The position numbers and the translations under genes are program-made. Below, piece by piece: positions 1 to 64,000 of a stretch of 64,000 bases of DNA. Location: assembly GCA_030683815.1 (NCBI GenBank), contig JAUXPJ010000017.1, positions 1 through 64,000 of the forward strand, given 5' to 3'. Source of the DNA: Flavobacteriaceae bacterium. Lineage in GTDB: Bacteria > Bacteroidota > Bacteroidia > Flavobacteriales > Flavobacteriaceae. Position 1 is the first letter of the stretch. Each line of letters starts with the position of its first letter. The notes under the pieces are model-generated. The model made no database searches. It saw only the letters and a list, made by a program, of their open reading frames with translations, and had not been told where the DNA came from.

Positions 1-156
1 CCAGCTGGTTTTGCGGTGTGTAATTGAGCATAAGTGCAAACTTTTAAACATAAAAATAAGGAATCCTTTGCATTTATCCAAATAAATAACAACCTAATTT
101 GCTGATTAATAGCATTTTTATATATTTTCAGCAAGCCCTAACTAAATTTTATTTTT

Positions 157-363
157 ATGAAAAAAAATGTAGGAAAAACAGACAAAATTATCAGAACAGT
201 TTTAGCGATTGCAGTAATTTGTATTGCCCATTTCATGGTTGAAGAAAGCCCGTGGAATTATATTTTGTATGCATTTGGCACTATTTTAATCTTAACGTCT
301 ATTTTTAGTTATTGCCCAGCGTATCCCCTATTAGGAATGGATACCTGCAAAACAAAAGAGTAA
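157..363 (+). CDS. DUF2892 (YgaP-like) small inner-membrane protein
   Basis: A 68-residue protein with two hydrophobic segments, about residues 13-30 and 34-50, and a short charged N-terminus (MKKNVGKTDKIIR). The pattern of Asn-Val-Gly near the N-terminus, two membrane helices, a Cys-Pro-Ala-Tyr segment and a C-terminal Cys is typical of the DUF2892/YgaP-like transmembrane family. Some members are fused to rhodanese domains, so a link to sulfur chemistry is possible but not shown here. A bidirectional hairpin terminator follows the stop codon directly. It appears to be a single-gene unit. Confidence 0.75.
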   Translation: MKKNVGKTDKIIRTVLAIAVICIAHFMVEESPWNYILYAFGTILILTSIFSYCPAYPLLGMDTCKTKE

Positions 364-398
364 CAAAAAAAGGGCTGTATTTTCAGCCCTTTTTTTGT
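364..398. terminator. Bidirectional rho-independent terminator
   Basis: A perfect hairpin with stem AAAAAAAGGGCTG and its complement around a short TATTTT loop, flanked by an A-run on one side and a T-run on the other. It lies between two convergent genes, the DUF2892 protein and the TonB receptor, and can serve both. Confidence 0.85.
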
Positions 399-2545
399 TA
401 AAATTTAATAGAAACTCCCGTTAAGAAATGAATTCCGGCTTGCGGGTAATAATAAGGAGTAGTATCCCACATATAACCGTTAGAAACATATTTCTTATCA
501 AAAATATTATTTATCAATCCAACTAATTCTATATTTTTAAACAATTTGGATGTGTTGAATTTATATTTAACCATCAAATCAGACACGAAATAATCGGGTA
601 ATTGCGATGCAATTAATTCAGTGTTGCTTAAAAATTGTTTTCCAACATATTTAGAATAGAGCGATAATTCTGTGTTTTTCGTTGGAGTGTAATTAATGAT
701 ATTTCCAGCAACAATACTAGGCGAATAAGAAATTTCTGTATCTCCAAGATTAACAACTGTTCCGTTTTCTTCAACAGTAAAATTGATGTTTTTATTATTG
801 CTGATACCAATATTTGGCATCAATGAAAATTGATTATTGAGCTTAAAAACGGCATCAATTTCTATTCCTAAACGATAACTTTTTCCGCTGTTTGCACGAA
901 TCGGACTTCCATCATTGAGGTCAATAGCACCAGTTAAAACCAGTTGATTGGTATATTGCATATAATAAATATTGGCATTAAAGTTAGTTTCATCTTTTTG
1001 ATATCTCCATCCTAATTCAAAATCATTTAATTCTTCAGATTTAGGAGGAATTATAGCATATTCATAATCGGTTCTATTGGGTTCTTTATGCGCTTTAGCG
1101 TAAGATAAATAGAAATTATTTTGTTGATTTAATTGATAAGTAACACCAAACTTTGGGTTGAAAAAAGTGAGATTTTCATCAACATCAGTTGGTAAGAAAT
1201 TATAGGTTTTATAATCAACATTTCGCACTTGTAAATCACCAAAAAGATTTAATTTTTCATTAAGTTGATAACTTGATTTCGCAAAAATGTTGAAATCTTT
1301 TTTCTTGCCATTATTAAAATAATATTGATGTCTTATTTCGCTGTTGCTTGCATTTCGAGCCCAAATAACTTCTCCGAAATGATCGCCATCATATAAATTC
1401 CATGCTCCTCCAATAATCATATTTAAAGCATCTTGGTTATATTTTAATGAAAAAGTAGTGCCGTAAAAATCATTATCCAGCCATTTTCTTCGGATTAAAT
1501 CAGTGCGGTTAATAGTGGTTCCGTTAATGGTAATTGGCGTTAATCTATAACTTGAAAATTTCTGATTTTGTTTGTATTGTTCATAAAAACCAAAACCTTG
1601 GGTATAATGAAGCGCCAAATTTCCGCTTAAATGATCATTAAAAAAATGATTGACATGAAGTTGATAGTGTTTCTGGGTATAATTATCTACTTCATTATCA
1701 TAATAATCCAGTACATTCCAGTTAGCATCATAAATAGCGCCCGCTGAATTAAACTTCCGATTGGTTTTATAGGTTTCAGCATCAACTCCATTCCATGCTT
1801 GATATGTGATTTCATGGCCTCCAAATCCGATGGCTTTTATCATCGTTTTGTTGTTAAAATAAGTTCCTGAAACATAATAGGAGTTTAAATCGGATTTTGC
1901 ACGATCAATATATCCGTCAGATTGTATTTGCGACAATCGGCCCGAAAACTCAAAATGATCATTTACAATTCCTGTGGTTGTTTTAATTGTGTACTTGTGT
2001 GTGTTAAACGAACCATATGATTTATTGATTTCTGCGCCTGCTTTTTCATCAATTCCGTCGGTTAATAAATTTAAACTGGCGCCAAAAGCTCCGGCTCCGT
2101 TGGTAGAAGTCCCAACACCGCGTTGTAATTGAATACTTTGAGTATTGCTGGCAAAATCGGGTAAATCAACCCAATAAGTTCCGTGAGATTCAGAATCATT
2201 GAGCGGAATTCCATTAATAGTCACATTTACTCGGGTTGCATCACTTCCCCTAACTCTGATTCCGGTATATCCCACACCGGCTCCCGCATCTGTCGTGGTT
2301 ACTACATTGGGCAAATAACCGACTAAAACAGGAATATCTTGCCCTAAATTGCGCGCTTCAATGGCTTCTTTTTTGAAGTTTGTAATGGCGAATGGCGCCT
2401 TTTCTGAAGCTCTTGTCGCTTCCACAATTACTTCGTTTAAGACAATTGGTTTTTGAAGTGAATCATTTTTAATGATAAATTTATCTTGCCCAAAAACCAT
2501 CAATGAGCACAAAGATAAAAGTAATAAGATTGTAATTTTTTTCAT
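398..2545 (-). CDS. TonB-dependent outer membrane receptor, TPP-regulated (likely thiamine uptake)
   Basis: A 715-residue outer membrane receptor. It has an N-terminal signal peptide (residues 1-19), a TonB-box-like segment (VLNEVIVEATR, about 36-46) and a plug domain with typical motifs (GIRVRGSDATRVNVTINGIP; LQRGVGTSTNGAGAFGASLN). A long beta-barrel follows, ending in an aromatic residue (SIKF), as barrel assembly requires. A TPP riboswitch lies about 60 bases upstream on the same strand, so the substrate is probably thiamine or a thiamine phosphate. TPP-controlled TonB receptors for thiamine are known in Bacteroidetes. The family match is certain; the substrate is inferred from the riboswitch. 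Confidence 0.9.
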   Translation of the reverse strand: MKKITILLLLSLCSLMVFGQDKFIIKNDSLQKPIVLNEVIVEATRASEKAPFAITNFKKEAIEARNLGQDIPVLVGYLPNVVTTTDAGAGVGYTGIRVRGSDATRVNVTINGIPLNDSESHGTYWVDLPDFASNTQSIQLQRGVGTSTNGAGAFGASLNLLTDGIDEKAGAEINKSYGSFNTHKYTIKTTTGIVNDHFEFSGRLSQIQSDGYIDRAKSDLNSYYVSGTYFNNKTMIKAIGFGGHEITYQAWNGVDAETYKTNRKFNSAGAIYDANWNVLDYYDNEVDNYTQKHYQLHVNHFFNDHLSGNLALHYTQGFGFYEQYKQNQKFSSYRLTPITINGTTINRTDLIRRKWLDNDFYGTTFSLKYNQDALNMIIGGAWNLYDGDHFGEVIWARNASNSEIRHQYYFNNGKKKDFNIFAKSSYQLNEKLNLFGDLQVRNVDYKTYNFLPTDVDENLTFFNPKFGVTYQLNQQNNFYLSYAKAHKEPNRTDYEYAIIPPKSEELNDFELGWRYQKDETNFNANIYYMQYTNQLVLTGAIDLNDGSPIRANSGKSYRLGIEIDAVFKLNNQFSLMPNIGISNNKNINFTVEENGTVVNLGDTEISYSPSIVAGNIINYTPTKNTELSLYSKYVGKQFLSNTELIASQLPDYFVSDLMVKYKFNTSKLFKNIELVGLINNIFDKKYVSNGYMWDTTPYYYPQAGIHFLTGVSIKF

Positions 2546-2608
2546 TTTATTTATTTTGTTAAAAACGAATAAAAAGAGGTAAAATCCGATAGTTTTAATT
2601 GATTTTTC

Positions 2609-2677
2609 AACTCCCTTAACAGCATTACCTGTTCAGGTTCATTGGGTATGATCTCAGCCATTACGGCACCCCTTTTG
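2609..2677 (-). promoter_or_regulatory. TPP (thiamine pyrophosphate) riboswitch
   Basis: Read on the minus strand this contains the THI-box consensus blocks in order: GGGGTGCC, GGCTGAGATCATACCC, TGAACCTGAACAGG and TAATGCTGTTAAGGGAG. It sits between a TAAATTTG -7 box and the start of the TonB receptor, about 60 bases before the ATG. It should repress the receptor when thiamine pyrophosphate is plentiful. I see no clear hairpin plus T-run after it, so control of translation is more likely than termination. Confidence 0.93.
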
Positions 2678-2685
2678 AGATGTGA

Positions 2686-2693
2686 CAAATTTA
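2686..2693 (-). promoter_or_regulatory. -7 box of the TPP riboswitch/TonB receptor promoter
   Basis: On the minus strand this reads TAAATTTG, a full match to the Bacteroidetes TAnnTTTG box. It is placed so that transcription would begin just before the riboswitch. No good TTG at the -33 position is visible. Confidence 0.55.
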
Positions 2694-2716
2694 ACACTAT
2701 TTTAAATTCTTTATCA

Positions 2717-2724
2717 TACTTTTG
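2717..2724 (+). promoter_or_regulatory. -7 box for the ATP-grasp gene
   Basis: TACTTTTG matches TAnnTTTG. It lies 16 bases before the ATG at 2741, giving a very short leader, and is back to back with the riboswitch promoter on the other strand. Confidence 0.5.
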
Positions 2725-2740
2725 CCGAAAATATTTTAAT

Positions 2741-3910
2741 ATGTTTATTTTAGAAGGACCTTACATTTCAGATTTTATCGAACAAACAATTATTGAAAAT
2801 GATTTTCAGGTGATTGATACGCCTTTCTTAAAAGGTAGAAATCGCTATCAGGAATTTAATTTGATGGCTGAAAATGAAGCTGTTTCGATATTGGAAAAAG
2901 GAAATGATATATTGTATTCTAATTCTGAAAACGTTATTGACTGGGTTGAAAATAATCTTCAAAACACCTGTTATCCTGCATTTATTCAACTATTTAAAAA
3001 TAAAATAAATTTTAGAGAAGTCATTCAATCGCTTTATCCAAACTTTTATTTTAAAAAAATTCGATTAGAGGAAATGAAAAATTCCGATTTAACTTCAATT
3101 CCTTTTCCGGTGGTTATCAAACCGTCGGTCGGATTTTTTAGTTTAGGTGTTTATACCATCGAGAATGCTTCTGAATGGTTGCCGATTCTTAAAAAATTGG
3201 AAGAAGAACTGAAATATATTCAAAGTTTATACCCCGTAGAAGTGCTTAATACCGATACTTTTATCATCGAAAAATATATTGATGGAAAGGAATATGCGGT
3301 TGATTGTTATTTTAATCAAAATGGAGAAGCTGTTATTTTGAATATTTTAGAACATCAGTTTTCTTCTTCAAAAGATGTAAGCGACCGTTTGTATTTTACA
3401 TCCAAAGAAATTATTGAAAATTTGCACGATAAAACATTGGCATTTTTAAATCAATTAAGTGAACTTACCGGATTAAAAAACTTCCCTTTACACCTGGAAA
3501 TGCGCCTTACTTCATCTGATGAAATAATTCCTATTGAAGGAAATCCGATGCGCTTTGGAGGCTGGTGTACAACGGCTGATTTAGCTCATTACGCTTTTGG
3601 ATTTAATCCTTATAAATTATATCAACATCAACAAAAACCCAACTGGAAAAACATCTTAAATTTGATGAATGATGACTTTTATAGTTTAATTATTTTAGAT
3701 AATTCAACCGGATTTAAAGCAGAAAATATAGCTGATTTTGATTATGATCAATTGTTGTCACAATTTGAAAAACCCTTAGAATTAAGAAAAGTAGATATAA
3801 ATCAATATCCTTTATTTGGATATGTATATACACAAACCCGACTTGAAAATTTTAAGGAATTATCATCGATGTTATTCAATAATTTGGCAGCGTTTGTTGT
3901 AGAAAAATAA
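2741..3910 (+). CDS. ATP-grasp domain protein
   Basis: A 389-residue protein with the ATP-grasp fold: a lysine strand and glycine loop (VVIKPSVGFFSLGVY, about 124-138), a FIIEKYIDGKEY strand (about 174-185) and the Mg-binding IEGNPMRFGG near residue 265-274. Such enzymes activate a carboxylate with ATP and join it to an amine or thiol; the substrate here is unknown. The reading frame is open from 2642, but that part overlaps the opposite-strand TPP riboswitch and lies upstream of the TACTTTTG box, so I choose the ATG at 2741. It ends one base before the convergent kinase gene. Confidence 0.8.
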   Translation: MFILEGPYISDFIEQTIIENDFQVIDTPFLKGRNRYQEFNLMAENEAVSILEKGNDILYSNSENVIDWVENNLQNTCYPAFIQLFKNKINFREVIQSLYPNFYFKKIRLEEMKNSDLTSIPFPVVIKPSVGFFSLGVYTIENASEWLPILKKLEEELKYIQSLYPVEVLNTDTFIIEKYIDGKEYAVDCYFNQNGEAVILNILEHQFSSSKDVSDRLYFTSKEIIENLHDKTLAFLNQLSELTGLKNFPLHLEMRLTSSDEIIPIEGNPMRFGGWCTTADLAHYAFGFNPYKLYQHQQKPNWKNILNLMNDDFYSLIILDNSTGFKAENIADFDYDQLLSQFEKPLELRKVDINQYPLFGYVYTQTRLENFKELSSMLFNNLAAFVVEK

Positions 3911-3911
3911 T

Positions 3912-4484
3912 TTATTTGAGTCTCCTATCAAGAAGTTCGTCAATAATTTTCACTACTTTTTTAAAGCGATTAATGGTATCACCGGTCAGTAAAACGTACG
4001 ATCTGTTATAATTGATAAGCGCATTTTCAAAGGCCTTAAACATCTCCTGGCGTTGTTCTGGTCGATCGCGTAAATCATCTTTTTCCCAAGGAATATCGAT
4101 TGAAGTAAGCAAATACAAATTGTAGGTATTGGCCATTGCGGCCTCTTCTAATATTGGATCTACAAAATTGCCATAATAGGTTTGTGAATAAACCATTGTT
4201 TCTAAAATATCAGTATCGCAAATCAATAAGTCAGTTGCTTTTTTACTCAATTCATTTTCTAGGGAAATTTGCCCGATTGCTATGGGTACTAAATCATGAG
4301 GTTCACAGGTTTTTTGTTCTAAATCCCATTTGTTTTGTAAATATTCACGCGCATATTCAGGCACCCATTCTGTTTTATAATGGTTGGCCAACAGTTTTGA
4401 AAGTGTTGTTTTTCCGGTTGATTCCGGCCCAAACAAAACTATTTTTATGATGTTTGAAGGTTTTTGTCTAAGCTTTTCTTCCAT
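3912..4484 (-). CDS. NadR-like P-loop kinase (nicotinamide riboside or thiamine kinase)
   Basis: A 190-residue P-loop protein with Walker A GPESTGKTTLS near residue 19-29, the form typical of the ribosylnicotinamide kinase domain of NadR. Further matches are VPEYAREYL, LLICDTDILETMVYSQTYYG and DDLRDRPEQR (lid). It overlaps the 3' end of the pnuC-type gene by 40 bases, so the two are almost certainly cotranslated. In PnuC pairs the kinase traps imported vitamin by phosphorylation. NadR-type kinases normally act on nicotinamide riboside, but the adjacent thiamine-binding protein and the nearby TPP riboswitch make thiamine an alternative substrate. Confidence 0.8.
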   Translation of the reverse strand: MEEKLRQKPSNIIKIVLFGPESTGKTTLSKLLANHYKTEWVPEYAREYLQNKWDLEQKTCEPHDLVPIAIGQISLENELSKKATDLLICDTDILETMVYSQTYYGNFVDPILEEAAMANTYNLYLLTSIDIPWEKDDLRDRPEQRQEMFKAFENALINYNRSYVLLTGDTINRFKKVVKIIDELLDRRLK

Positions 4485-5077
4485 TCTTTATAACCGTAAT
4501 AAGCAATGATTAAAAATATAAAATATTGAATACTTGTTAAACTATGCCCTTTAAAAAAGTATAATGGCACAGAAATAAGGTCTCCAACAATCCAAAAAAT
4601 CCAGTTTTCAATTTTCTTTTTCGCCATCATCCACATACCAACGAAGAAAATGGCAGTTGTAAGCGTATCCACATAAGCAGTCCACGTATTAAATTTATCA
4701 TAATAATGATAGATAAAAACAACAAATAAAACAGAACCGATAAATATAAAAGCTGCTATTTTATATTCTGATGTATTGGTTTTGGTGATGGGTGTAAAAT
4801 GAGTTGCATCCACTTTACGCGTCCAATTATACCATCCATAAATGCTCATGATAAAGTAATAAGCGTTGATAAGCATATCGCCCAACAAACCCCATTTCAA
4901 CAACAGATATACAAAAATCAGCGTACTGATCATTCCGGTTGGATACACCCAAATGTTATCTTTTTTGGCATACCAAACACTGAGCAATCCAAACAAAACT
5001 GCAACAACTTCTAAAACAATTTCAAAGGTTTGGTAACCGGCGTATTGCTCAAATAAAAAATTAAAAACTTGGTTCAT
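4445..5077 (-). CDS. pnuC: PnuC-family vitamin transporter (nicotinamide riboside or thiamine, PnuT-like)
   Basis: A 210-residue integral membrane protein with about seven hydrophobic segments and PnuC signatures: EVVAVLFGLLSVWYAKKDNIWVYP, INAYYFIMSIYGWYNWTR and FFVGMWMMAKKKIENWIFWIVGDLISVPLY, quoted here in part only as family landmarks. PnuC proteins facilitate diffusion of nicotinamide riboside; PnuT members carry thiamine and are common in Bacteroidetes. The gene overlaps its upstream neighbour (YkoF-like) by 17 bases and its downstream kinase by 40. Substrate specificity cannot be read from sequence alone; context favours thiamine. Confidence 0.85.
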   Translation of the reverse strand: MNQVFNFLFEQYAGYQTFEIVLEVVAVLFGLLSVWYAKKDNIWVYPTGMISTLIFVYLLLKWGLLGDMLINAYYFIMSIYGWYNWTRKVDATHFTPITKTNTSEYKIAAFIFIGSVLFVVFIYHYYDKFNTWTAYVDTLTTAIFFVGMWMMAKKKIENWIFWIVGDLISVPLYFFKGHSLTSIQYFIFLIIAYYGYKEWKKSLDKNLQTS

Positions 5078-5321
5078 ACGAGCTTCGGTCTCCTTTGATT
5101 ATTTTTAAGGTAAACACGCAATTGTTTTCATTTAAAAAAGCTTCTTTGATGTTAGTTTGTAACCAATCCATTACTTCACTATAATCACCATAAACTTGAG
5201 TGCTCAACGGATTTTCAATAGTGGTAAATCCGGATGAACGCAATTTTTTGATGAAATTTTTAATCGGAATTTCAAAATCTCGATGCAACGGATACATACT
5301 GATATCTACTGATATTTTCAT
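5061..5321 (-). CDS. YkoF/MTH1187-like thiamine-binding protein
   Basis: An 86-residue single-domain protein with a ferredoxin-like pattern: VDISMYPL at the N-terminus, a helix, FTTIENPLSTQVYGDYSEVMD and a final strand. This resembles the MTH1187/YkoF (DUF77) family, whose members bind thiamine or its pyrimidine part. It has no signal peptide, so it acts in the cytoplasm. It overlaps the GGGP synthase gene by 4 bases (ATGA type) and pnuC by 17, placing it inside a tightly packed operon. Confidence 0.7.
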   Translation of the reverse strand: MKISVDISMYPLHRDFEIPIKNFIKKLRSSGFTTIENPLSTQVYGDYSEVMDWLQTNIKEAFLNENNCVFTLKIIKGDRSSYEPSF

Positions 5322-6049
5322 AATTCATATTGTTTTAAAAAGTTAATGTCATTTTCAAAAGCAGTCCCGATAACTGCCATATCGGCTCCGCTTTCAAAGG
5401 CATCATTGAGTTGTTTTTCAGATTTGATACCTCCTCCAACAATGAGTGGAATATTAATATTGTCAGCAACCATTTTTATCATTTCTGGTGGAACAGCGTA
5501 TTGTGCACCACTTCCGCCATCCAGATAAATAAGATGATGTCCCAACATTTCGCCCGCTAAAGCGGTTGCCATGGCGATTTCCGGTTTGTGTCTCGGAATT
5601 GGTTTTGTATTGCTGATGTAGGAAGCCGTTGTTTCTCGGCCACTTTCAATTAGTAAATAACTAGTGGATAAAATTTCAAGTGTTGTTTGCTTTAATAATG
5701 GAGCTGCAATCACCTGATTTCCTATTAAAAATTCCGGATTTCTCCCTGAAATCAATGATAAAAATAAAATTCCGTCAGCTTTATTGCTAATTTGAATGGC
5801 ATTTCCGGGAAATAAAATAATGGGTAATTGGGTGCTGTTTTTTATAATCTGCACAAATTCATCCAAGACATTTTTAAACAACAGACTGCCGCCCACAAAA
5901 ATTAAATGAGCGTTACTTTCATTGATTTTCTGAACAACTTCTGGGAGTTTTTTCAACAAAATTTTATCAGGATCCAACAAAATAGCCAGTAATTTTTGCT
6001 TATTTTTCTTAGCATTTTGTATGTAGTTTAAAATGGAAGTTTCTTTCAT
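5318..6049 (-). CDS. Geranylgeranylglyceryl/heptaprenylglyceryl phosphate synthase, group II
   Basis: A 243-residue TIM-barrel prenyltransferase. Visible motifs are LLAILLDPDK near residue 19-28, IFVGGSLLF, IYLDGGSGAQYAVPPEMI (about 174-191) and PLIVGGGIKSEKQLNDAFES, which form the glycerol-1-phosphate and phosphate-binding loops of the GGGPS/PcrB family. It joins a polyprenyl diphosphate to sn-glycerol-1-phosphate. Group II enzymes are found in Bacteroidetes, where the role of the product is unclear. It follows the phosphopantetheinyl transferase with a 3-base gap and overlaps the thiamine-binding protein gene. Confidence 0.88.
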   Translation of the reverse strand: MKETSILNYIQNAKKNKQKLLAILLDPDKILLKKLPEVVQKINESNAHLIFVGGSLLFKNVLDEFVQIIKNSTQLPIILFPGNAIQISNKADGILFLSLISGRNPEFLIGNQVIAAPLLKQTTLEILSTSYLLIESGRETTASYISNTKPIPRHKPEIAMATALAGEMLGHHLIYLDGGSGAQYAVPPEMIKMVADNINIPLIVGGGIKSEKQLNDAFESGADMAVIGTAFENDINFLKQYEL

Positions 6050-6052
6050 AAA

Positions 6053-6670
6053 TCAAATAGCATAAACCAAAGTGAAATTTTCTAATTGTTCAAAATAAAT
6101 GGAATAAACTTCAAAAAATTTATCTTTTTTAATCCAACCACGTGTTTGTCCGTCCGACAATTTAAAGGGTTCAATGGGCAAATGATATTTGAATAACAAT
6201 CCGCCATCAGGATGAATTTTATACAATGATTCTTTAGCTCCCCAAATAATAGTCAATTGCTCAATCAAATTTTCTTCTTCTAAAAAATTAAACTCATCAG
6301 CCACAAATTTGGGAGCAATTTTAATAATCTTTTCACGGTTCATTTCAATATCAATACCGGCTTCATAATCACTTATAATAATCCCGGAAAAAATAAAGGA
6401 ATGCGTAATAGAAATGTGTTTTCCATCCTTTAAATGCGGTTTTCCATCATCGGTATAAAATAAATCAGCATCTTCATAACCCAATGATTTCAATAGATGC
6501 CGAACACTTAAATATCCTTTTTGATGAATTTCAGAACGCATGTTTTGAATTCTTCGAATACTATTATCCGTTAGCGTAATACCTTGGTATAAAGTTTCTA
6601 ACGATTCTTCTATTTTCCACACAATCGCAGTAGTGTGTTTAGATGATTTGATGGTTTTATATAATGGCAT
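6053..6670 (-). CDS. 4'-phosphopantetheinyl transferase superfamily protein
   Basis: A 205-residue Sfp-like enzyme that moves 4'-phosphopantetheine from CoA to a carrier-protein serine. The Mg- and CoA-binding motifs are present: ISITHSFIFSG near the middle, AGIDIEMNREKI (about 105-116) and WGAKESLYK (about 143-151). It is first in a minus-strand operon with the GGGP synthase, YkoF-like, PnuC and kinase genes, and is divergent from ahcY. Likely target is the fatty acid or polyketide carrier protein; this cannot be resolved from the sequence. Confidence 0.87.
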   Translation of the reverse strand: MPLYKTIKSSKHTTAIVWKIEESLETLYQGITLTDNSIRRIQNMRSEIHQKGYLSVRHLLKSLGYEDADLFYTDDGKPHLKDGKHISITHSFIFSGIIISDYEAGIDIEMNREKIIKIAPKFVADEFNFLEEENLIEQLTIIWGAKESLYKIHPDGGLLFKYHLPIEPFKLSDGQTRGWIKKDKFFEVYSIYFEQLENFTLVYAI

Positions 6671-6693
6671 GCCGTTTTTTCAATGGTATTTTG

Positions 6694-6701
6694 TAATTTC
6701 G
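6694..6701 (+). promoter_or_regulatory. Probable -7 box for ahcY
   Basis: TAATTTCG, one mismatch from TAnnTTTG, lies 28 bases before the ahcY ATG in the divergent gap. No SAM- or SAH-type riboswitch is visible in the short leader. Confidence 0.4.
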
Positions 6702-6729
6702 CACCAAATTTAATCACAAATATAAGAAT

Positions 6730-8046
6730 ATGAGTACAGAAACATCAACGTATGTAAAATATAAGGTGAAAGACATCAGCTTAGCAGCATGGGGAAGAAA
6801 GGAAATACATTTAGCTGAAGCTGAAATGCCTGGGTTAATGAGTTTGCGTAAAGAATATGGAAGTCAAAAACCGCTGAAAGGAGCAAGAATTGCAGGATGT
6901 TTACACATGACCATCCAAACAGCTGTCTTAATTGAAACATTAGTTGAGTTAGGAGCAGAAGTTACTTGGAGTTCATGTAATATATTTTCAACGCAAGATC
7001 ATGCCGCTGCAGCGATTGCCGCTGCCGGAATTTCTGTTTATGCTTGGAAAGGAATGAATGCAGAAGAATTTGACTGGTGTATTGAGCAAACTTTATTTTT
7101 TGGTGAAGATAAAAAACCATTAAATATGATTTTAGATGATGGAGGTGATTTAACCAATATGGTTTTTGACATCTATCCAGAATTGGCTGCCGGAATAAAA
7201 GGATTATCAGAAGAAACCACTACGGGAGTGCATCGTTTATATGAGCGTATGGAAAAAGGTACACTCCTAATGCCTGCCATCAATGTAAATGATTCGGTTA
7301 CCAAATCAAAATTTGACAATAAATATGGCTGTAAAGAAAGTGCCGTTGATGCCGTAAGAAGAGCGACTGATATCATGTTAGCCGGAAAACGCGTGGTAGT
7401 TTGTGGTTATGGCGATGTTGGTAAAGGAACTGCAGCTTCTTTTAGAGGTGCCGGTTCTATTGTAACCGTTACCGAAATTGACCCGATTTGTGCGTTGCAA
7501 GCCGCGATGGACGGTCACGAAGTGAAAAAATTGGATACTGTAATTGCCAACGCAGACATTATTATTACGACAACCGGAAATAAAGATATTGTTACCGGAA
7601 CTCATTTTGCCAAAATGAAAGATAAAGCCATCGTTTGTAACATCGGGCATTTTGACAATGAAATTGATGTAGCTTGGTTAAACAAAAACTATGGACACAC
7701 CAAAGTAGAAATTAAACCACAAGTTGATATTTATACGATTGATGGAAAAGAAATTATTTTATTGGCAGAAGGTCGTTTGGTAAATTTAGGTTGTGCAACA
7801 GGACATCCTAGTTTTGTGATGAGTAATTCATTTACCAACCAAACCTTGGCGCAATTAGAATTATGGCTTCATACCGACCAATATGAAAATAAAGTATATA
7901 CATTGCCTAAACATTTAGATGAAAAAGTAGCGCGTTTACATTTAGAAAAAATAGGCGTAGAGTTAGAAATTTTACGTCCGGATCAGGCTGCTTATATCGG
8001 TGTAAAAGTTGAAGGACCTTATAAACCAGAGTATTACCGATACTAA
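6730..8046 (+). CDS. ahcY: Adenosylhomocysteinase
   Basis: A 438-residue enzyme that hydrolyses S-adenosylhomocysteine to adenosine and homocysteine, recycling the product of methyl transfer. Landmarks are [17 protein letters not shown] (about 55-71), [27 protein letters not shown] and the NAD-binding loop [16 protein letters not shown] near 222-237. The C-terminus [10 protein letters not shown] carries the conserved Lys and Tyr residues that complete the NAD site of the partner subunit. Length is normal. It is a single-gene unit with a strong terminator. Confidence 0.98.
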
Positions 8047-8066
8047 AAAGTAATAAGAAATGTATC

Positions 8067-8106
8067 TAAAAATACTCCAAAAATTCATTTTTTTGGAGTA
8101 TTTTTA
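8067..8106 (+). terminator. Terminator after ahcY
   Basis: Hairpin with arms AAAATACTCCAAAAA and TTTTTTTGGAGTATTTTT around a short loop, ending in a T-run, 20-60 bases after the ahcY stop. Confidence 0.85.
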
Positions 8107-8172
8107 TGTGATTTTAGGATATCGATTGTATAGTTATTAAGATTTTAGATAATTAATAAAGTTTTTTAAATC

Positions 8173-9213
8173 ATGAAGAAGAAGATTACTTTAAAAGACA
8201 TCGCAAATGAGCTAAGTGTTTCAATTTCTACCGTTTCAAAAGCGTTGAATGACAGTTTTGAAATTAGTGAAGAAACTAAGAAAAAGATTAAAGAATACGC
8301 CAAGCAACATAATTTCAAGCCAAATACATTAGCGTTGAGTCTTCAAAATCAGCGTTCTAAAACCTTGGGAATTCTTATTCCAAATATGCTCAATCATTTT
8401 TTTGCACAAGTTTTTAGTGGTATCGAAAAAGTAGCGAATAATAGGGGATATAAAATTATTACGTGTATTACCAATGATTCATATGAAAAAGAAGTTGAAA
8501 CGATGGATTTGTTGGCGAATGGAAGTGATATAGATGGTTTTATTTTATCGATGTCAAAAGAAACTGAAATAAAAGAACAATTTCAACATTTTAAAGATAA
8601 TATTGAAGATGGAATTCCCATTGTAATGTTTGACCGTGTAGCAGAAGGAGTTGATGTTGATAAAGTAATTGTGAACGATGAAGAAGGAGCCTATTTTGCC
8701 ACGAAACATTTAATCAATTCCAATTGTAAACACATTGCTTTTATTACCACTGTTGCTAAATATTCCATTGGAAAACTTCGTAAAGAAGGTTATTTAAGAG
8801 CGTTAAAGGAAGCATTGCTCCCCATTGATGAAACCATGATAGTGGAAGTTGAAGATCCAAAAGAATACGATGAGGTTATTGCACAACTTTTCAATAAAAA
8901 GAAGATAGATGGCATTTTAGCAACTAATGAATTGTCTGCCATTACCGCTATGAAAATAGCTCAAAAAAAAGGAATGAAAATTCCAAAAGACCTTTCAGTA
9001 ATTGGTTTTTCTAACGGAATTTTATCACGTCATTCTACGCCAAAATTAACAACCGTAAGCCAGCATGGCGAATTAATGGGAGAAACTGCCACCCATATGC
9101 TCATTGATGCTATTGAAAAAAATAATCCGGCATACGCCTCTGTTACCAAAGTGATTAAAACTACTTTGGTGGAACGGGAATCTACCAAGCAGTTAGTTAA
9201 AGTTAAAAGATAG
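8173..9213 (+). CDS. LacI-family transcriptional regulator
   Basis: A 346-residue repressor with the LacI helix-turn-helix at residues 4-25 (ITLKDIANELSVSISTVSKA), the hinge helix KPNTLALSLQ near 49-58, and a periplasmic-binding-protein-like effector domain starting at SKTLGILIPNMLNHFF. The conserved VIGFSNGILSRHSTPKLTTV stretch near 276-295 is typical. Effector is probably a sugar or related metabolite. No sugar-use genes flank it: ahcY is upstream and a comM-like gene converges on it with a 2-base gap, so its targets lie elsewhere. Confidence 0.92.
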   Translation: MKKKITLKDIANELSVSISTVSKALNDSFEISEETKKKIKEYAKQHNFKPNTLALSLQNQRSKTLGILIPNMLNHFFAQVFSGIEKVANNRGYKIITCITNDSYEKEVETMDLLANGSDIDGFILSMSKETEIKEQFQHFKDNIEDGIPIVMFDRVAEGVDVDKVIVNDEEGAYFATKHLINSNCKHIAFITTVAKYSIGKLRKEGYLRALKEALLPIDETMIVEVEDPKEYDEVIAQLFNKKKIDGILATNELSAITAMKIAQKKGMKIPKDLSVIGFSNGILSRHSTPKLTTVSQHGELMGETATHMLIDAIEKNNPAYASVTKVIKTTLVERESTKQLVKVKR

Positions 9214-9215
9214 CT

Positions 9216-10754
9216 TTACCCCAACCAACCTTCACGGTCCAAACTGCGGTACTGAATGGCTTCAGAGATGTGGATAGGTAAAATATCGGGAGCATTTTCT
9301 AAATCGGCGATGGTACGCGAAACTTTTAAAATTCTATCGTAGGCACGTGCTGATAAATTCAGTCGTTCCATTGCAGTTTTCAGTAAGTTTTTACTTTCAT
9401 CGCTCAACACACAATATTGTTTTAAGATTTTTGAACTCATTTGAGCGTTGTAATGAATGTTATCGTTTTCTTTAAAACGTTCTGTTTGAATTTCTCTTGC
9501 ACTGATAACCCTTTCTCTGACTGATTTACTAGATTCAACAGCTCTTTCCTCCGTCAATTTTTCAAAAGGAACCGGCGTTACTTCAATATGAATATCAATC
9601 CGATCTAATAACGGACCGGAAATTTTACTCAGATAGCGTTGCATTTCGTAGGGCGAAGAAGTTGCCGGACTGTTAGCGTCGTTAAAAAATCCGCTCGGAC
9701 TCGGATTCATACTGGCTACCAACATAAAACTAGACGGATAAGTAACCGTAAATTTTGCTCTTGAAATAGTTACTTCACGGTCTTCTAATGGCTGGCGCAT
9801 CACTTCTAAAACGGTGCGTTTAAACTCGGGCAACTCATCTAAAAACAACACGCCATTATGCGCCAAAGAAATTTCACCGGGTTGTGGATATTGTCCGCCA
9901 CCAACAAGTGCCACATCAGAAATGGTGTGATGTGGAGATCGAAAAGGTCGGTGACACATCAATCCGGTATGTGCTTTCAGTCCGCCCACAACCGAATGAA
10001 TTTTAGTGGTTTCTAAAGATTCTTGTAAAGTCATCGGTGGTAAAATAGAAGGCAATCGTTTGGCTAACATTGTTTTTCCGGCACCCGGTGGACCAATTAA
10101 AATGATATTATGTCCGCCGGCAGCCGCAATTTCCATACATCTTTTAATTGATTCTTGTCCTTTGACATCAGAAAAATCAAATTCATAATGATTTACCGCC
10201 TGATTGAATTCCTTTCGGGTATCTACTATAAAAGGTGTCAATTCGTTTTTACCGTTAAAAAAATCAACTACTTCAGTAATATTTTCTACACCGTAAACTT
10301 TTAAATTGTTAACAATGGCAGCTTCTTTCGCATTTTGCATCGGAAGAATAAATCCTTCAAAACCTTCTTCTCTAGCTTTTATGGCAATAGGTAAAGCGCC
10401 TTTTATGGGTTGTAAATTGCCGTCGAGAGAGAGTTCACCCATAATTATAAAACGCTCCAAATTTTCTGATTTAATTTGGTTGGAGGCCGCCATGATACCG
10501 ATGGCTAATGTTAAATCATAGGCAGAACCTTCTTTGCGCAAATCGGCAGGCGCCATATTGATGGTGATTTTTTTACCGGGAAATTCGTATGAATTGTTTT
10601 TTAAAGCTGCCGAAATACGATAACTACTCTCACGTATAGCATTGTCTGGCAAACCCACCAAATGATAGCCGATGCCTTTATCAATATTGACTTCAACGGT
10701 AATTGTGGTAGCTTCAACGCCAAAAACGGCGCTTCCATAAATTTTTTTAAGCAT
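9216..10754 (-). CDS. comM: YifB/ComM-family Mg-chelatase-like AAA+ ATPase
   Basis: A 512-residue protein with an N-terminal ribosomal S5-like/ChlI domain (INMAPADLRKEGSAYDL), Walker A GPPGAGKTMLAK near residue 218-229, Walker B VLFLDELPEF, RQPLEDREVTISRA and a C-terminal Mg-chelatase subdomain (LSARAYDRILKVSRTIADLE). ComM homologues are helicases that promote branch migration during natural transformation in Vibrio and others. Whether this strain is competent cannot be judged here. It is downstream of the penicillin acylase gene on the same strand. Confidence 0.93.
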   Translation of the reverse strand: MLKKIYGSAVFGVEATTITVEVNIDKGIGYHLVGLPDNAIRESSYRISAALKNNSYEFPGKKITINMAPADLRKEGSAYDLTLAIGIMAASNQIKSENLERFIIMGELSLDGNLQPIKGALPIAIKAREEGFEGFILPMQNAKEAAIVNNLKVYGVENITEVVDFFNGKNELTPFIVDTRKEFNQAVNHYEFDFSDVKGQESIKRCMEIAAAGGHNIILIGPPGAGKTMLAKRLPSILPPMTLQESLETTKIHSVVGGLKAHTGLMCHRPFRSPHHTISDVALVGGGQYPQPGEISLAHNGVLFLDELPEFKRTVLEVMRQPLEDREVTISRAKFTVTYPSSFMLVASMNPSPSGFFNDANSPATSSPYEMQRYLSKISGPLLDRIDIHIEVTPVPFEKLTEERAVESSKSVRERVISAREIQTERFKENDNIHYNAQMSSKILKQYCVLSDESKNLLKTAMERLNLSARAYDRILKVSRTIADLENAPDILPIHISEAIQYRSLDREGWLG

Positions 10755-10818
10755 TCTTTTCCTTTTTCAAAAACTGCTTAAATATAATGTAATTACTTAA
10801 ATTACAAACAGAGAATCT

Positions 10819-13182
10819 TTATTTTTTTGGAAGTATTACTAATTTTTTTGAAGTTTTAATAATATCTTCTTTGTTGAGTTTCATTTTTCTGAATTGATTA
10901 TTTACATACATTTTTGATTGATCTGCATAATGTTTGCTGAAAATATTGCCGGATTGACCTGTTGGAGAAATGTTAACAGCATTTTCTACATCAGAAAAAT
11001 CAATCACTCTGCGCGATGAAGGCCCCGCATTTACTTTATACAAACCATCATCGGTTAAAGGAAATTGTAGGTTGTTGATGACTTCACTGCTACCGTTAAT
11101 TTCAAAAGGACCCACATTAAAAAAGGGACGCAATAAAGCGATTTTTCCCATAGCATGCGGATGTTCAAGCGTATGGACTTTATTCCAAGTCCATTTATTG
11201 ATATTACTTCCCAACTGTTTTTCTAAAGATAAAATAGCTGAGGTAAATGATTTATTTAAGATAATTGCTTTATTTTCTCTGATTTCCGTTTTTATATCAT
11301 CCCACCAAGGAGATTCATTTTTCATCAGATGATGACCAATTTCAACTTTCATAAAATGGGTGTTCAGTAATTTATCAAAGGTTTCTTTTCCCATTTCATC
11401 TTCAAAAGTGAATTTGAGATAATTGTAAATCATTTTAGTGTAAATAGTTGGAGCGATACCATTTAATTGAAAATCACCTTTCCATTCTTTCAGCATTTCA
11501 ACTGCTTTTTGCTGATTCTCAGTCAGTCCTTTAGTAGGAATAGTTTTTAAAAACTCCTTAACAAAATTGGGCGCTGTTGGTGAAGTTACATCAGTTATCA
11601 TATTTGAAACCGATGCTTGATTCCAATCATTCTTATTTTCTAATAAATCTACAATTCTTTTAGCGCGATCTTCCGGCAAATAATAACCGGGATATAATAA
11701 GTCTGGTTGGTTATTAGCTGAATAAACATAATTCCATTTTGGGTTGATAGCTTGAGGATTCTCTGAAAAATCTAAATAACGCTCCATTTCTTGTTCGCCA
11801 TCAGCGCCATTTAAAAAGTAATTACGATTAGTTTCCTTTGGATAGGTGTAGAGTTTACCGCTTGCCCACCAAGCAATGTTTCCTTGAGCATCACCATACA
11901 TTACATTAAGTCCTGGGGCATGGATTTTTGAAACACCTTTTTTAAAATCTGTAATGGAGGTTGTGCGCGACATTTCAAAACAAACATCCAACATTAAATT
12001 GGGTTGTTGCGTGTACACCCAAAACATAGAAACGGGTTTGTCTCTGGAAATATTTTTGGCAATTCCGGAAACGATTGGTCCGTGATGGGTAGATTTAACC
12101 ATTAATTTTTTTGATGATTTTCCTTTAATCGCGATTGTTTTTTGAGTGAATTCATACTTTTTCCAACCATCCTTAAATCGATATAAAGTAGAGTCGGTTG
12201 GATGTGTTTCTTCTTCGTAAAAATCGATATCATCATTTTCAAACATGGTTAAACCATAAGCATATTGGTGGTTGTGACCCAAAAGCGGAAAAGGAACTCC
12301 GGCAATATAAAAACCGTAAATTTCGTGTTGAGGCGTAGTAATATGTGCTTCATACCAAACGGCGGGTTGTGAAAATCCGATATGTGGGTCGTTGGCAAAA
12401 ATGACTTTTTGATGTTGTGTTTTCTCGGCTCCAATTACCCAACTATTACTGCCAATAAACGAACTTACAGGTGTTTTTTCAAAAATTTGATGGGCAATTT
12501 CCGAAATATTTTGAAGCATTTCGGGTGAATTTTTAATGGTTGTTGTGGTTAAATTTGTTCCTAATTGAAGTTCATTCATATAAGAATTCCCCAATTTTTG
12601 ATGTAATAAGGAAAGTAAAGGATCTGTTTTTTGAGCCATCGCAAAAGAGAAAGACATATAACCCAAAGTGTTGTAAATATCTTTTATTTCAAAATGATTC
12701 TTTTTTAATCCTAAAAGTAAAAATTCAACGGGAGTTGCGCCCTCATCAATAAATTGGTTGATTCCTTTTAAATATGCTTGCGCTAATTGGTAAGATTTAC
12801 TTGCTGTATTTAAAGAATCGATGGTTTTTTTGGAGGCTTCTTCAATTCCTAAAGCGGCAAAAAATCGATCGGTTTCCAGCATGTCTTCACCAAATATTTC
12901 TGATAATTTTCCCGGAGCAATTCTTCGCAATAATTCCATTTGCCAAAGACGATCTTGCGCGTGAACATAGCCTAAAGCAATCATCGCATCAACTTCATTT
13001 TCGGCATAAATATGCGGAATTCCATAATCATCAAAATAAACAGACGTTTCATTTCCTATTCCATTTAATTGGATTTGCCCCTCATAAACCGGTTTTTGTT
13101 GAAAATATAAAACCAATCCAATGACAAAAATGATTGCTAAAAATATTCCAATGGTTTTCAGGATGATTTTAAAAATACGCAT
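10819..13182 (-). CDS. Penicillin acylase family (Ntn) hydrolase
   Basis: A 787-residue precursor of the penicillin/acylhomoserine-lactone acylase family. A membrane or signal segment (residues 8-26) precedes the alpha subunit (VYFDDYGIPHIYAENEVDAM; AQDRLWQMELLRR). The catalytic serine after autoprocessing should be in GSNSWVIG near residue 245-252, followed by NDPHIGFSQPAVWYE. The family splits amide bonds of penicillins, acyl-homoserine lactones or other acyl amides, so quorum-signal cleavage is possible but unproven. It probably acts in the periplasm. DinB is 10 bases upstream on the same strand. Confidence 0.9.
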   Translation of the reverse strand: MRIFKIILKTIGIFLAIIFVIGLVLYFQQKPVYEGQIQLNGIGNETSVYFDDYGIPHIYAENEVDAMIALGYVHAQDRLWQMELLRRIAPGKLSEIFGEDMLETDRFFAALGIEEASKKTIDSLNTASKSYQLAQAYLKGINQFIDEGATPVEFLLLGLKKNHFEIKDIYNTLGYMSFSFAMAQKTDPLLSLLHQKLGNSYMNELQLGTNLTTTTIKNSPEMLQNISEIAHQIFEKTPVSSFIGSNSWVIGAEKTQHQKVIFANDPHIGFSQPAVWYEAHITTPQHEIYGFYIAGVPFPLLGHNHQYAYGLTMFENDDIDFYEEETHPTDSTLYRFKDGWKKYEFTQKTIAIKGKSSKKLMVKSTHHGPIVSGIAKNISRDKPVSMFWVYTQQPNLMLDVCFEMSRTTSITDFKKGVSKIHAPGLNVMYGDAQGNIAWWASGKLYTYPKETNRNYFLNGADGEQEMERYLDFSENPQAINPKWNYVYSANNQPDLLYPGYYLPEDRAKRIVDLLENKNDWNQASVSNMITDVTSPTAPNFVKEFLKTIPTKGLTENQQKAVEMLKEWKGDFQLNGIAPTIYTKMIYNYLKFTFEDEMGKETFDKLLNTHFMKVEIGHHLMKNESPWWDDIKTEIRENKAIILNKSFTSAILSLEKQLGSNINKWTWNKVHTLEHPHAMGKIALLRPFFNVGPFEINGSSEVINNLQFPLTDDGLYKVNAGPSSRRVIDFSDVENAVNISPTGQSGNIFSKHYADQSKMYVNNQFRKMKLNKEDIIKTSKKLVILPKK

Positions 13183-13192
13183 AACAGAAATT

Positions 13193-13729
13193 TTAGAGTT
13201 TTTTAATGGTTGAAAGATAACGTTCTTTTATCACATTTAGATGATGCCATTGATGTCCGGCAATGATTAATCCAGCTGCTCGCACACTCATTTCAGATGT
13301 ATTGGCAACTCCTGTTCTGATTAACATTTCTTCTGTAAAACTTTTAAATAAGGAAACAGTTGCACTTCTAACACAATGAAATTCAGCTAATAAATCGGTA
13401 ATAGGACGTTCATTTGCATTAGAAAAATTGACAAACCAATTTTCATCATAGCCCGGTAAATCTGTGCTGTCATTTCTTGAAAATCGCAAGGCGCGATAAC
13501 ATAAAATACGTTCAGCATCAATGAGATGTTGTACAATTTCTTTGATGGTCCACTTATCTTCACCGTAACGATATAATAATTTATCTTCAGTTAGATTTTC
13601 CAATAATGTTAAAGTGTCTTCATAGCTTTTATTCAATGCTCCAAATAGTTCAGGTACTTTTAGGGTATTGATATAGGGTTGATAAGAAGGATTGTATTCG
13701 TTTTCTGAAATATCTTTGGAGCTAATCAT
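13193..13729 (-). CDS. DinB-family putative metal-dependent hydrolase
   Basis: A 178-residue four-helix protein of the DinB/YfiT superfamily. The metal-binding triad is recognisable: His68 in EIVQHLIDAERI, and His159 with His163 in GHQWHHLNVI. Some members are thiol-dependent transferases (for example with bacillithiol); the substrate here is not known. The gene ends 10 bases before the start of the penicillin acylase gene, so the two may be cotranscribed. Confidence 0.87.
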   Translation of the reverse strand: MISSKDISENEYNPSYQPYINTLKVPELFGALNKSYEDTLTLLENLTEDKLLYRYGEDKWTIKEIVQHLIDAERILCYRALRFSRNDSTDLPGYDENWFVNFSNANERPITDLLAEFHCVRSATVSLFKSFTEEMLIRTGVANTSEMSVRAAGLIIAGHQWHHLNVIKERYLSTIKKL

Positions 13730-13777
13730 AGAAAATTAGTTTTTATAAAGTCAATCTTTTAAGTCAGTAATAAAAAA

Positions 13778-14164
13778 TCAATTTGGTAGTTGTACCAATT
13801 GAATATAATTTCCGCAAGTATCGTCAAAAACAGTTTCAAGTCCCCAAGCTTGTTTAGTTGGTTCTTTCATAAAATTGATGCCCAATTGCTTTAAACGATG
13901 GTATTCTTGTTGAATATCTTCAGTGTTTAAAACAATTATCGGAATGGCAGATTGGTACAGTCCTTCTTGGTAATTTTTGCTGATGGAATTACTGTTGGGT
14001 TCTAATAAGAGCTTGGTAAAATTAGGATTTCCTTCATCAACCACAATAGCCAATTGGTGTTCTGGCATATACAAATGTGATTTAAATTGCAGAATCTCTG
14101 TATAAAATTGATGAGCTTTTAAAGGGTCTGTAACCGGAATGCTACACATGGCTATTTTCATCAT
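13778..14164 (-). CDS. VOC (glyoxalase/bleomycin resistance) superfamily protein
   Basis: A 128-residue single-module VOC protein with the paired beta-alpha-beta-beta-beta pattern: AMCSIPVTDPLKAHQFYTEI at the start and FMKEPTKQAWGLETVFDDTCGN before the C-terminal NYIQLVQLPN. It resembles metal-dependent lyases or ligand-binding proteins of the family, but the exact role cannot be deduced. Neighbours give no strong hint. Confidence 0.85.
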   Translation of the reverse strand: MMKIAMCSIPVTDPLKAHQFYTEILQFKSHLYMPEHQLAIVVDEGNPNFTKLLLEPNSNSISKNYQEGLYQSAIPIIVLNTEDIQQEYHRLKQLGINFMKEPTKQAWGLETVFDDTCGNYIQLVQLPN

Positions 14165-14209
14165 TCAAATATTTTGTATTATATCGACTAAAATACAATA
14201 AAATTTCTT

Positions 14210-14593
14210 TTATAAATTTTCTCTTTTTTTTCTGAAGTGACTTACCATAAAAAGAACTCCCACAACTACGAACGGAAACGTAACTAAAAGGGTGACACCA
14301 AGACTCATCCAGATAGAATTATTTATGTTATAATTCTTTATAAAAACAAACGGAATCATTCCAAGACCAATTATGGTGAAGATGATGCCGCCAATATATT
14401 CCCTTTTCCATGCGATGATAAGAATTGCAGTTAAAATAAATGAAGGGATAAGGTGTATTAAAAATCCGCCAACTTGCTGCCAAATGGTTAGATTGGAATC
14501 AAAAGAATCAAGTGCGAATAAACCTACAAATAAAATGGCTAAAATACCGATTACTTTAGGTAGCCAATGTACTATTTTAAGCGTTTTTTTCAT
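14210..14593 (-). CDS. Small four-helix membrane protein, function unknown
   Basis: A 127-residue protein with four predicted membrane segments (about residues 14-30, 40-60, 66-84 and 95-117) and a basic C-terminus (SHFRKKRENL). I do not recognise an enzymatic motif; it looks like the DUF-type membrane proteins common in Flavobacteria. It lies 11 bases downstream of the SulP transporter on the same strand and may be cotranscribed with it. Confidence 0.6.
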   Translation of the reverse strand: MKKTLKIVHWLPKVIGILAILFVGLFALDSFDSNLTIWQQVGGFLIHLIPSFILTAILIIAWKREYIGGIIFTIIGLGMIPFVFIKNYNINNSIWMSLGVTLLVTFPFVVVGVLFMVSHFRKKRENL

Positions 14594-14604
14594 GGTTTAA
14601 ATTT

Positions 14605-16155
14605 TTAATGTAAAGCGGTTACATTCACTTTTTCAACACCAAGTAAATGAAATTCAATGTGTTTATTTCTAGCCTTATTACTGTATTCACTTATGATTTC
14701 TAATATATCATAATCAATAAAGTTGCATTCACTTCCATCAATTGTTAGAACGCTATATTCGGGAATTTGATCTAAGGTTTTTCTTAGTTTTACTTTATTA
14801 AGAAAAGTTACATTACTATTAAGTTTGATTAAATACACTTCGGTTTCATGTTGCAATTTTTTGGAAATTTTATATTCTTCTTTGAAATTGTTTTGAATGA
14901 TGAAATAAGTAGAAATTAAAAGTCCAATACTTACTCCAATTAATAAATCAGTAGAAAGTATAACTATGATGGTTATAATAAAAGGGATAAATTGTTTCCA
15001 ACCTAAACCCAACATGTTGTGATACAGTTTTGGTTTTGTTAAATTAAATCCGGTAATCAGTAAAATTGCTGCCAATGAAGCATATGGTATTTTATTCAGC
15101 AAGGATGGAATTAATAGAATAGCGATTAATAGAAAAAATCCATGTGTAAAACTGGCAAGTTTTGTTCTTCCACCTGCATCTACATTGGCAGCTCCTCTTA
15201 CCACAACGGATGTTATAGGAATTGCTCCTAAAAGTCCACAAGTCATATTGCCAATTCCCTGAACAATTAATTCGCGATTAATGGGTGTGATACGATTACG
15301 CTTATCTAATTTATCAACAGCCTCTACGCTCAGCAAAGTTTCTAAAGTAGCAAGTATTCCAATAAGGATACCATTTATCCAGATTTCTTTAATTGCAAAC
15401 AGTTTTGAAAAATCAGGAAAAGAAATATCAGCAAAAATATTGGGAGGGATATTTACCAATTGTGTTTGTTTAAGCGAGAACACTGATGCCTCATTAGTAA
15501 ATAAAATATTGATTACGATTCCTATTATAACAACGATTAAGGGAGCAGGGATCAGTTTTATCTTTTTAGCAAAAGGTTGCTGAAGTGCAATAAGTAGGAT
15601 TAGAGAAATAATAGAAATTAAAATGGCTCCTCTAGTACTGTGTTGATTAAAATTTTGAAAACTGCCCAGAAAATTATCTGGAGAAAATAGCTGAAGAAAA
15701 CCACTTGTCCAAAAGTCTGGCTGGTCATATCCAATAGCAATTGGAATTTGTTTTAAAATGAGCATTAACCCAATTGCGGCTAACATGCCTTTGATAACTG
15801 AAGAGGGAAAGTAACTGGCTATACTGCCAAGTTTAAGTAATCCAAGAATTAACTGAAACATACCTGCAACTATAACTGCGAGTAAAAAAACTTTAAAATC
15901 GCCTAACGAAATGATAGAGGCGGCAACCAAAGTTGTTAAACCTGCAGCGGGTCCTGAAACGCCTAATTGAGAACCACTAAGAACCGAAACCATAAGTCCG
16001 CCAATGATACCAGACAAAAGTCCTGAATATAGTGGAGCGCCAGAAGCTAACGCAATTCCTAAACAAAGTGGAAGTGCCACAAAGAAAACAGAAAGTCCGG
16101 CAGGTAAATCATGTTTTAACCAAACAAGTCGGTAGTATTTAATTTTACGTTTCAT
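14605..16155 (-). CDS. SulP-family anion transporter
   Basis: A 516-residue SLC26/SulP permease. About 12 membrane segments include the family signatures LPAGLSVFFVALPLCLGIALASG near residue 14-30 and SGPAAGLTTLVAASI near 67-81, followed by LATLETLLSVEAVDKLDKR and GGRTKLASFTHGFF. A short C-terminal STAS-like region (LTIDGSECNFIDYDILEII) follows. Substrates in the family include sulfate and bicarbonate. The close relatives with RNRITPINRELIVQG-type sequences are often called bicarbonate transporters when paired with carbonic anhydrase, but no such gene is seen here. Confidence 0.9.
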   Translation of the reverse strand: MKRKIKYYRLVWLKHDLPAGLSVFFVALPLCLGIALASGAPLYSGLLSGIIGGLMVSVLSGSQLGVSGPAAGLTTLVAASIISLGDFKVFLLAVIVAGMFQLILGLLKLGSIASYFPSSVIKGMLAAIGLMLILKQIPIAIGYDQPDFWTSGFLQLFSPDNFLGSFQNFNQHSTRGAILISIISLILLIALQQPFAKKIKLIPAPLIVVIIGIVINILFTNEASVFSLKQTQLVNIPPNIFADISFPDFSKLFAIKEIWINGILIGILATLETLLSVEAVDKLDKRNRITPINRELIVQGIGNMTCGLLGAIPITSVVVRGAANVDAGGRTKLASFTHGFFLLIAILLIPSLLNKIPYASLAAILLITGFNLTKPKLYHNMLGLGWKQFIPFIITIIVILSTDLLIGVSIGLLISTYFIIQNNFKEEYKISKKLQHETEVYLIKLNSNVTFLNKVKLRKTLDQIPEYSVLTIDGSECNFIDYDILEIISEYSNKARNKHIEFHLLGVEKVNVTALH

Positions 16156-16361
16156 ACAATTATCAATATTTAGCTTTAACTGACAAAAAAACTATTGGCA
16201 TATTATATAAAATTAGACGATATAATTCATCAAAAAGTAAAGATTAAAATTACGGTAAATTGTTTGTTCACGAAATTTTTAAGGGGATTTATTTAGAGGG
16301 CATATAAAGCTCAACTTTTGATTTGTGAAATAACTATCATCAGAAGGATGTAAAACAAAAT

Positions 16362-16382
16362 AGCCCGCAAAACTGCAGGCCA
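16362..16382 (-). terminator. Probable terminator of the cold shock gene
   Basis: On the minus strand, GCCTGCA-GTTT-TGCGGGC forms a short GC-rich hairpin with one mismatch, followed by TATTTTGTTTT. It lies about 30 bases beyond the cold shock stop codon. The rest of 16156-16409 is AT-rich with no coding signal. Confidence 0.6.
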
Positions 16383-16409
16383 TTCAATAAAAAAGTTTAG
16401 AAGTATATA

Positions 16410-16601
16410 TTAAATTACTTTTACATTTACCGCATTAAGACCTTTTTTTCCGTCTTGTAAATCGAATTCCACTGAATCTCCTTCTTGGATTTTGTCAACT
16501 AATCCAGAGATGTGCACAAAGTATTCTTTGCTTGAACTTTCATCACTAATGAATCCGAAACCTTTTGACTCATTAAAAAATTTTACTGTACCTTTATTCA
16601 T
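16410..16601 (-). CDS. Cold shock domain protein (CspA family)
   Basis: A 63-residue OB-fold protein with RNP1 (KGFGFI, about residues 13-18) and RNP2 (YFVHIS, about 27-32), the two nucleic-acid-binding motifs of cold shock proteins. It ends with DLQDGKKGLNAVNVKVI, as in Bacteroidetes members. It binds single-stranded RNA or DNA and acts as an RNA chaperone. Its leader seems to be only about 20 bases, unlike the long thermoregulated leader of E. coli cspA. Confidence 0.95.
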   Translation of the reverse strand: MNKGTVKFFNESKGFGFISDESSSKEYFVHISGLVDKIQEGDSVEFDLQDGKKGLNAVNVKVI

Positions 16602-16625
16602 GATATTAAATTATTATAATTGTCG

Positions 16626-16633
16626 CAAAGTTA
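16626..16633 (-). promoter_or_regulatory. -7 box of the cold shock gene
   Basis: Minus-strand TAACTTTG matches TAnnTTTG exactly and lies 24 bases upstream of the ATG. Confidence 0.6.
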
Positions 16634-16760
16634 TAGTATTATTTTTCAATTTGTCAGTTTTTTTTAATTTTTTTTTAATTAATGGCATTTTAAAGCTTAA
16701 AATATTTGTAAACATCACTGATTATTGATGTTTTTCGTTAATTAATTGTTTTGAAGCGAT

Positions 16761-17672
16761 TTAAAAAATAGACAATTGAGAATCAGTTGTAAATTGTTCT
16801 AATACTTTCATTCCTCTCAGAGAATTTCCTTTTACATTTAATTTCGGACTCCATACAGCAATCGTAAATTGCCCGGGATATAAAGCGATAATGCCACCAC
16901 CAACACCACTTTTACCGGATAATCCAACTTTATAAGTAAATTCACCGGCTTCATCATAAAAACCACCGGTTTGCATTAAGGCATTCAAACGTTTTGTCTG
17001 ACTCAAAGTTAGAAGTGCTTCTTGGGTTGAAACTAATTTTCCGCCATTGCATAAATACTTGAATGCGTTTGCTAACTCTTCGCAAGTCATTGAAATAGAG
17101 CATAAATAAAAATAAACATCTAAAACTTTCTCAACATCATTTTCCAAATTTCCATATGATTTTAACATATTGGCCAAAGCCGTATTCCGAAATCCGGTAG
17201 ATTTTTCTGATTGCATTACTTGCTCATTGTATTCAATCTTTTTTCCTGCGGCTTTTTGTATAAACAATAAGAGTTCTTCTTTTGGTTTTTCCAGATTTGA
17301 AATGAGAACATCAGCAACAACTATTGCTCCAGCATTTATAAATGGATTTCGAGGAATTCCTTTTTCATATTCTAATTGCACCAGCGAATTAAATGAATTT
17401 CCTGATGGTTCAACTCCAACACGTTTAAAAATTTCTTTTCCTACTAAAGAAATAGCCAATGAAAAAGCAAATACTTTGGCAATACTTTGGATTGAGAATT
17501 TTTCTTGAGCATCACCAACATGATATGATTGTCCATCTAAAAATTGTAAACTTATTCCAAATTTATCTGGATTTATTCTTGCTAATTCGGGAATATAAGT
17601 AGCTAATTCTCCTTTATTAGGTTGATTTTTAACTTGATAATAAATGTTTTCTAATAATTTTTGATAATCCAT
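16761..17672 (-). CDS. glsA: Glutaminase (serine beta-lactamase-like)
   Basis: A 303-residue glutaminase that converts glutamine to glutamate and ammonia. The catalytic Ser63-x-x-Lys66 pair is in FSIQSIAKVFAF, and NPFINAGAIV, EKSTGFRNTALANMLKSYG and GLSGKSGVGGGIIALYPG are conserved family motifs. Length is normal. It starts 6 bases after the dsbD-type gene and is the last gene of a minus-strand run pabB, tilS, dsbD, glsA. Confidence 0.96.
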   Translation of the reverse strand: MDYQKLLENIYYQVKNQPNKGELATYIPELARINPDKFGISLQFLDGQSYHVGDAQEKFSIQSIAKVFAFSLAISLVGKEIFKRVGVEPSGNSFNSLVQLEYEKGIPRNPFINAGAIVVADVLISNLEKPKEELLLFIQKAAGKKIEYNEQVMQSEKSTGFRNTALANMLKSYGNLENDVEKVLDVYFYLCSISMTCEELANAFKYLCNGGKLVSTQEALLTLSQTKRLNALMQTGGFYDEAGEFTYKVGLSGKSGVGGGIIALYPGQFTIAVWSPKLNVKGNSLRGMKVLEQFTTDSQLSIF

Positions 17673-17678
17673 GCTGTT

Positions 17679-19616
17679 TTAAAACTTAGATATTCCTCCC
17701 TTTAACCAATCAATATAAGTTTGAATATCCGGATTATAAGCTGATGGTTCAATAAGCATTTCTTCTTGATGATTGATCAAAACATAAAATGGCTGTGCAT
17801 TTGCTTTGTAATTTTTAAGTTGAAAATCACTCCATTTCTGACCAATATATTTGATTTTTTTACCGGTTTCTTCGGATGTATATTGTTCTGATAATGGCAA
17901 TTCACGTTTATCATCAACATATAAAGAAATAAGTACCACTTGATTTTTTAAAATATCTAAAACCTGCGGATCAGACCAAACATAATCTTCCATTTTCCGA
18001 CAATTTACACACGCATGTCCGGTAAAATCTATTAAAACAGGTTTATTAATTTCTTTAGCATAAGTCATTCCTTTTTCATAATCTACAAAAGCAAGGATGT
18101 CATGTGGTCCATAATGAGCACCATCTGGTAAACCATTATGATTGGAATTGTCTGAAGTTGTAGACTTAGAAAATCCGACACCATAAGGAGATTCACTGTA
18201 TTTTAATGGAGGAGGAAATCCGCTGATGAGTTTTAGCGGAGCTCCCCAAAGCCCCGGAATCATATAAATAGTAAATGCCAAAGTTGCCAATCCCAATAAA
18301 AATCGACCTACTGAAATAGAACCATTTGGTGTATCGTGTGGTAAGGAAATTTTTCCGAATAAATATAAGGCCATCGCCCCAAAAATAGCAATCCAAATGG
18401 CTAAAAACACTTCGCGTTCTAACCAATGTAGTTGTAAAACCAAATCGGCATTTGATAAGAATTTAAACGCCAGCGCGAGTTCTAAAAATCCTAAAGTTAC
18501 TTTTACGGTGTTGAGCCATCCGCCGGATTTTGGTAAAGAATTGAGCCATCCGGGGAAAGCTGCAAATAATCCAAAAGGTAAAGCTAAAGCCAATGAAAAA
18601 CCTAACATTCCAATGATTGGTGCAATGCCTCCTTTGGAAGCAGCCTCAACTAATAAAGTTCCGACAATTGGACCTGTACAAGAGAAAGAAACGATTGCTA
18701 AAGCCAATGCCATAAATAGAATTCCGATGACTCCTCCTCTGTCTGCCTGAGCATCTACTTTTGTTCCCCAAGAACTTGGTAAAACAATTTCAAAAGCGCC
18801 TAAAAATGAAATTGCAAAGATGACTAACAGCAAAAAGAAGATAATGTTAAACCAGACATTTGTTGAGAGTGCATTGAGAGAATCAGCGCCAAAAACAGCT
18901 GTTACAACTGTTCCGAGTAAAACATAAATTGCAATGATAGAAATTCCGTAAATGATGGCATTTCGAAAACCAACAGCTTTATTTTTACTTTGTTTCGTGA
19001 AAAAACTCACGGTCATTGGAATCATTGGGAAAACACAGGGCGTTAAAAGTGCTGCCAATCCGCCTAAAAAACTAAGAATAAAAATGGACCATAACCCTCT
19101 TTTTGAAGTGTCAGTTCCTTTAGGTGTTTTAGTTGTTGAGATAGTTTCTGAAACTGCAGATCCTTCTTTAATTCTAAATTCTAAATCTTGAATAGTTGGT
19201 GGCAAGCAATTTTTATCATCGCAAACCATAAACTCTACTTCTCCTTTGATTACTGATAAATCGGCATTTTTTATTTTGACCAGTTGTTTAAAAACAGCTT
19301 CATGTTCAAAATATTTAATACGCATATCAAACACTTTGTCGTCAATTTCAATCCCATTAGGTTCGGTGGTTTTCTCTAATAATTCAAATTGCTGATTTGT
19401 TTTATAGGTAAAAGTTGTTGGAATTGGACCGCCATCCGGCACATTTTGTGAGTATAAATGCCAACCACTTTGAATAGTTGCTGTTGTAACCAAATAAAAG
19501 GTAGAATCGGATACTTTTTCTACGGAAGTGTTCCATTTTACAGGATCATAAATTTGCGCTTTAAGTCCTGTAAACAGACCTGTTGTTATCAATAATAAAC
19601 TAAGAAATTTCTTCAT
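17679..19616 (-). CDS. dsbD: DsbD-type thiol:disulfide interchange protein
   Basis: A 645-residue three-part protein: a signal peptide and N-terminal periplasmic domain with a Cys pair ([12 protein letters not shown]), a central domain of eight membrane helices with the paired cysteines in [12 protein letters not shown] and [12 protein letters not shown], and a C-terminal thioredoxin domain with CVNC near residue 534-537. It moves electrons from cytoplasmic thioredoxin to periplasmic targets such as cytochrome c maturation factors. It overlaps the end of tilS by 17 bases. It could support copper-site assembly of the oxidase encoded elsewhere in the window. Confidence 0.95.
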
Positions 19617-20964
19617 TGTCTAAGGTAATTTTTAAAATATGATTTGTTTGTGGTGAAACTCTGAATCGATTATCTGGACGTTTTCCGACAACCCAAACAA
19701 TTTGATTTTCAGAACAAAGCAACCACGTATTTTCTTTTTGAGGTAGAGAATATTTTTCATCTTTAAAAAACTTACTCAAGTTTTTAGTCCCCTCCATACC
19801 AAAGGGGCAAAAATACTCTCCTTTTTTCCATTTACGAAGGATTAAAGGAAACTTTAACAAATCTTTATCTACTAAAATACTGTTTTCTGAAATCGACTTT
19901 AGATTAACTTTTTCCGGATTTAAAGATTGAAATTTTAATTGAATAGGAGAAGTGATTGATTTAGTATTTGTCGATATTTCATATTGATTTTTTTCAATAA
20001 CTGCTGTTTTTATGTTTGGATTCAATGTTAGAAGTAAAAAATCTCTATCCTTAATTAATCGATGCGTTTTACTTAAAACTATTTTTCCTGATTGTGCATT
20101 CGCTAAATTTGTAACATCATCCCATTCTGTAAATCCATAATTTTTAAGGATTTCAAATAGATAATTTTTGGGATGAGAAAGTCGGTTTAGTTTTTCAACT
20201 ATTATTTTAAGGATGATTTGTTCATCAACGGCTTTTATTTCTGTAATGATAATCTGATCTTTGATATCATTGATATGATTCAGTAAAATTTCTTGACTAT
20301 TCTTCAGATGATTTATTGTGTTTTGAAAAGAACTCAATAAACTTGGATTCAATTCTTTTAAAATGGGAACAACTTCGTGTCTTATTTTATTGCGATGATA
20401 TTTTATCGTTAAATTAGATTGATCTTCTCTCCATTTAATTTTTTCTTTTTGAGCAAATAAACTAATATCCTCACGTTTAAAGATGAGTAATGGTCTAACA
20501 ATATTTTCATTAATCTGCGGAATTCCAACCAAACCATCTAATCCGGTACCTCTGCTTAAATTAATTAAAAAAGTTTCAAACATATCATCTAAATGATGCG
20601 CTGTGAGTAAATAATCAAATTGCTGTTTTTTCAGAACTTTATTAAACCACTCATAACGAAGATCTCTAGCAGCCATTTGAATTGAAATTCTTTTTTTTTC
20701 AGCAAGTTTCGCAGTGTCAAAATGGGTTGAGAAAAACGGAATTTGGTGTTGAATTGCGTAATTTTTCACGAATTGTTCATCGGCATCACTTTCATCACCA
20801 CGTAATTTAAAGTTGCAATGAGCAATCGCAATATCATATTGAAGTTGATGCATTAAATGAGCAAGCGTCATACTGTCAAGTCCGCCAGAAACAGCCACAA
20901 GTATTTTTTTATCCTTTAAAAAAGGACAATTATGATGAAGATGTTGTTTAAATTTTTCTAACAT
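19600..20964 (-). CDS. tilS: tRNA(Ile)-lysidine synthetase
   Basis: A 454-residue enzyme that adds lysine to C34 of tRNA-Ile(CAU), changing its decoding from AUG to AUA. The PP-loop motif SGGLDS is at residues 26-31, followed by [16 protein letters not shown] and [21 protein letters not shown]. The C-terminal TilS domain ([41 protein letters not shown]) is complete. Essential in most bacteria. It overlaps dsbD by 17 bases. Confidence 0.96.
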
Positions 20965-21030
20965 TTGAATAGCACTGACCTAATCAGAAACTCAAAATTA
21001 TGCTTTTTTATTGTAAATGAACCAATAAAA

Positions 21031-22338
21031 TTAACGTTCTGTCAATACCTGTTTCATCGCTTTTCCCTTCAATAAACATTCATCATATTCATATTCTGGA
21101 TTTGAAAGTGATGTAATGGCGCTTCCTACAGAGAAAGAAGTGTATTGAGTAGTGGCGTTGTGTAAAATACTTCGAATAACAACGTTGAAATCAAAATCAC
21201 CTTCCGGAGTAAAATAACCGACGCTTCCAGAATATAACCCACGTTTAGTTTCTTCAACTTCTTCGATGATTTTCATGGCGGATATTTTTGGTGCTCCCGT
21301 CATACTTCCCATCGGAAAAGTGTTTTTAAGAATGGAAACTGCTGATGTTCCTAAAGGAATATCAGCTGAAATTGTTGAAATGAGTTGATGAACTTGTCTG
21401 AAAGTGTAGATGCCACAAAGTTCTTCAACTTTTACGCTTCCTTTAACGGCTGTTTTAGAAAGATCGTTTCTCACCAAATCAACAATCATGATATTTTCTG
21501 ATCTTTCTTTTGGGTTTTCTTTTAATATTTTAATAAGTTCAGCATCTTGTTCGGTAGAAATACCTCGTTTAGCTGTTCCTTTAATAGGTTGTGAAATTAT
21601 TTTTTGACCGATTTTCTTTATATATCTTTCTGGTGAGGCTGAGCATAGATATAAATTATGATGTCTGAAAAAGCTTGCAAATGGCGGACTTGAGATATCA
21701 TTTAATTTTTTAAAAATTTTAAAGGGATTGATTTTTGTGTGTTCTAAAAAAAATTCCATGCAAAAATTAATCTCATAGATGTCTCCACGATGGATGTGCT
21801 GCAAAAGATGCTCACATTTTTCTAAATAGGCTTTTTTAGAAATACGTTGTTTAATTTCTACCTCATTAATAGAAATTTCTTTTTCTTCAATATTAAATAT
21901 TTGATTTTTAATTGATTTAAAATCAGCATCTATTTCAGTTTTCAAATCATATAAATAGGAAAAAGTGATGGTATTTTTTTTAATAAATATAATTTTTTTT
22001 GGTTGAAAAAAATAAAGAGAAGGAAACTGAAGTCCGTCTAAATTGTTAGAAGAGAGATTTTCAACATCGTTTTTTAAATCATAAGTAAGAAATCCAAATA
22101 AATAATCATTGTGCTGCTTTTTAAAATCTTCCAACAAATGAAATGCACCTTTATCAATATTTGTTTTTATGAAAGATTTTATGCCAATTGCTAAAATAGT
22201 ATCATATGCGCTGTAAGAATCATTATAATTATTAGAATCTAACCAACAGAAAATATCAAACTGTTGACTCCAATGCAATAATTGTGATTTGAATAATTCA
22301 ACATCCTTTATAATAAATTGCTTTACAAATCGATTCAT
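21031..22338 (-). CDS. pabB: Aminodeoxychorismate synthase component I
   Basis: A chorismate-using enzyme that makes 4-amino-4-deoxychorismate for folate synthesis. C-terminal motifs are complete: HRGDIYEINFCMEF, LCSASPERYIKK, QPIKGTAKRG, IMIVDLVRNDLSK, TFPMGSMTGAPKISAM and SVGYFTPEGDFDFNVVIRS. The frame is open five codons further upstream with a GTG at 22353, but the ATG at 22338 is the more likely start (435 residues). Anthranilate synthase TrpE is the alternative, but no trp genes are nearby. The QPIKGTAKRG motif has the lysine typical of PabB. Confidence 0.9.
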   Translation of the reverse strand: MNRFVKQFIIKDVELFKSQLLHWSQQFDIFCWLDSNNYNDSYSAYDTILAIGIKSFIKTNIDKGAFHLLEDFKKQHNDYLFGFLTYDLKNDVENLSSNNLDGLQFPSLYFFQPKKIIFIKKNTITFSYLYDLKTEIDADFKSIKNQIFNIEEKEISINEVEIKQRISKKAYLEKCEHLLQHIHRGDIYEINFCMEFFLEHTKINPFKIFKKLNDISSPPFASFFRHHNLYLCSASPERYIKKIGQKIISQPIKGTAKRGISTEQDAELIKILKENPKERSENIMIVDLVRNDLSKTAVKGSVKVEELCGIYTFRQVHQLISTISADIPLGTSAVSILKNTFPMGSMTGAPKISAMKIIEEVEETKRGLYSGSVGYFTPEGDFDFNVVIRSILHNATTQYTSFSVGSAITSLSNPEYEYDECLLKGKAMKQVLTER

Positions 22339-22399
22339 ATAGCTATAAAACACAAAGGTAAGAAAGCTTTTAATGTTGTTCTATATATAATGGATAAAA

Positions 22400-22425
22400 A
22401 CAAAAAAGCATCCAAACGGACACTT
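22400..22425 (-). terminator. Terminator after the first 51-residue peptide gene
   Basis: Minus-strand AAGTGTCC-GTTT-GGATGCTT forms an 8-bp stem with two wobble pairs, followed by TTTTGTTTTTATCC. It ends the peptide unit and separates it from pabB. Confidence 0.6.
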
Positions 22426-22444
22426 TTCGGTAAAAATTAAATCT

Positions 22445-22525
22445 ACTAACCTTTAATTTTTTAACTAATCTTAATTCTGACTAACCTTTAAAAATCTACT
22501 AACCTTCTTAAAAACTAACCTTTAA
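22445..22525 (-). repeat. Five-copy ACTAACCTTTAA motif array in a 3' untranslated region
   Basis: Copies start at 22445, 22464 (variant ACTAATCTTAA), 22480, 22498 (variant with an inserted CTT) and 22514, at spacings of 19, 16, 18 and 16 bases. In the transcript they read TTAAAGGTTAGT. They lie between the stop codon of the first 51-residue peptide and its terminator. A single related copy lies in the same position after the second peptide gene. Confidence 0.75.
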
Positions 22526-22572
22526 ATTCAAATATAATATAACAATGAATTTCACTTAAATAAACAAAACAA

Positions 22573-22728
22573 TTAATAAATCAAACACTGTTCTGGCTGC
22601 ACTATTCCCCCCGATTTATTTACATAAGTAAAATTTGGCGATAGCGAATTGATCAAAGTTCTCCCTGTTGAAATACCATTTGCATGAACTTTAGATTTTG
22701 CGGCGTTGTTTGAAACATTTGTTTTCAT
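22573..22728 (-). CDS. 51-residue Cys-tailed peptide, paralogue A, function unknown
   Basis: I choose the ATG at 22728, which follows the leader CCCCAAAAGATT and gives 51 residues; the longer open frame runs through the promoter and operator. The C-terminal half, RTLINSLSPNF then YVNKSGGIVQPEQCLIY, matches paralogue B (23077-23232) almost residue for residue, whereas the N-terminal 22 residues differ apart from MKT and the AKS at 10-12. Equal length, a conserved core and a near-terminal Cys suggest a real product. It has no signal peptide or membrane segment. A modified or secreted peptide is possible; no maturation enzyme is adjacent. Confidence 0.7.
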   Translation of the reverse strand: MKTNVSNNAAKSKVHANGISTGRTLINSLSPNFTYVNKSGGIVQPEQCLIY

Positions 22729-22762
22729 AATCTTTTGGGGTGTTTGTTTTGTTTTTACGGTG

Positions 22763-22793
22763 TAAATGTAATATAATAAAATACTAAAAACAA
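22763..22793 (-). promoter_or_regulatory. Promoter of peptide gene A
   Basis: On the minus strand TTG (22791-22793), a 20-base spacer and TACATTTA (22763-22770), one mismatch from TAnnTTTG. The geometry is the same as the promoter at 23950-23980, including the sequence CCGTA just after the box. Confidence 0.65.
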
Positions 22794-22812
22794 GAAAAAA
22801 AGTAATTATTTT

Positions 22813-22854
22813 ACCATTCATTATAAAAAAGACACCATTCATTATAAAAAACAC
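22813..22854. promoter_or_regulatory. Two tandem 21-bp operator-like repeats, copy 1
   Basis: Two adjacent 21-bp direct repeats sharing ACCATTCATTATAAAAAA (22813-22833 and 22834-22854). They end 19 bases upstream of the TTG of promoter A. The 21-bp period is two DNA turns, as expected for a dimer binding one face, for example a LytTR-type regulator. Related repeats occur at the same distance from promoter B. Confidence 0.7.
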
Positions 22855-22960
22855 GCATATAATATTTTAATAACTATTTAGGGAGGTTTTTGCATATTGG
22901 CAGTAAATTAAGATAACAGTTACTTTCAGATTTTAGGTGTTGGGTACTTTTTAAAAATAA

Positions 22961-22991
22961 CGAAGAGCACTTTTATACCTAGTGCTCTTCG
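22961..22991 (-). terminator. Hairpin ending the second peptide unit
   Basis: Perfect 10-bp stem CGAAGAGCAC/GTGCTCTTCG with an 11-base loop, followed on the minus strand by TTATTTTTAAAAAG. It lies 85 bases after the stop of paralogue B. Confidence 0.7.
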
Positions 22992-23009
22992 ATAAAAAAA
23001 ACTAAAATT

Positions 23010-23020
23010 ACTAACCTTTA
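23010..23020 (-). repeat. Single ACTAACCTTTA motif after the second peptide gene
   Basis: The same motif as the five-copy array at 22445-22525, here once, between the stop of paralogue B and its hairpin. Confidence 0.6.
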
Positions 23021-23076
23021 TTTTGATACGTTTTTAATTCAAATAATACAATGAATTATGATCTACAATAGTTGTA

Positions 23077-23232
23077 TTAATACAAACAACATTGTTCAGG
23101 GTGCACAATACCGCCAGATTTATTCATGTAGAAAAAATTAGGTGATAAAGAGTTAATCAAAGTTCTTTTTGTATCGGAATTGATTCTTAGAAAATTTGAT
23201 TTTGCGGGGTGGTTTAATCCTATTGTTTTCAT
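23077..23232 (-). CDS. 51-residue Cys-tailed peptide, paralogue B, function unknown
   Basis: A 51-residue frame from the ATG at 23232 to TAA at 23077. The sequence begins MKTIGLNHPAKSNFLRINSD and ends RTLINSLSPNF, FYMNKSGGIVHPEQCCLY. It has the same length as paralogue A, with about 24 of the last 29 residues identical. Conserved positions are RTLINSLSPNF, Y, NKSGGIV, PEQC and the final Tyr. It lies 50 bases downstream of a CAP-domain lipoprotein gene and is probably cotranscribed with it from the promoter near 23950. Function unknown. Confidence 0.7.
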   Translation of the reverse strand: MKTIGLNHPAKSNFLRINSDTKRTLINSLSPNFFYMNKSGGIVHPEQCCLY

Positions 23233-23282
23233 AATTTTTTTGATTTATATATTGTTTTCGCAATAATAATATTGTTGATTTT

Positions 23283-23771
23283 TTATCTTCCTATAAAAAT
23301 TTGAGTGTAATAATTACTTCCAGTCGCATTTTGTTTAGCAGAAACTCCCATGAATTGTACAGATGGATTTTCAATATTTTTTCTGTGAAGTTCACTGTTT
23401 AACCAGGCGTTCATTAAACTCTCCGCTGTTGTATAACCGGCTCCAACATTTTCTAATACTACTTTGGCATTAGCTGTTGTCATTAAATTCCTGCTTCTAA
23501 CTTCAAAATTATCATGACTTATCTTTCCTTGATCAATCATATATTTTGTGTGACCAGAAGCTTCCGTGTAAGCTGGTGTTAAAACGGATACTCTTGTTAA
23601 TCCTAAGGTTTCTCTGTGAATGTTAACCAAAGCTAAAATTTCGGTTTCCAATCCGGTAATGTTTACTGTTTCTGTAGCAGTAAGGGTTTCAAAACCATCA
23701 TCATCTTTAGAACATGCTGTAAAAGAAATGGCAATGAATACTAGGGCTAGAATTTTAATTGTTGTTTTCAT
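23283..23771 (-). CDS. CAP-domain (SCP/PR-1-like) lipoprotein, copy 1
   Basis: A 162-residue protein with a lipoprotein signal (AISFTACSK, Cys at about residue 20) followed by a CAP domain. Expected cavity residues are visible: His in SGHTKYMID, His in KISHDNFEVRS, Glu in VLENVGAGY and His in NSELHRKNIENP. It resembles the YkwD-type bacterial CAP proteins, whose activity is unsettled. A second copy of the same length lies at 24209-24697. It is 146 bases downstream of a promoter paralogous to that of peptide gene A, and upstream of peptide gene B. Confidence 0.88.
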   Translation of the reverse strand: MKTTIKILALVFIAISFTACSKDDDGFETLTATETVNITGLETEILALVNIHRETLGLTRVSVLTPAYTEASGHTKYMIDQGKISHDNFEVRSRNLMTTANAKVVLENVGAGYTTAESLMNAWLNSELHRKNIENPSVQFMGVSAKQNATGSNYYTQIFIGR

Positions 23772-23887
23772 ATCTTTTGGGATGATTATGAATTATTATT
23801 AAATTTTTTATTTAAAATTTAAGTTCGATACAAAACACTTAAATTGATTGTTCTCTTTCTATCTTAATCTTCAAATCGAAACCAACT

Positions 23888-23920
23888 TCATTTTTTAGGG
23901 ATACAAGAAGTTGTTTTCAT
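23888..23920 (-). CDS. Ten-residue leader peptide or relic (MKTTSCIPKK)
   Basis: ATG at 23920 and TGA ending at 23888. Promoter, leader and the first three codons (ATGAAAACA) match those of peptide gene A, but the frame stops after ten codons. It may be a leader peptide for the CAP lipoprotein transcript or a decayed copy. Translation is not proven. Confidence 0.3.
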   Translation of the reverse strand: MKTTSCIPKK

Positions 23921-23949
23921 AACCTTTGGGGTGGGTTACTTATACGGGA

Positions 23950-23980
23950 CAAATATATGTCACAAAAAAACAAAAAGCAA
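23950..23980 (-). promoter_or_regulatory. Promoter of the CAP lipoprotein-peptide B unit
   Basis: TTG (23978-23980), 20 bases, then TATATTTG (23950-23957), a perfect match to the Bacteroidetes consensus. The text after the box, CCCGTATAAG, resembles that of promoter A. Confidence 0.8.
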
Positions 23981-23999
23981 GAAAAAATTGAAAAAAATT

Positions 24000-24041
24000 A
24001 CTATTCATTATAAAAAACGCACCAACCATTAGTAAAAACGC
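24000..24041. promoter_or_regulatory. Two tandem 21-bp operator-like repeats, copy 2
   Basis: Two adjacent 21-bp units (24000-24020 containing ACTATTCATTATAAAAAACG, and 24021-24041 containing CCATTAGTAAAAACGC). They end 19 bases from the TTG, exactly as in copy 1. They share the AT-rich core and CGC or CAC ends with copy 1. Confidence 0.65.
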
Positions 24042-24208
24042 GCATAAATAATTTTTTTAATAAGTAAAATATTTGCATTTTTTAGGTATAATATGCTTAA
24101 AAAAAGAAATGAATGGTAAAAAAAATGATGATTTTTACTAATAGAAAGTATAAATAGGGATGATTTTTATAAAAGTACTCTTATTAAAATGCAATTAAAT
24201 GGCTTAAA

Positions 24209-24697
24209 CTATTTTCCGATAAATATTTGTGTGTAATAATTGCTGCCCTGAGAATCTTTCTGAGCAGATATCCCCATATATTGTACTTCAGGATTCTCTA
24301 TAACTGCCCTATGAGAAGCACTATTAAACCATTGTTTCATTACACTTTCTGCAGTTAAATAACCTGCAGCAACATTTTCTAAAATAACTCTTGCTGAAGA
24401 TCCAGCCATTAAGTTTCTACTTCTGATATCAAAATTATCATGGCTTGTTTTACCTTGTTGAATCATATATTTTGTATGATTTGTAGCTTCTGTATATGGT
24501 TGATTTAATGTGGATACTTTATGAAGACCAATACTTTCTCTATGAAAATTTACTAAAGACAAGATTTCATTTTCTAAACTATTAAAATATACTGCTTCAA
24601 TATTTACAGTTTCAAAATCATTGTCATTTTTATTACATGAAAGTAAAAAACAGGTAATAGAAAGTAAGACTATTAAATTAATGGTTGGTGATTTCAT
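24209..24697 (-). CDS. CAP-domain (SCP/PR-1-like) lipoprotein, copy 2
   Basis: A 162-residue paralogue of the copy at 23283, with a signal ending TCFLLSCNK (lipobox Cys near residue 21). CAP residues are retained: ATNHTKYMIQ, KTSHDNFDIRSRNLM, ILENVAAGY and NSASHRAVIENP. The tail SNYYTQIFIGK is nearly the same as in copy 1. The two look like a tandem duplication that then diverged. No copy of the 21-bp operator is seen upstream. Its promoter is unclear; it may be read from purE or from the small frame just upstream. Confidence 0.87.
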   Translation of the reverse strand: MKSPTINLIVLLSITCFLLSCNKNDNDFETVNIEAVYFNSLENEILSLVNFHRESIGLHKVSTLNQPYTEATNHTKYMIQQGKTSHDNFDIRSRNLMAGSSARVILENVAAGYLTAESVMKQWFNSASHRAVIENPEVQYMGISAQKDSQGSNYYTQIFIGK

Positions 24698-24903
24698 AAA
24701 TTAGGAGGATATATAAAATTGTATTCAAAATACTTTTCAAATGAAAGTTGATTGTATATTCCTGTCCTTTTACAAATTGTAGATTGTTTATTGGAAAAAG
24801 AAATAATATGATACAGTGTATCACAAAGTTCTAATAGCGGATTGCCTACTTTATTCATTAAGGGAGAAATTTCAGCGCTAAAATAAATAAAAAATAATGA
24901 CAT
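24694..24903 (-). CDS. Possible 69-residue small protein upstream of CAP copy 2
   Basis: An open frame from ATG at 24903 whose stop overlaps the start of CAP copy 2 by 4 bases (ATGA type), an arrangement often seen in coupled genes. The product has a few residues reminiscent of the 51-residue peptides (SPLMNKVGN) but no convincing alignment and no recognised domain. It may be chance. Confidence 0.3.
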   Translation of the reverse strand: MSLFFIYFSAEISPLMNKVGNPLLELCDTLYHIISFSNKQSTICKRTGIYNQLSFEKYFEYNFIYPPNL

Positions 24904-24996
24904 AAGTCATTAACAGACAATTAATATGGAGATGATATTTATAGAGTTAAATTATTATGAATATTTTATATGAAATCAAAAATAGAATACAAAAAT

Positions 24997-25476
24997 TTAC
25001 AAATTTTCAGCATCTTTCAATACTTTTTGTTTTAACTCATTTTTAAATTCCAGCATACTTTGTTGTAATTCAGGGTTAGTGCTTCCAATAATTTGAACGG
25101 CTAATATTCCTGCATTTTGTGCAGCATTTAAGGCAACTGTTGCTACCGGAACACCGTTGGGCATTTGTAAAATGGATAAAATAGAATCCCAACCGTCAAT
25201 TGAATTACTTGATTTGACAGGAACTCCAATCACCGGAAGTGGAGATAAAGACGCAACCATTCCCGGTAAATGAGCTGCTCCGCCGGCACCTGCAATAATT
25301 ACTGAAATACCTCTTGTATGCGCATTTTTAGCAAAATCGACCATTTTTTCAGGAGTTCTGTGTGCAGATACGATATCAACCTCTACTTCAATTTGAAACT
25401 TTTTTAAAATTTCTACAGCTTGTTTCATAATTGGGAAATCTGATTTACTTCCCATAATAACACTTACTTTTGCCAT
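24997..25476 (-). CDS. purE: N5-carboxyaminoimidazole ribonucleotide mutase
   Basis: A 159-residue PurE that shifts the carboxyl group from N5-CAIR to CAIR in purine synthesis. Motifs: VIMGSKSDFPIMKQA at the N-terminus, DIVSAHRTPEKM (about 38-49, catalytic His), AGAGGAAHLPGMVAS and PVIGVPVKSSN. It is 33 bases downstream of purK in a two-gene operon, the usual arrangement. Confidence 0.97.
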   Translation of the reverse strand: MAKVSVIMGSKSDFPIMKQAVEILKKFQIEVEVDIVSAHRTPEKMVDFAKNAHTRGISVIIAGAGGAAHLPGMVASLSPLPVIGVPVKSSNSIDGWDSILSILQMPNGVPVATVALNAAQNAGILAVQIIGSTNPELQQSMLEFKNELKQKVLKDAENL

Positions 25477-25508
25477 TTTTTATTTATTAAGAGGTTGAAA
25501 TTAATCAT

Positions 25509-26651
25509 TTAACAGATAACTTTGATCATATTTTTAACTACTTCAGCAATTTTTCTGGCTTCTGAAACAGATGAATTTATAATAGTAACATGCCCCATTT
25601 TACGGAATGGACGAGTTTGTTTTTTCCCGTAAATATGAGGAGTAACCCCATCAATTTTCATTATTTCATCCATATTTTGATAAATTACATCTCCAGAATA
25701 ACCCTCACTTCCAACCAAATTTACCATAATTCCTGCTAATTTACTATCAGTATTTCCTAAAGGAAGATTTAATATTGACCGAAGATGTTGCTCAAATTGA
25801 TTGGTATAGGAGGCCTCAATGCTGTAATGCCCACTGTTATGGGGTCTTGGAGCAACTTCATTAACTAATATCTGATTGTCATCAGTTAAAAACATTTCTA
25901 CAGCTAACAATCCAACATGTTGAAATGCTTCGGAAACTTGTAAAGCAATTTTTTGAGCTTTTTGAGCGATTTCATTAGAAATACGCGCCGGACAAATAAC
26001 ATATTCTACCTGATTGGCGTCCGAATGAAACTCCATTTCAACAACAGGATACGTTTTTATTTCCTTTTTTTGATTTCGAGCAATAATAACAGCCAATTCC
26101 ATTTTAAAAGGAATCATCTCTTCAATGATACATTCAACATCAGGTAAATGTGTTAAATCATGATGACTTTTAATTACTTTAACTCCCATTCCGTCATAAC
26201 CAAATTGAGCAGATTTCCATATAAACGGAAATATTTGAGTGTCATTTTTTAACTCATTTATTGATTTAAATCTTTTAAAACTGGCTGTTGGGATTTGGTG
26301 TTTTTTATAGAATTCTTTTTGTTTTCCTTTATGTTGGATGATTTCTAAAACATGAGGTTGTGGAAAAATTGTCAATCCTTCACTTTCAAGTTGATAAAGC
26401 GCATCAATATTGATATGTTCTATTTCAATCGTAAGCAAATCAACCGATTTTCCAAATTGATAAACCGTATCAAAATCCATTAAATCACCTTTTGTAAAAT
26501 GGTGTGCTGTCAAAGCACAAGGCGCATCAGCAGAAGGATCTAAAACAGCAGTAAAAATATCAAATTTTTGGGTTTCTGCAAGGAGCATTTTACCGAGTTG
26601 TCCACCTCCAAGGATTCCTAATTTAAATTGAGAAGAAAAGTAATTTTCCAC
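25509..26651 (-). CDS. purK: 5-(carboxyamino)imidazole ribonucleotide synthase
   Basis: A 380-residue ATP-grasp enzyme that carboxylates AIR with bicarbonate and ATP. Motifs: FKLGILGGGQLGKMLL at the N-terminus, FIWKSAQFGYDGMGVKVI, CIIEEMIPFKMELAVI and VNEVAPRPHNSGHYSIEA. The start codon is GTG at 26651; the next ATG would remove the nucleotide fold. A TACTTTTG box on the minus strand lies 15 bases upstream, so the message is almost leaderless. Confidence 0.96.
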   Translation of the reverse strand: MENYFSSQFKLGILGGGQLGKMLLAETQKFDIFTAVLDPSADAPCALTAHHFTKGDLMDFDTVYQFGKSVDLLTIEIEHINIDALYQLESEGLTIFPQPHVLEIIQHKGKQKEFYKKHQIPTASFKRFKSINELKNDTQIFPFIWKSAQFGYDGMGVKVIKSHHDLTHLPDVECIIEEMIPFKMELAVIIARNQKKEIKTYPVVEMEFHSDANQVEYVICPARISNEIAQKAQKIALQVSEAFQHVGLLAVEMFLTDDNQILVNEVAPRPHNSGHYSIEASYTNQFEQHLRSILNLPLGNTDSKLAGIMVNLVGSEGYSGDVIYQNMDEIMKIDGVTPHIYGKKQTRPFRKMGHVTIINSSVSEARKIAEVVKNMIKVIC

Positions 26652-26666
26652 AAGATTAGTTTAATG

Positions 26667-26674
26667 CAAAAGTA
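26667..26674 (-). promoter_or_regulatory. -7 box of purK-purE
   Basis: Minus-strand TACTTTTG matches TAnnTTTG exactly and lies 15 bases before the GTG start of purK. Confidence 0.6.
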
Positions 26675-26694
26675 CATATCTCATTTAAGTAAAT

Positions 26695-27123
26695 CTAAAA
26701 ATTAGTGATTTTTAATGTATTGGCATTGATTATCGTTACTTTATATTCTCTTGCTACATAATTGATGTTGGGAGTAAGTGGAGTTCCGTTTAAAATATTA
26801 AATTCACTTTGATCACAAGGACATTTCAATTTAAAACTTTGTTCAACTGTCATACGAGAACAAGCTGAAGGTAATAAATGAGGGCAACTTCTTTCATATG
26901 CTTTAAATGAATTTCCATTGACATTATAAATTACAATGCCTTTAATCCCACCGTTGGCATATGCCCAACCGCCTGATACTTGAATATTTATAAATTCAGG
27001 ATTGGATAGATTGATTGTTTCATTAACAAGCACATACGGCAATAAATTATTTTGATCGTCACTTTCGCAGTTTACAAGCATTAAAAAAAATAAAATGATT
27101 GGTTTAAATTTTTTCATCATCAT
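26695..27123 (-). CDS. Rieske-like lipoprotein with one ligand changed
   Basis: A 142-residue protein with a signal ending in a lipobox-like FLMLVNCES, then a small beta domain. The Rieske pattern is partly kept: first box SCPHLLPSACSR and second box KCPCDQSEFNILNGTP. In a normal second box a His follows (CPCHG); here Asp replaces it (CPCDQ), so a standard 2Cys-2His iron-sulfur cluster is doubtful. Start is the first of three consecutive Met codons. It is divergent from greA. Confidence 0.72.
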   Translation of the reverse strand: MMMKKFKPIILFFLMLVNCESDDQNNLLPYVLVNETINLSNPEFINIQVSGGWAYANGGIKGIVIYNVNGNSFKAYERSCPHLLPSACSRMTVEQSFKLKCPCDQSEFNILNGTPLTPNINYVAREYKVTIINANTLKITNF

Positions 27124-27149
27124 AAGTAAAATGTTCTTTTTATTCTATA

Positions 27150-27178
27150 TTGCAATTTACAATTAATTTGTATATTTG
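27150..27178 (+). promoter_or_regulatory. Promoter of greA
   Basis: TTG (27150-27152), 18 bases, TATATTTG (27171-27178): a complete Bacteroidetes promoter. Transcription should start near 27185, just before the leader hairpin. Confidence 0.8.
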
Positions 27179-27187
27179 TGAATGAGG

Positions 27188-27220
27188 TCTCAATCTGAAT
27201 TCATCAGAATTGAGATTTTT
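27188..27220 (+). terminator. Leader hairpin with T-run upstream of greA (possible attenuator)
   Basis: TCTCAATCTGA (27188-27198), loop ATTCA and TCAGAATTGAGA (27204-27215, one bulged A), then TTTTT. It looks like a factor-independent terminator but sits between the promoter and the greA start codon, 26 bases before the ATG. Confidence 0.7.
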
Positions 27221-27245
27221 GTATTTTAATAAAAAAGAATGAATT

Positions 27246-27719
27246 ATGAATAAAATAGCATATTATACGCCAGAAGGTTTTAAAAAACTAAAAGACGAAT
27301 TAGAATATTTTGAAAGTATTGAAAGACCAAAAGCTTCGCAAGCTATTGCTGATGCTCGAGATAAAGGTGATTTATCTGAAAATGCAGAATATGATGCGGC
27401 AAAAGAAGCTCAAGGAATGCTGGAATTGAAAATTTCAAAACTAAAAGAAATTGTTTCTACCGCAAGAATTATTGATGAAACTCAACTAGACACTTCTAAG
27501 GTTTTGGTTTTATCAACAGTGAAAATAAAAAATTTAGCGAATAAAATGGAACTGAGTTATAAGTTAGTTGCAGACTCTGAAGCTGATTTAAAACAAGGAA
27601 AACTTTCGGTTAATTCACCAATAGGAAAAGGATTATTGGGGAGTAAAATTGGTGATGTTATTGAAATTCAGGTGCCTAATGGAACTATGAATTTTGAAAT
27701 TTTAGATATTACCAGATAA
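27246..27719 (+). CDS. greA: Transcription elongation factor GreA
   Basis: A 157-residue protein of normal length. The N-terminal coiled coil carries the acidic tip (ARDKGDLSENAEYDAAKEAQ, about residues 38-57), which enters the RNA polymerase secondary channel and stimulates cleavage of backtracked RNA. The C-terminal FKBP-like domain ends LGSKIGDVIEIQVPNG. A HIT-protein gene follows after a terminator. Confidence 0.97.
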   Translation: MNKIAYYTPEGFKKLKDELEYFESIERPKASQAIADARDKGDLSENAEYDAAKEAQGMLELKISKLKEIVSTARIIDETQLDTSKVLVLSTVKIKNLANKMELSYKLVADSEADLKQGKLSVNSPIGKGLLGSKIGDVIEIQVPNGTMNFEILDITR

Positions 27720-27724
27720 ATTAG

Positions 27725-27749
27725 AAATCCCCATTATTGGGGATTTTTT
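27725..27749 (+). terminator. Terminator after greA
   Basis: AAATCCCC, loop ATTATT, GGGGATTT and a T-run, directly after the greA stop codon. Confidence 0.85.
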
Positions 27750-27765
27750 GTAAATACATCCAATT

Positions 27766-28155
27766 ATGAGTACTATTTTTACAAAAATTATCAATGGAGA
27801 AATTCCTTGCTATCAAATAGCAGAAGATGAAAATTTCTTAGCTTTTTTAGATATTAATCCAAATGCAAAAGGGCATACATTAGTGATTCCAAAAAAAGAA
27901 GAAAATAAGTTATTTGATTTAGATCAAGTTACCTATAACAGTTTGATGGAATTTTCAAGAAAAGTAGCTATTGCTATTGAAAAATCAATTCCTTGCAAGC
28001 GGGTTGGTTTGGCGGTAATTGGCTTAGAAGTGCCTCATGTGCACATACATTTGATTCCTTTAAATGAAATGGATGATATCCGTTTTACAAAAAAAGTGAA
28101 ATTAACTTCTGAAGAATTTATGGAGGTAGCTAAAAAAATTGCTTCAAATTTATAA
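27766..28155 (+). CDS. HIT-family nucleotide hydrolase
   Basis: A 129-residue histidine-triad protein with the active-site motif HVHIHLIP near residue 96-103 and the N-terminal TIFTKIINGEIPCYQIAED. HIT proteins of this Hint/HinT type cleave AMP-amidates or related nucleotides. The stop codon overlaps the stop of the convergent histidine kinase gene by 6 bases. Confidence 0.93.
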   Translation: MSTIFTKIINGEIPCYQIAEDENFLAFLDINPNAKGHTLVIPKKEENKLFDLDQVTYNSLMEFSRKVAIAIEKSIPCKRVGLAVIGLEVPHVHIHLIPLNEMDDIRFTKKVKLTSEEFMEVAKKIASNL

Positions 28156-29310
28156 TTTGTTTGATTTTTTGAGTGAAATTCCAAAAGTGGTGCCAACACC
28201 CATTTCAGATTCTTTGATAAAGATTTTCCCCTTGTGGTAATCTTCTATAATTCGTTTTGAAAGTGATAAACCCAATCCCCAACCGCGTTTTTTAGTGGTA
28301 AATCCGGGAGAAAATATTTTTTTTTGGAGTTTATAAGGAATTCCTTTGCCATTATCTTTGATAAAAACGGTAATTATATCATCACTTTCTTTAAATGTAA
28401 TCAAGATTTTACCCCGTCCACTCATGGCATCCAAAGCATTTTTAACAATATTTTCTACAACCCAATTATATAATGGAATATTTAACTTGACGTTAATTGG
28501 ATGATTAATTTTTTCAAATTGAAAATCTATTTGTTTTGACCATCTTGTTTGCAGATATATAAAAGATTTTTCGGTAATACTTATAATGTCTGTTTCGGTT
28601 AAAGAAGGAATAGAGCCAATTTTAGAAAAACGATCAGTTATTTCATGTAACCTATGAATATCTTTTTCAATTTCAATCAAAATATCATCTTTAACATTTT
28701 CTGATTTTAAAATTTCTAACCAACCCATCAAAGATGAAAGTGGCGTGCCAATTTGATGTGCCGTTTCTTTGGCCATGCCGGTCCATAATTTATTTTGTTC
28801 AGCTGTTTTATTCGATCTAAAAAAAAGATAAATTACGGTACTGAAAAGCACTAAAATCAAGATTAAAGTTATGGGATAATAACTGAGTTTATTGAGTAGA
28901 TCTGAATTTCGGTAATAAATATAGCTTTGTTTATTTTGATAAAAATTGATAATGATAGGGTCATTTTCTTTTTTCATCAAAGCAAGCTGTTTTTTTAAAT
29001 AGCTCGGTTCTTTCACTTTTAATGAATCTAAATTCTGAAAACTTTCAATCTCACCAAACTGATTGACCAATATCATCGGGATGTTGGTGTTAGTAGAAAT
29101 AACGGTTAAAGGCAATTGAACATCAGCATCTAAATCTGTGTTGATGGCTAGTTCGCGTTGTGCAGCAGCCAAAATCATCATTTTAGTGCGTTCTTCCGTC
29201 TTGAATTCCTGAAAAAAGATGTAGGTATTCCATAAGATTAAGGAAACAATTAAAAATGAAATAAAAATTAAAGTAAATTGGATTGACTTTTTGAGAGAAG
29301 AAAATACCAT
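28150..29310 (-). CDS. Sensor histidine kinase
   Basis: A 386-residue membrane kinase with two transmembrane segments (about 12-34 and 140-160) around a 100-residue extracytoplasmic sensor, then HisKA and HATPase domains. The phospho-acceptor His is in ETAHQIGTPLSSLMGW, near residue 186. ATP-binding boxes are NIVKNALDAMSGRG (N), DNGKGIPYKLQ (G1) and KKRGWGLGLSLSKRI (G2). It has no HAMP domain between TM2 and the H-box. No response regulator gene lies next to it, so it is an orphan within this window. Confidence 0.93.
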   Translation of the reverse strand: MVFSSLKKSIQFTLIFISFLIVSLILWNTYIFFQEFKTEERTKMMILAAAQRELAINTDLDADVQLPLTVISTNTNIPMILVNQFGEIESFQNLDSLKVKEPSYLKKQLALMKKENDPIIINFYQNKQSYIYYRNSDLLNKLSYYPITLILILVLFSTVIYLFFRSNKTAEQNKLWTGMAKETAHQIGTPLSSLMGWLEILKSENVKDDILIEIEKDIHRLHEITDRFSKIGSIPSLTETDIISITEKSFIYLQTRWSKQIDFQFEKINHPINVKLNIPLYNWVVENIVKNALDAMSGRGKILITFKESDDIITVFIKDNGKGIPYKLQKKIFSPGFTTKKRGWGLGLSLSKRIIEDYHKGKIFIKESEMGVGTTFGISLKKSNKL

Positions 29311-29357
29311 AATGTTTTCTTAAAATGTTTTAATTTTATTACAATTAAAATTGATGT

Positions 29358-29365
29358 TATCTTTG
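29358..29365 (+). promoter_or_regulatory. -7 box upstream of the DUF3127 gene
   Basis: TATCTTTG matches TAnnTTTG and lies 104 bases before the ATG at 29470. Confidence 0.5.
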
Positions 29366-29469
29366 TAAACGATTTGTAAAAATAAATCGGATTAAAGATA
29401 GGTAAATTTCAATTATTTTAATACTTTAAACCAATTCGAATCATAATCAAGAATAAATAATAGAACAAA

Positions 29470-29838
29470 ATGGAAATTACAGGAACAATTAAAAAAATTG
29501 ATGAAGCCAAAACATTTGGTGCGGGATTTAAAAAAAGAGAATTAGTTTTAACTACCGATGAGCAATATCCGCAGTCTTTATTGGTAGAATTTACGCAAGA
29601 TAAATGCGATTTATTAAACAATTATACTGCCGGTGAATCAGTTAAAATAAGTATTAATTTAAGAGGGAGAGAGTGGGTAAGTCCGCAAAATGAAACCAAG
29701 TATTTTAACTCAATTCAAGGATGGAGAATTGAAAAAATGAATAGCGAATCAACGCCGCCAGCAATTGATTCTGTTCAAGCGTTTGAAACAACTACTGATT
29801 TTAATGTGGAAGAAGACGAAGACGATTTGCCATTTTAA
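29470..29838 (+). CDS. DUF3127 protein with an SSB-like acidic tail
   Basis: A 122-residue OB-fold-like protein (MEITGTIKKIDEAKTFGAGFKKRELVL..., quoted in part) followed by a disordered linker and the acidic C-terminus EEDEDDLPF. The ending resembles the DDDIPF tip of single-stranded DNA-binding proteins, which recruits repair and replication enzymes. DUF3127 proteins are found in Bacteroidetes. The gene is followed after 25 bases by aat. Confidence 0.85.
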   Translation: MEITGTIKKIDEAKTFGAGFKKRELVLTTDEQYPQSLLVEFTQDKCDLLNNYTAGESVKISINLRGREWVSPQNETKYFNSIQGWRIEKMNSESTPPAIDSVQAFETTTDFNVEEDEDDLPF

Positions 29839-29863
29839 CCAATAATGGGTTAAGAATTAAATA

Positions 29864-30496
29864 ATGTATATTGTTACAGATAAATTATATTTTCCACCGG
29901 TTGAAACTGCTGATAAATTTGGAATAGTTGCAGTTGGCGGTGATTTATCTGTAGATAGATTAATTTTAGCTTATAAAAGCGGTATTTTTCCTTGGTATGC
30001 TGATGATGAGCCAATTATTTGGTACAGTTTAGACCCTAGAATGGTGTTGTTTTTAAATGAGTTTAAAATATCCAAAAGTTTGAAAAGTTTGCTGAAAAAA
30101 GGAATTTATACGGTAACTTTCAATCAAAATTTTGAAGAAGTTATCCATCATTGTAAAAATATGGAACGCCCAAAGCAACTAAATACTTGGATAACTAATG
30201 AGATGAAACAAGCGTATATTGAATTTCACAAAGCCGGTTTTGCAAAATCTGTTGAAGTTTGGAAAGGAGATGAATTGGTTGGCGGTTTATACGGTGTAGA
30301 TTTAGGCAACATATTTTGCGGTGAAAGTATGTTTAGCAAAGAGCCAAATGCTTCTAAAATTGCTTTGGTTTTTTTGGTCGAAAAGCTGAAAAATGAAAAT
30401 TATCAATTAATAGATTGTCAGATGTACACCGATTATTTAGCGAGTTTCGGAGCGAGAGAAATTCCGAGAAATGAATTTATCAATTATCTGAAATAG
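29864..30496 (+). CDS. aat: Leucyl/phenylalanyl-tRNA-protein transferase
   Basis: A 210-residue enzyme that adds Leu or Phe to the N-terminus of proteins that begin with Arg or Lys, marking them for ClpS/ClpAP degradation. Conserved stretches are FPWYADDEPIIWYSLDPRMV (about 42-61), NTWITNEMKQAY, GGLYGVDLGNIFCGESMFS and DCQMYTDYLASFGA. Length is usual for the Bacteroidetes form. Confidence 0.96.
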   Translation: MYIVTDKLYFPPVETADKFGIVAVGGDLSVDRLILAYKSGIFPWYADDEPIIWYSLDPRMVLFLNEFKISKSLKSLLKKGIYTVTFNQNFEEVIHHCKNMERPKQLNTWITNEMKQAYIEFHKAGFAKSVEVWKGDELVGGLYGVDLGNIFCGESMFSKEPNASKIALVFLVEKLKNENYQLIDCQMYTDYLASFGAREIPRNEFINYLK

Positions 30497-30519
30497 AATT
30501 GAGTATTTAGAATAATTCA

Positions 30520-30625
30520 CGTCAGTTTGAGTGTTCCGATTTATCGGAATGTATCGAAAACAAGTGAATTATTTAAAAATAGCTTCTCGATACTGTTTTT
30601 CTTTGAAAAACAACTCGAAGTGACG
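30520..30625. repeat. Palindromic intergenic element (REP-like)
   Basis: Outer arms CGTCAGTTTGAGTGTT and AACTCGAAGTGACG are imperfect inverted copies, with inner TATCGAAAAC and TTCTCGATA pieces and the palindrome TTCCGATTTATCGGAA. The whole could fold into a long branched hairpin. It resembles short intergenic repeats widespread in Flavobacterium genomes, though I see only this copy here. Confidence 0.65.
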
Positions 30626-30709
30626 ACATTCAAGAAATTGATGCGATTTGTTGAACTCAGGTTTAAATCAGTAAATCTTTAGTATTTTTAATCGATTAAA
30701 ATCATCAAA

Positions 30710-31036
30710 ATGGATATCAAAAATGCACAAATTATTGTTGACGAGTGGATTAAAAACCACGGAGTCCGCTATTTTAATGAGTTGACCAATATGGCGCAAT
30801 TAACCGAAGAAGTGGGTGAAGTTGCCAGAATTATTGCCCGTCGTTATGGAGAACAAAGCGAAAAAGAAAGCGATAAATCTAAAGATCTGGGCGAAGAATT
30901 AGCCGATGTGGTTTTTGTGGTTTTGTGTTTAGCCAATCAAACCGGAGTTGATTTACAAGCTGCTTTTGATAAAAAAATGGATGTTAAAACAAAACGCGAT
31001 CACGATCGACATCAAAATAATCAAAAATTAAAATAA
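30710..31036 (+). CDS. MazG-like nucleotide pyrophosphohydrolase
   Basis: A 108-residue all-helical NTP pyrophosphatase. The metal-binding motif ExxE is in LTEEVGEVARIIARR and the second half in DLGEELADVVFVVLCLAN. It likely hydrolyses non-standard or surplus nucleoside triphosphates. The following small membrane gene starts 2 bases after the stop. Confidence 0.9.
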   Translation: MDIKNAQIIVDEWIKNHGVRYFNELTNMAQLTEEVGEVARIIARRYGEQSEKESDKSKDLGEELADVVFVVLCLANQTGVDLQAAFDKKMDVKTKRDHDRHQNNQKLK

Positions 31037-31037
31037 A

Positions 31038-31295
31038 ATGAAAAAGACTAAAATATTGCCTTCTTTTTGGAGTCTAGTTATTAGATTTTCAGTCATTTTT
31101 CTTATCGTTGTAATGGCGATTGAAATGATTTTTGAATTATTTAAATCAGGAAATCTCAATGCTGTTGTCCATAGTTTTGATGATTATACCTGGCTCACTT
31201 ATATCCTCATTAAATTAGTAATAGCCATAGTGTACGGTATTTTTATGGCGTATATAACCCGCAGAAAATTAGCAAAACAAAAAAAAAGAGGTTAA
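31038..31295 (+). CDS. Small two-helix membrane protein, unknown
   Basis: An 85-residue protein with two membrane segments, about residues 12-31 and 55-75, and a basic tail ending RRKLAKQKKRG. No recognised domain. It is adjacent to the MazG-like gene and probably in the same transcript. Confidence 0.55.
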   Translation: MKKTKILPSFWSLVIRFSVIFLIVVMAIEMIFELFKSGNLNAVVHSFDDYTWLTYILIKLVIAIVYGIFMAYITRRKLAKQKKRG

Positions 31296-31311
31296 AAAAT
31301 CCTATCCCCAG

Positions 31312-31330
31312 CCCTTTCCGAAGGAAAGGG
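31312..31330. repeat. Short perfect palindrome (REP-like)
   Basis: CCCTTTCC, three bases, GGAAAGGG, set in CCTATCCCCAG and AGCAAAGGAA. This type of C/G-rich intergenic palindrome recurs in Flavobacterium genomes. Confidence 0.55.
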
Positions 31331-31342
31331 AGCAAAGGAATA

Positions 31343-31370
31343 AAAAAAAGAGGTTTTGCCCGCTTTTTTG
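31343..31370. terminator. Weak bidirectional terminator
   Basis: An A-run, GAGG, TTTTG, CCCGC and a T-run form an imperfect hairpin between the convergent membrane protein and BNR protein genes. Confidence 0.4.
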
Positions 31371-31371
31371 T

Positions 31372-34300
31372 TTATTTTGCTTGAATAAAATCGACTTCAC
31401 TTTGCTTAATTAATAGATTCAGTTCTTTCAAATCTGTGGTAAAAAGTTGATTCATTTTGATTAATTGCGCATCAATCAACTCAAAAATTTCATTTTTATA
31501 AACCAACATTTGATTGGTGGGTTTATAATCGCCAACAGAAATTAAAGCATTTAAATGGGCTAGTTTATTGTTGAGTTTGATAGGAAAATTTAACGGGTCT
31601 TGCGAACTTTTACTTTTTGTTTGATACAATTCATTTTCAATAACAATCATTGTATCTTCTAATTTTTTTATTTTTTCGATGATTGATTTATGTTGTTCTT
31701 CCTTACCAATAAGCGTCTTTAGATGTTTCAATTGCTCACGAACTTTCGCTACTTGTTTTAAAGTTTTGTGAATTTCAGTAATTTTTTCCTGAACACTTAA
31801 GGTAAAATCAAATTGTTGTTGTAAATCGAAAAAAGAACTGGTAATCCGTGGATCTTTCAGAATTTCAAAAGTTTGTTCTTCAATTAGAATATTATTTTTA
31901 GAAAGAGTTACTTTGTAGGAACCAGGAAGTGCAGTTGGTCCATTTAAAGAAGCCCACCACAATATCATTCCATCCACTTTTTCAGCATCCGGATAACGCA
32001 TATTCCAATTAAATAAGTTGGCACCTTTCTTCAATTCCAATTTTTCAACATTCTTTTCTTTGTCTGGTTTTGATGAAAATTCCTTGATTAATTTTCCGTT
32101 ATTATCATAAAAAGACAATGAATAATGATCTTTTGAAAGGGTGTCTTTCACAAAAAAGTGAACCATAACACCGCCTTTATGATTTTCACCTTCGGTTTTT
32201 GAAATACTTCTTGAACTGCCTTTCATCCGATAACTATTTTGCGGTTTATAAAGTATGACATCGGCAGTTATTTTTTCTGAAGACAATTGTCTTAGAGGTG
32301 TTAAATCATCGATTATCCAAAAAGCCCGACCTTGGGTTGCAGCAATTAAATGATCTCCTTTTATGGCTAAATCGGTAATGGGAACAATGGGTAAATTTAA
32401 CTGAAATGCTTTCCAATTTTCACCATCATCAAAACTGATAAATATGCCTTTTTCAGTTCCAGCGTATAAAAGTCCTTTTTGTTGCGTATCAACTCTTAAA
32501 GCTCTCGTAAAATATTCGTTTGGAATTCCGTTGGTAATTAATTTCCAAGTTTTACCATAATCGGTAGTTTTGTAAATATATGGTTTATAATCGCCTAATT
32601 TATAGCGGGTTCCAACAATATATACACTTCCTTTTTCTGATGGATGCACTTCAATGCAATTAATCATCATCCATTCCGGCATCAATTTAGGCGTCACATT
32701 TTGCCAACTTTTTCCGTTATCTTTAGTAATATGAATTAATCCATCATCAGAACCTGTCCAAATAAGACCTTCTTCCAAAGGAGATTCAGTAGTGGCAAAA
32801 ATAGTTCCGTAGTATTCAACACTCGTATTATCTTTAGTGATTGGGCCACCGGATGATTTAAGTGTATTGGGATCATTTCTGGTTAAATCGGGAGAAATAG
32901 TTTCAAAAGTGTGCCCTTCATCAAAAGAAACATGAACATGATTAGAGGTTGTGTATAATTTTTTTGGTTGATGAGGTGAAAAGAAAATAGGAAAATTCCA
33001 TTGAAAACGATATTTAGAATTTTCAGCGCCGTGTCCCATCGGATTATCCGGCCAAACATTAATGGCGCGCACTTCTTTAGTTTGATGATTTACACGCGTT
33101 AAAAATCCACCATAACTTCCGCCGTAAACGATATCATTATTTAATGGATCAACAGCAATATGAGCACTTTCTCCACCTGCTGTATCTTCCCAGTCGCGTT
33201 CTGATATACTATTTCCATCGGTTCGATGTAAGATTCTTACCGTTGAATTATCTTGTTGAGCACCATAAATTCGATATGGGAAATGATTATCTGTAACAAC
33301 ACGATAAAATTGTCCGGTAGGTTGATTGTGGTAGGTTGTCCAATTTTCACCACCATCAAAACTCACTTGAGCGCCACCATCATCGGCGATAATCATCCGT
33401 TGATTGTCTTCTGGAGCGATCCATAAATCATGATGATCTCCATGAGGGGCATTGAAACTTTTGAATGTTTTTCCTCCATCGGTAGATTTATGATAATTGA
33501 CATTAACCACATAAACAATGTTTTCATCTTGAGAATCTGCATAAATTCTGGTATAATACCAGGCGCGTTGCCGTAATGCTCTGTCACTATTGAATAGTTT
33601 CCAATTTTTTCCGGCATCAACAGATTTATAAACGCCTCCATTTTCATTTTCAATTAAAGCATAAACGATATCTGAATTTTTAGGAGAAACTGTTACGCCG
33701 GAAATTCCCCAAATACCTTTCGGAAGTCCGTTATTCTTAGAAATATTTATCCAAGTTTCACCTTCATCCGTACTTTTCCATAAAGATGAACCATCACCGC
33801 CACTTTCTAAACTATATGGTGTACGACGAATTTTCCAAGTAGTTGCATATAAAATTCTAGTATTATTGGGATCAATAATTAAGTCAATTGCTCCTGCATC
33901 AGCAGTAGAAAAAAGTACTTTTCGCCAATTTTTTCCTCCGTCCGATGATTTATAAATGCCCCTTTCATCGGATGATTTATATAAATCACCTAAAACTGCC
34001 GCGTAAACAATATCTGAATTTTTAGGATGAATACGAACTCTTGGTATATGTCGAGAATTTAGTAATCCGATAGAAGTCCAGCTTTTCCCACCATCAACAG
34101 TTTTCCACATGCCATCTCCTGATGAAACATTTCCTCTCACTGTTTTTTCGCCCATACCAACATAAATTACGTTAGGGTCAGATTCGCTCACGGCAACAGC
34201 TCCAACCGATCCCCCAAAAAATCCATCTGAAATATTTTGCCAGGTATTTCCTGCGTCAGTGGTTTTCCAAACGCCACCACCTGTTGAACCAAAGTAAAAT

Positions 34301-34488
34301 AAGTTAGGTTTGTTTGGAACTCCCGTAACGGCAGCACTTCTTCCGCCAATAAACGGACCAATATTTCTCCATCGAATTGAATTATACATTTCTTCGGGAT
34401 AACCAATTTTAGTTGTTTTCTGAGAGAATGCGTCCGTAGAAAAAATAATTAGAGCTGTAAATAAAAAAAGGAAAACACGATTTTTCAT
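31372..34488 (-). CDS. Secreted BNR/VPS10-type beta-propeller protein
   Basis: A 1038-residue exported protein. The signal peptide (residues 1-22) is followed by about a dozen Asp-box (BNR) repeats such as GGGVWKTTDAGNTWQNIS, GGVYKSVDAGKNW and DGLIHITKDNGKSWQNV, forming one or two sortilin-like propellers. The last 250 residues include a beta region and a helical, coiled-coil-like tail with many Lys and Glu. Often labelled glycosyl hydrolase or WD40/YVTN-type repeat protein; no sialidase catalytic set is evident, so binding is more likely than hydrolysis. No sorting tail for type IX secretion is obvious. Confidence 0.85.
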   Translation of the reverse strand: MKNRVFLFLFTALIIFSTDAFSQKTTKIGYPEEMYNSIRWRNIGPFIGGRSAAVTGVPNKPNLFYFGSTGGGVWKTTDAGNTWQNISDGFFGGSVGAVAVSESDPNVIYVGMGEKTVRGNVSSGDGMWKTVDGGKSWTSIGLLNSRHIPRVRIHPKNSDIVYAAVLGDLYKSSDERGIYKSSDGGKNWRKVLFSTADAGAIDLIIDPNNTRILYATTWKIRRTPYSLESGGDGSSLWKSTDEGETWINISKNNGLPKGIWGISGVTVSPKNSDIVYALIENENGGVYKSVDAGKNWKLFNSDRALRQRAWYYTRIYADSQDENIVYVVNVNYHKSTDGGKTFKSFNAPHGDHHDLWIAPEDNQRMIIADDGGAQVSFDGGENWTTYHNQPTGQFYRVVTDNHFPYRIYGAQQDNSTVRILHRTDGNSISERDWEDTAGGESAHIAVDPLNNDIVYGGSYGGFLTRVNHQTKEVRAINVWPDNPMGHGAENSKYRFQWNFPIFFSPHQPKKLYTTSNHVHVSFDEGHTFETISPDLTRNDPNTLKSSGGPITKDNTSVEYYGTIFATTESPLEEGLIWTGSDDGLIHITKDNGKSWQNVTPKLMPEWMMINCIEVHPSEKGSVYIVGTRYKLGDYKPYIYKTTDYGKTWKLITNGIPNEYFTRALRVDTQQKGLLYAGTEKGIFISFDDGENWKAFQLNLPIVPITDLAIKGDHLIAATQGRAFWIIDDLTPLRQLSSEKITADVILYKPQNSYRMKGSSRSISKTEGENHKGGVMVHFFVKDTLSKDHYSLSFYDNNGKLIKEFSSKPDKEKNVEKLELKKGANLFNWNMRYPDAEKVDGMILWWASLNGPTALPGSYKVTLSKNNILIEEQTFEILKDPRITSSFFDLQQQFDFTLSVQEKITEIHKTLKQVAKVREQLKHLKTLIGKEEQHKSIIEKIKKLEDTMIVIENELYQTKSKSSQDPLNFPIKLNNKLAHLNALISVGDYKPTNQMLVYKNEIFELIDAQLIKMNQLFTTDLKELNLLIKQSEVDFIQAK

Positions 34489-34611
34489 ATGTAGATATTT
34501 ATTGTTTTTTTACAAATATGACTATTTTATCATTTAAAAGTTTAGTTGTAATTAAATGCTAACTGTAAATCTATTAATTTATTTTAAATTAGAGCCCTAA
34601 GAGTTTTAACG

Positions 34612-35838
34612 ATGTCAGAAAGAACTATTTTTTTAGATTATAGAGAAAAGAATCCGAAAGGAAATCTGATTATTTCAGGTTCAAAAAGTGAATCAAATCG
34701 ATGGTTGATTTTAGAAAAATTATGGAACAATATAATAATCAACAATTTATCTGATGCAGAGGATACTCAATTATTACAAAAAGCATTATTATCTACTGAA
34801 GAATTAATTGATATTAATCACGCTGGAACCGCCATGCGGTTCTTAACTTCCTATTTTGCCTCCATCGAAGGAAAAAACATCATATTAACTGGTTCAGATA
34901 GAATGAAAAATAGACCTATTAAAATACTGGTTGATGCGTTAAAAAGTTTAGATGCAGCAATATCATATGTTGAAAAAGATGGATTTCCGCCTTTAAAAAT
35001 TTCCGGAAAAAAATTACTTAAAAATAAAGTTTCTATTGCAGGGAATGTCAGCAGTCAATATATTTCTTCGTTATTATTAATTGCACCATCATTGCCTAAT
35101 GGTTTAACGATAGAATTTTTAACAGAAATTACTTCAAGACCTTATTTAGAGATGACTATTACTCAATTGAAAGAGTTGGGAGTTTCTGTATTTTGGGAAA
35201 ACAATCTAGTTGTGGTTGAACCTTTTGATAACACAGATAAAAATAAGTTTGAAGTTATTGTTGAATCTGATTGGAGCTCAGCTTCTTATTTTTATAGTTT
35301 AATTGCTTTAAGTATAAATGGAGAAGTTAGGCTGAGTTCTTTTCATAAAAACAGCAAACAGGGAGATGCTGAATTAAGTAAACTTTACGAATTGTTTGGC
35401 GTTAACACCATTTTTAAAAATCATCAGATCCACTTAAAAAAGGAAACTGATTTTGTGCTGCCAAAATCAATCACATTAAACCTTGTCAACTCACCGGATA
35501 TTGCTCAAACCATTGCTGTGACTTGTTTGGGATTAAGTATTGATTGCACACTTACAGGTTTGCAGACCCTAAAAATTAAAGAAACAGATCGGTTGCAAGC
35601 GTTAAAAAATGAATTAGAAAAATTGGGAGTTCAAGTAGAAATTACACATAATAGTTTACAACTTTTTACTTCAAAACAATTAAATAAAAATGTTTTAATT
35701 GAAACTTATCACGATCATAGAATGGCTATGGCATTTGCGCCTTTATCATTAAAAACACCTATTAATATTAATGATATCAATGTTGTAGAAAAATCATATC
35801 CAAACTTTTGGAAAGATTTTCAACAGCTATTTCTTTAG
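34612..35838 (+). CDS. aroA: 3-phosphoshikimate 1-carboxyvinyltransferase (EPSP synthase)
   Basis: A 408-residue enzyme of the shikimate pathway. Motifs: ISGSKSESNRWLIL (about 21-34), NHAGTAMRFLTSYFA (phosphoenolpyruvate loop), GNVSSQYISSLLLIAPSLP and LKIKETDRLQALKNELEKLG, then YHDHRMAMAFAPLSL near 372-386. The PEP loop NAGTAMR has the usual Gly; the loop is shorter than in E. coli AroA, which ends beyond 420 residues. It stands alone; queA begins 169 bases later with its own promoter. Confidence 0.95.
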   Translation: MSERTIFLDYREKNPKGNLIISGSKSESNRWLILEKLWNNIIINNLSDAEDTQLLQKALLSTEELIDINHAGTAMRFLTSYFASIEGKNIILTGSDRMKNRPIKILVDALKSLDAAISYVEKDGFPPLKISGKKLLKNKVSIAGNVSSQYISSLLLIAPSLPNGLTIEFLTEITSRPYLEMTITQLKELGVSVFWENNLVVVEPFDNTDKNKFEVIVESDWSSASYFYSLIALSINGEVRLSSFHKNSKQGDAELSKLYELFGVNTIFKNHQIHLKKETDFVLPKSITLNLVNSPDIAQTIAVTCLGLSIDCTLTGLQTLKIKETDRLQALKNELEKLGVQVEITHNSLQLFTSKQLNKNVLIETYHDHRMAMAFAPLSLKTPININDINVVEKSYPNFWKDFQQLFL

Positions 35839-35866
35839 ATTTAACGAAAACTTTGTATTCAAATAC

Positions 35867-35898
35867 TTGACAAGCCCTTGTTCAATGTTGTATATTTG
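35867..35898 (+). promoter_or_regulatory. Promoter of queA
   Basis: TTG (35867-35869), 21 bases, TATATTTG (35891-35898). The leader is about 100 bases and contains short inverted repeats (GATTTTTTTGAAAAAATGG and GCAAT...ATTGC); I see no preQ1 riboswitch. Confidence 0.7.
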
Positions 35899-36007
35899 CC
35901 CGCTGATTTTTTTGAAAAAATGGCAATGATTTCATTTTTTAAGTGATAATTGCTGTGTGAATTTTAAAAAAATCGTTTAAAAATTGAAAATAACATAAAC
36001 CCTATAC

Positions 36008-37057
36008 ATGAAATTATCACATTTTGATTTCGATTTACCGCAAGAATTATTAGCAGAATACCCAACTGAAAACAGAGATGAATCTCGTTTGATGGTTATA
36101 AACAGAAAAGAAAAAACGATTGAACACAAGTTGTTTAAAGATATCATCGATTATTTTGACGAAGGAGATGTCATGATATTGAATAACACTAAAGTATTTC
36201 CGGCTCGTTTATATGGTGAAAAAGAAAAAACAGGAGCGCGCATTGAAGTATTTCTATTACGTGAGTTAAATACTGAAAGTAGATTGTGGGATGTTTTAGT
36301 AGATCCGGCAAGAAAAATCAGAATTGGCAATAAATTATTTTTTGGTGATGATCACAGTTTAGTGGCTGAGGTTATTGACAATACAACTTCAAGAGGGAGA
36401 ACACTGCGGTTTTTATATGATGGTTCTTATGAAGAATTTCGTAAAAAATTAAATGATTTAGGAGAAACTCCAATACCTAAGTATATCAAACGAAAAGTGA
36501 CATCGGAAGATAAAGAAAGATACCAAACTATTTTTGCCAAACACGAGGGCGCAGTTGCTGCTCCAACTGCCGGGTTACATTTTTCAAAACATTTAATGAA
36601 AAGATTAGAGATTAAAGGCGTTGAATTTCCTGAACTGACTTTACATGTTGGATTGGGAACTTTTAATCCGGTAGAAGTTGAAGATTTATCCAAACACAAA
36701 ATGGATTCCGAAGAAATTATCATTCCTGAAAATTGTACGATAGTTGTTAATAATGCCATCAAAAATAACAAAAGAGTTTGTGCTGTAGGTACAACTGCAA
36801 TGCGTTCAATCGAAAGTTCTGTTTCCTCCAATGGACAATTAAATCCGTATACCGGGTGGACCAATAAATTTATTTTTCCTCCTTACGAATTTAGTATTGC
36901 CAATTGTATGATTACAAATTTTCACACGCCAAAATCTACTCTGATGATGATGACAGCTGCATTTGGAGGCTATGATTTAATCATGAAAGCTTATAAGGAA
37001 GCTGTTAAAGAGAAGTATCGTTTTTATACATATGGTGATGCCATGCTGATTATTTAA
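36008..37057 (+). CDS. queA: S-adenosylmethionine:tRNA ribosyltransferase-isomerase
   Basis: A 349-residue QueA that transfers the ribosyl part of SAM to preQ1 in tRNA to form epoxyqueuosine. Conserved: [24 protein letters not shown] at the start (in part), [33 protein letters not shown] and [19 protein letters not shown] hairpin terminator follows and rlmN comes next. Confidence 0.97.
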
Positions 37058-37078
37058 CACAATAATTAAATAGTTAGT

Positions 37079-37108
37079 ATTCCCGCTTTATGCGGGAATA
37101 TTTTTTTA
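37079..37108 (+). terminator. Terminator after queA
   Basis: ATTCCCGC, TTTA, TGCGGGAAT and TTTTTTT. It covers the upstream Met codon of the rlmN frame (37090), which argues for the later start. Confidence 0.85.
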
Positions 37109-37119
37109 AATTTATATTG

Positions 37120-38160
37120 ATGACAAAAAAACGAGATATAAGAGCTTTAACAAAAGAAGAGTTAAGAAAATTTTTTGTGGATAAAGGAGAAAAACCTTTT
37201 CGTGGCAACCAGATTTATGAATGGCTTTGGCATAAATCTGCCCACTATTTTGTTGATATGTCTAATATTTCGAAAGAAATTAGGTTGATGTTAGAAGAGC
37301 AGTTTGTCATCAATCATATCAAAGTTGATCAATCACAACGGAGTAATGACGGTACTATCAAAAATGCTATCAAATTACACGATGGTTATGTTGTAGAATC
37401 TGTTTTAATACCAACCGATAAAAGAACAACCGCTTGCGTTTCCAGTCAGGTGGGTTGTAGTTTAGATTGTACCTTTTGCGCTACGGCTCAACTTCAGAAA
37501 AAAAGAAATCTCAATCCGGATGAAATTTACGACCAAGTGGTGGTTATCAATCAGCAAAGTAAGTTGTATTACGGCAGAAAATTAACAAATATTGTATTTA
37601 TGGGAATGGGAGAACCCTTGATGAACTACAATAATGTGCTTGCAGCTATTGAAAAAATTACAATGGATGAAGGATTAGGAATGTCTCCAAAACGTATTAC
37701 TTTGTCAACTTCAGGAATTCCTAAAATGATTAAAAAACTGGCTGATGATGAGGTGAAATTCAATTTGGCAGTTTCATTACATACTGCACAAGAGGAAGTT
37801 AGAAAAAAAATCATGCCATTTTCTGAAAGTTTTCCTTTAGATGATTTGAAAGAATCACTCCTTTATTGGTACTCCAAAACGAAACAAAAGGTATCTTTTG
37901 AATATGTGGTTTGGAAAGGTATCAATGATACACAAGAAGCCATTGATGCATTGGTAAAGTTTTGTAAACAAGTACCGAGTAAAGTCAATTTAATTGAATA
38001 TAATCCTGTTGAAAACTCCGGATTTATTCAAGCAAGTCCTGAAATAATCAATCAATATATTACAACTTTAGAGCGCAATCAAATAGTTGTAAATGTCAGG
38101 AAGAGTAGAGGCAAGGATATTGATGCTGCCTGCGGACAATTAGCGAACAAGAGTTCATAA
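37120..38160 (+). CDS. rlmN: 23S rRNA (adenine2503-C2)-methyltransferase
   Basis: A radical SAM methyltransferase that methylates A2503 of 23S rRNA and A37 of some tRNAs. The cluster motif CxxxCxxC is in VGCSLDCTFCATAQ; other landmarks are IVFMGMGEPLMNYNNVL, LSTSGIPKMIKKLA, FNLAVSLHTA, SFEYVVWKGIND and, near the end, IDAACGQLAN with the catalytic C-terminal Cys. The ATG at 37120 gives 346 residues; the earlier ATG at 37090 lies in the queA terminator hairpin. Confidence 0.96.
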   Translation: MTKKRDIRALTKEELRKFFVDKGEKPFRGNQIYEWLWHKSAHYFVDMSNISKEIRLMLEEQFVINHIKVDQSQRSNDGTIKNAIKLHDGYVVESVLIPTDKRTTACVSSQVGCSLDCTFCATAQLQKKRNLNPDEIYDQVVVINQQSKLYYGRKLTNIVFMGMGEPLMNYNNVLAAIEKITMDEGLGMSPKRITLSTSGIPKMIKKLADDEVKFNLAVSLHTAQEEVRKKIMPFSESFPLDDLKESLLYWYSKTKQKVSFEYVVWKGINDTQEAIDALVKFCKQVPSKVNLIEYNPVENSGFIQASPEIINQYITTLERNQIVVNVRKSRGKDIDAACGQLANKSS

Positions 38161-38191
38161 AAAAAAGTAGTTTTGCTTCCTTTTTTTATGA
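38160..38191. terminator. Weak bidirectional terminator
   Basis: A-run with GTAG, TTTTG, CTTCC and a T-run form an imperfect hairpin just after rlmN, between it and the convergent heme A synthase gene. Confidence 0.4.
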
Positions 38192-38204
38192 AATTACAAT
38201 TTAC

Positions 38205-39239
38205 TTATGTTCTATACTTAAATAAATAGTATGAAATTACTAAACTCATTAAAAGCATTACGGCTACCAGCTGATGTAAAATTCCCAATAAAATTGGAAC
38301 AGAAAACAACAAGGTTAATACGCCTAAAATGAACTGCAAAGTAGTGGTGTGCAAAATCATTTTAATACTTTTTGATTGACCGGCAGAAATAACTTCTTTT
38401 CTCGATTTTATAAAAACCCAAAGTATAAAAAGTAAAATACTTGCTCCCAACCACCGATGAATAAATTGTACTGATATTGGATTTTCGATAAAACTCATCA
38501 ATCCAATTTCTTGAAAAGCAGTTGTTACACTTTCAGGTAACCATTCTTTTCCCATTTTAGGAAAAGTAGGATACACATAACCTGCTTTTAAACCCGACAT
38601 AAATGCCCCAAAAATGATTTGAGTGCCAAGCAATAAAAAAGTAATTCTCAATAAATTTCTTATTTTTCGATGTTTTGGATACACATAATTGATGATGGGA
38701 ATTCGAATTTTTAAGATTTCCCAAACAATAAAGCAGAGTAAAATTAACGCCAATCCTAAATGAATTGCCAATCGATAATGACTAACATGGGGATTATCTA
38801 CCAATCCGCTTTTTACCATATACCATCCGGCATATCCTTGAAGTGCGCCCAATAAGAAAATAATTAAGAGGTTTTTAAACAGTTTTGAGCCTTTTATTTT
38901 TCGGGTAAATGAAAAATATAAGAAAGGAATGATGAATACGATTCCGGTTAAACGACCTAAAAATCTATGGAGATATTCCCAAAAGAAAATCTTTTTAAAA
39001 TCATCTAAGGTAAAATGAGCGTTTTTAATCTGAAATTCGGGCGAACGTTGGTAATGTTCAAATTCTGTTTGCCATGCTGTTTCATTAAGTGGCGGTAAAA
39101 TTCCTGTAATTGGTTTCCAATGAACGATAGATAATCCAGATTCTGTAAGTCTGGTTATCCCTCCAATTACAATCATTGCAATAACTAAAACAGCACCAAG
39201 CATCAGCCATTTTTCTATTATTTTCGGAGTTTTATTCAT
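38205..39239 (-). CDS. ctaA: Heme A synthase (COX15/CtaA)
   Basis: An eight-helix membrane protein that oxidises heme O to heme A for the aa3-type oxidase. Motifs: IGGITRLTESGLSIVHWKP (quoted up to 20), EYLHRFLGRLTGIVF, NPHVSHYRLAIHLGLALI and FIHRWLGASILLFI, with the conserved His ligands. The frame is open to 39296, but the ATG at 39239 (MNKTPKIIEKW, 344 residues) fits family starts better. It is the last gene of the oxidase cluster. Confidence 0.93.
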   Translation of the reverse strand: MNKTPKIIEKWLMLGAVLVIAMIVIGGITRLTESGLSIVHWKPITGILPPLNETAWQTEFEHYQRSPEFQIKNAHFTLDDFKKIFFWEYLHRFLGRLTGIVFIIPFLYFSFTRKIKGSKLFKNLLIIFLLGALQGYAGWYMVKSGLVDNPHVSHYRLAIHLGLALILLCFIVWEILKIRIPIINYVYPKHRKIRNLLRITFLLLGTQIIFGAFMSGLKAGYVYPTFPKMGKEWLPESVTTAFQEIGLMSFIENPISVQFIHRWLGASILLFILWVFIKSRKEVISAGQSKSIKMILHTTTLQFILGVLTLLFSVPILLGILHQLVAVMLLMSLVISYYLFKYRT

Positions 39240-39309
39240 ACTTTTTTTGTTTGTAATGTTTTTAATGTTATAAAGTTTGTAAAGTCTAATATTCACTGAA
39301 AACTGAGAC

Positions 39310-39969
39310 TTAAAACTGCTGTATTTTTTCTTTCAATAAAAATTTTATATCATCAACTAATTGATTTACTTGCTTTTCATCAAAACTGTCATACATGCCT
39401 CTTATGTGTTTTTGTTGATCAATCAACACCAAATTGGATGAATGGAAAAACCCGCCCTCTGCTAAATTATCTTTTCCCATTCCCAAGTAAAAACCGTTCA
39501 TTCCCAACTCATAAACCACCTTTTGTTCTGCTCTTAAAAAATGCCAATTAGCAAAATCGGCCTGATATTTTTCGCCAAATTGTTTCAATCTTTCTGGTGA
39601 ATCTCTTTTTGGATCGACGGTAAATGAAAATTGTTGATAATTTTTTAATCCCTTGGTTTTTTCTTGAATTTTTTGAAGTTGCCGGGTTTGTTTCGGACAA
39701 ATAGTGGGGCAACTTGTAAATATAAAATTGACAACAGTTACCTTATTTTCTAAAATTTGATGCGTAATTTTTTGATGTTTCTGATTGATAAATTCAAAAT
39801 CCGGAACGGTGTGATAAATGGTATCGATGGTAGTTTTTCCATTTACATTTTTTTTAATTGGTTGATGAAATCCGATATAGGGCAATGTTTTTTCAGATTT
39901 TTGACATCCAACAAAAATCATCAATAAAAAGGGAAGAAATAAAATAGGTATAATTTTTAATCGCATCAA
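39310..39969 (-). CDS. SCO1/SenC copper chaperone
   Basis: A 219-residue lipoprotein-like membrane-anchored protein (lipobox MIFVGCQK). The copper motif CxxxC is in FTSCPTICPKQTRQ, and the third ligand His in GGFFHSSNLVLID. SCO proteins help build the CuA site of oxidase subunit II. It follows a small membrane protein gene with a 3-base gap. Confidence 0.93.
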   Translation of the reverse strand: MMRLKIIPILFLPFLLMIFVGCQKSEKTLPYIGFHQPIKKNVNGKTTIDTIYHTVPDFEFINQKHQKITHQILENKVTVVNFIFTSCPTICPKQTRQLQKIQEKTKGLKNYQQFSFTVDPKRDSPERLKQFGEKYQADFANWHFLRAEQKVVYELGMNGFYLGMGKDNLAEGGFFHSSNLVLIDQQKHIRGMYDSFDEKQVNQLVDDIKFLLKEKIQQF

Positions 39970-39972
39970 ATT

Positions 39973-40188
39973 TTATGATTTAAAATGTTTGTACATAAAA
40001 TAACCAACGGCAGCGATTAATAAATAAGGGATAAACATCAGGTACAAAATTCCGTTATTAATCCCATTTGCACCCACGCCGCCCGATTTAATTTCTGCTT
40101 CTAAAGCTGCTTTACACATGGCACATTGGGCAAATATAAAGTCAAAAGAGAGCAATAGTAAAATCAGTATTATGAATTTTTTTTGCAT
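39973..40188 (-). CDS. Small CxxC membrane protein in the oxidase cluster
   Basis: A 71-residue protein with a signal (residues 1-20), then QCAMCKAALE, a loop rich in Gly and Asn, and one membrane helix ending MYKHFKS. A CxxC close to the membrane suggests metal handling or redox help in oxidase assembly. Similar small proteins lie beside SCO genes in many Flavobacteria. Function is inferred only from context. Confidence 0.65.
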   Translation of the reverse strand: MQKKFIILILLLLSFDFIFAQCAMCKAALEAEIKSGGVGANGINNGILYLMFIPYLLIAAVGYFMYKHFKS

Positions 40189-40194
40189 TGTAAA

Positions 40195-40878
40195 TTATGA
40201 TTTTTTAGTAGTAATCAATGGTTTTCGATCTTCTTTTAAAGGCACATAAAGTTCTTTAAGCAAAATATCGATGGCATCAATAAGGTTTTGTTTTACGGTT
40301 TTATGAACAGTTCCGTCAAAATAACTTCTGATTCTCCCCCTAAAATCGATTAAAACCAAATCGGTTGGAATGTTTTCATTATCAATACTATCAATAAAAA
40401 GTTTTTTATTGATAAAATTGTCAGTTTCCAGTTGATTTGCTGAAACAAAATAAAAATTCTCGGTATTTTTAGTCACTTTTTGCGCCATTTCTTTGAGTTG
40501 ATTGGCATCTATTTCGGTGGTAGAAACAGCTAAAAATTGAACGTTTTTATCGCCCTCAAATTTTTGCTGTAAATATTTGATATTGGTCAAAATCTCGGGT
40601 GTAAAAGTTGCATCATTTTTATTGAAAAATCCGATAATGGTTATTTTATCTTTTAAATCATCCGAAGAAAAAATTTCATTATGTTGATTGATAAAGCTAA
40701 AATTATGAAGTGTATAAAACGCTTTAGTCGATTTTTTTACCCGAATTATTTGCTGATGTTCACCATAAATAGGAAGCCGTTTATATTGATGATTTCCTGT
40801 TTTTAATCCGAAATAAAAAAGCGATGGCAATGCAATTATTGCCAAAACGACCCAATTATTTTTTTTGAATAGTTGCAT
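40195..40878 (-). CDS. SCO-like protein without the copper cysteines
   Basis: A membrane-anchored protein with one N-terminal helix and a thioredoxin-like fold (FSFINQHNEIFSSDDLKDKI, IIGFFNKNDATFTPEIL, NIPTDLVLIDFRGRIRSYFDG). Where SCO1 has CxxxCP there is NKNDATFT, so copper binding is not expected. The start may be at 40902, which would overlap the subunit IV gene by 13 bases; the ATG at 40878 (MQLFKKNNW) is more likely. It is part of the oxidase cluster. Confidence 0.65.
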   Translation of the reverse strand: MQLFKKNNWVVLAIIALPSLFYFGLKTGNHQYKRLPIYGEHQQIIRVKKSTKAFYTLHNFSFINQHNEIFSSDDLKDKITIIGFFNKNDATFTPEILTNIKYLQQKFEGDKNVQFLAVSTTEIDANQLKEMAQKVTKNTENFYFVSANQLETDNFINKKLFIDSIDNENIPTDLVLIDFRGRIRSYFDGTVHKTVKQNLIDAIDILLKELYVPLKEDRKPLITTKKS

Positions 40879-40889
40879 AAAAATATTTT

Positions 40890-41252
40890 TTACCAAAGCC
40901 ATTGATGCATGATAACTGAATAATTTCCTTCATTTAAAATGAGTGCAATTAAATATAATCCGAGGATTACATAAGGTATGATGATGATTTTAATGAGAAA
41001 TGATTTTTCATATTTTAAGTGCATATAGTATGAAACGATTAGATATGCTTTAGCAACTGTTAACAGTAAAAAAGTGTTTTTAACAAAAAACCAAGAAAGT
41101 CTCCATTCTTTATAAAAAAGTCCGAGTGTAATTTCAAGCACGGTTACCGCCAGTAAAATCCAGAAAATCCGCCAAATTAATTTTCTTGTCTGCTTACCTT
41201 CAACTTCTGTTTTTTGATGGTAATATCGTAATGATTCATCTTGATGTTCCAT
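40890..41252 (-). CDS. Cytochrome c oxidase subunit IV
   Basis: A small three-helix subunit of the heme-copper oxidase (KLIWRIFWILLAVTVLEITLGL, FFVKNTFLLLTVAKAYLIV, YMHLKYEKSFLIKIIIIPYV). Length about 120 residues from ATG at 41252, eight bases after the subunit III gene; the frame is open to 41318 but that part overlaps subunit III. The HLKYEK motif is common in Bacteroidetes subunit IV. Confidence 0.85.
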   Translation of the reverse strand: MEHQDESLRYYHQKTEVEGKQTRKLIWRIFWILLAVTVLEITLGLFYKEWRLSWFFVKNTFLLLTVAKAYLIVSYYMHLKYEKSFLIKIIIIPYVILGLYLIALILNEGNYSVIMHQWLW

Positions 41253-41260
41253 AATATTTT

Positions 41261-42118
41261 TTAAATTAAATAGAAGAATGTAAAAATAAATACCCAAACT
41301 AAATCGACAAAATGCCAATAAAGGCCCACTTTTTCGACCATTTCATAATGTCCTCTTTTTTGATAAGTTCCTTTATAAACATTCAATAAAACAATTAAAT
41401 TGAGAATTACGCCGCTAAAAACATGGAGACCGTGAAAGCCGGTAATAAAGAAGAAGAAGTTTCCAAAAAGTTTATGCCCGTATTCATTTACTGATAAATT
41501 GGCGCCATAAACCGGAGTACTGTTTTGTGTAAGTTTAGATAATTCTTCACCAGAAACCGTGTAATAACCCGCTTCATTTTGCCAAGGTAAAATTAATTGT
41601 TGTTTTGATTCATCTTCCCATCGGGCAATGATACCATTGGTAGATTTAACGTCTCCATCGGGTAATTGATAATATCCCTTCTCCAATTGAACTGCTCCAT
41701 TTTCAGTCCCCTTGATAAAATGTCCCCATTCCCAAGCTTGCGAACCTAAGAAAATAAGTCCGCCAACGATGGTTAAACCAAGCCAAATTTTAACACCTTT
41801 ATGATACAATCTTTGTCCGGATTCAACGGCTAAAACCATGGTAACCGAGCTCATAATCAACACAAAGGTCATAAAACCCACATATAACAACGGATGATTT
41901 CCGTGTAAAAAAGGGAAATGTGTAAATACATTTTCGGCACTTGGCCAAATGTCAATAAAATAGTGGCGATAAAATCCGTATGCGACTAAAAATCCGGAGA
42001 AAGTAAGTGCATCAGAAATCAAGAAAAACCACATCATCAGTTTTCCATAGCTGGTTTTGAAGGGCGAAATTCCGCCGCCCCAATTTGATTTTTCTTCTGT
42101 AAGATTGGTTTGAGACAT
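41261..42118 (-). CDS. ctaE: Cytochrome c oxidase subunit III (long form)
   Basis: A 285-residue subunit III with seven membrane segments (FFLISDALTFSGFLVAYGF; SQAWEWGHFIKGTENG; FITGFHGLHVFSGVILNLIV; GLYWHFVDLVWVFIFTFFYL). It holds an unusual hydrophilic loop of about 60 residues between segments 3 and 4 (ADGDVKS-type region, roughly residues 140-205). Subunit III supports proton pumping stability. A second, shorter subunit III lies just upstream. Confidence 0.94.
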   Translation of the reverse strand: MSQTNLTEEKSNWGGGISPFKTSYGKLMMWFFLISDALTFSGFLVAYGFYRHYFIDIWPSAENVFTHFPFLHGNHPLLYVGFMTFVLIMSSVTMVLAVESGQRLYHKGVKIWLGLTIVGGLIFLGSQAWEWGHFIKGTENGAVQLEKGYYQLPDGDVKSTNGIIARWEDESKQQLILPWQNEAGYYTVSGEELSKLTQNSTPVYGANLSVNEYGHKLFGNFFFFITGFHGLHVFSGVILNLIVLLNVYKGTYQKRGHYEMVEKVGLYWHFVDLVWVFIFTFFYLI

Positions 42119-42128
42119 AATATTATTG

Positions 42129-42722
42129 TTATTTCGACATCATTATTGATAAAAACAGAAATAAATACAACCAAAGAATTCCTAAAAAATGCCAATAAGT
42201 TAAACTCAATTTAACTCCCGAGTAGTTGTTGCTATTGTATTTATTCATTATTGATTTTGTGCTTACAACTCCTAAACTAATTATTCCGAAAAATAGATGT
42301 AAAATATGTAGAACAGTTAATGCATAAAAATAAGAACTTGATGTAGTACTTTGATTACCAGTTGCATAAATTCCCTGTTGATATAAATTTGTCAATCCGA
42401 TATATTGAAAATAGATAAATGCAAAACCTAAAATTAATGTGGAAATAAACAGTATTTTTGGTAGTTTCAGATTATTTTTTTTAATGAAACTAAATCCAAT
42501 TTGATAGGTAATACTGCTCAAAATAATCACAGCAGAACTATACCAAAAAGTGTTAGGTAAAGCAAATATTTTCCAAGCAGCACTTGTGCTACTTACGATT
42601 ACAGCGCTGGTTAAGCCGGCAAAAAACATAATTATACTGACTAAACCAATCCATAAGAGTGGCTCTTGAGCTTTTTTATTTTCAGAGAAATCGTAATTTG
42701 ATATTGATAAATTATTTTCCAT
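42129..42722 (-). CDS. Cytochrome c oxidase subunit III (short form)
   Basis: A 197-residue subunit III-like protein with five or six membrane segments (LLWIGLVSIIMFFAGLTSAV, ALTVLHILHLFFGIISLG, LTYWHFLGILWLYLFLFL). The WHFLGILW motif is the family mark. It is ten bases upstream of the long form and downstream of subunit I. Paired subunit III genes are typical of Bacteroidetes oxidase clusters. Confidence 0.9.
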   Translation of the reverse strand: MENNLSISNYDFSENKKAQEPLLWIGLVSIIMFFAGLTSAVIVSSTSAAWKIFALPNTFWYSSAVIILSSITYQIGFSFIKKNNLKLPKILFISTLILGFAFIYFQYIGLTNLYQQGIYATGNQSTTSSSYFYALTVLHILHLFFGIISLGVVSTKSIMNKYNSNNYSGVKLSLTYWHFLGILWLYLFLFLSIMMSK

Positions 42723-42732
42723 TACTTAAAAA

Positions 42733-44499
42733 TTAATGACTACTTTCAATTTCACCTTCTTTTAAAGGTATATTTTGAGGGATAAATTCTTCATAACCCG
42801 GTTTGTTGTAATCGTACGGCCAACGATGCACTTCAGGAATTTCTCCCGGCCAATTACCATGGATGTGTTTTACAGGTGTTGTCCACTCTAAAGTGTTGCT
42901 GTTCCAAGGATTTTGAGTTGCTTTTTTCCCTTTGAAAATACTATAGAGAAAATTAAACAAGAAAATCAGTTGACCCAAAAATGCGATGATGGCAAATATG
43001 CTGATGATTTCATTAAGGTTTACAAAATCATCAAACATGGGAAATGTTGAATTGGTATAATAACGTCTTGGAACTCCCGCCAATCCTAAAAAGTGCATCG
43101 GGAAAAATACTCCATAAGCGGTAACAATGGTAATCCAAAAATGGATTTGCCCCCAGGTATTGTTCATCATTTTACCAAACATTTTGGGAAACCAATGATA
43201 AACACCCGCAAAAGTTCCAAAAACTGCAGATAATCCCATTACGATATGAAAATGTCCCACCACAAAATAAGTGTCATGTACATTGATATCCAGAGTAGCA
43301 TCACCTAAAATCAATCCGGTTAATCCGCCGGTAATAAAGGTTGATATCAGTCCGATGCTGAACAACATCGCCGGTGAAAAAATGATGTTTCCGCGCCATA
43401 AAGTGGTTAAATAATTAAATACTTTAATAGCCGATGGAATTGCAATCAATAAAGTAGTGATGGTAAAAACGGCTCCTAAAAATGGATTCATCCCGGTTAC
43501 AAACATATGATGTCCCCAAACAATAAATGATAAACCGCCAATGGCTAAGATTGAACCAATCATAAATTTATAACCAAAAATGGGTTTTCTAGACATCGTT
43601 GAAACAATTTCAGAAGTTATTCCGAGCGATGGCAATAAAACAATATAAACCTCCGGGTGACCTAAAAACCAAAATAAATGCTCAAATAAAATGGGACTTC
43701 CTCCAAAACGTTCCAATGCTTGGCCTCCTATATAAATATCTGATAAATAAAAACTGGTGCCAAAACTTCTGTCAAATACCAACAATAAAACAGCCGATAA
43801 TAATACAGGGAAAGATAAAACGCCTAAAATTGCCGTAACTAAAAATGACCAGATTGTTAAAGGTAAACGCGTAAAAGTCATTCCTTTAGTTCTCAGATTT
43901 ATAATCGTAACTATGTAATTTAAGCTTCCTATCAAAGATGAAGTTATAAAAAGTGCCATGGCAACAAGCCAAAGCGTCATTCCTAAACCTGAACCGGGAA
44001 TTGCTTCCGGCAACGCACTCAGAGGCGGATAAATGGTCCATCCGGCAGAAGCAGCTCCACCTTCAACACCCAACGAAACCAGCATTACAATACAGGATAT
44101 AAAAAATATCCAATAAGACAACATATTGATAAAACCTGAAGCCATATCTCTCGCTCCAATTTGTAACGGAATCAATAAATTACTGAAAGTTCCGCTTAAA
44201 CCGGCTGTTAGCATAAAGAAAACCATGATGGTTCCGTGCATGGTTACCAATGCCAAATATTTATCGGGTGCTATGACGCCGCCATTTGCCCAGCTTCCCA
44301 ATAACAAATCGTTTATCCAGAATCTTTCACCGGGCCATCCTAATTGTAATCTAAACAAAACGGACATAATAATACCGATGAATCCCATGGTAAATCCGGT
44401 AATCATGAATTGTTTTGCAATCATTTTATGATCGCGAGAGAAAATGTATTTCGAGATAAAACTTTCTTGATGTGTATGTTCTGAATGTATGATATCCAT
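42733..44499 (-). CDS. ctaD: Cytochrome c oxidase subunit I
   Basis: A 588-residue catalytic subunit with 12 helices. Heme and CuB ligands are visible: His in LVTMHGTIMVFFML, HPEVYIVLLPSLG (CuB His-Tyr crosslink motif), WGHHMFVTGMNP (two CuB His) and FVVGHFHIVMGLS (heme a3 and heme a His). Oxygen is reduced to water with proton pumping. The HPEVY pattern indicates an A-type heme-copper oxidase. Confidence 0.97.
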   Translation of the reverse strand: MDIIHSEHTHQESFISKYIFSRDHKMIAKQFMITGFTMGFIGIIMSVLFRLQLGWPGERFWINDLLLGSWANGGVIAPDKYLALVTMHGTIMVFFMLTAGLSGTFSNLLIPLQIGARDMASGFINMLSYWIFFISCIVMLVSLGVEGGAASAGWTIYPPLSALPEAIPGSGLGMTLWLVAMALFITSSLIGSLNYIVTIINLRTKGMTFTRLPLTIWSFLVTAILGVLSFPVLLSAVLLLVFDRSFGTSFYLSDIYIGGQALERFGGSPILFEHLFWFLGHPEVYIVLLPSLGITSEIVSTMSRKPIFGYKFMIGSILAIGGLSFIVWGHHMFVTGMNPFLGAVFTITTLLIAIPSAIKVFNYLTTLWRGNIIFSPAMLFSIGLISTFITGGLTGLILGDATLDINVHDTYFVVGHFHIVMGLSAVFGTFAGVYHWFPKMFGKMMNNTWGQIHFWITIVTAYGVFFPMHFLGLAGVPRRYYTNSTFPMFDDFVNLNEIISIFAIIAFLGQLIFLFNFLYSIFKGKKATQNPWNSNTLEWTTPVKHIHGNWPGEIPEVHRWPYDYNKPGYEEFIPQNIPLKEGEIESSH

Positions 44500-44525
44500 A
44501 ATATATTAAATTTTATTTCGGTTTT

Positions 44526-45497
44526 TTATCTAAATGTTGGGTTAATTGCTAACCATTTGTTGTAATCTTCTTCACTTTCTACCACAATTTTCATTTTCAT
44601 GGCAAAATGAGCCATTCCGCAAATTTTATTACACAAAAGCATATAGTCAAAATCGGGGTTTTTAGTGATTCTTCTCATTTCTTGCGTGGTATATTTTGGA
44701 GTGAAATTAAACTGGGTTTTTAATCCCGGAACACAATTCATTTGTGCTCTAAAGTGTGGCATATACGCGCTGTGCATTACATCTTGTGCTCTAAACACAA
44801 ATTGAACAGGTTTGTTTACAGGGATATGAAATTCATTTTTGACAATTTTATCATCAAAAGAAACCACATCTGTAGTATCAATTCCCAAGAAATTGGCGTT
44901 ATTAATTAAGACAATGTTAGCTCTTCCCAACTTTCCATCATTACCGGCATATCGGGCAGTCCAATCAAATTGTTTGGCATAGATTTCAATTAAAACCTTA
45001 TCATCTTTGTCATCTAAAGGTTTCATAATGGAGTTCCAATTGTATAAACCAATGGATATCAACAAGACCAAAACCATAGCAGGAAGCGCCGTCCAAAGCA
45101 ATTCTAATTTTAAATTGTGGGTAAAAAATGCTGGTTTTCTGTTTTTATTGAAAGCATATTTAAAAACAAAAAAGAAAAGTAACACATGAGTAATCACAAA
45201 AACGATACTGATTATTACTCCTGTTATCAACATTAATGAATCGACGTCTGCTCCATGGACAGAACCTGATTCTGGTAATATTGAACCGCCCCATTTAAAG
45301 ATGAGAAAGAGAATAAACAATAGAAATCCAATTCCGAATGCTATAAAAAGCCATCCTTGAGTTCTGTTTTCTTGCTCATCAAATTTTAAATCATCGGGGT
45401 TTTCTTTAAACATTTCTTTAAAATCACCACCTTTTAAGTAAAAGAAGGTAATTAGAAAAAGAATTAAAATAAATAAAAATGCTGAAAGTAATAACAT
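44526..45497 (-). CDS. ctaC: Cytochrome c oxidase subunit II
   Basis: A 323-residue subunit II with an N-terminal membrane helix, two further helices (FIAFGIGFLLFILFLIFKW; LITGVIISIVFVITHVLLFF) and a periplasmic CuA domain. CuA ligands: His in DVMHSAYMPHFRAQ and the CxxxC-H-M run LCNKICGMAHFAMKM near residue 288-302. The residue between the cysteines that is usually Glu is Lys here. No heme c motif (CxxCH) is present. Confidence 0.96.
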   Translation of the reverse strand: MLLLSAFLFILILFLITFFYLKGGDFKEMFKENPDDLKFDEQENRTQGWLFIAFGIGFLLFILFLIFKWGGSILPESGSVHGADVDSLMLITGVIISIVFVITHVLLFFFVFKYAFNKNRKPAFFTHNLKLELLWTALPAMVLVLLISIGLYNWNSIMKPLDDKDDKVLIEIYAKQFDWTARYAGNDGKLGRANIVLINNANFLGIDTTDVVSFDDKIVKNEFHIPVNKPVQFVFRAQDVMHSAYMPHFRAQMNCVPGLKTQFNFTPKYTTQEMRRITKNPDFDYMLLCNKICGMAHFAMKMKIVVESEEDYNKWLAINPTFR

Positions 45498-45532
45498 ATT
45501 GTTTTGTTTTAATCAATACAAGTTTTGGTTAA

Positions 45533-46432
45533 TTAAAGGTATTTTGATATTATCAAAAGTATTTGAACTAATGGTAAATAATAAAAAGAGCCAAACATGA
45601 GTTTTTTGGCACTCTCCATTTTTTGGGTTTGGCACAACTGATATGATTGGTATGTAAAATTGATTGTTAATAGAAGTATTAAAACTCCGATAGTTAAGCC
45701 AACATAGTTTTCTAAATAAAAAAATAATACCAATGGGATTATTAAACCAGTTGAAAGAAAAGTAATAATTGCACTCCATTTTGTTCTTCCTTTAAGTGAT
45801 GGTAACAATCGGAATCCGGCTTTTTTATAATCATCATCCAACATCCAGGCAATGGCCCAAAAATGGGGGAATTGCCATAAAAATTGTAATGCAAAGAGTA
45901 AAACACACCAAATATCAATGGTTCCGGTAATGGCAACATAACCAATTACAGGAGGTGCGGCACCTGCAATGGCGCCGGCTACAACCGCTAAACGCGATTT
46001 CTGTTTTAAGGGTGTGTATATAAAAGCATAGATTGCAAGTGATAAGACTCCTATCAATGAGGATAAGAAATTGAAGAAATAATTTAACAGAAAGGCACCT
46101 ATCATTCCTAAAATAAGCGAAACAGTATAGGCCTCAATTACTGATAATCTTCCTGATGCAACCGGTCGATTGGTCGTTCTGGTCATCAGTTTATCCAAAT
46201 CTTTTTCAAAAATTTGATTCAATCCGTTGGCAGCGCCGGTAATTAAAAATCCGCCTAAAAGAAGGATTCCTAAAAGAAAAAAATTGATAGATAAATCAGC
46301 GCCCAAAACATAACCAACACCTGCAGAAAAAACAACTGACATGGTGAGTCGTACTTTAACTAATTGCAGATAATCTGAAAATTTAGCGATAGAAAAGTGA
46401 GTAATTTTACTCTGTAAAGTAGTATAATGCAT
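45533..46432 (-). CDS. ctaB: Protoheme IX farnesyltransferase (heme O synthase)
   Basis: A 299-residue nine-helix prenyltransferase that adds farnesyl to heme B. The Asp-rich motif is NGLNQIFEKDLDKLMTRTTN (about 67-86), then RPVASGRL and YTPLKQKSR; the second acidic loop is WMLDDDYKKAGFRLLP. In this cluster it lies upstream of subunit II, where heme A synthase is at the other end. Confidence 0.96.
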   Translation of the reverse strand: MHYTTLQSKITHFSIAKFSDYLQLVKVRLTMSVVFSAGVGYVLGADLSINFFLLGILLLGGFLITGAANGLNQIFEKDLDKLMTRTTNRPVASGRLSVIEAYTVSLILGMIGAFLLNYFFNFLSSLIGVLSLAIYAFIYTPLKQKSRLAVVAGAIAGAAPPVIGYVAITGTIDIWCVLLFALQFLWQFPHFWAIAWMLDDDYKKAGFRLLPSLKGRTKWSAIITFLSTGLIIPLVLFFYLENYVGLTIGVLILLLTINFTYQSYQLCQTQKMESAKKLMFGSFYYLPLVQILLIISKYL

Positions 46433-46585
46433 TATTGTTTGATTTCTATTTCAATGACAATGTATGCAATTGCAAACTTTAAAAAATAATTGTTAGATAA
46501 ATAAAATTTATAAGTAGATAAAAATAAATGATATATATTGATAATATTAAAAAAAATCAGACTAACATTATCAAAATCATTTTTG

Positions 46586-47110
46586 TTATTGATAATATGG
46601 CGAAATCATTAAGTAAACAATTACCCCGGTTAGAGCTACATATTCCCAAAGTATGAAAGTAATCGGAGCTATTTTTTTATGCCCTTTTATATCATTAATG
46701 AAAGCCCTAAAATAAGTATGGAGTACCATCGGAATCAAGAAAATAGAACTGATGATATGTGTAATTAAAATAAAAAAATACAAGTATCGAACTGCTCCTA
46801 CGCCTCCAAATTTTGTTTCTTCACTGGTGGCATGGTAAAGAATATACATAACTAAAAATGTTACAGACAGAAAAAAGGCAATTTTCACCAATAATTCATG
46901 CATTTTCCGATTCCCATTCTTGATGAAATAAACAGCCAATATTAAAACTAAAGCTGTTAAAGCATTTATTACCGCGTATATGTGGGGTAAAAAAGAAAAA
47001 TTGGCGTCAAATTTTACTTGAAAAAGGACGACAATTAGAAGTGGCACTAAAACTGATATTACAGTTATTAATTTTTTAATGCTTTTCTGATTTGCTGTAA
47101 GATTGATCAT
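46586..47110 (-). CDS. DUF420 membrane protein
   Basis: A 174-residue protein with five membrane helices and conserved features of the DUF420/CtaM-like family (NALTALVLILAVYFIKNGNR, KMHELLVKIAFFLSVTFLV, RYLYFFILITHIISSIFLIP, VLHTYFRAF). Members are encoded with oxidase genes and in Firmicutes one (CtaM) is needed for oxidase activity. It lies between the Moco operon and ctaB. Confidence 0.85.
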   Translation of the reverse strand: MINLTANQKSIKKLITVISVLVPLLIVVLFQVKFDANFSFLPHIYAVINALTALVLILAVYFIKNGNRKMHELLVKIAFFLSVTFLVMYILYHATSEETKFGGVGAVRYLYFFILITHIISSIFLIPMVLHTYFRAFINDIKGHKKIAPITFILWEYVALTGVIVYLMISPYYQ

Positions 47111-47139
47111 TTAAATTTATTTTTTTTAATTTTTTCTAT

Positions 47140-48240
47140 TTAACTAAAATCATCAAGAGATTCTATCCCATTTTCTAAATTGTAAACTTTTAAAGTTGGA
47201 TGCGCTTCCACCAAAGCAAGCGCTGCATCATAGCTCATGGCGCCTTTTAAACAGATTAAAATATACTCATGATTGGGTTTTATGGGCATTCTGAAAGGAT
47301 CAAAACTAAAATATGTTAATTGGATGATTTTTTCTGTATATTTTTTATGAGGTAAATTACCGCTAAAAGACAATACAACTACATTATCTTGTTTTAATTT
47401 ATCCCAAAATTCTTGGGTGTTCAACATTTTTATTTCAACATCCACTTCACAAGTTTTAAAAATATAATTTTCTGCTGCAAAAAAAGAAGAAATTTCATCA
47501 TTAGAAAATCTTTTCTGAATTTGAATAGTTTGAGTGGTATGATATAAACTGTTGTAAATAAATAGTTTATTGGTTAATAAACTTCCTTTTTTGAGAATTA
47601 TTTTTAACACTTCATTGACTTGATGTAAAGCAATAATTCCGACAATAGTATTTAAAGTACCAACTTCAGCACAAGTTGGAGGAAGTTTCTCCGGTATTTC
47701 CGGAAAAGCGTCGCGCAAATTTGCAGTGAATTTTCCATTTTCTATAGCGTGATTAAAAGTAGCAACATAACCATCAAATTTATGTAAAGAACCGTAAACC
47801 AATGTTTTATGATGCAGTACGCAAACATCATTGATTAAATATTTGATATGCAAATTATCGGTACAATCAACAATTATACCAGCATCTTTTACAAAAGCGG
47901 CAATATTATATTTTGAAATAGCAACTTGATCTTCAGTTACTTTTACAAAAGGCGAAATAGATTCAATATAATTTTTGAGACAAAAAACTTTTGGTTTTCC
48001 AACATCTTCTAAAGTGTAAAAAACCTGACGGTGTAAATTGGAAACTGAAACAACGTCAAAATCGACTAAATGAATATTTCCAACACCACTTGCTGCTAAA
48101 TAAACAGCAACAGCACTACCTAAACCACCACAACCAATAATTAACACATTGGATTTTTGAAGTAAATTTTGACCATTTTCACCCACTTCATTTAAAATAA
48201 TTTGACGTCCGTATAACTGGTTAAAGCTTGGTTTTTCCAT
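47140..48240 (-). CDS. moeB: MoeB/ThiF-type adenylyltransferase with rhodanese-like tail
   Basis: A 366-residue E1-like enzyme. The N-terminal ThiF domain has GCGGLGSAVAVYLAASGVGN (nucleotide loop), FDVVSVSNLHRQVFY, and DCTDNLHIKYLINDVC. The C-terminal 90 residues resemble a rhodanese domain with an active-site-like loop ICLKGAMSYDAA. It likely adenylates the C-terminus of MoaD for sulfur loading, in the Moco pathway. The zinc-binding CxxC pairs typical of MoeB are not obvious. Confidence 0.88.
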   Translation of the reverse strand: MEKPSFNQLYGRQIILNEVGENGQNLLQKSNVLIIGCGGLGSAVAVYLAASGVGNIHLVDFDVVSVSNLHRQVFYTLEDVGKPKVFCLKNYIESISPFVKVTEDQVAISKYNIAAFVKDAGIIVDCTDNLHIKYLINDVCVLHHKTLVYGSLHKFDGYVATFNHAIENGKFTANLRDAFPEIPEKLPPTCAEVGTLNTIVGIIALHQVNEVLKIILKKGSLLTNKLFIYNSLYHTTQTIQIQKRFSNDEISSFFAAENYIFKTCEVDVEIKMLNTQEFWDKLKQDNVVVLSFSGNLPHKKYTEKIIQLTYFSFDPFRMPIKPNHEYILICLKGAMSYDAALALVEAHPTLKVYNLENGIESLDDFS

Positions 48241-48255
48241 TGTTTAAAGCAATAA

Positions 48256-49374
48256 TTATTTATTTTTCAATTCCTTTTTTACCTGTTCATATTCATCCGG
48301 CGTATTGATATTTCTCAAGAAATCTTCATCAATAGCTGCTAATTCCACCTCAGCATTGATTAAAACTTTTCTCGGACAAGAATATCCCATACTTAAATAT
48401 TGCAGTAATATTGGGTATGATTTTGGCTCCCAAATGCTAATCAACGGCTCGGGAAACGGATTGTTTTTTCCGATAAAAGTAGTGGCAATTTTCGCCGGAT
48501 TTCTTTTACTGATGAGTAAATTCAGCATATTTTCATCAACAAAAGGCAAATCGGTGGCAACCACTAAAAAAGCATTATTGGGATGTTGCATAAAAGCAGA
48601 ACAAATGCCGCCAAACGGACCTAAACCCAAAAATGTGTCAGGAATCAGGTTTTGATGGCTGATATCTTGTTCCTTTCTGGAGGAAATAAAAACTTGGCCG
48701 GCTACCACTTTTTGTAATAAATTAAACAGATGTTCGCGTTGTGTGGTACCAAAATAGTTCAAAGAACTTTTATCGGTTCCCATCCGTTCACTTTTTCCGC
48801 CCACTAATACAAGTCCGTTTAAAATCGGAATTTGATGTTGGATTTCATTTAAAATAAATTGGCTAATCTGTTCAATATCACCAATATTGAAAATAGGAGT
48901 TTTATCAATAGTTGGGAATTTCTCTTTTAAGAATGGAAAAATGATTGAATTCTCCTCTTTTTTTATCAAGCAAATGATATCCGTAATTTGGTCGATTCTT
49001 TTTAAAAGCGATGTTTCTTTGGCATCATCAAGTATGATGAGTTGCTTTTTTCCTTGAAAGTGATTTCCGTTGATAAAAGTGATATCAAAAGATGAAAATT
49101 CACGATAATGTTGAAATGAATTTTGCAGCAATTGTTTTTGTGAAGTTAGGGTTTTATCGGAATGAAAAGTAAATTGATTTAAAACCAACGGTTCCTTATT
49201 TTCTTCATGAGAAGCATCAATATAAGCAATTTTATATGGATTTAAACGAGCTGAGATTTCATTTACTAAAGTTGAAATCACACTGCAAGAACTTCCTAAA
49301 ACAGCCATTTCATTAAGGGCAAATTGCCCGAAATTGCGCAAAGGTAATTTGATGTGTTTTTGATGTTTAGTCAT
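48256..49374 (-). CDS. mobA: MobA-type nucleotidyltransferase with an N-terminal MobB-like domain
   Basis: A 372-residue protein in two parts. Residues about 185-372 are a MobA-like transferase (GLVLVGGKSERMGTDKSSL at the start; VVATDLPFVDENML; NPFPEPLISIWEPKSYPIL) that makes molybdopterin guanine dinucleotide. The first 180 residues look like a degenerate P-loop domain (VLGSSCSVISTLVNEIS; LIILDDAKE), possibly a MobB relative with a lost Walker lysine. It lies 3 bases before moaC. Confidence 0.85.
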   Translation of the reverse strand: MTKHQKHIKLPLRNFGQFALNEMAVLGSSCSVISTLVNEISARLNPYKIAYIDASHEENKEPLVLNQFTFHSDKTLTSQKQLLQNSFQHYREFSSFDITFINGNHFQGKKQLIILDDAKETSLLKRIDQITDIICLIKKEENSIIFPFLKEKFPTIDKTPIFNIGDIEQISQFILNEIQHQIPILNGLVLVGGKSERMGTDKSSLNYFGTTQREHLFNLLQKVVAGQVFISSRKEQDISHQNLIPDTFLGLGPFGGICSAFMQHPNNAFLVVATDLPFVDENMLNLLISKRNPAKIATTFIGKNNPFPEPLISIWEPKSYPILLQYLSMGYSCPRKVLINAEVELAAIDEDFLRNINTPDEYEQVKKELKNK

Positions 49375-49376
49375 CT

Positions 49377-49847
49377 TTACAAACTATAATCTGATTTTCC
49401 GCCGGTTTTCTCCACCAACAAAATTTCTTTAATGACCATTGCTTTTGAAACCGATTTACACATATCATAAACCGTTAAAGCAGCTGTTGAAACGCCCGTT
49501 AAAGCTTCCATTTCAACGCCTGTTTTTCCTTCCATCATAACTTCACAAAATAGTTCAATATCAGTTTTGCTGATAATATTGATGTCTATTTCGATGCCGT
49601 CAATTAATAATGGATGACACATTGGAATGAGTTCATGTGTTTTTTTTACTGCCTGAATTCCGGCAATAATAGCCGTTTGAAAAACTGCTCCTTTTTTGGT
49701 AACCAATTCGTTATTTTCAAAAAGATTGATAAGTTCTTCACCTAAAAACATCGTCGCTTTTGCAATGGCTTTTCGCTGACTTACTTTTTTATCGCCAACA
49801 TTGACCATTTTGGGTTGATTTTTTTTATTGAGATGTGTAAAATCCAT
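49377..49847 (-). CDS. moaC: Cyclic pyranopterin monophosphate synthase
   Basis: A 156-residue MoaC that acts after MoaA in Moco synthesis. Motifs: DKKVSQRKAIAKATMFL, KKTHELIPMCHPLLIDGIEI and MEGKTGVEMEALTGVSTAALTVYDM (quoted in part). Length is normal. It is between moeA (12-base gap) and mobA. Confidence 0.96.
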   Translation of the reverse strand: MDFTHLNKKNQPKMVNVGDKKVSQRKAIAKATMFLGEELINLFENNELVTKKGAVFQTAIIAGIQAVKKTHELIPMCHPLLIDGIEIDINIISKTDIELFCEVMMEGKTGVEMEALTGVSTAALTVYDMCKSVSKAMVIKEILLVEKTGGKSDYSL

Positions 49848-49859
49848 AGTTTAAGTTTT

Positions 49860-51062
49860 TTAACGATAAGATAAATAAGGAAGAATACTTCCTTTTTTAA
49901 ATTCGGTTTGTTCAGATGACAATTCCAAAAAACCATCAGCATCTATTAAATTGACTAAATCAGCAGAACCATTTCCCGTGATGGGTTTTGCATATAATAT
50001 TCCTTTTTTGTTAGTGATTTTAACTTGTAAAAAGTAGGTTAAATCGGCTTTGAAGATAAAATCTTCTTCCAAAACTGCCCGAGATTGGTTTTCAAAATTT
50101 AACTCCATCGATTTAAGATACCAGGGTTTAAAATATTTGATAAAATTTAAAAAGGCAGCCACCGGATTTCCCGGAAATGCAAATATGGTTTTACTTTCTT
50201 TTGCCCCAAACCAAAAAGGTTTGCCTGGTTTTTGTTGTACTCTGTGAAAATGTTTTTCAACTCCTAAATCGGTTAAAACTTCGGGTAAATAATCAAATTT
50301 TCCTTTGCTCACACCGCCACTAAATATAAGTACATCAAAATCCATCAATATTTGATTGATCTCTTTCAGCAAAACGTTTTTATCATCATTAATATGAAAA
50401 ATTGAAGCATTCAAGTTTAGGTTGTTCAACAAAGCTAAAACTGAATAAACATTGCTTTTCCTAATTTGATGTGGTTTCGGATTTTCATCAACATTAACTA
50501 ACTCATTTCCAGTAGATATAATAGCGATTTTAGGTTGCTTAACAACTAAAACAGTTGATTTTCCAACCGTTGCCAAAACACCCATTTCTGCCGAACCAAT
50601 CAAGGTATTTTTATCGATTAATAAAGTGCCTTTTTTTTGGTCAAAACCTTGTGGATGAATATTGTTTAAATATTTTACATCATCCAAATGAATGGTAGCA
50701 ACTCCATTTTCAATGGTAATTTGTTCATATGGAATAACGGCATCTGTATTTTTGGGTAAAATTGCGCCCGTCATCGCCTCAATACAATTTTCGATATTTT
50801 TTAGTGAAAGTTGTTCACTCCCAGCAGCTTGTATATTTTCAATGTAGAAACTTCGCAATCCTTTATCAAAACTTGCTTTGCAAATAGCGATTCCATCCAT
50901 GCTAACTCGGTTAAAAGGAGGAAAATCGCGATCGGCATCAATCGGTTCTTTTAGAATCCTATTCAAAGATTTTGTAAGCTCAACCATTTCATCGCCAAAA
51001 TCTTGGGAATGATTTAAGATAATTGAAGTAGCTTCTCTTACACTGATTAAACTCATTTTCAC
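49860..51062 (-). CDS. moeA: Molybdopterin molybdenumtransferase
   Basis: A 400-residue MoeA. Motifs: DADRDFPPFNRVSMDGIAI (about 38-56), EAMTGAILPKNTDAVIPYEQ, IISTGNELVNVDENPKPHQI and LIFSGGVSKGKFDYLPEVL, then FAFPGNPVAAFLNF. It inserts molybdate into molybdopterin. It sits directly downstream of moaA (6-base gap). Two possible starts two codons apart. Confidence 0.95.
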   Translation of the reverse strand: MKMSLISVREATSIILNHSQDFGDEMVELTKSLNRILKEPIDADRDFPPFNRVSMDGIAICKASFDKGLRSFYIENIQAAGSEQLSLKNIENCIEAMTGAILPKNTDAVIPYEQITIENGVATIHLDDVKYLNNIHPQGFDQKKGTLLIDKNTLIGSAEMGVLATVGKSTVLVVKQPKIAIISTGNELVNVDENPKPHQIRKSNVYSVLALLNNLNLNASIFHINDDKNVLLKEINQILMDFDVLIFSGGVSKGKFDYLPEVLTDLGVEKHFHRVQQKPGKPFWFGAKESKTIFAFPGNPVAAFLNFIKYFKPWYLKSMELNFENQSRAVLEEDFIFKADLTYFLQVKITNKKGILYAKPITGNGSADLVNLIDADGFLELSSEQTEFKKGSILPYLSYR

Positions 51063-51068
51063 AGGTTT

Positions 51069-52067
51069 TTATCCGCCAATATTTGACATACTTTCTGAAA
51101 TGGAATTGTTTTTCCTGTTTTGTTCGGCAACAAATCCATTTTCAGGTTTATGATGAACCGTATTAATAAAAAGTTCTTTTAAATCATCATCACTGGCACC
51201 GTTTCTAATAAAATCACGAACGCTAAAAACCCCTTCATCAAACAAACAATTTTTAAACATTCCGGTTGAAGTTATTCTGATGCGATTACAATCGTTGCAA
51301 ATTGTGCGCGTAAAAGCGGGAATAATGCCGAAAGTACCTTTATAATTGGGAATTTTAAAATTGACAGAGGTGGATGATTTAGCAGAATCAATCTTATTTA
51401 TATGTGAATAATGCTGCTGAATATGTGTTAGAATAGTTTTAAAATCCCAAAGTTGATTAAAATCTTTTTGTCCGATTCCATTAAAAGGCATTTCTTCAAT
51501 AAATCTTACAGCAATGTTTTCATTTTTTGTCAATTCAATAAAATCGATGATTTCATCGGTATTGACCTCTGATTGTACTACAAAATTGAGTTTTAATTTT
51601 AATTTTTCTGATGATTTCAAAAACTCAAAAGATTCCATCACCTTAGAAAAAGAATCCTGACGTGTAATTGCTGCAAATCGATGGGTTTTTAAGGTATCTA
51701 AACTTAAATTAATCGACTTAATTTTTGATAATTTTTCAATTTCTTGAAGATATTTTGGCAAAAGAACGCCGTTTGTTGTGATGTTTATTTCATCTAAATT
51801 GTTGTTAAATGACAACATCTCCAAAAAATTCATAAAATCAGTCCTCACAAAAGGTTCGCCTCCGGTAAGCCGTACTTTGTTAACTCCTAATCCACTTAAA
51901 ACGCGAACTAAACGGTACATTTCTTTAAATGTCAACAATTGTTTTCGTTCCACAAATTTGTTTCCAATTTCTGGCATACAATATTGACAACGCAAGTTAC
52001 AACGGTCAGTTATAGCTAATCGTAAGTAATTAATAGTTCTGCCGTGTTTGTCTAAAAGTTGAGTCAT
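51069..52067 (-). CDS. moaA: GTP 3',8-cyclase
   Basis: A 332-residue radical SAM enzyme that starts Moco synthesis from GTP. The N-terminal cluster motif CxxxCxxC is DRCNLRCQYCMP (about residues 18-29), the second cluster uses CNDCNRIRITSTGMFKNCLF (about 259-278). Motifs VRLTGGEPFVRTDF and INITTNGVLLPKY are also present. Normally the C-terminus ends in a conserved GG motif, and here it ends ESMSNIGG, matching. First gene of the Moco run. Confidence 0.97.
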   Translation of the reverse strand: MTQLLDKHGRTINYLRLAITDRCNLRCQYCMPEIGNKFVERKQLLTFKEMYRLVRVLSGLGVNKVRLTGGEPFVRTDFMNFLEMLSFNNNLDEINITTNGVLLPKYLQEIEKLSKIKSINLSLDTLKTHRFAAITRQDSFSKVMESFEFLKSSEKLKLKLNFVVQSEVNTDEIIDFIELTKNENIAVRFIEEMPFNGIGQKDFNQLWDFKTILTHIQQHYSHINKIDSAKSSTSVNFKIPNYKGTFGIIPAFTRTICNDCNRIRITSTGMFKNCLFDEGVFSVRDFIRNGASDDDLKELFINTVHHKPENGFVAEQNRKNNSISESMSNIGG

Positions 52068-52202
52068 TAAATTTTTATAATGAGAACAAAGTTACAAAAA
52101 TTAAGTACTAAAAAGCCTTAATTATATGGATTCAGGTATTTTTAAAAATGGTTTTTTTAAATAATAATCGGCTATTACACTTTACATTTTTAGAAAAGGC
52201 AC

Positions 52203-52210
52203 TATTTTTG
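52203..52210 (+). promoter_or_regulatory. -7 box upstream of nadA
   Basis: TATTTTTG matches TAnnTTTG, 25 bases before the nadA ATG, in the divergent gap with moaA. Confidence 0.5.
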
Positions 52211-52235
52211 TTCTTAGAATTAAAAATTTGAAGTA

Positions 52236-53240
52236 ATGAGTTTAGATTTTCCAATTGCCCTAAAACAATTATCGAAAACAGGATATTTAGATGTTGAAGT
52301 TCCAAAAACAATAGATTTGGTTGCTGAAATCAAAAAACTGAAAAAAGAGAAAAATTCGGTCATTTTAGCTCATTATTATCAAGAGCCAGCCATTCAGGAT
52401 GTTGCAGATTATGTGGGTGACAGCTTAGGTTTATCGCAAGAAGCCGCCAAAGTTGAAGCTGATTTAATTGTTTTTGCCGGTGTACATTTTATGGCAGAAA
52501 CAGCTAAAATTTTAAATCCGTCCAAAAAAGTAATAATTCCTGATTTTAATGCCGGTTGTTCATTGGCAGAAGCATGTGAAGCTGCCGATTTACAAGCGTT
52601 TAAAGATCAATATCCAAATCATCTGGTGGTAACTTATGTAAATACCACAGCGGCCGTTAAAGCGATAAGCGATATAACTTGCACATCGTCTAACGCTAAA
52701 AAAATCATCGATTCCATTCCGTTAGATCAACCCATTATTTTTGCTCCCGACAAAAATTTAGGAGCCTATATCAATCAAATAACCGGTAGAAATATGTTGC
52801 TTTGGGATGGCGCATGTATTGTTCATGAAGCTTTTTCTATTGATAAGTTATTGGCTACACATTTAAAAAATCCAAAAGCTAAAATTATAGCGCATCCAGA
52901 ATCGGAAGAACATATTTTAAAAACGGCCGTTTATATAGGTTCTACTTCCGGAATGATTAATTACGTTAAAAATGATTCAGCCAATGAATTTATTGTGGCA
53001 ACGGAAGCAGGTATTTTACACGAAATGCAGAAAGAAGTTCCTCATAAGAAACTGATTCCGGCACCAGCCAAAGAAGATAATACGTGTGCTTGTTCTGAAT
53101 GTCATTTTATGAAAATGAATACACTTCAGAAATTATATATTTGTATGAAATATGAGTTGCCCGAAGTAACTGTACCTGAAGACATCCGTGTAAAAGCACT
53201 CATTCCAATCCAACGAATGTTAGAAATATCAGCCAAATAA
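52236..53240 (+). CDS. nadA: Quinolinate synthase
   Basis: A 334-residue iron-sulfur enzyme that makes quinolinate from iminoaspartate and dihydroxyacetone phosphate. Motifs: [59 protein letters not shown], and the Cys ligands ([33 protein letters not shown]). It overlaps nadB by one base (TAATG). Confidence 0.97.
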
Positions 53241-54814
53241 TGAGTATTATCAAAACAGATATTTTAATTCTAGGATCGGGGATTGCGGGTCTTACAATTG
53301 CTATTAAAACCGCTATGGCATTTCCTGATAAAAAAGTATTTGTAGTTACAAAAGCAGATGAAAGTGAATCAAATACCAAATATGCTCAAGGTGGAATTGC
53401 CGTAGTGTGGGATAAATTGGATTCTTTTGAAAGTCATATAGAAGATACTTTAAAAGCGGGTGATTACTTAAATGATATAGAAGTTGTTAAAATGGTGATT
53501 GAAGAAGCGCCGGCTTGTCTAAAAAAATTAATCAATTGGGGAGCTGAATTTGACTTTGATAAAAAGGGTGATTTAGATTTAGGAAAAGAAGGAGGACATT
53601 CTGCCAATCGGATTATTCACCATAAAGATATTACCGGCTTGGAAATTGAGTTAACCCTGTTAGAGCAAATTGCTCAACTTCCCAATATTACTTTATTACC
53701 TTATCATTTTGCCATCGATTTAATTACAGAACATCACACTGAAGGAAAAAAAATAGTTTCCGAAGATGAACAAATCAATTGTTACGGGGCTTATATTATG
53801 AATCAAAAAAGCCAATCAATTGATACCTATGTTGCATCAGTAACTATTATAGCAACTGGCGGAATTGGACAAGTTTATGCCTCAACCACCAACCCTGTTA
53901 TTGCTACGGGAGACGGAATTGGGATGGCATTTCGTGCCAAAGCAAAAGTGAAAGAAATGGAATTTGTACAGTTCCATCCAACGGCATTGTACAAACCCGG
54001 TGAAAGTCCGGCCTTTCTTATTTCTGAAGCAGTACGCGGATTTGGAGCATTTCTCAGAAATAAAGAAGGAAAACGATTTATGTTAGAAGTTGATGACAGA
54101 GCTGAGTTAGCTTCCAGAGATATAGTTGCAAGAGCCATCAATAAGGAATTAATTAGAACCGGAGATGATTGTGTTTATTTAGATTGTACGCATTTAGATA
54201 TCGTTGCTTTCAAAAATCATTTTCCAAATATTTATGAAAAATGTTTACAGATTGGAGTTAATATTTCTAAAGATTTTATTCCTGTTGTTCCGGCTTCGCA
54301 TTATTTATGTGGCGGAATTTCTGTTGATAAAAAAGGGAAAACATCAATTAACAATCTTTTTGCCTGTGGTGAATGTTCCAGAACCGGATTGCACGGTGCC
54401 AATCGATTAGCATCTAATTCATTATTGGAAGCCTTGGTGTACGCACAAAAAATTGCTGAAGAAATTATTTCTAATGCCGACTGTTTAAAAGAAAAATCAG
54501 TCCAAATTCCTGAGTGGAACGAAGAAGGAACTACTGAGCCGGATGAACTCATTTTAATATCACACAACCGAAAAATGGTACAAACCATTATGAGTAATTT
54601 AGTGGCGATTGTTCGGTCGAACGAGCGTTTAGAAAAAGCTTTAGACCAACTCAATTATCTTTATCAGGATACAGAAAAACTCTACAATAAAACAAAACTT
54701 TCTCCACAGCTATGTGAGTTGAGAAACCTCAATGCCATTGCTTATTTAATTGTAACACAATCTTTGGCACGTAAAGAAAACAGAGGCGCTTTTTATAGTT
54801 TGGACAATTTGTAA
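53240..54814 (+). CDS. nadB: L-aspartate oxidase
   Basis: A 524-residue FAD enzyme that oxidises aspartate to iminoaspartate for nadA. Motifs: ILGSGIAGLTIAIKTA (FAD), YAQGGIAVVWD, EFVQFHPTAL, FLISEAVRGFGAFLRN, PASHYLCGGISVDKKGKTSI and GLHGANRLASNSLLEALVYA, with a C-terminal helical domain. Operon with nadA. Confidence 0.97.
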   Translation: MSIIKTDILILGSGIAGLTIAIKTAMAFPDKKVFVVTKADESESNTKYAQGGIAVVWDKLDSFESHIEDTLKAGDYLNDIEVVKMVIEEAPACLKKLINWGAEFDFDKKGDLDLGKEGGHSANRIIHHKDITGLEIELTLLEQIAQLPNITLLPYHFAIDLITEHHTEGKKIVSEDEQINCYGAYIMNQKSQSIDTYVASVTIIATGGIGQVYASTTNPVIATGDGIGMAFRAKAKVKEMEFVQFHPTALYKPGESPAFLISEAVRGFGAFLRNKEGKRFMLEVDDRAELASRDIVARAINKELIRTGDDCVYLDCTHLDIVAFKNHFPNIYEKCLQIGVNISKDFIPVVPASHYLCGGISVDKKGKTSINNLFACGECSRTGLHGANRLASNSLLEALVYAQKIAEEIISNADCLKEKSVQIPEWNEEGTTEPDELILISHNRKMVQTIMSNLVAIVRSNERLEKALDQLNYLYQDTEKLYNKTKLSPQLCELRNLNAIAYLIVTQSLARKENRGAFYSLDNL

Positions 54815-54909
54815 TTAATTTTTAATGACAATTTTTTAAGTATATTTTTATTTGATTGTAAATAGTTTATTCCTAAATTTATAAGGTATAAAAAGTTAAA
54901 TAAATTATT

Positions 54910-55365
54910 ATGAAAATTGCTTTCAAAATTGCTATTCTTGTATTTTTATTATTAAATGTTGGTTGTAAATATTTAGATCCTTGCGGTGATGGAGTTTTAG
55001 CTTCTACCGGACCTCCCGTTTTTCCATTAAAACTGGTTGATGCACTGACAGGTGAAAACCTGATAACGAATGGTACTTATGCCGCTAATCAAATATCTAT
55101 TACTGATATAAACGGAAAAAGTATAGAATATTATTTCAAACATGAAAATCAGTATAATACATTTTTAATTTTCCCACAATCAACCAGAGAGGATATTGGT
55201 GTTAAGAAGATTTTCTTTAAAATAAATCCCTCAATCATTATTGAATTGGAAGTAAATATTTATGAAGGAAAGAGTGAGTGTTTTACCAATTATTTTGCTA
55301 GAGATTATAAAGCACTCAATTATCCCTATGAAATTAAAGAAGATGTACTCATCATAAAATTATAA
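54910..55365 (+). CDS. Lipoprotein of unknown function
   Basis: A 151-residue predicted lipoprotein: signal followed by lipobox LNVGCKY (Cys near residue 19). The mature part is mostly beta (LKLVDALTGENLITNGTYAA, QISITDINGKSIEYYF). I do not recognise the family. It is followed 6 bases later by the MORN protein gene and is probably in the same transcript. Confidence 0.6.
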   Translation: MKIAFKIAILVFLLLNVGCKYLDPCGDGVLASTGPPVFPLKLVDALTGENLITNGTYAANQISITDINGKSIEYYFKHENQYNTFLIFPQSTREDIGVKKIFFKINPSIIIELEVNIYEGKSECFTNYFARDYKALNYPYEIKEDVLIIKL

Positions 55366-55370
55366 AAAAA

Positions 55371-56057
55371 ATGAAAAAAACAATTGCAACATTATTACTA
55401 GTAAGTATTACATTATTTATCAACGAAAGTCTATATGCTCAGTCTGATTGCAAAGTTTTAAAAATTGAAATCAATCAATCGTATGAAGGAAAATGCAAAA
55501 AGGGATTGGCCAGCGGAAAAGGAATTGCCCAGGGAATAGACAAGTACGAAGGAAATTTCAAAAATGGACTTCCAAATGGAAAAGGAACTTATTATTATCA
55601 AGATGGAAGTTATTTTACGGGTGAATGGAAAAATGGTTTGAAAAACGGAGAAGGCAAATTAGTTTCAATTATTAATGGTCAGGAAAATAAGACCGAAGGA
55701 ATTTGGGAAAATGATGTTTATATTGGAGAAAAACCTCCGGTTTCTTATCAGATAAAATACAAACAAGGCGTAGATCGTTTTTCGCTGACTAAAGAGGGCA
55801 CAAAACAACAAAGGGTACTCATACAGTTTTTCCAAAACGGAAGTAAAAATGGAGCAATTGATAATTTAAGAATGCAGGCCAGCAGTGGACGACAGGTGAG
55901 CATACCAAATTATGAAGGTTTTGAATATATTGAGTCCCCCTTTGTTTGTAAGATAAGTTACACAACTTTTAACAAATTAAGAACTTCTAAAAATGAAGTG
56001 GTTTTTGAATTTGTCATTAATGAACCCGGTGAATGGAGTTTAGATATTCATAACTAA
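55371..56057 (+). CDS. Secreted MORN-repeat protein
   Basis: A 228-residue exported protein with a signal peptide (residues 1-23). Two or three MORN repeats are visible (YEGNFKNGLPNGKGTYYY, YFTGEWKNGLKNGEGKLV). The C-terminal 100 residues form a beta domain without a clear family. MORN repeats mostly act as structural or binding modules. Its partner is the adjacent lipoprotein gene. Confidence 0.75.
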   Translation: MKKTIATLLLVSITLFINESLYAQSDCKVLKIEINQSYEGKCKKGLASGKGIAQGIDKYEGNFKNGLPNGKGTYYYQDGSYFTGEWKNGLKNGEGKLVSIINGQENKTEGIWENDVYIGEKPPVSYQIKYKQGVDRFSLTKEGTKQQRVLIQFFQNGSKNGAIDNLRMQASSGRQVSIPNYEGFEYIESPFVCKISYTTFNKLRTSKNEVVFEFVINEPGEWSLDIHN

Positions 56058-56070
56058 TTCATTGATTCAT

Positions 56071-56157
56071 TTACTTCTTCGTATAACAATCCACAAAAAA
56101 TAGGATTGCTGCTACGGCAAGTACAATAAGTACGTAAACTTTAGCTCGTTTATTCAT
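56071..56157 (-). CDS. 28-residue single-helix membrane peptide
   Basis: ATG at 56157 to TAA at 56071 gives MNKRAKVYVLIVLAVAAILF then FVDCYTKK. It has a basic start, one hydrophobic helix and a charged end. The start codon overlaps the end of the thioesterase gene by 8 bases, which suggests coupled translation. Too short for a family call. Confidence 0.5.
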   Translation of the reverse strand: MNKRAKVYVLIVLAVAAILFFVDCYTKK

Positions 56158-56608
56158 TTTTTAAAAGTATTGGTTGATAATCTGTTGTTTTTTGAAAACT
56201 ATTAAATAATTGCATCATTGAAGCCGGGGGAGTGGTTAATTTTCTAGTTTGATAATTTATCCAAGCACCGTAAACATCAATTTGTGCGGCTTTAACGCCA
56301 TTTTCTTTAAATATAAAATGACGTATTTTCCAGCGTTCACCTTTGGTAGAAACGCCTAATAATTCAATTGAAACCTGAAGATCTTCACCAGAGTTGATTT
56401 CTCTTAAAAAAGCAGTTTCTTCTTTAAAAAGAATCGGACCGATTTGATGTTCGGTAAAATAATCCATGTTAATTCCGTACTCGTTAAAAAATCTGATTCG
56501 GGCTTCTGCGGCAAAATCATTATAAGCAGAATGACGCATATGTTTATTGGAGTCAAAATCAGCCCATTTGGTGGTAAATTTATACATAGTTTTAATAGGT
56601 TTTAACAT
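56150..56608 (-). CDS. Hotdog-fold acyl-CoA thioesterase
   Basis: A 152-residue protein of the 4-hydroxybenzoyl-CoA thioesterase/YbgC-type hotdog family. The ligand motif is TTKWADFDSNKHMRHSAYND (about residues 12-31), followed by AAEARIRFF and LLGVSTKGERWKIRHFI. It overlaps the ABC permease gene by 17 bases. It hydrolyses acyl-CoA or acyl-carrier thioesters; substrate unknown. Confidence 0.87.
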   Translation of the reverse strand: MLKPIKTMYKFTTKWADFDSNKHMRHSAYNDFAAEARIRFFNEYGINMDYFTEHQIGPILFKEETAFLREINSGEDLQVSIELLGVSTKGERWKIRHFIFKENGVKAAQIDVYGAWINYQTRKLTTPPASMMQLFNSFQKTTDYQPILLKNE

Positions 56609-57689
56609 CTAAAGCATCTCTTAAAGCATTTCCTATCAACATAAAAGCCAAAACCAAACTCATAATCGCAATTCCCGGAATCATTGCTAAATAGGGTTTT
56701 CCTAGAATTATATAGTTGTAATTCTCTTTAATCATTGCGCCCCATGACGGAATTGGCGGTTGTGCACCGATTCCCAAAAAACTCAATCCACTTTCTATTA
56801 AAATTGCAGAAGCGAAGTTAGCTGCAGAAATTACAATAATCGGTGCCATAATATTGGGTAAAATATGTTTGAAAATAATCCGCATATTGGAGAATCCGAG
56901 GACTTTTGCAGCTTCAACATATTGCATTTTTTTGATGCTCAAAATTTGACCGCGAACTACACGAGCCACTTCTACCCACATCGTAAGTCCAACAGCAATA
57001 AATACCTGCCAAAATCCTTTTCCTAAAGCTAAAGTGATAGCAATAACTAATAAAAGAGTAGGAATAGACCATGTTACATTAATGAGCCATTGGATAAAAG
57101 CATCTGTTTTTCCGCCAAAATAACCAGCTATTGAACCTAAGGTTATTCCAATTATAAGGGAAATAAACACGGCAATAAATCCAATAAAAAAGGTGATTCT
57201 TGAACCAATTAACATTCTGCTGTATAAATCTCTTCCGTATTTATCAGTCCCGAACCAATAGGTTTTAGTTTTGATAAAACTTTCAGTGGGTGTATTGTTA
57301 AAAGCTGACAAGGGCAATGAAATGGGTTCTTTTTCAATTTTTCCTTCAAAATAAGGAATGTAATTGAGGTGAGTTGATGTTGTTTTATATGAGTTGATGA
57401 TAATCTCAGTTGGAGGTTGTTGATTTCCGTTCAATAAATAATTAAAATAAGATTGATTATTGGTTGTTTTTTGTGGAATAGTCATCACCAAAACTTTAAA
57501 TCCGGGTTTTTTAGAATGAATTTCCAACTGCATCTGATTGGCATTACTGGAGGAATCAGTCGCTAATACATAAGCGAAAATGGCGATAAAAAAACATAGT
57601 ATAATAAAACCCAAACTAAACACTCCGGAAGTGTTTTTTAAAAACTTTCGGAGTGCTGAAGATGAATTTGACAGATTTTCTGATTGCAT
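56592..57689 (-). CDS. ABC transporter permease, dipeptide/oligopeptide type (DppC-like)
   Basis: A 365-residue permease. After an N-terminal segment of one helix and a periplasmic loop of about 100 residues, the core has TKTYWFGTDKYGRDLYSRML, LGSIAGYFGGKTDAFIQWL and the EAA-type loop YVEAAKVLGFSNMRIIFKHI before LPNIMAPIIV. It resembles DppC/OppC partners of peptide import. No matching DppB, ATPase or binding protein is next to it, so the rest of the transporter lies elsewhere. Confidence 0.9.
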   Translation of the reverse strand: MQSENLSNSSSALRKFLKNTSGVFSLGFIILCFFIAIFAYVLATDSSSNANQMQLEIHSKKPGFKVLVMTIPQKTTNNQSYFNYLLNGNQQPPTEIIINSYKTTSTHLNYIPYFEGKIEKEPISLPLSAFNNTPTESFIKTKTYWFGTDKYGRDLYSRMLIGSRITFFIGFIAVFISLIIGITLGSIAGYFGGKTDAFIQWLINVTWSIPTLLLVIAITLALGKGFWQVFIAVGLTMWVEVARVVRGQILSIKKMQYVEAAKVLGFSNMRIIFKHILPNIMAPIIVISAANFASAILIESGLSFLGIGAQPPIPSWGAMIKENYNYIILGKPYLAMIPGIAIMSLVLAFMLIGNALRDALDVKTY

Positions 57690-57695
57690 TTTTGA

Positions 57696-59804
57696 TTAAT
57701 TTTTCACCGAAAGTTGTCTTTTAATTTTAAGTTCAGACAACACTCGTAAGGCTTCTTCAACATATATATCTTTTGATAAATTTTGATGCCAGATTTCTCT
57801 TTTCTTTGATAAGATGGAATCAGTAGCGATTAACGGAACTTCATATTTAGGCGAAGCGAAAGTCAAATTGTTTTTATACTTAGAGATGGCTTCAAATTTC
57901 CTGCTATTTTCTTTATGATTTTCAACATCTTTTTTAAACAAATCATACTTTAAACTTACGATAGTTTGATCTTGATTTTTCTTTAACCATTTAGCGCTTT
58001 CATCTATTAATTTAAAGCTTTCATTTTGAGAAACTCGATGATTGCTTTTAATAATCACATCATTTAAATTTTCATAATTATTCCAAGGTTGATATTTAAC
58101 TTCTTTTATTTTATCCCAACCCAGCGGATTTTTTTGATCGCGTTCACCAAATTCCATATAGGTGTATCGATCTGGTAAGGCAATATCAGCATTAACACCT
58201 TTTAATTGTGTAGAACCGCCATTTACACGATAGAATTTTTGAATGGTGATTTTTAAAGCTCCTAAATCATCACTATATCTATAATAATTATTGAGTGGCA
58301 ATAAATTTTGTACCGTTCCTTTTCCAAAAGTTTGTTTACTTCCAATGATAATAGCGCGTTTGTAGTCTTGCATAGCAGCGGCGAAAATTTCAGATGCTGA
58401 TGCCGACAATTCGTTTACCAGCACCACCAAAGATCCGTCCCAATATATTTTTTTATCGGTATCATTTTTAATCATGGGTTCTTCGTCTCTGTATTTAACT
58501 TGAACAATAGGTCCTTCAGTAATAAATAAACCGGCAATATCGATGGCTGTTTCTAAAGACCCCCCGCCATTATCGCGTAGATCAATAATAAATCCTTCAA
58601 CTTTTTCTTGTTTTAATCGCTCCACTTCTTTAGCCATATCGGTAGCAGAATTTCTAGATGATTTTTCTTCAAAATCGATATAAAATTTTGGCAGATTGAT
58701 TAATCCGTAAGATTTGCCTTCATAATTTACAATAGTTGATTTTACAAAGGTTTCTTCTATTTCAACAATATCACGAATAATGGAAATGACTTTGATGGTT
58801 CCGTCTATTTTTTTGATAGTTAATCTTGCTTCTGTGCCTTTTTTTCCTTTGATAAACTCAATGGCATCGTCTAAACGCATACCAACAATATCTAAAGGTT
58901 CTTGATTTCCTTGTGCTACTTTTAAGATGATGTCACCAACTTCCAGTTCACCGGCTCTCCAAGCAGGACCACCTGAAACCACTTCAACAACTCTTGTAAA
59001 ATCATTTCTTTTTTGTAAAATGGCGCCGATTCCTTCCAATTTTCCCGCCATCGAAATGTCAAAACGCTTTTTAATTTTAGGAGCTAAATAAGAAGTATGC
59101 GGATCAAAACTCTCGGCAATACTGTTGATATAATTAGAAAACCATTCTGTATGATCTAATTCATCCATGAAATCAAAAAATTCATTTAAGTTTTTCAAAG
59201 TGCTTTCTCTTGCTTCTTTTTCAAGTTCATCAAAGGGCTTTGAAACATACAAACTATCTTTTTGCTTTTTCGTAATTTCTTCTTCTAATTTCTCATGTAA
59301 ACGAACCAAAGTGCTGTGTTTGAGTTGTTTTTTCCATACGTTAATAAGTTCATTCTGATTAGTTGCATAGGCTTGTTTTTCAAAATCAACATTGATATTT
59401 TCATCAGTATTAAAATCAAAAGGTTGATCTAGTATTTTTTTATAAAATCCTCTTGCCTCCTTCATTCTGATCATTAATCGATCTTGAACAAGATTAAAAA
59501 ATGAAATATTTTCAACCTTAATTTGGTCGTCAATTAATGTTTTTTGTTGTGAAAATTCGTCAATATCTGATTGTATAAAAAAACGTTTTGCAGGATCAAC
59601 GCTTTCCGTAAAACTATTAAAAACTTGAATGGAAAACGCATCATTGATATCTTGTGGTTGATAATGCCCATTTGTTAACACATAACGCAGCAATCCAATT
59701 AAAATACGGTCTTTTTCAGGGTCATTATTATTTTTTAATTGAAATCCTACTAAAACACTTACTGCTAAAAATAAGGTTATTAAGATTTTGTAGTATCTTT
59801 TCAT
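57696..59804 (-). CDS. Carboxy-terminal processing peptidase (Prc/Tsp)
   Basis: A 702-residue (711 from the alternative ATG at 59831) S41 protease. A membrane-anchor or signal at the N-terminus is followed by an N-terminal helical domain, a PDZ domain (GAILQKRNDFTRVVEVVSGG, GDIILKVAQGNQEP), and the S41 domain with the catalytic Ser-Lys in ASASEIFAAAMQDYKRAI and SKQTFGKGTVQNLLPL. Cleaves hydrophobic C-termini in the periplasm. The ABC permease follows 6 bases later on the same strand. Confidence 0.93.
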   Translation of the reverse strand: MKRYYKILITLFLAVSVLVGFQLKNNNDPEKDRILIGLLRYVLTNGHYQPQDINDAFSIQVFNSFTESVDPAKRFFIQSDIDEFSQQKTLIDDQIKVENISFFNLVQDRLMIRMKEARGFYKKILDQPFDFNTDENINVDFEKQAYATNQNELINVWKKQLKHSTLVRLHEKLEEEITKKQKDSLYVSKPFDELEKEARESTLKNLNEFFDFMDELDHTEWFSNYINSIAESFDPHTSYLAPKIKKRFDISMAGKLEGIGAILQKRNDFTRVVEVVSGGPAWRAGELEVGDIILKVAQGNQEPLDIVGMRLDDAIEFIKGKKGTEARLTIKKIDGTIKVISIIRDIVEIEETFVKSTIVNYEGKSYGLINLPKFYIDFEEKSSRNSATDMAKEVERLKQEKVEGFIIDLRDNGGGSLETAIDIAGLFITEGPIVQVKYRDEEPMIKNDTDKKIYWDGSLVVLVNELSASASEIFAAAMQDYKRAIIIGSKQTFGKGTVQNLLPLNNYYRYSDDLGALKITIQKFYRVNGGSTQLKGVNADIALPDRYTYMEFGERDQKNPLGWDKIKEVKYQPWNNYENLNDVIIKSNHRVSQNESFKLIDESAKWLKKNQDQTIVSLKYDLFKKDVENHKENSRKFEAISKYKNNLTFASPKYEVPLIATDSILSKKREIWHQNLSKDIYVEEALRVLSELKIKRQLSVKN

Positions 59805-59831
59805 AAATGGTGTAATTAAATTCTTCGACAT

Positions 59832-60094
59832 TTAGATTTAACAGCTAAAACAATGCCATTTCTGAGATTGGGTATAAATCTGCCATTTGATACACAATGT
59901 TAAACATTAATTTGCGGACTTCCTACTTACAAAATGTTAAAAGTTATCTTAATTTTTTATATGCAGATATTTATTTTTTTTCATTTGTCATATGGAATCC
60001 GCCAGTTTAATTAAAATTCTTCATCAATTTTTGTGTTTTCCAAACATGGCTATTTCGCCCAAATGAAGTAGATTTGTGATATAAATAAATAAAA
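59832..60094. other. Divergent intergenic region between prc-type gene and surE
   Basis: 263 bases of AT-rich sequence. The only clear signal is the surE promoter at its right end. No tRNA or small RNA is apparent. Confidence 0.6.
60069..60076 (+). promoter_or_regulatory. -7 box upstream of surE
   Basis: TAGATTTG matches TAnnTTTG, 18 bases before the surE ATG at 60095. Confidence 0.55.
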
Positions 60095-60859
60095 ATGACC
60101 AAAAGACCCTTAATTTTAGTAACCAATGATGATGGAATTACCGCGCCTGGAGTTCGTGCCTTAATTTCAGTAATGAATGAATTAGGTGATGTAGTGGTGG
60201 TGGCACCTGATAGTCCGCAAAGCGGAATGGGACATGCCATTACGATAAACTCTACACTTTTTTGTGATAAAATAAAAATTGATGATGGTCCGCAAATCGA
60301 ATATCAATCGTCTGGAACACCGGCCGATTGTGTCAAATTAGCCGTAAGCGAAATTTTAAAACGCAAACCGGATTTATGTGTTTCGGGTATCAATCATGGT
60401 TCTAACGCCTCTATCAACGTAATTTATTCGGGTACTATGAGTGCAGCAATTGAAGGCGGAATTGAAGGAATTCCATCTATCGGTTTTTCATTGTTAGATT
60501 ATTCTTGGAGCGCCAATTTTGAGCCTTTAAAACCGTTCATTAAAAAAATCACTGAAAATGTTTTGCAAAATAGTTTGCCCGATGGCGTAATACTCAATGT
60601 AAATTTCCCAAAAACGGATGAATTTGAAGGGATGAAAATTTGCCGTCAGGCACGTGCCAATTGGGTTGAAGAAATGGACAAACGGGTCAATCCGCATGGG
60701 AAAGAATATTATTGGCTTACCGGTAAATTTGTCGATTTAGACGGAGGTGAAGATACCGATATATGGGCGTTATCCAACAATTATATTTCTGTAGTTCCGG
60801 TTCAGTTTGATATGACCGCACATCATTTTATTCAAAAATTAAACAGTTGGAAAATGTGA
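60095..60859 (+). CDS. surE: 5'-nucleotidase SurE
   Basis: A 254-residue metal-dependent nucleotide phosphatase. Motifs: ILVTNDDGITAPGVRALI (about 7-24), VVAPDSPQSGMGHAIT, GTPADCVKLAV and VSGINHGSNASINVIYSGTM (about 95-114). Length and motifs are normal. Overlaps the next gene by 13 bases. Confidence 0.97.
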   Translation: MTKRPLILVTNDDGITAPGVRALISVMNELGDVVVVAPDSPQSGMGHAITINSTLFCDKIKIDDGPQIEYQSSGTPADCVKLAVSEILKRKPDLCVSGINHGSNASINVIYSGTMSAAIEGGIEGIPSIGFSLLDYSWSANFEPLKPFIKKITENVLQNSLPDGVILNVNFPKTDEFEGMKICRQARANWVEEMDKRVNPHGKEYYWLTGKFVDLDGGEDTDIWALSNNYISVVPVQFDMTAHHFIQKLNSWKM

Positions 60860-61137
60860 TTAAAATAGAAGTTTTTAAAGGATTTTTAGTAGCAATCACA
60901 GCTACTGTTTTTTCATTTTACATTTATATAGAGCATTTTTCTGTCTACTCTTTAGAAGAAACAATTCAAATTGTTAAAACCGGACAATTGTTTGGGAAAC
61001 TCTTAACTTTATCGGCTTTGCCCAATGTGATCGTGTTTTTTATTTTCATCAAAAAAAATCAAGATTACAGAGCCAGAGGCGTTTTATTGGCATTATTTAC
61101 TATTGCTTTATTGATTGGATTTTTACAGTTGATTTAA
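60847..61137 (+). CDS. Small membrane protein, unknown
   Basis: A 96-residue protein with three predicted membrane helices (about 8-27, 46-65 and 74-95). It overlaps surE by 13 bases and precedes lpxB, so it is probably in the same operon. No known motif. Confidence 0.6.
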   Translation: MENVIKIEVFKGFLVAITATVFSFYIYIEHFSVYSLEETIQIVKTGQLFGKLLTLSALPNVIVFFIFIKKNQDYRARGVLLALFTIALLIGFLQLI

Positions 61138-61284
61138 GCGTTTATGTATTCAATCATTCAATTTTTTAATCTTTCAATCTTTTAATAGTTAATAATGAAA
61201 CGTCCATGATTAAACGTTAAATACACAAGGGGATGATTATTTGGGCGTTCCATCTGACCATTAAAAATAAATAAATATAAACAG

Positions 61285-62403
61285 ATGAAATATTATATTA
61301 TTGTAGGAGAAGCATCGGGTGATTTACATGGCTCTAATTTGATGAAATCATTGAAAGAGCGTGATTCTAATGCAGAATTTCGTTTTTGGGGAGGTGATTT
61401 AATGCAAGCTCAAGGCGGAACTTTAGTGAAGCATTACCGCGATTTAGCTTTTATGGGTTTTGCAGAAGTGATTTTGAACTTGGGAACGATACTCAAAAAT
61501 ATTGCAGTTTGTAAAAAAGATGTTTTAGCGTACAATCCGGATGTGTTAATCTTGGTAGATTATCCAGGATTTAATATGCGGATTGCTGAATTTGCCAAGA
61601 AAAATAAGATAGCAGTACACTATTATATATCTCCTCAAATTTGGGCTTGGAAAGAAAATCGCATCAAAAAAATTAAGCGCGATGTGGATCAAATGTATGT
61701 GATTTTACCTTTTGAAAAACCATTTTACGAGGAAAAACATCAATTCCCCGTACATTTTGTCGGACATCCCTTATTGGATGCTATTGCTGATAATTTAAAA
61801 CCAAATGAGATAGAATTTAGAAAAATTCATCAGTTGGGTGAAAAACCGATTATTGCCTTGTTACCCGGAAGCAGAAAGCAGGAAATTAAAAAAATGCTTT
61901 CAATTATGTTAAAAATGATTGACGATTTTTCAGCCTATCAGTTTGTAATAGCAGGTGCTCCGAGTCAGGAATTTGATTTTTATCAACCCTTTTTAAAGAA
62001 TTATAAGGTAAAATTCATCAGCAATAAAACCTATGATTTATTGGCCAATTCTTACGCTGCTATTGTAACATCCGGAACGGCAACTTTAGAAACGGCTTTA
62101 TTTAAAGTGCCGCAAATTGTTTGTTATAAAGCCAATTCAATTTCCTATATGATTGCTAAAAATTTAGTGAATCTAAAATTCATTTCGCTTGTTAATTTAA
62201 TCATGGATAAGGAAGTGGTGGTTGAATTAATTCAAGATGATTTTAATAAAAAGCGATTGAAAGCAGAGCTTCAAAAAATATTGGATAAAAAACATCGACA
62301 AGAAATATTTATGAATTATTTTGAGTTGGAGAAAATGTTGGGAGGAAAAGGCGCGTCGGATAGAATTGCAAAATTGATTACCAAAAAAGAATCACAGGTT
62401 TAA
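61285..62403 (+). CDS. lpxB: Lipid-A-disaccharide synthase
   Basis: A 372-residue glycosyltransferase that joins UDP-diacylglucosamine and lipid X to make the lipid A disaccharide. Motifs: VGEASGDLHGSNLMKSL (about 6-22), GFAEVILNLG, LVDYPGFNMRIAEFAK, HYYISPQIWAWKENRIKKIK, FVGHPLLDAI, and LLPGSRKQEIKKMLSIML. It is 147 bases after the membrane protein gene. Confidence 0.97.
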   Translation: MKYYIIVGEASGDLHGSNLMKSLKERDSNAEFRFWGGDLMQAQGGTLVKHYRDLAFMGFAEVILNLGTILKNIAVCKKDVLAYNPDVLILVDYPGFNMRIAEFAKKNKIAVHYYISPQIWAWKENRIKKIKRDVDQMYVILPFEKPFYEEKHQFPVHFVGHPLLDAIADNLKPNEIEFRKIHQLGEKPIIALLPGSRKQEIKKMLSIMLKMIDDFSAYQFVIAGAPSQEFDFYQPFLKNYKVKFISNKTYDLLANSYAAIVTSGTATLETALFKVPQIVCYKANSISYMIAKNLVNLKFISLVNLIMDKEVVVELIQDDFNKKRLKAELQKILDKKHRQEIFMNYFELEKMLGGKGASDRIAKLITKKESQV

Positions 62404-62503
62404 AAACCAAAGAGAGTTAGGGTAATTATACCCTCCGCTTAACGGGATTGTTCAACTTCCCAATTTCTATATATTTCGTTATGAAAATTGGAGTTTCACG
62501 AAT

Positions 62504-62540
62504 AAATCCTGCCTGATTTATTATAAATCAAACAGGATTT
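62504..62540. repeat. Palindromic hairpin between lpxB and preA
   Basis: AAATCCTGCCTGATTT and AATCAAACAGGATTT are inverted copies around a short ATTATA loop, making a long stem. There is no T-run on either side, but its place between two convergent genes fits a transcription end. Confidence 0.55.
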
Positions 62541-62581
62541 GTCATATGAATCAACAGAACTATTTTTTAGCTGATTCTAAG

Positions 62582-63850
62582 TTAATGATCATTCAAGGGC
62601 AACCCTCTTTCTTGATATTCTATCCAGTTTAAGTATTCTGATCCTTTACGTTTTTCCAACATTGAAATACAACCATCTACGGGACATACCAATTTACACA
62701 GGTTACATCCTACACAGTCTTCTTCTTTAATAGTATACGTATTGTAAGGATTTCCATATTTTAAATTAATTGCTTGGTGAGAAGTGTCTTCACAAGTTAT
62801 ATAACAAAGTCCACATTTTATACATTTATCTTGGTTGATATCAGCAACAATATGGTAATTTAAATCTAGGTGTTCCCATTTAGATAGCGTCGGAACTGAT
62901 TTTCCAATGAAATCACCGATGGTTTTGAATCCTTTTTCATCCATCCAGTTGTTTAGTCCATCTTTCATATCATCCACAATTCGGAAACCATGTTTCATTA
63001 CTGCGGTACAAACTTGTACATTGGAAGCGCCGAGTAACATGAATTCTACAGCATCTTTCCAGGTACTTACACCACCTATTCCAGAAATAGGCACTTTGTT
63101 TGTAACGTTATTCAAGCTTAAGGTAGCGAGCATTTTTAAAGCGATTGGTTTAACTGCAGGACCGCAATATCCGCCGTATGTTGAACTTCCGCCAACATTA
63201 GGATTGGGTACAAAATTATCAAGATCGATTCCTGTAATAGATTGGATCGTATTGATAAGCGACAGCCCGTTGGTACCAGCTTCTACACAAGCCTTTCCAG
63301 TAGGAACAACGGAGTGAACATTAGGTGTTAGTTTAGTAATTACCGGAATTGTCGCTCTTTCCATGACCCATTCAACAACCATTTTTGCAATTTCAGGATC
63401 TTGTCCAACTGATGATCCCATACCTCTTTCACTCATTCCATGAGGACAACCGAAGTTGAGTTCAATTCCGTGAGCACCTGTATCTTCAGTCCGCTTGATT
63501 AATTCATGCCATGATTCTTTAGTGTTATCGGCCATCAATGAAACAATCATAGCTCTATCGGGAAATTCACGGACTACTTCTTTAATTTCACGCAAATTTA
63601 TTTCAAGAGGACGATCACTTATAAGTTCAATATTATTGAAACCCATAAGTTTAGAACCATTAAAATTAACTGCCGAATAACGTGAAGAAACGTTTTTAAC
63701 TTGTGAGCCTAAGGTTTTCCAAACAACACCGCCCCAACCGGCTTCAAAGGCACGCATTACATTATATTTCTTATCCGTTGGCGGAGCGCTTGCAAGCCAA
63801 AAAGGATTGGGGGATTTTATACCGAGAAAATCTGAAGATAGATCTGCCAT
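62582..63850 (-). CDS. preA: NAD-dependent dihydropyrimidine dehydrogenase subunit PreA
   Basis: A 422-residue FMN protein of pyrimidine reduction. The TIM barrel has LASAPPTDKKYNVMRAFEAGWGG (in part), ELNFGCPHGMSERGMG with the catalytic Cys, VITKLTPNV, and PISGIGGVSTWKDAVEFML. At the C-terminus two 4Fe-4S clusters are bound by CIKCGLCYITC and CVGCNLCKLVCPVDGC. It works with PreT, whose gene ends just upstream. Confidence 0.95.
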   Translation of the reverse strand: MADLSSDFLGIKSPNPFWLASAPPTDKKYNVMRAFEAGWGGVVWKTLGSQVKNVSSRYSAVNFNGSKLMGFNNIELISDRPLEINLREIKEVVREFPDRAMIVSLMADNTKESWHELIKRTEDTGAHGIELNFGCPHGMSERGMGSSVGQDPEIAKMVVEWVMERATIPVITKLTPNVHSVVPTGKACVEAGTNGLSLINTIQSITGIDLDNFVPNPNVGGSSTYGGYCGPAVKPIALKMLATLSLNNVTNKVPISGIGGVSTWKDAVEFMLLGASNVQVCTAVMKHGFRIVDDMKDGLNNWMDEKGFKTIGDFIGKSVPTLSKWEHLDLNYHIVADINQDKCIKCGLCYITCEDTSHQAINLKYGNPYNTYTIKEEDCVGCNLCKLVCPVDGCISMLEKRKGSEYLNWIEYQERGLPLNDH

Positions 63851-63922
63851 AATTTTTCTATTTTATACGTTTTGATTTGAATGATTTAAATTGCCTGATT
63901 TAGGATTGAAATTTGGATTCAT

Positions 63923-64000
63923 TCATTTTGCTCCCAAATAATTTAATATTGAAACAGCTCCATCTTTTCCTGCTTGTACAGCATCTACAACTTCTTTCCC
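63923..64000 (-). CDS. preT: End of a probable PreT-type NAD(P) oxidoreductase (partial)
   Basis: The last 25 codons before a TGA at 63923 read GKEVVDAVQAGKDGAVSIL then NYLGAK. The pattern of a conserved Val-Val-Asp-Ala-Val at the C-terminus of glutamate-synthase-small-subunit-like flavoproteins fits PreT, the usual partner of PreA. The gene runs off the window edge, so the call rests on this fragment and context. Confidence 0.6.
   Translation of the reverse strand, partial: GKEVVDAVQAGKDGAVSILNYLGAK

Follow-up and report, generated by a model that had tools for sequence, protein, structure and literature searches.

A LytTR two-component system and a kinase-adjacent small RNA as candidate regulators of CAP-lipoprotein and small-peptide cassettes in Flavobacteriaceae

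The window analysed here, a stretch of 64,000 nt of DNA from a member of the Flavobacteriaceae, raises the question of what two very small genes encode and what controls them. A sequence-only reading had pointed to two frames of exactly equal length, 51 residues each, with a common C-terminal block and a divergent N-terminal part, had taken them as paralogues and had placed them in an AT-rich patch together with two CAP lipoprotein genes. This description is borne out: both frames are on the minus strand, their products are 63% identical (E 6.8e-14 in a search within the own genome), the successive kilobases between 22 and 25 kb of the window have GC contents of 0.264, 0.293 and 0.254, and the two lipoproteins match the CAP superfamily model PF00188 with 53.3 and 52.6 bits (E 6.1e-14 and 1e-13) against a gathering cut-off of 21.1. 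Peptide 2 is a listed 51-residue ATG frame, and peptide 1 corresponds to the ATG-started last 51 codons of a 93-residue GTG frame; we preferred the 51-residue start because the longer front part overlaps the promoter and the direct repeat, and stop codons interrupt it in one of four genomes. Pairwise dN/dS ratios among four genomes of the same genus (the own genus) were 0.02-0.15 for the C-terminal 28 codons (11 of 12 pairs; one pair was dS-saturated) and 0.07-0.70 for the first 23 codons. The C-terminal half of the peptides is under strong purifying selection, far from chance. The earlier reading had let its case depend on homologues elsewhere and on a coding signature; relatives were indeed found in other genomes, and the C-terminal dN/dS is low.

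Convincing relatives, which were sought in 299 and 397 genomes of the family and in one scan of genome contigs (16 loci), came from three genera only: the own genus (Flavobacteriaceae MAGs), Lutibacter and a further one, g4. Iterating a profile search across the collected loci yielded 37 distinct peptides, and one more came from locus L216, for a total of 38. Most copies share the core [IL]-N-[TS]-[LI]-x-P-x-F-x-[YFW]-x-N, which is followed mostly by x-x-G and then often by P-x-x-C-x-[LI]-[LY]; a motif like HLK[VLI][IV]K is found near the N-terminus of many Lutibacter copies. A hydrophobic stretch of signal-peptide strength is absent from all 37 (best 15-residue mean 0.8, compared with 2.4 for the lipoprotein), and the peptides have no signal-peptide-like or transmembrane segment. 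Neither window peptide matched a Pfam, NCBIfam or PADLOC model, and the structure prediction, for the most part of low confidence, shows a short hairpin at the C-terminus (mean pLDDT 60, pTM 0.31). The proposal of an unfamiliar paralogous family with conservation in its C-terminal half stands, but a near-terminal Cys and a GG do not hold as family traits: Cys occurs within the last eight residues in 24 of the 37 peptides and not in the other 13. Across 395 genomes of the order, only weak matches (E 5e-4 to 0.01) appeared outside the own genome, and these were discarded because they were partial and mostly in long or broken frames; weak matches in G127, G210, G256 and G280 and in G004, G132, G304 and G326 were likewise discarded. 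Two further candidates were rejected, namely a defence system, since PADLOC gave no match to the peptides, and cargo of a mobile element, peptide 1 having no match in phage records, plasmid records or viral contigs.

The peptide genes keep characteristic company. A CAP-lipoprotein gene lies directly upstream on the same strand, at 9-93 nt, in 21 of the 38 copies; in another four the CAP gene is 267-554 nt upstream, and three of these are peptide 1 copies with peptide 2 in between; eight copies occupy a purE/M3-peptidase site with no adjacent CAP gene, two follow another gene and three are at contig edges. One Lutibacter MAG (L045) carries three CAP-peptide pairs in tandem. The two window lipoproteins, whose lipoprotein signal was recognised by eye, resemble CAP/YkwD-type lipoproteins in domain and signal and fall below the NCBIfam cut-offs for YkwD and DalA; we found no description in the literature of a peptide partner for lipoproteins of this type. 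The sequence-only reading had also stated that no maturation or export genes adjoin. This holds in the window, where the ten neighbours scanned (glutaminase, DsbD, TilS, a chorismate-binding enzyme, PurE, PurK, GreA, a HIT protein, a HisKA-type kinase and one without a match) are all housekeeping or unrelated, but calls for a qualification at other loci: among 19 loci, an M3 peptidase gene stands beside the cassettes or the purE site in five, a MacB/FtsX-type permease gene two genes away in four, and M16 peptidase genes in one; a NamZ gene is near in four. These peptidase and permease genes look like common genomic positions.

Some features of the cassette surroundings are recorded here in their own right. 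The peptides beside purE, ahead of the M3 peptidase gene and with no adjacent CAP gene, lack Cys (L047, L054-L056, L119, L120, L125). Lutibacter cassettes are followed by one to three copies of a hairpin element in which TTGTCGTCCCCACAACGGTAGTAT forms part of a longer inverted repeat (L045, L073, L076, L077, L079, L120 and others). On the minus strand of the window, AAGGTTAGT repeats occupy 3' regions, about four behind peptide 1 (22441-22530) and one behind peptide 2 (23009-23020), and a TPP riboswitch (RF00059) lies at 2595-2683, also on the minus strand.

Table 1. Genes and predicted control elements of the peptide cassettes in the window
Feature	Position	Strand	Basis or remark
Peptide 1 gene, 51 aa	22573..22728	minus	ORF listing, homologues, dN/dS
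Predicted sRNA-binding site CACCCCAAAAGATT, abuts peptide 1 start codon	22729..22742	minus	14 nt exact complement
Peptide 1 promoter, -7-like element TACATTTA	22763..22770	minus	one off TAnnTTTG
LytTR-type direct repeat AATGGT-N15-AATGGT, upstream of peptide 1	22813..22839	minus	0 mismatches
Hairpin behind peptide 2, likely terminator of lipoprotein 2-peptide 2 unit	22961..22992	minus	sequence
Peptide 2 gene, 51 aa, 50 nt behind CAP lipoprotein 2	23077..23232	minus	ORF listing, gene-order count
CAP-domain lipoprotein 2, 162 aa, first cassette gene	23283..23771	minus	PF00188
Predicted sRNA-binding site, abuts lipoprotein 2 start codon	23772..23794	minus	CCCAAAAGAT exact, further pairs
Second predicted sRNA-binding site AACCCACCCCAAAGGTT, near 5' end of lipoprotein 2 leader	23921..23937	minus	
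Promoter of lipoprotein 2-peptide 2 unit, -7 element TATATTTG	23950..23957	minus	sequence
Degenerate LytTR-type repeat GTTGGT-N15-AATAGT, upstream of lipoprotein 2	24000..24026	minus	
CAP-domain lipoprotein 1	24209..24697	minus	PF00188; repeat and sRNA site not found

Most cassette promoters contain a direct repeat of LytTR type with a period of 21 bp. Both promoter elements of the window (Table 1) were measured against TAnnTTTG, which we take to be the flavobacterial -7 consensus. With at most one mismatch, the repeat occurs within 400 nt upstream of 15 of 26 CAP genes and of 10 of 448 other genes (Fisher P 2e-15, a value that ignores kinship among the copies). The ten non-CAP carriers include four LRR proteins and two proteins that look alike, one of them with a borderline T9SS tail (26.9 bits, cut-off 27) and the other without a Pfam match. 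The copy before lipoprotein 2 has 0 and 1 mismatches in the two sister genomes. The reverse complement of the repeat is TACCATTT, and its sequence and period fit the LytTR layout; the available text of PMC4847170 describes LytTR sites as two repeats of 9-11 nt with spacers of 11-13 nt. Repeats with LytTR spacing upstream of its members mark the set as a predicted LytTR regulon, of which CAP lipoprotein 1 is probably not a part. A single-site pattern is unspecific in the own genome, with 362 matches compared with 265 for the control. Two further occurrences of the repeat were seen. In L126, L127, L128 and L129 it accompanies a gene for an LRR protein of about 280 residues, divergent from a deacetylase gene that is presumably bshB1-like, and in one Lutibacter genome three copies lie just downstream of a second LytTR regulator gene (L117, 8711-9559).

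The same repeat is found at a sensor locus. In five Lutibacter genomes it closely follows an operon that encodes a LytTR regulator (PF00072 and PF04397) and a histidine kinase (7TMR-DISM and His_kinase), and in four of these it is ahead of porZ. In the own genus, the region near porZ (L173, L175, L176) holds three paralogous kinases of this domain type in tandem, one LytTR regulator and one receiver-only protein (domains from L173); the repeat is present behind kinase 2 in G000 and G354 and absent there in G181. The kinase end is flanked by the repeat in G119, G033 and G218 as well. At E <= 1e-60 the kinase was detected in 13 of 249 genomes of the family, and the five genomes of this sample that are known to carry the peptide (G000, G181, G003, G047, G238) are among them. 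We count against our main reading that the other eight kinase genomes have no convincing peptide (best match E 0.058, discarded), and also that six genomes encode 5-9 LytTR proteins each.

A conserved RNA element adjoins the kinase. It ends in an intrinsic terminator, and most copies have a promoter like TATATTTG. It was found in Lutibacter, its complement was then noticed in the cassette leaders, and the own-genus version was sought on that basis and found beside kinase 3 in three of three genomes. The predicted RNA is about 75 nt long in the own genus and longer in Lutibacter, and exposes a U-rich GGGG loop; the common core has two hairpins, and the Lutibacter and g4 copies have an extra 5'-side stem, GUCAAGAGGGGUUUUGAC. 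When the own genus was left out and a model was made from the remaining 13 copies, its three best matches in 198 kb were the own-genus copies, with E-values, which are rough, of 4e-8, 6e-8 and 4e-7, the next match being at 0.099. At the Rfam 15 gathering scores there was no match in five loci, and in four of them nothing to E 0.5; the own-genus RNA gave five sub-threshold matches, the best of them NrrF with 27.4 bits against 60. No copy was found in the stretch searched in four of the 13 kinase genomes (G119, G138, G177, G218). An ORF runs through the RNA in some Lutibacter copies, and because it is not present in all of them we treated the element as non-coding.

The alignment comprises 16 copies, taken from 15 genomes; in it, 95.6% pairing is seen for hairpin I, and the terminator stem has changes on both sides. 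Hairpin I shows one-sided changes only, with no pair changed on both sides, which we count against the main reading. In a count over the whole structure the terminator stem was 46% paired and sliding by one column scored higher on covariation, because the stem was out of register in that count; RNAalifold placed it better. Folded as single sequences, the G003 copy lacks hairpin I and the G002 copy has it shifted. The repeats before the own-genus RNA are degenerate (2-3 mismatches) and reversed, and this too counts against the main reading. As to its surroundings, the next gene is convergent in G033, G113, G002 and G237, and the RNA is therefore free-standing there; in Lutibacter and the own genus it lies ahead of a same-strand gene, so that attenuation is possible in these. 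Promoter, terminator and conserved complementarity to several mRNAs fit a putative trans-acting sRNA, free-standing only in the four genomes named.

In the own genus, the RNA carries AAUCUUUUGGGGUG, and CACCCCAAAAGAUU stands immediately before the AUG of peptide 1. Among the 61 start regions of the window, the predicted duplexes of peptide 1 (-23.5 kcal/mol) and lipoprotein 2 (-22.3) rank ahead of all others, the next being -17.4. When 6392 stretches from both strands of the window were compared, the best was 23881-24000 in the lipoprotein 2 leader, within which the second predicted site lies; the peptide 1 score is equalled at three places that have no relation to the cassette (seven of the 6392 stretches). 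Peptide 2 has no RNA site of its own (-7.6) and would be controlled through the operon. Beside the second predicted site, the lipoprotein 2 leader also contains a short upstream ORF, ATGAAAACAACTTCTTGTATCCCTAAAAAATGA (23888-23920), which is absent in the sister genome L068.

Outside the RNA gene, the exact 12-mer ACCCCAAAAGAT occurs six times in three own-genus genomes, five times within 10 nt before a start codon, four of these being cassette genes. In G000 it stands at peptide 1 and, at a distance of 8 nt, ahead of a CsbD-like gene; the other places are lipoprotein 2 and peptide 1 in G354, and lipoprotein 2 and one position inside a coding region in G181. The CsbD-like gene (62 aa, PF05532; L263, 1501-1709, own genome), with a 14-nt complement of the RNA just before its start, is a further predicted target. 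A degenerate form of the 12-mer gave 46 matches, compared with 18 for a reversed control, over eight genomes, with no clear excess in G000, G269 and G399 (4/3, 3/3 and 4/4). Of 18 places with the degenerate pattern outside the own genus, among 30 loci, ORFs contain 11, RNA genes account for four, two stand ahead of starts (in one case that of a CAP gene), and the last fits none of these. The pattern with which the own-genus RNA was sought has further matches at L173 +13074, where it lies in the complement of the kinase 3 leader, near a tRNA in L129, and at the window targets. For kinase 3, the predicted site in G000 reaches -24.9 with a 41-nt core and -21.5 with a 28-nt core; the values elsewhere are -20.2 and -12.7 in G181 and -13.6 in G354.

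Leaders and RNA were also compared between genera. The own-genus leaders of peptide 1 and lipoprotein 2 pair better with their own RNA than with the Lutibacter core in seven of seven cases, whereas the Lutibacter core is the better partner for 13 of 17 Lutibacter lipoprotein leaders; none of 2000 shuffles was as good as the real pairing for each of four targets. By these comparisons, the RNA and its predicted targets change together between genera. In a ranking over 11 genomes, eight of 18 recognised CAP genes and five of 24 peptide genes beat every other gene, ranks that are conservative because some CAP genes were counted as other genes. A clear exception is G047, which has the kinase and the RNA, yet three of its lipoprotein leaders pair poorly. 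With the CCCC exposed in its loop, the TTGTCGTCCCCACAACGGTAGTAT hairpin behind the Lutibacter cassettes could form a kissing contact with the GGGG loop.

Taking into consideration the repeat enrichment, the sites at the kinase locus, the conservation of the RNA, the target ranks, the co-change and the co-occurrence of kinase and peptide, we think it probable that a two-component system drives the cassettes together with an sRNA that tunes their translation, and that the peptides are small partners in one CAP-lipoprotein regulon. To judge from the domains, the 7TMR-DISM, LytS-type histidine kinase would act on the LytTR regulator, which, given the common sites, would bind the 21-bp-period repeats before the cassettes and beside the small RNA gene. 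The GGGG loop would then pair with the C-rich leaders, in the own genus where these adjoin the lipoprotein 2 and peptide 1 start codons, and such pairing, as complementarity and co-change suggest, may limit or tune translation. It may do so through an effect on the entry of ribosomes, in the manner of GibS, which acts at start regions in Bacteroides (available text of PMC7366714). With the same regulator driving both the RNA and its targets, the arrangement would form a feed-forward loop that caps or pulses the cell-surface output. The peptide most likely acts with the lipoprotein or as a feedback ligand of the kinase.

What the peptide itself does can be read in several ways. It is a real possibility, if short of an even chance, that it assists the CAP lipoprotein in an envelope response, as a small partner or chaperone in the cytoplasm or periplasm, as would suit the CAP gene directly upstream in 21 of 38 copies, the CsbD-like gene (PF05532) as another predicted RNA target and the repeat ahead of secreted-looking LRR proteins; however, no CAP gene adjoins the eight copies without Cys near purE, and the structure model, at a mean pLDDT of 60, shows no confident globular fold. 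The peptide might instead leave the cell by export or release, perhaps with processing at its C-terminal half, and act as an autoinducer that the linked 7TM kinase senses, in an agr-like fashion without AgrB. The LytTR regulator, membrane kinase and adjacent RNA are as in agr, three kinase paralogues accompany two peptides in the own genus, the kinase is present in the five sampled genomes known to carry the peptide, the N-terminal part of the peptide changes fast, and M3 peptidase and MacB/FtsX-type permease genes lie near some cassettes. We nevertheless regard this role as doubtful: AgrB was found in none of six genomes, albeit with a weak control search, the window neighbourhood has neither exporter nor protease, none of 37 peptides has a signal-peptide-like segment, Cys is not universal and eight kinase genomes have no convincing peptide. 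The corresponding complete circuit, an agr-RNAIII-like one in Bacteroidota in which the 7TM kinase would sense the peptide and, through the LytTR regulator, a kinase-adjacent sRNA would pair at the peptide and lipoprotein start codons and close the loop on the signal, is in our estimate slightly more doubtful still. Still, a signalling role for the peptides, which the earlier reading had brought up, plausibly gains weight from the predicted kinase, LytTR and RNA control.

That the peptide matures into a modified natural product of ribosomal origin or a bacteriocin, with the lipoprotein as immunity protein, seems very unlikely. Small size, a variable front half with a conserved back half, and the HLK[VLI][IV]K-like motif near the N-terminus of many Lutibacter copies would be in keeping with it, but the conserved half sits where a variable core is expected, no precursor family matched, and no modification enzyme was found among the 10 window neighbours and 10 proteins of other loci scanned; with no family match and no such enzyme, a RiPP or lanthipeptide precursor was rejected. 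The RNA, too, has an alternative explanation, namely that it is a transcription attenuator of the next gene, not a trans-acting sRNA, and that its complementarity to the leaders is coincidental. In several Lutibacter genomes the RNA precedes porZ, and in the own genus kinase 2, and it ends in a terminator, which would agree with this; the convergent next gene in G033, G113, G002 and G237, the co-change with the targets and the positions of the exact complement in the own genus make it unlikely.

The layout of the predicted kinase, LytTR and sRNA circuit would work like agr-RNAIII but does not appear to be agr: AgrB was not found in six of six genomes, a result of moderate weight given that the control search matched in one of 14 genomes, none over the cut-off, and Cys is not universal, 13 of 37 peptides lacking it near the end where agr signal peptides have a ring-forming Cys or Ser. 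The G-rich RNA loop and C-rich targets seen here are presumably the reverse of RNAIII. The peptide genes lie away from the kinase operon, the kinase is of the 7TMR-DISM/His_kinase type, and the phylum is different. Common to both, as far as the agr facts in the available text of PMC3673130 go, are a LytTR regulator, a membrane kinase and an adjacent RNA acting on the translation of surface or secreted proteins, together with a small peptide gene, here with a near-terminal Cys in some copies. Trans-encoded sRNAs, as proposed for the RNA here, are already described in Bacteroidota: GibS pairs at the start regions of mRNAs and represses them (available text of PMC7366714), and Rfp18 is a conserved flavobacterial sRNA that affects metalloprotease mRNAs (available text of PMC9723704). 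The named targets of both differ from those proposed here, and LytTR is absent from the main texts of PMC7366714 and PMC9723704 as available; Rfp18 may be the same RNA as the one described here. The E. coli systems YpdA/YpdB and YehU/YehT likewise combine a LytS-type kinase with a LytTR regulator and two-repeat sites; their site sequence is another, and the available text of PMC4847170 mentions no linked RNA or peptide.

Among the titles and abstract openings searched, we found no description of a kinase/LytTR/sRNA/lipoprotein-peptide circuit; the single parts are of known kinds, and their combination and the Bacteroidota setting were not found in print. The available text of PMC7366714 indicates that only a small number of trans-acting sRNAs in Bacteroidota have defined targets, and that Bacteroides has no obvious Hfq or ProQ. 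Here the RNA, the likely transcription factor, the sensor and the targets can be named together from sequence, with the co-change between genera as internal evidence; a new peptide family thereby gains a regulatory context, so that its function becomes testable.
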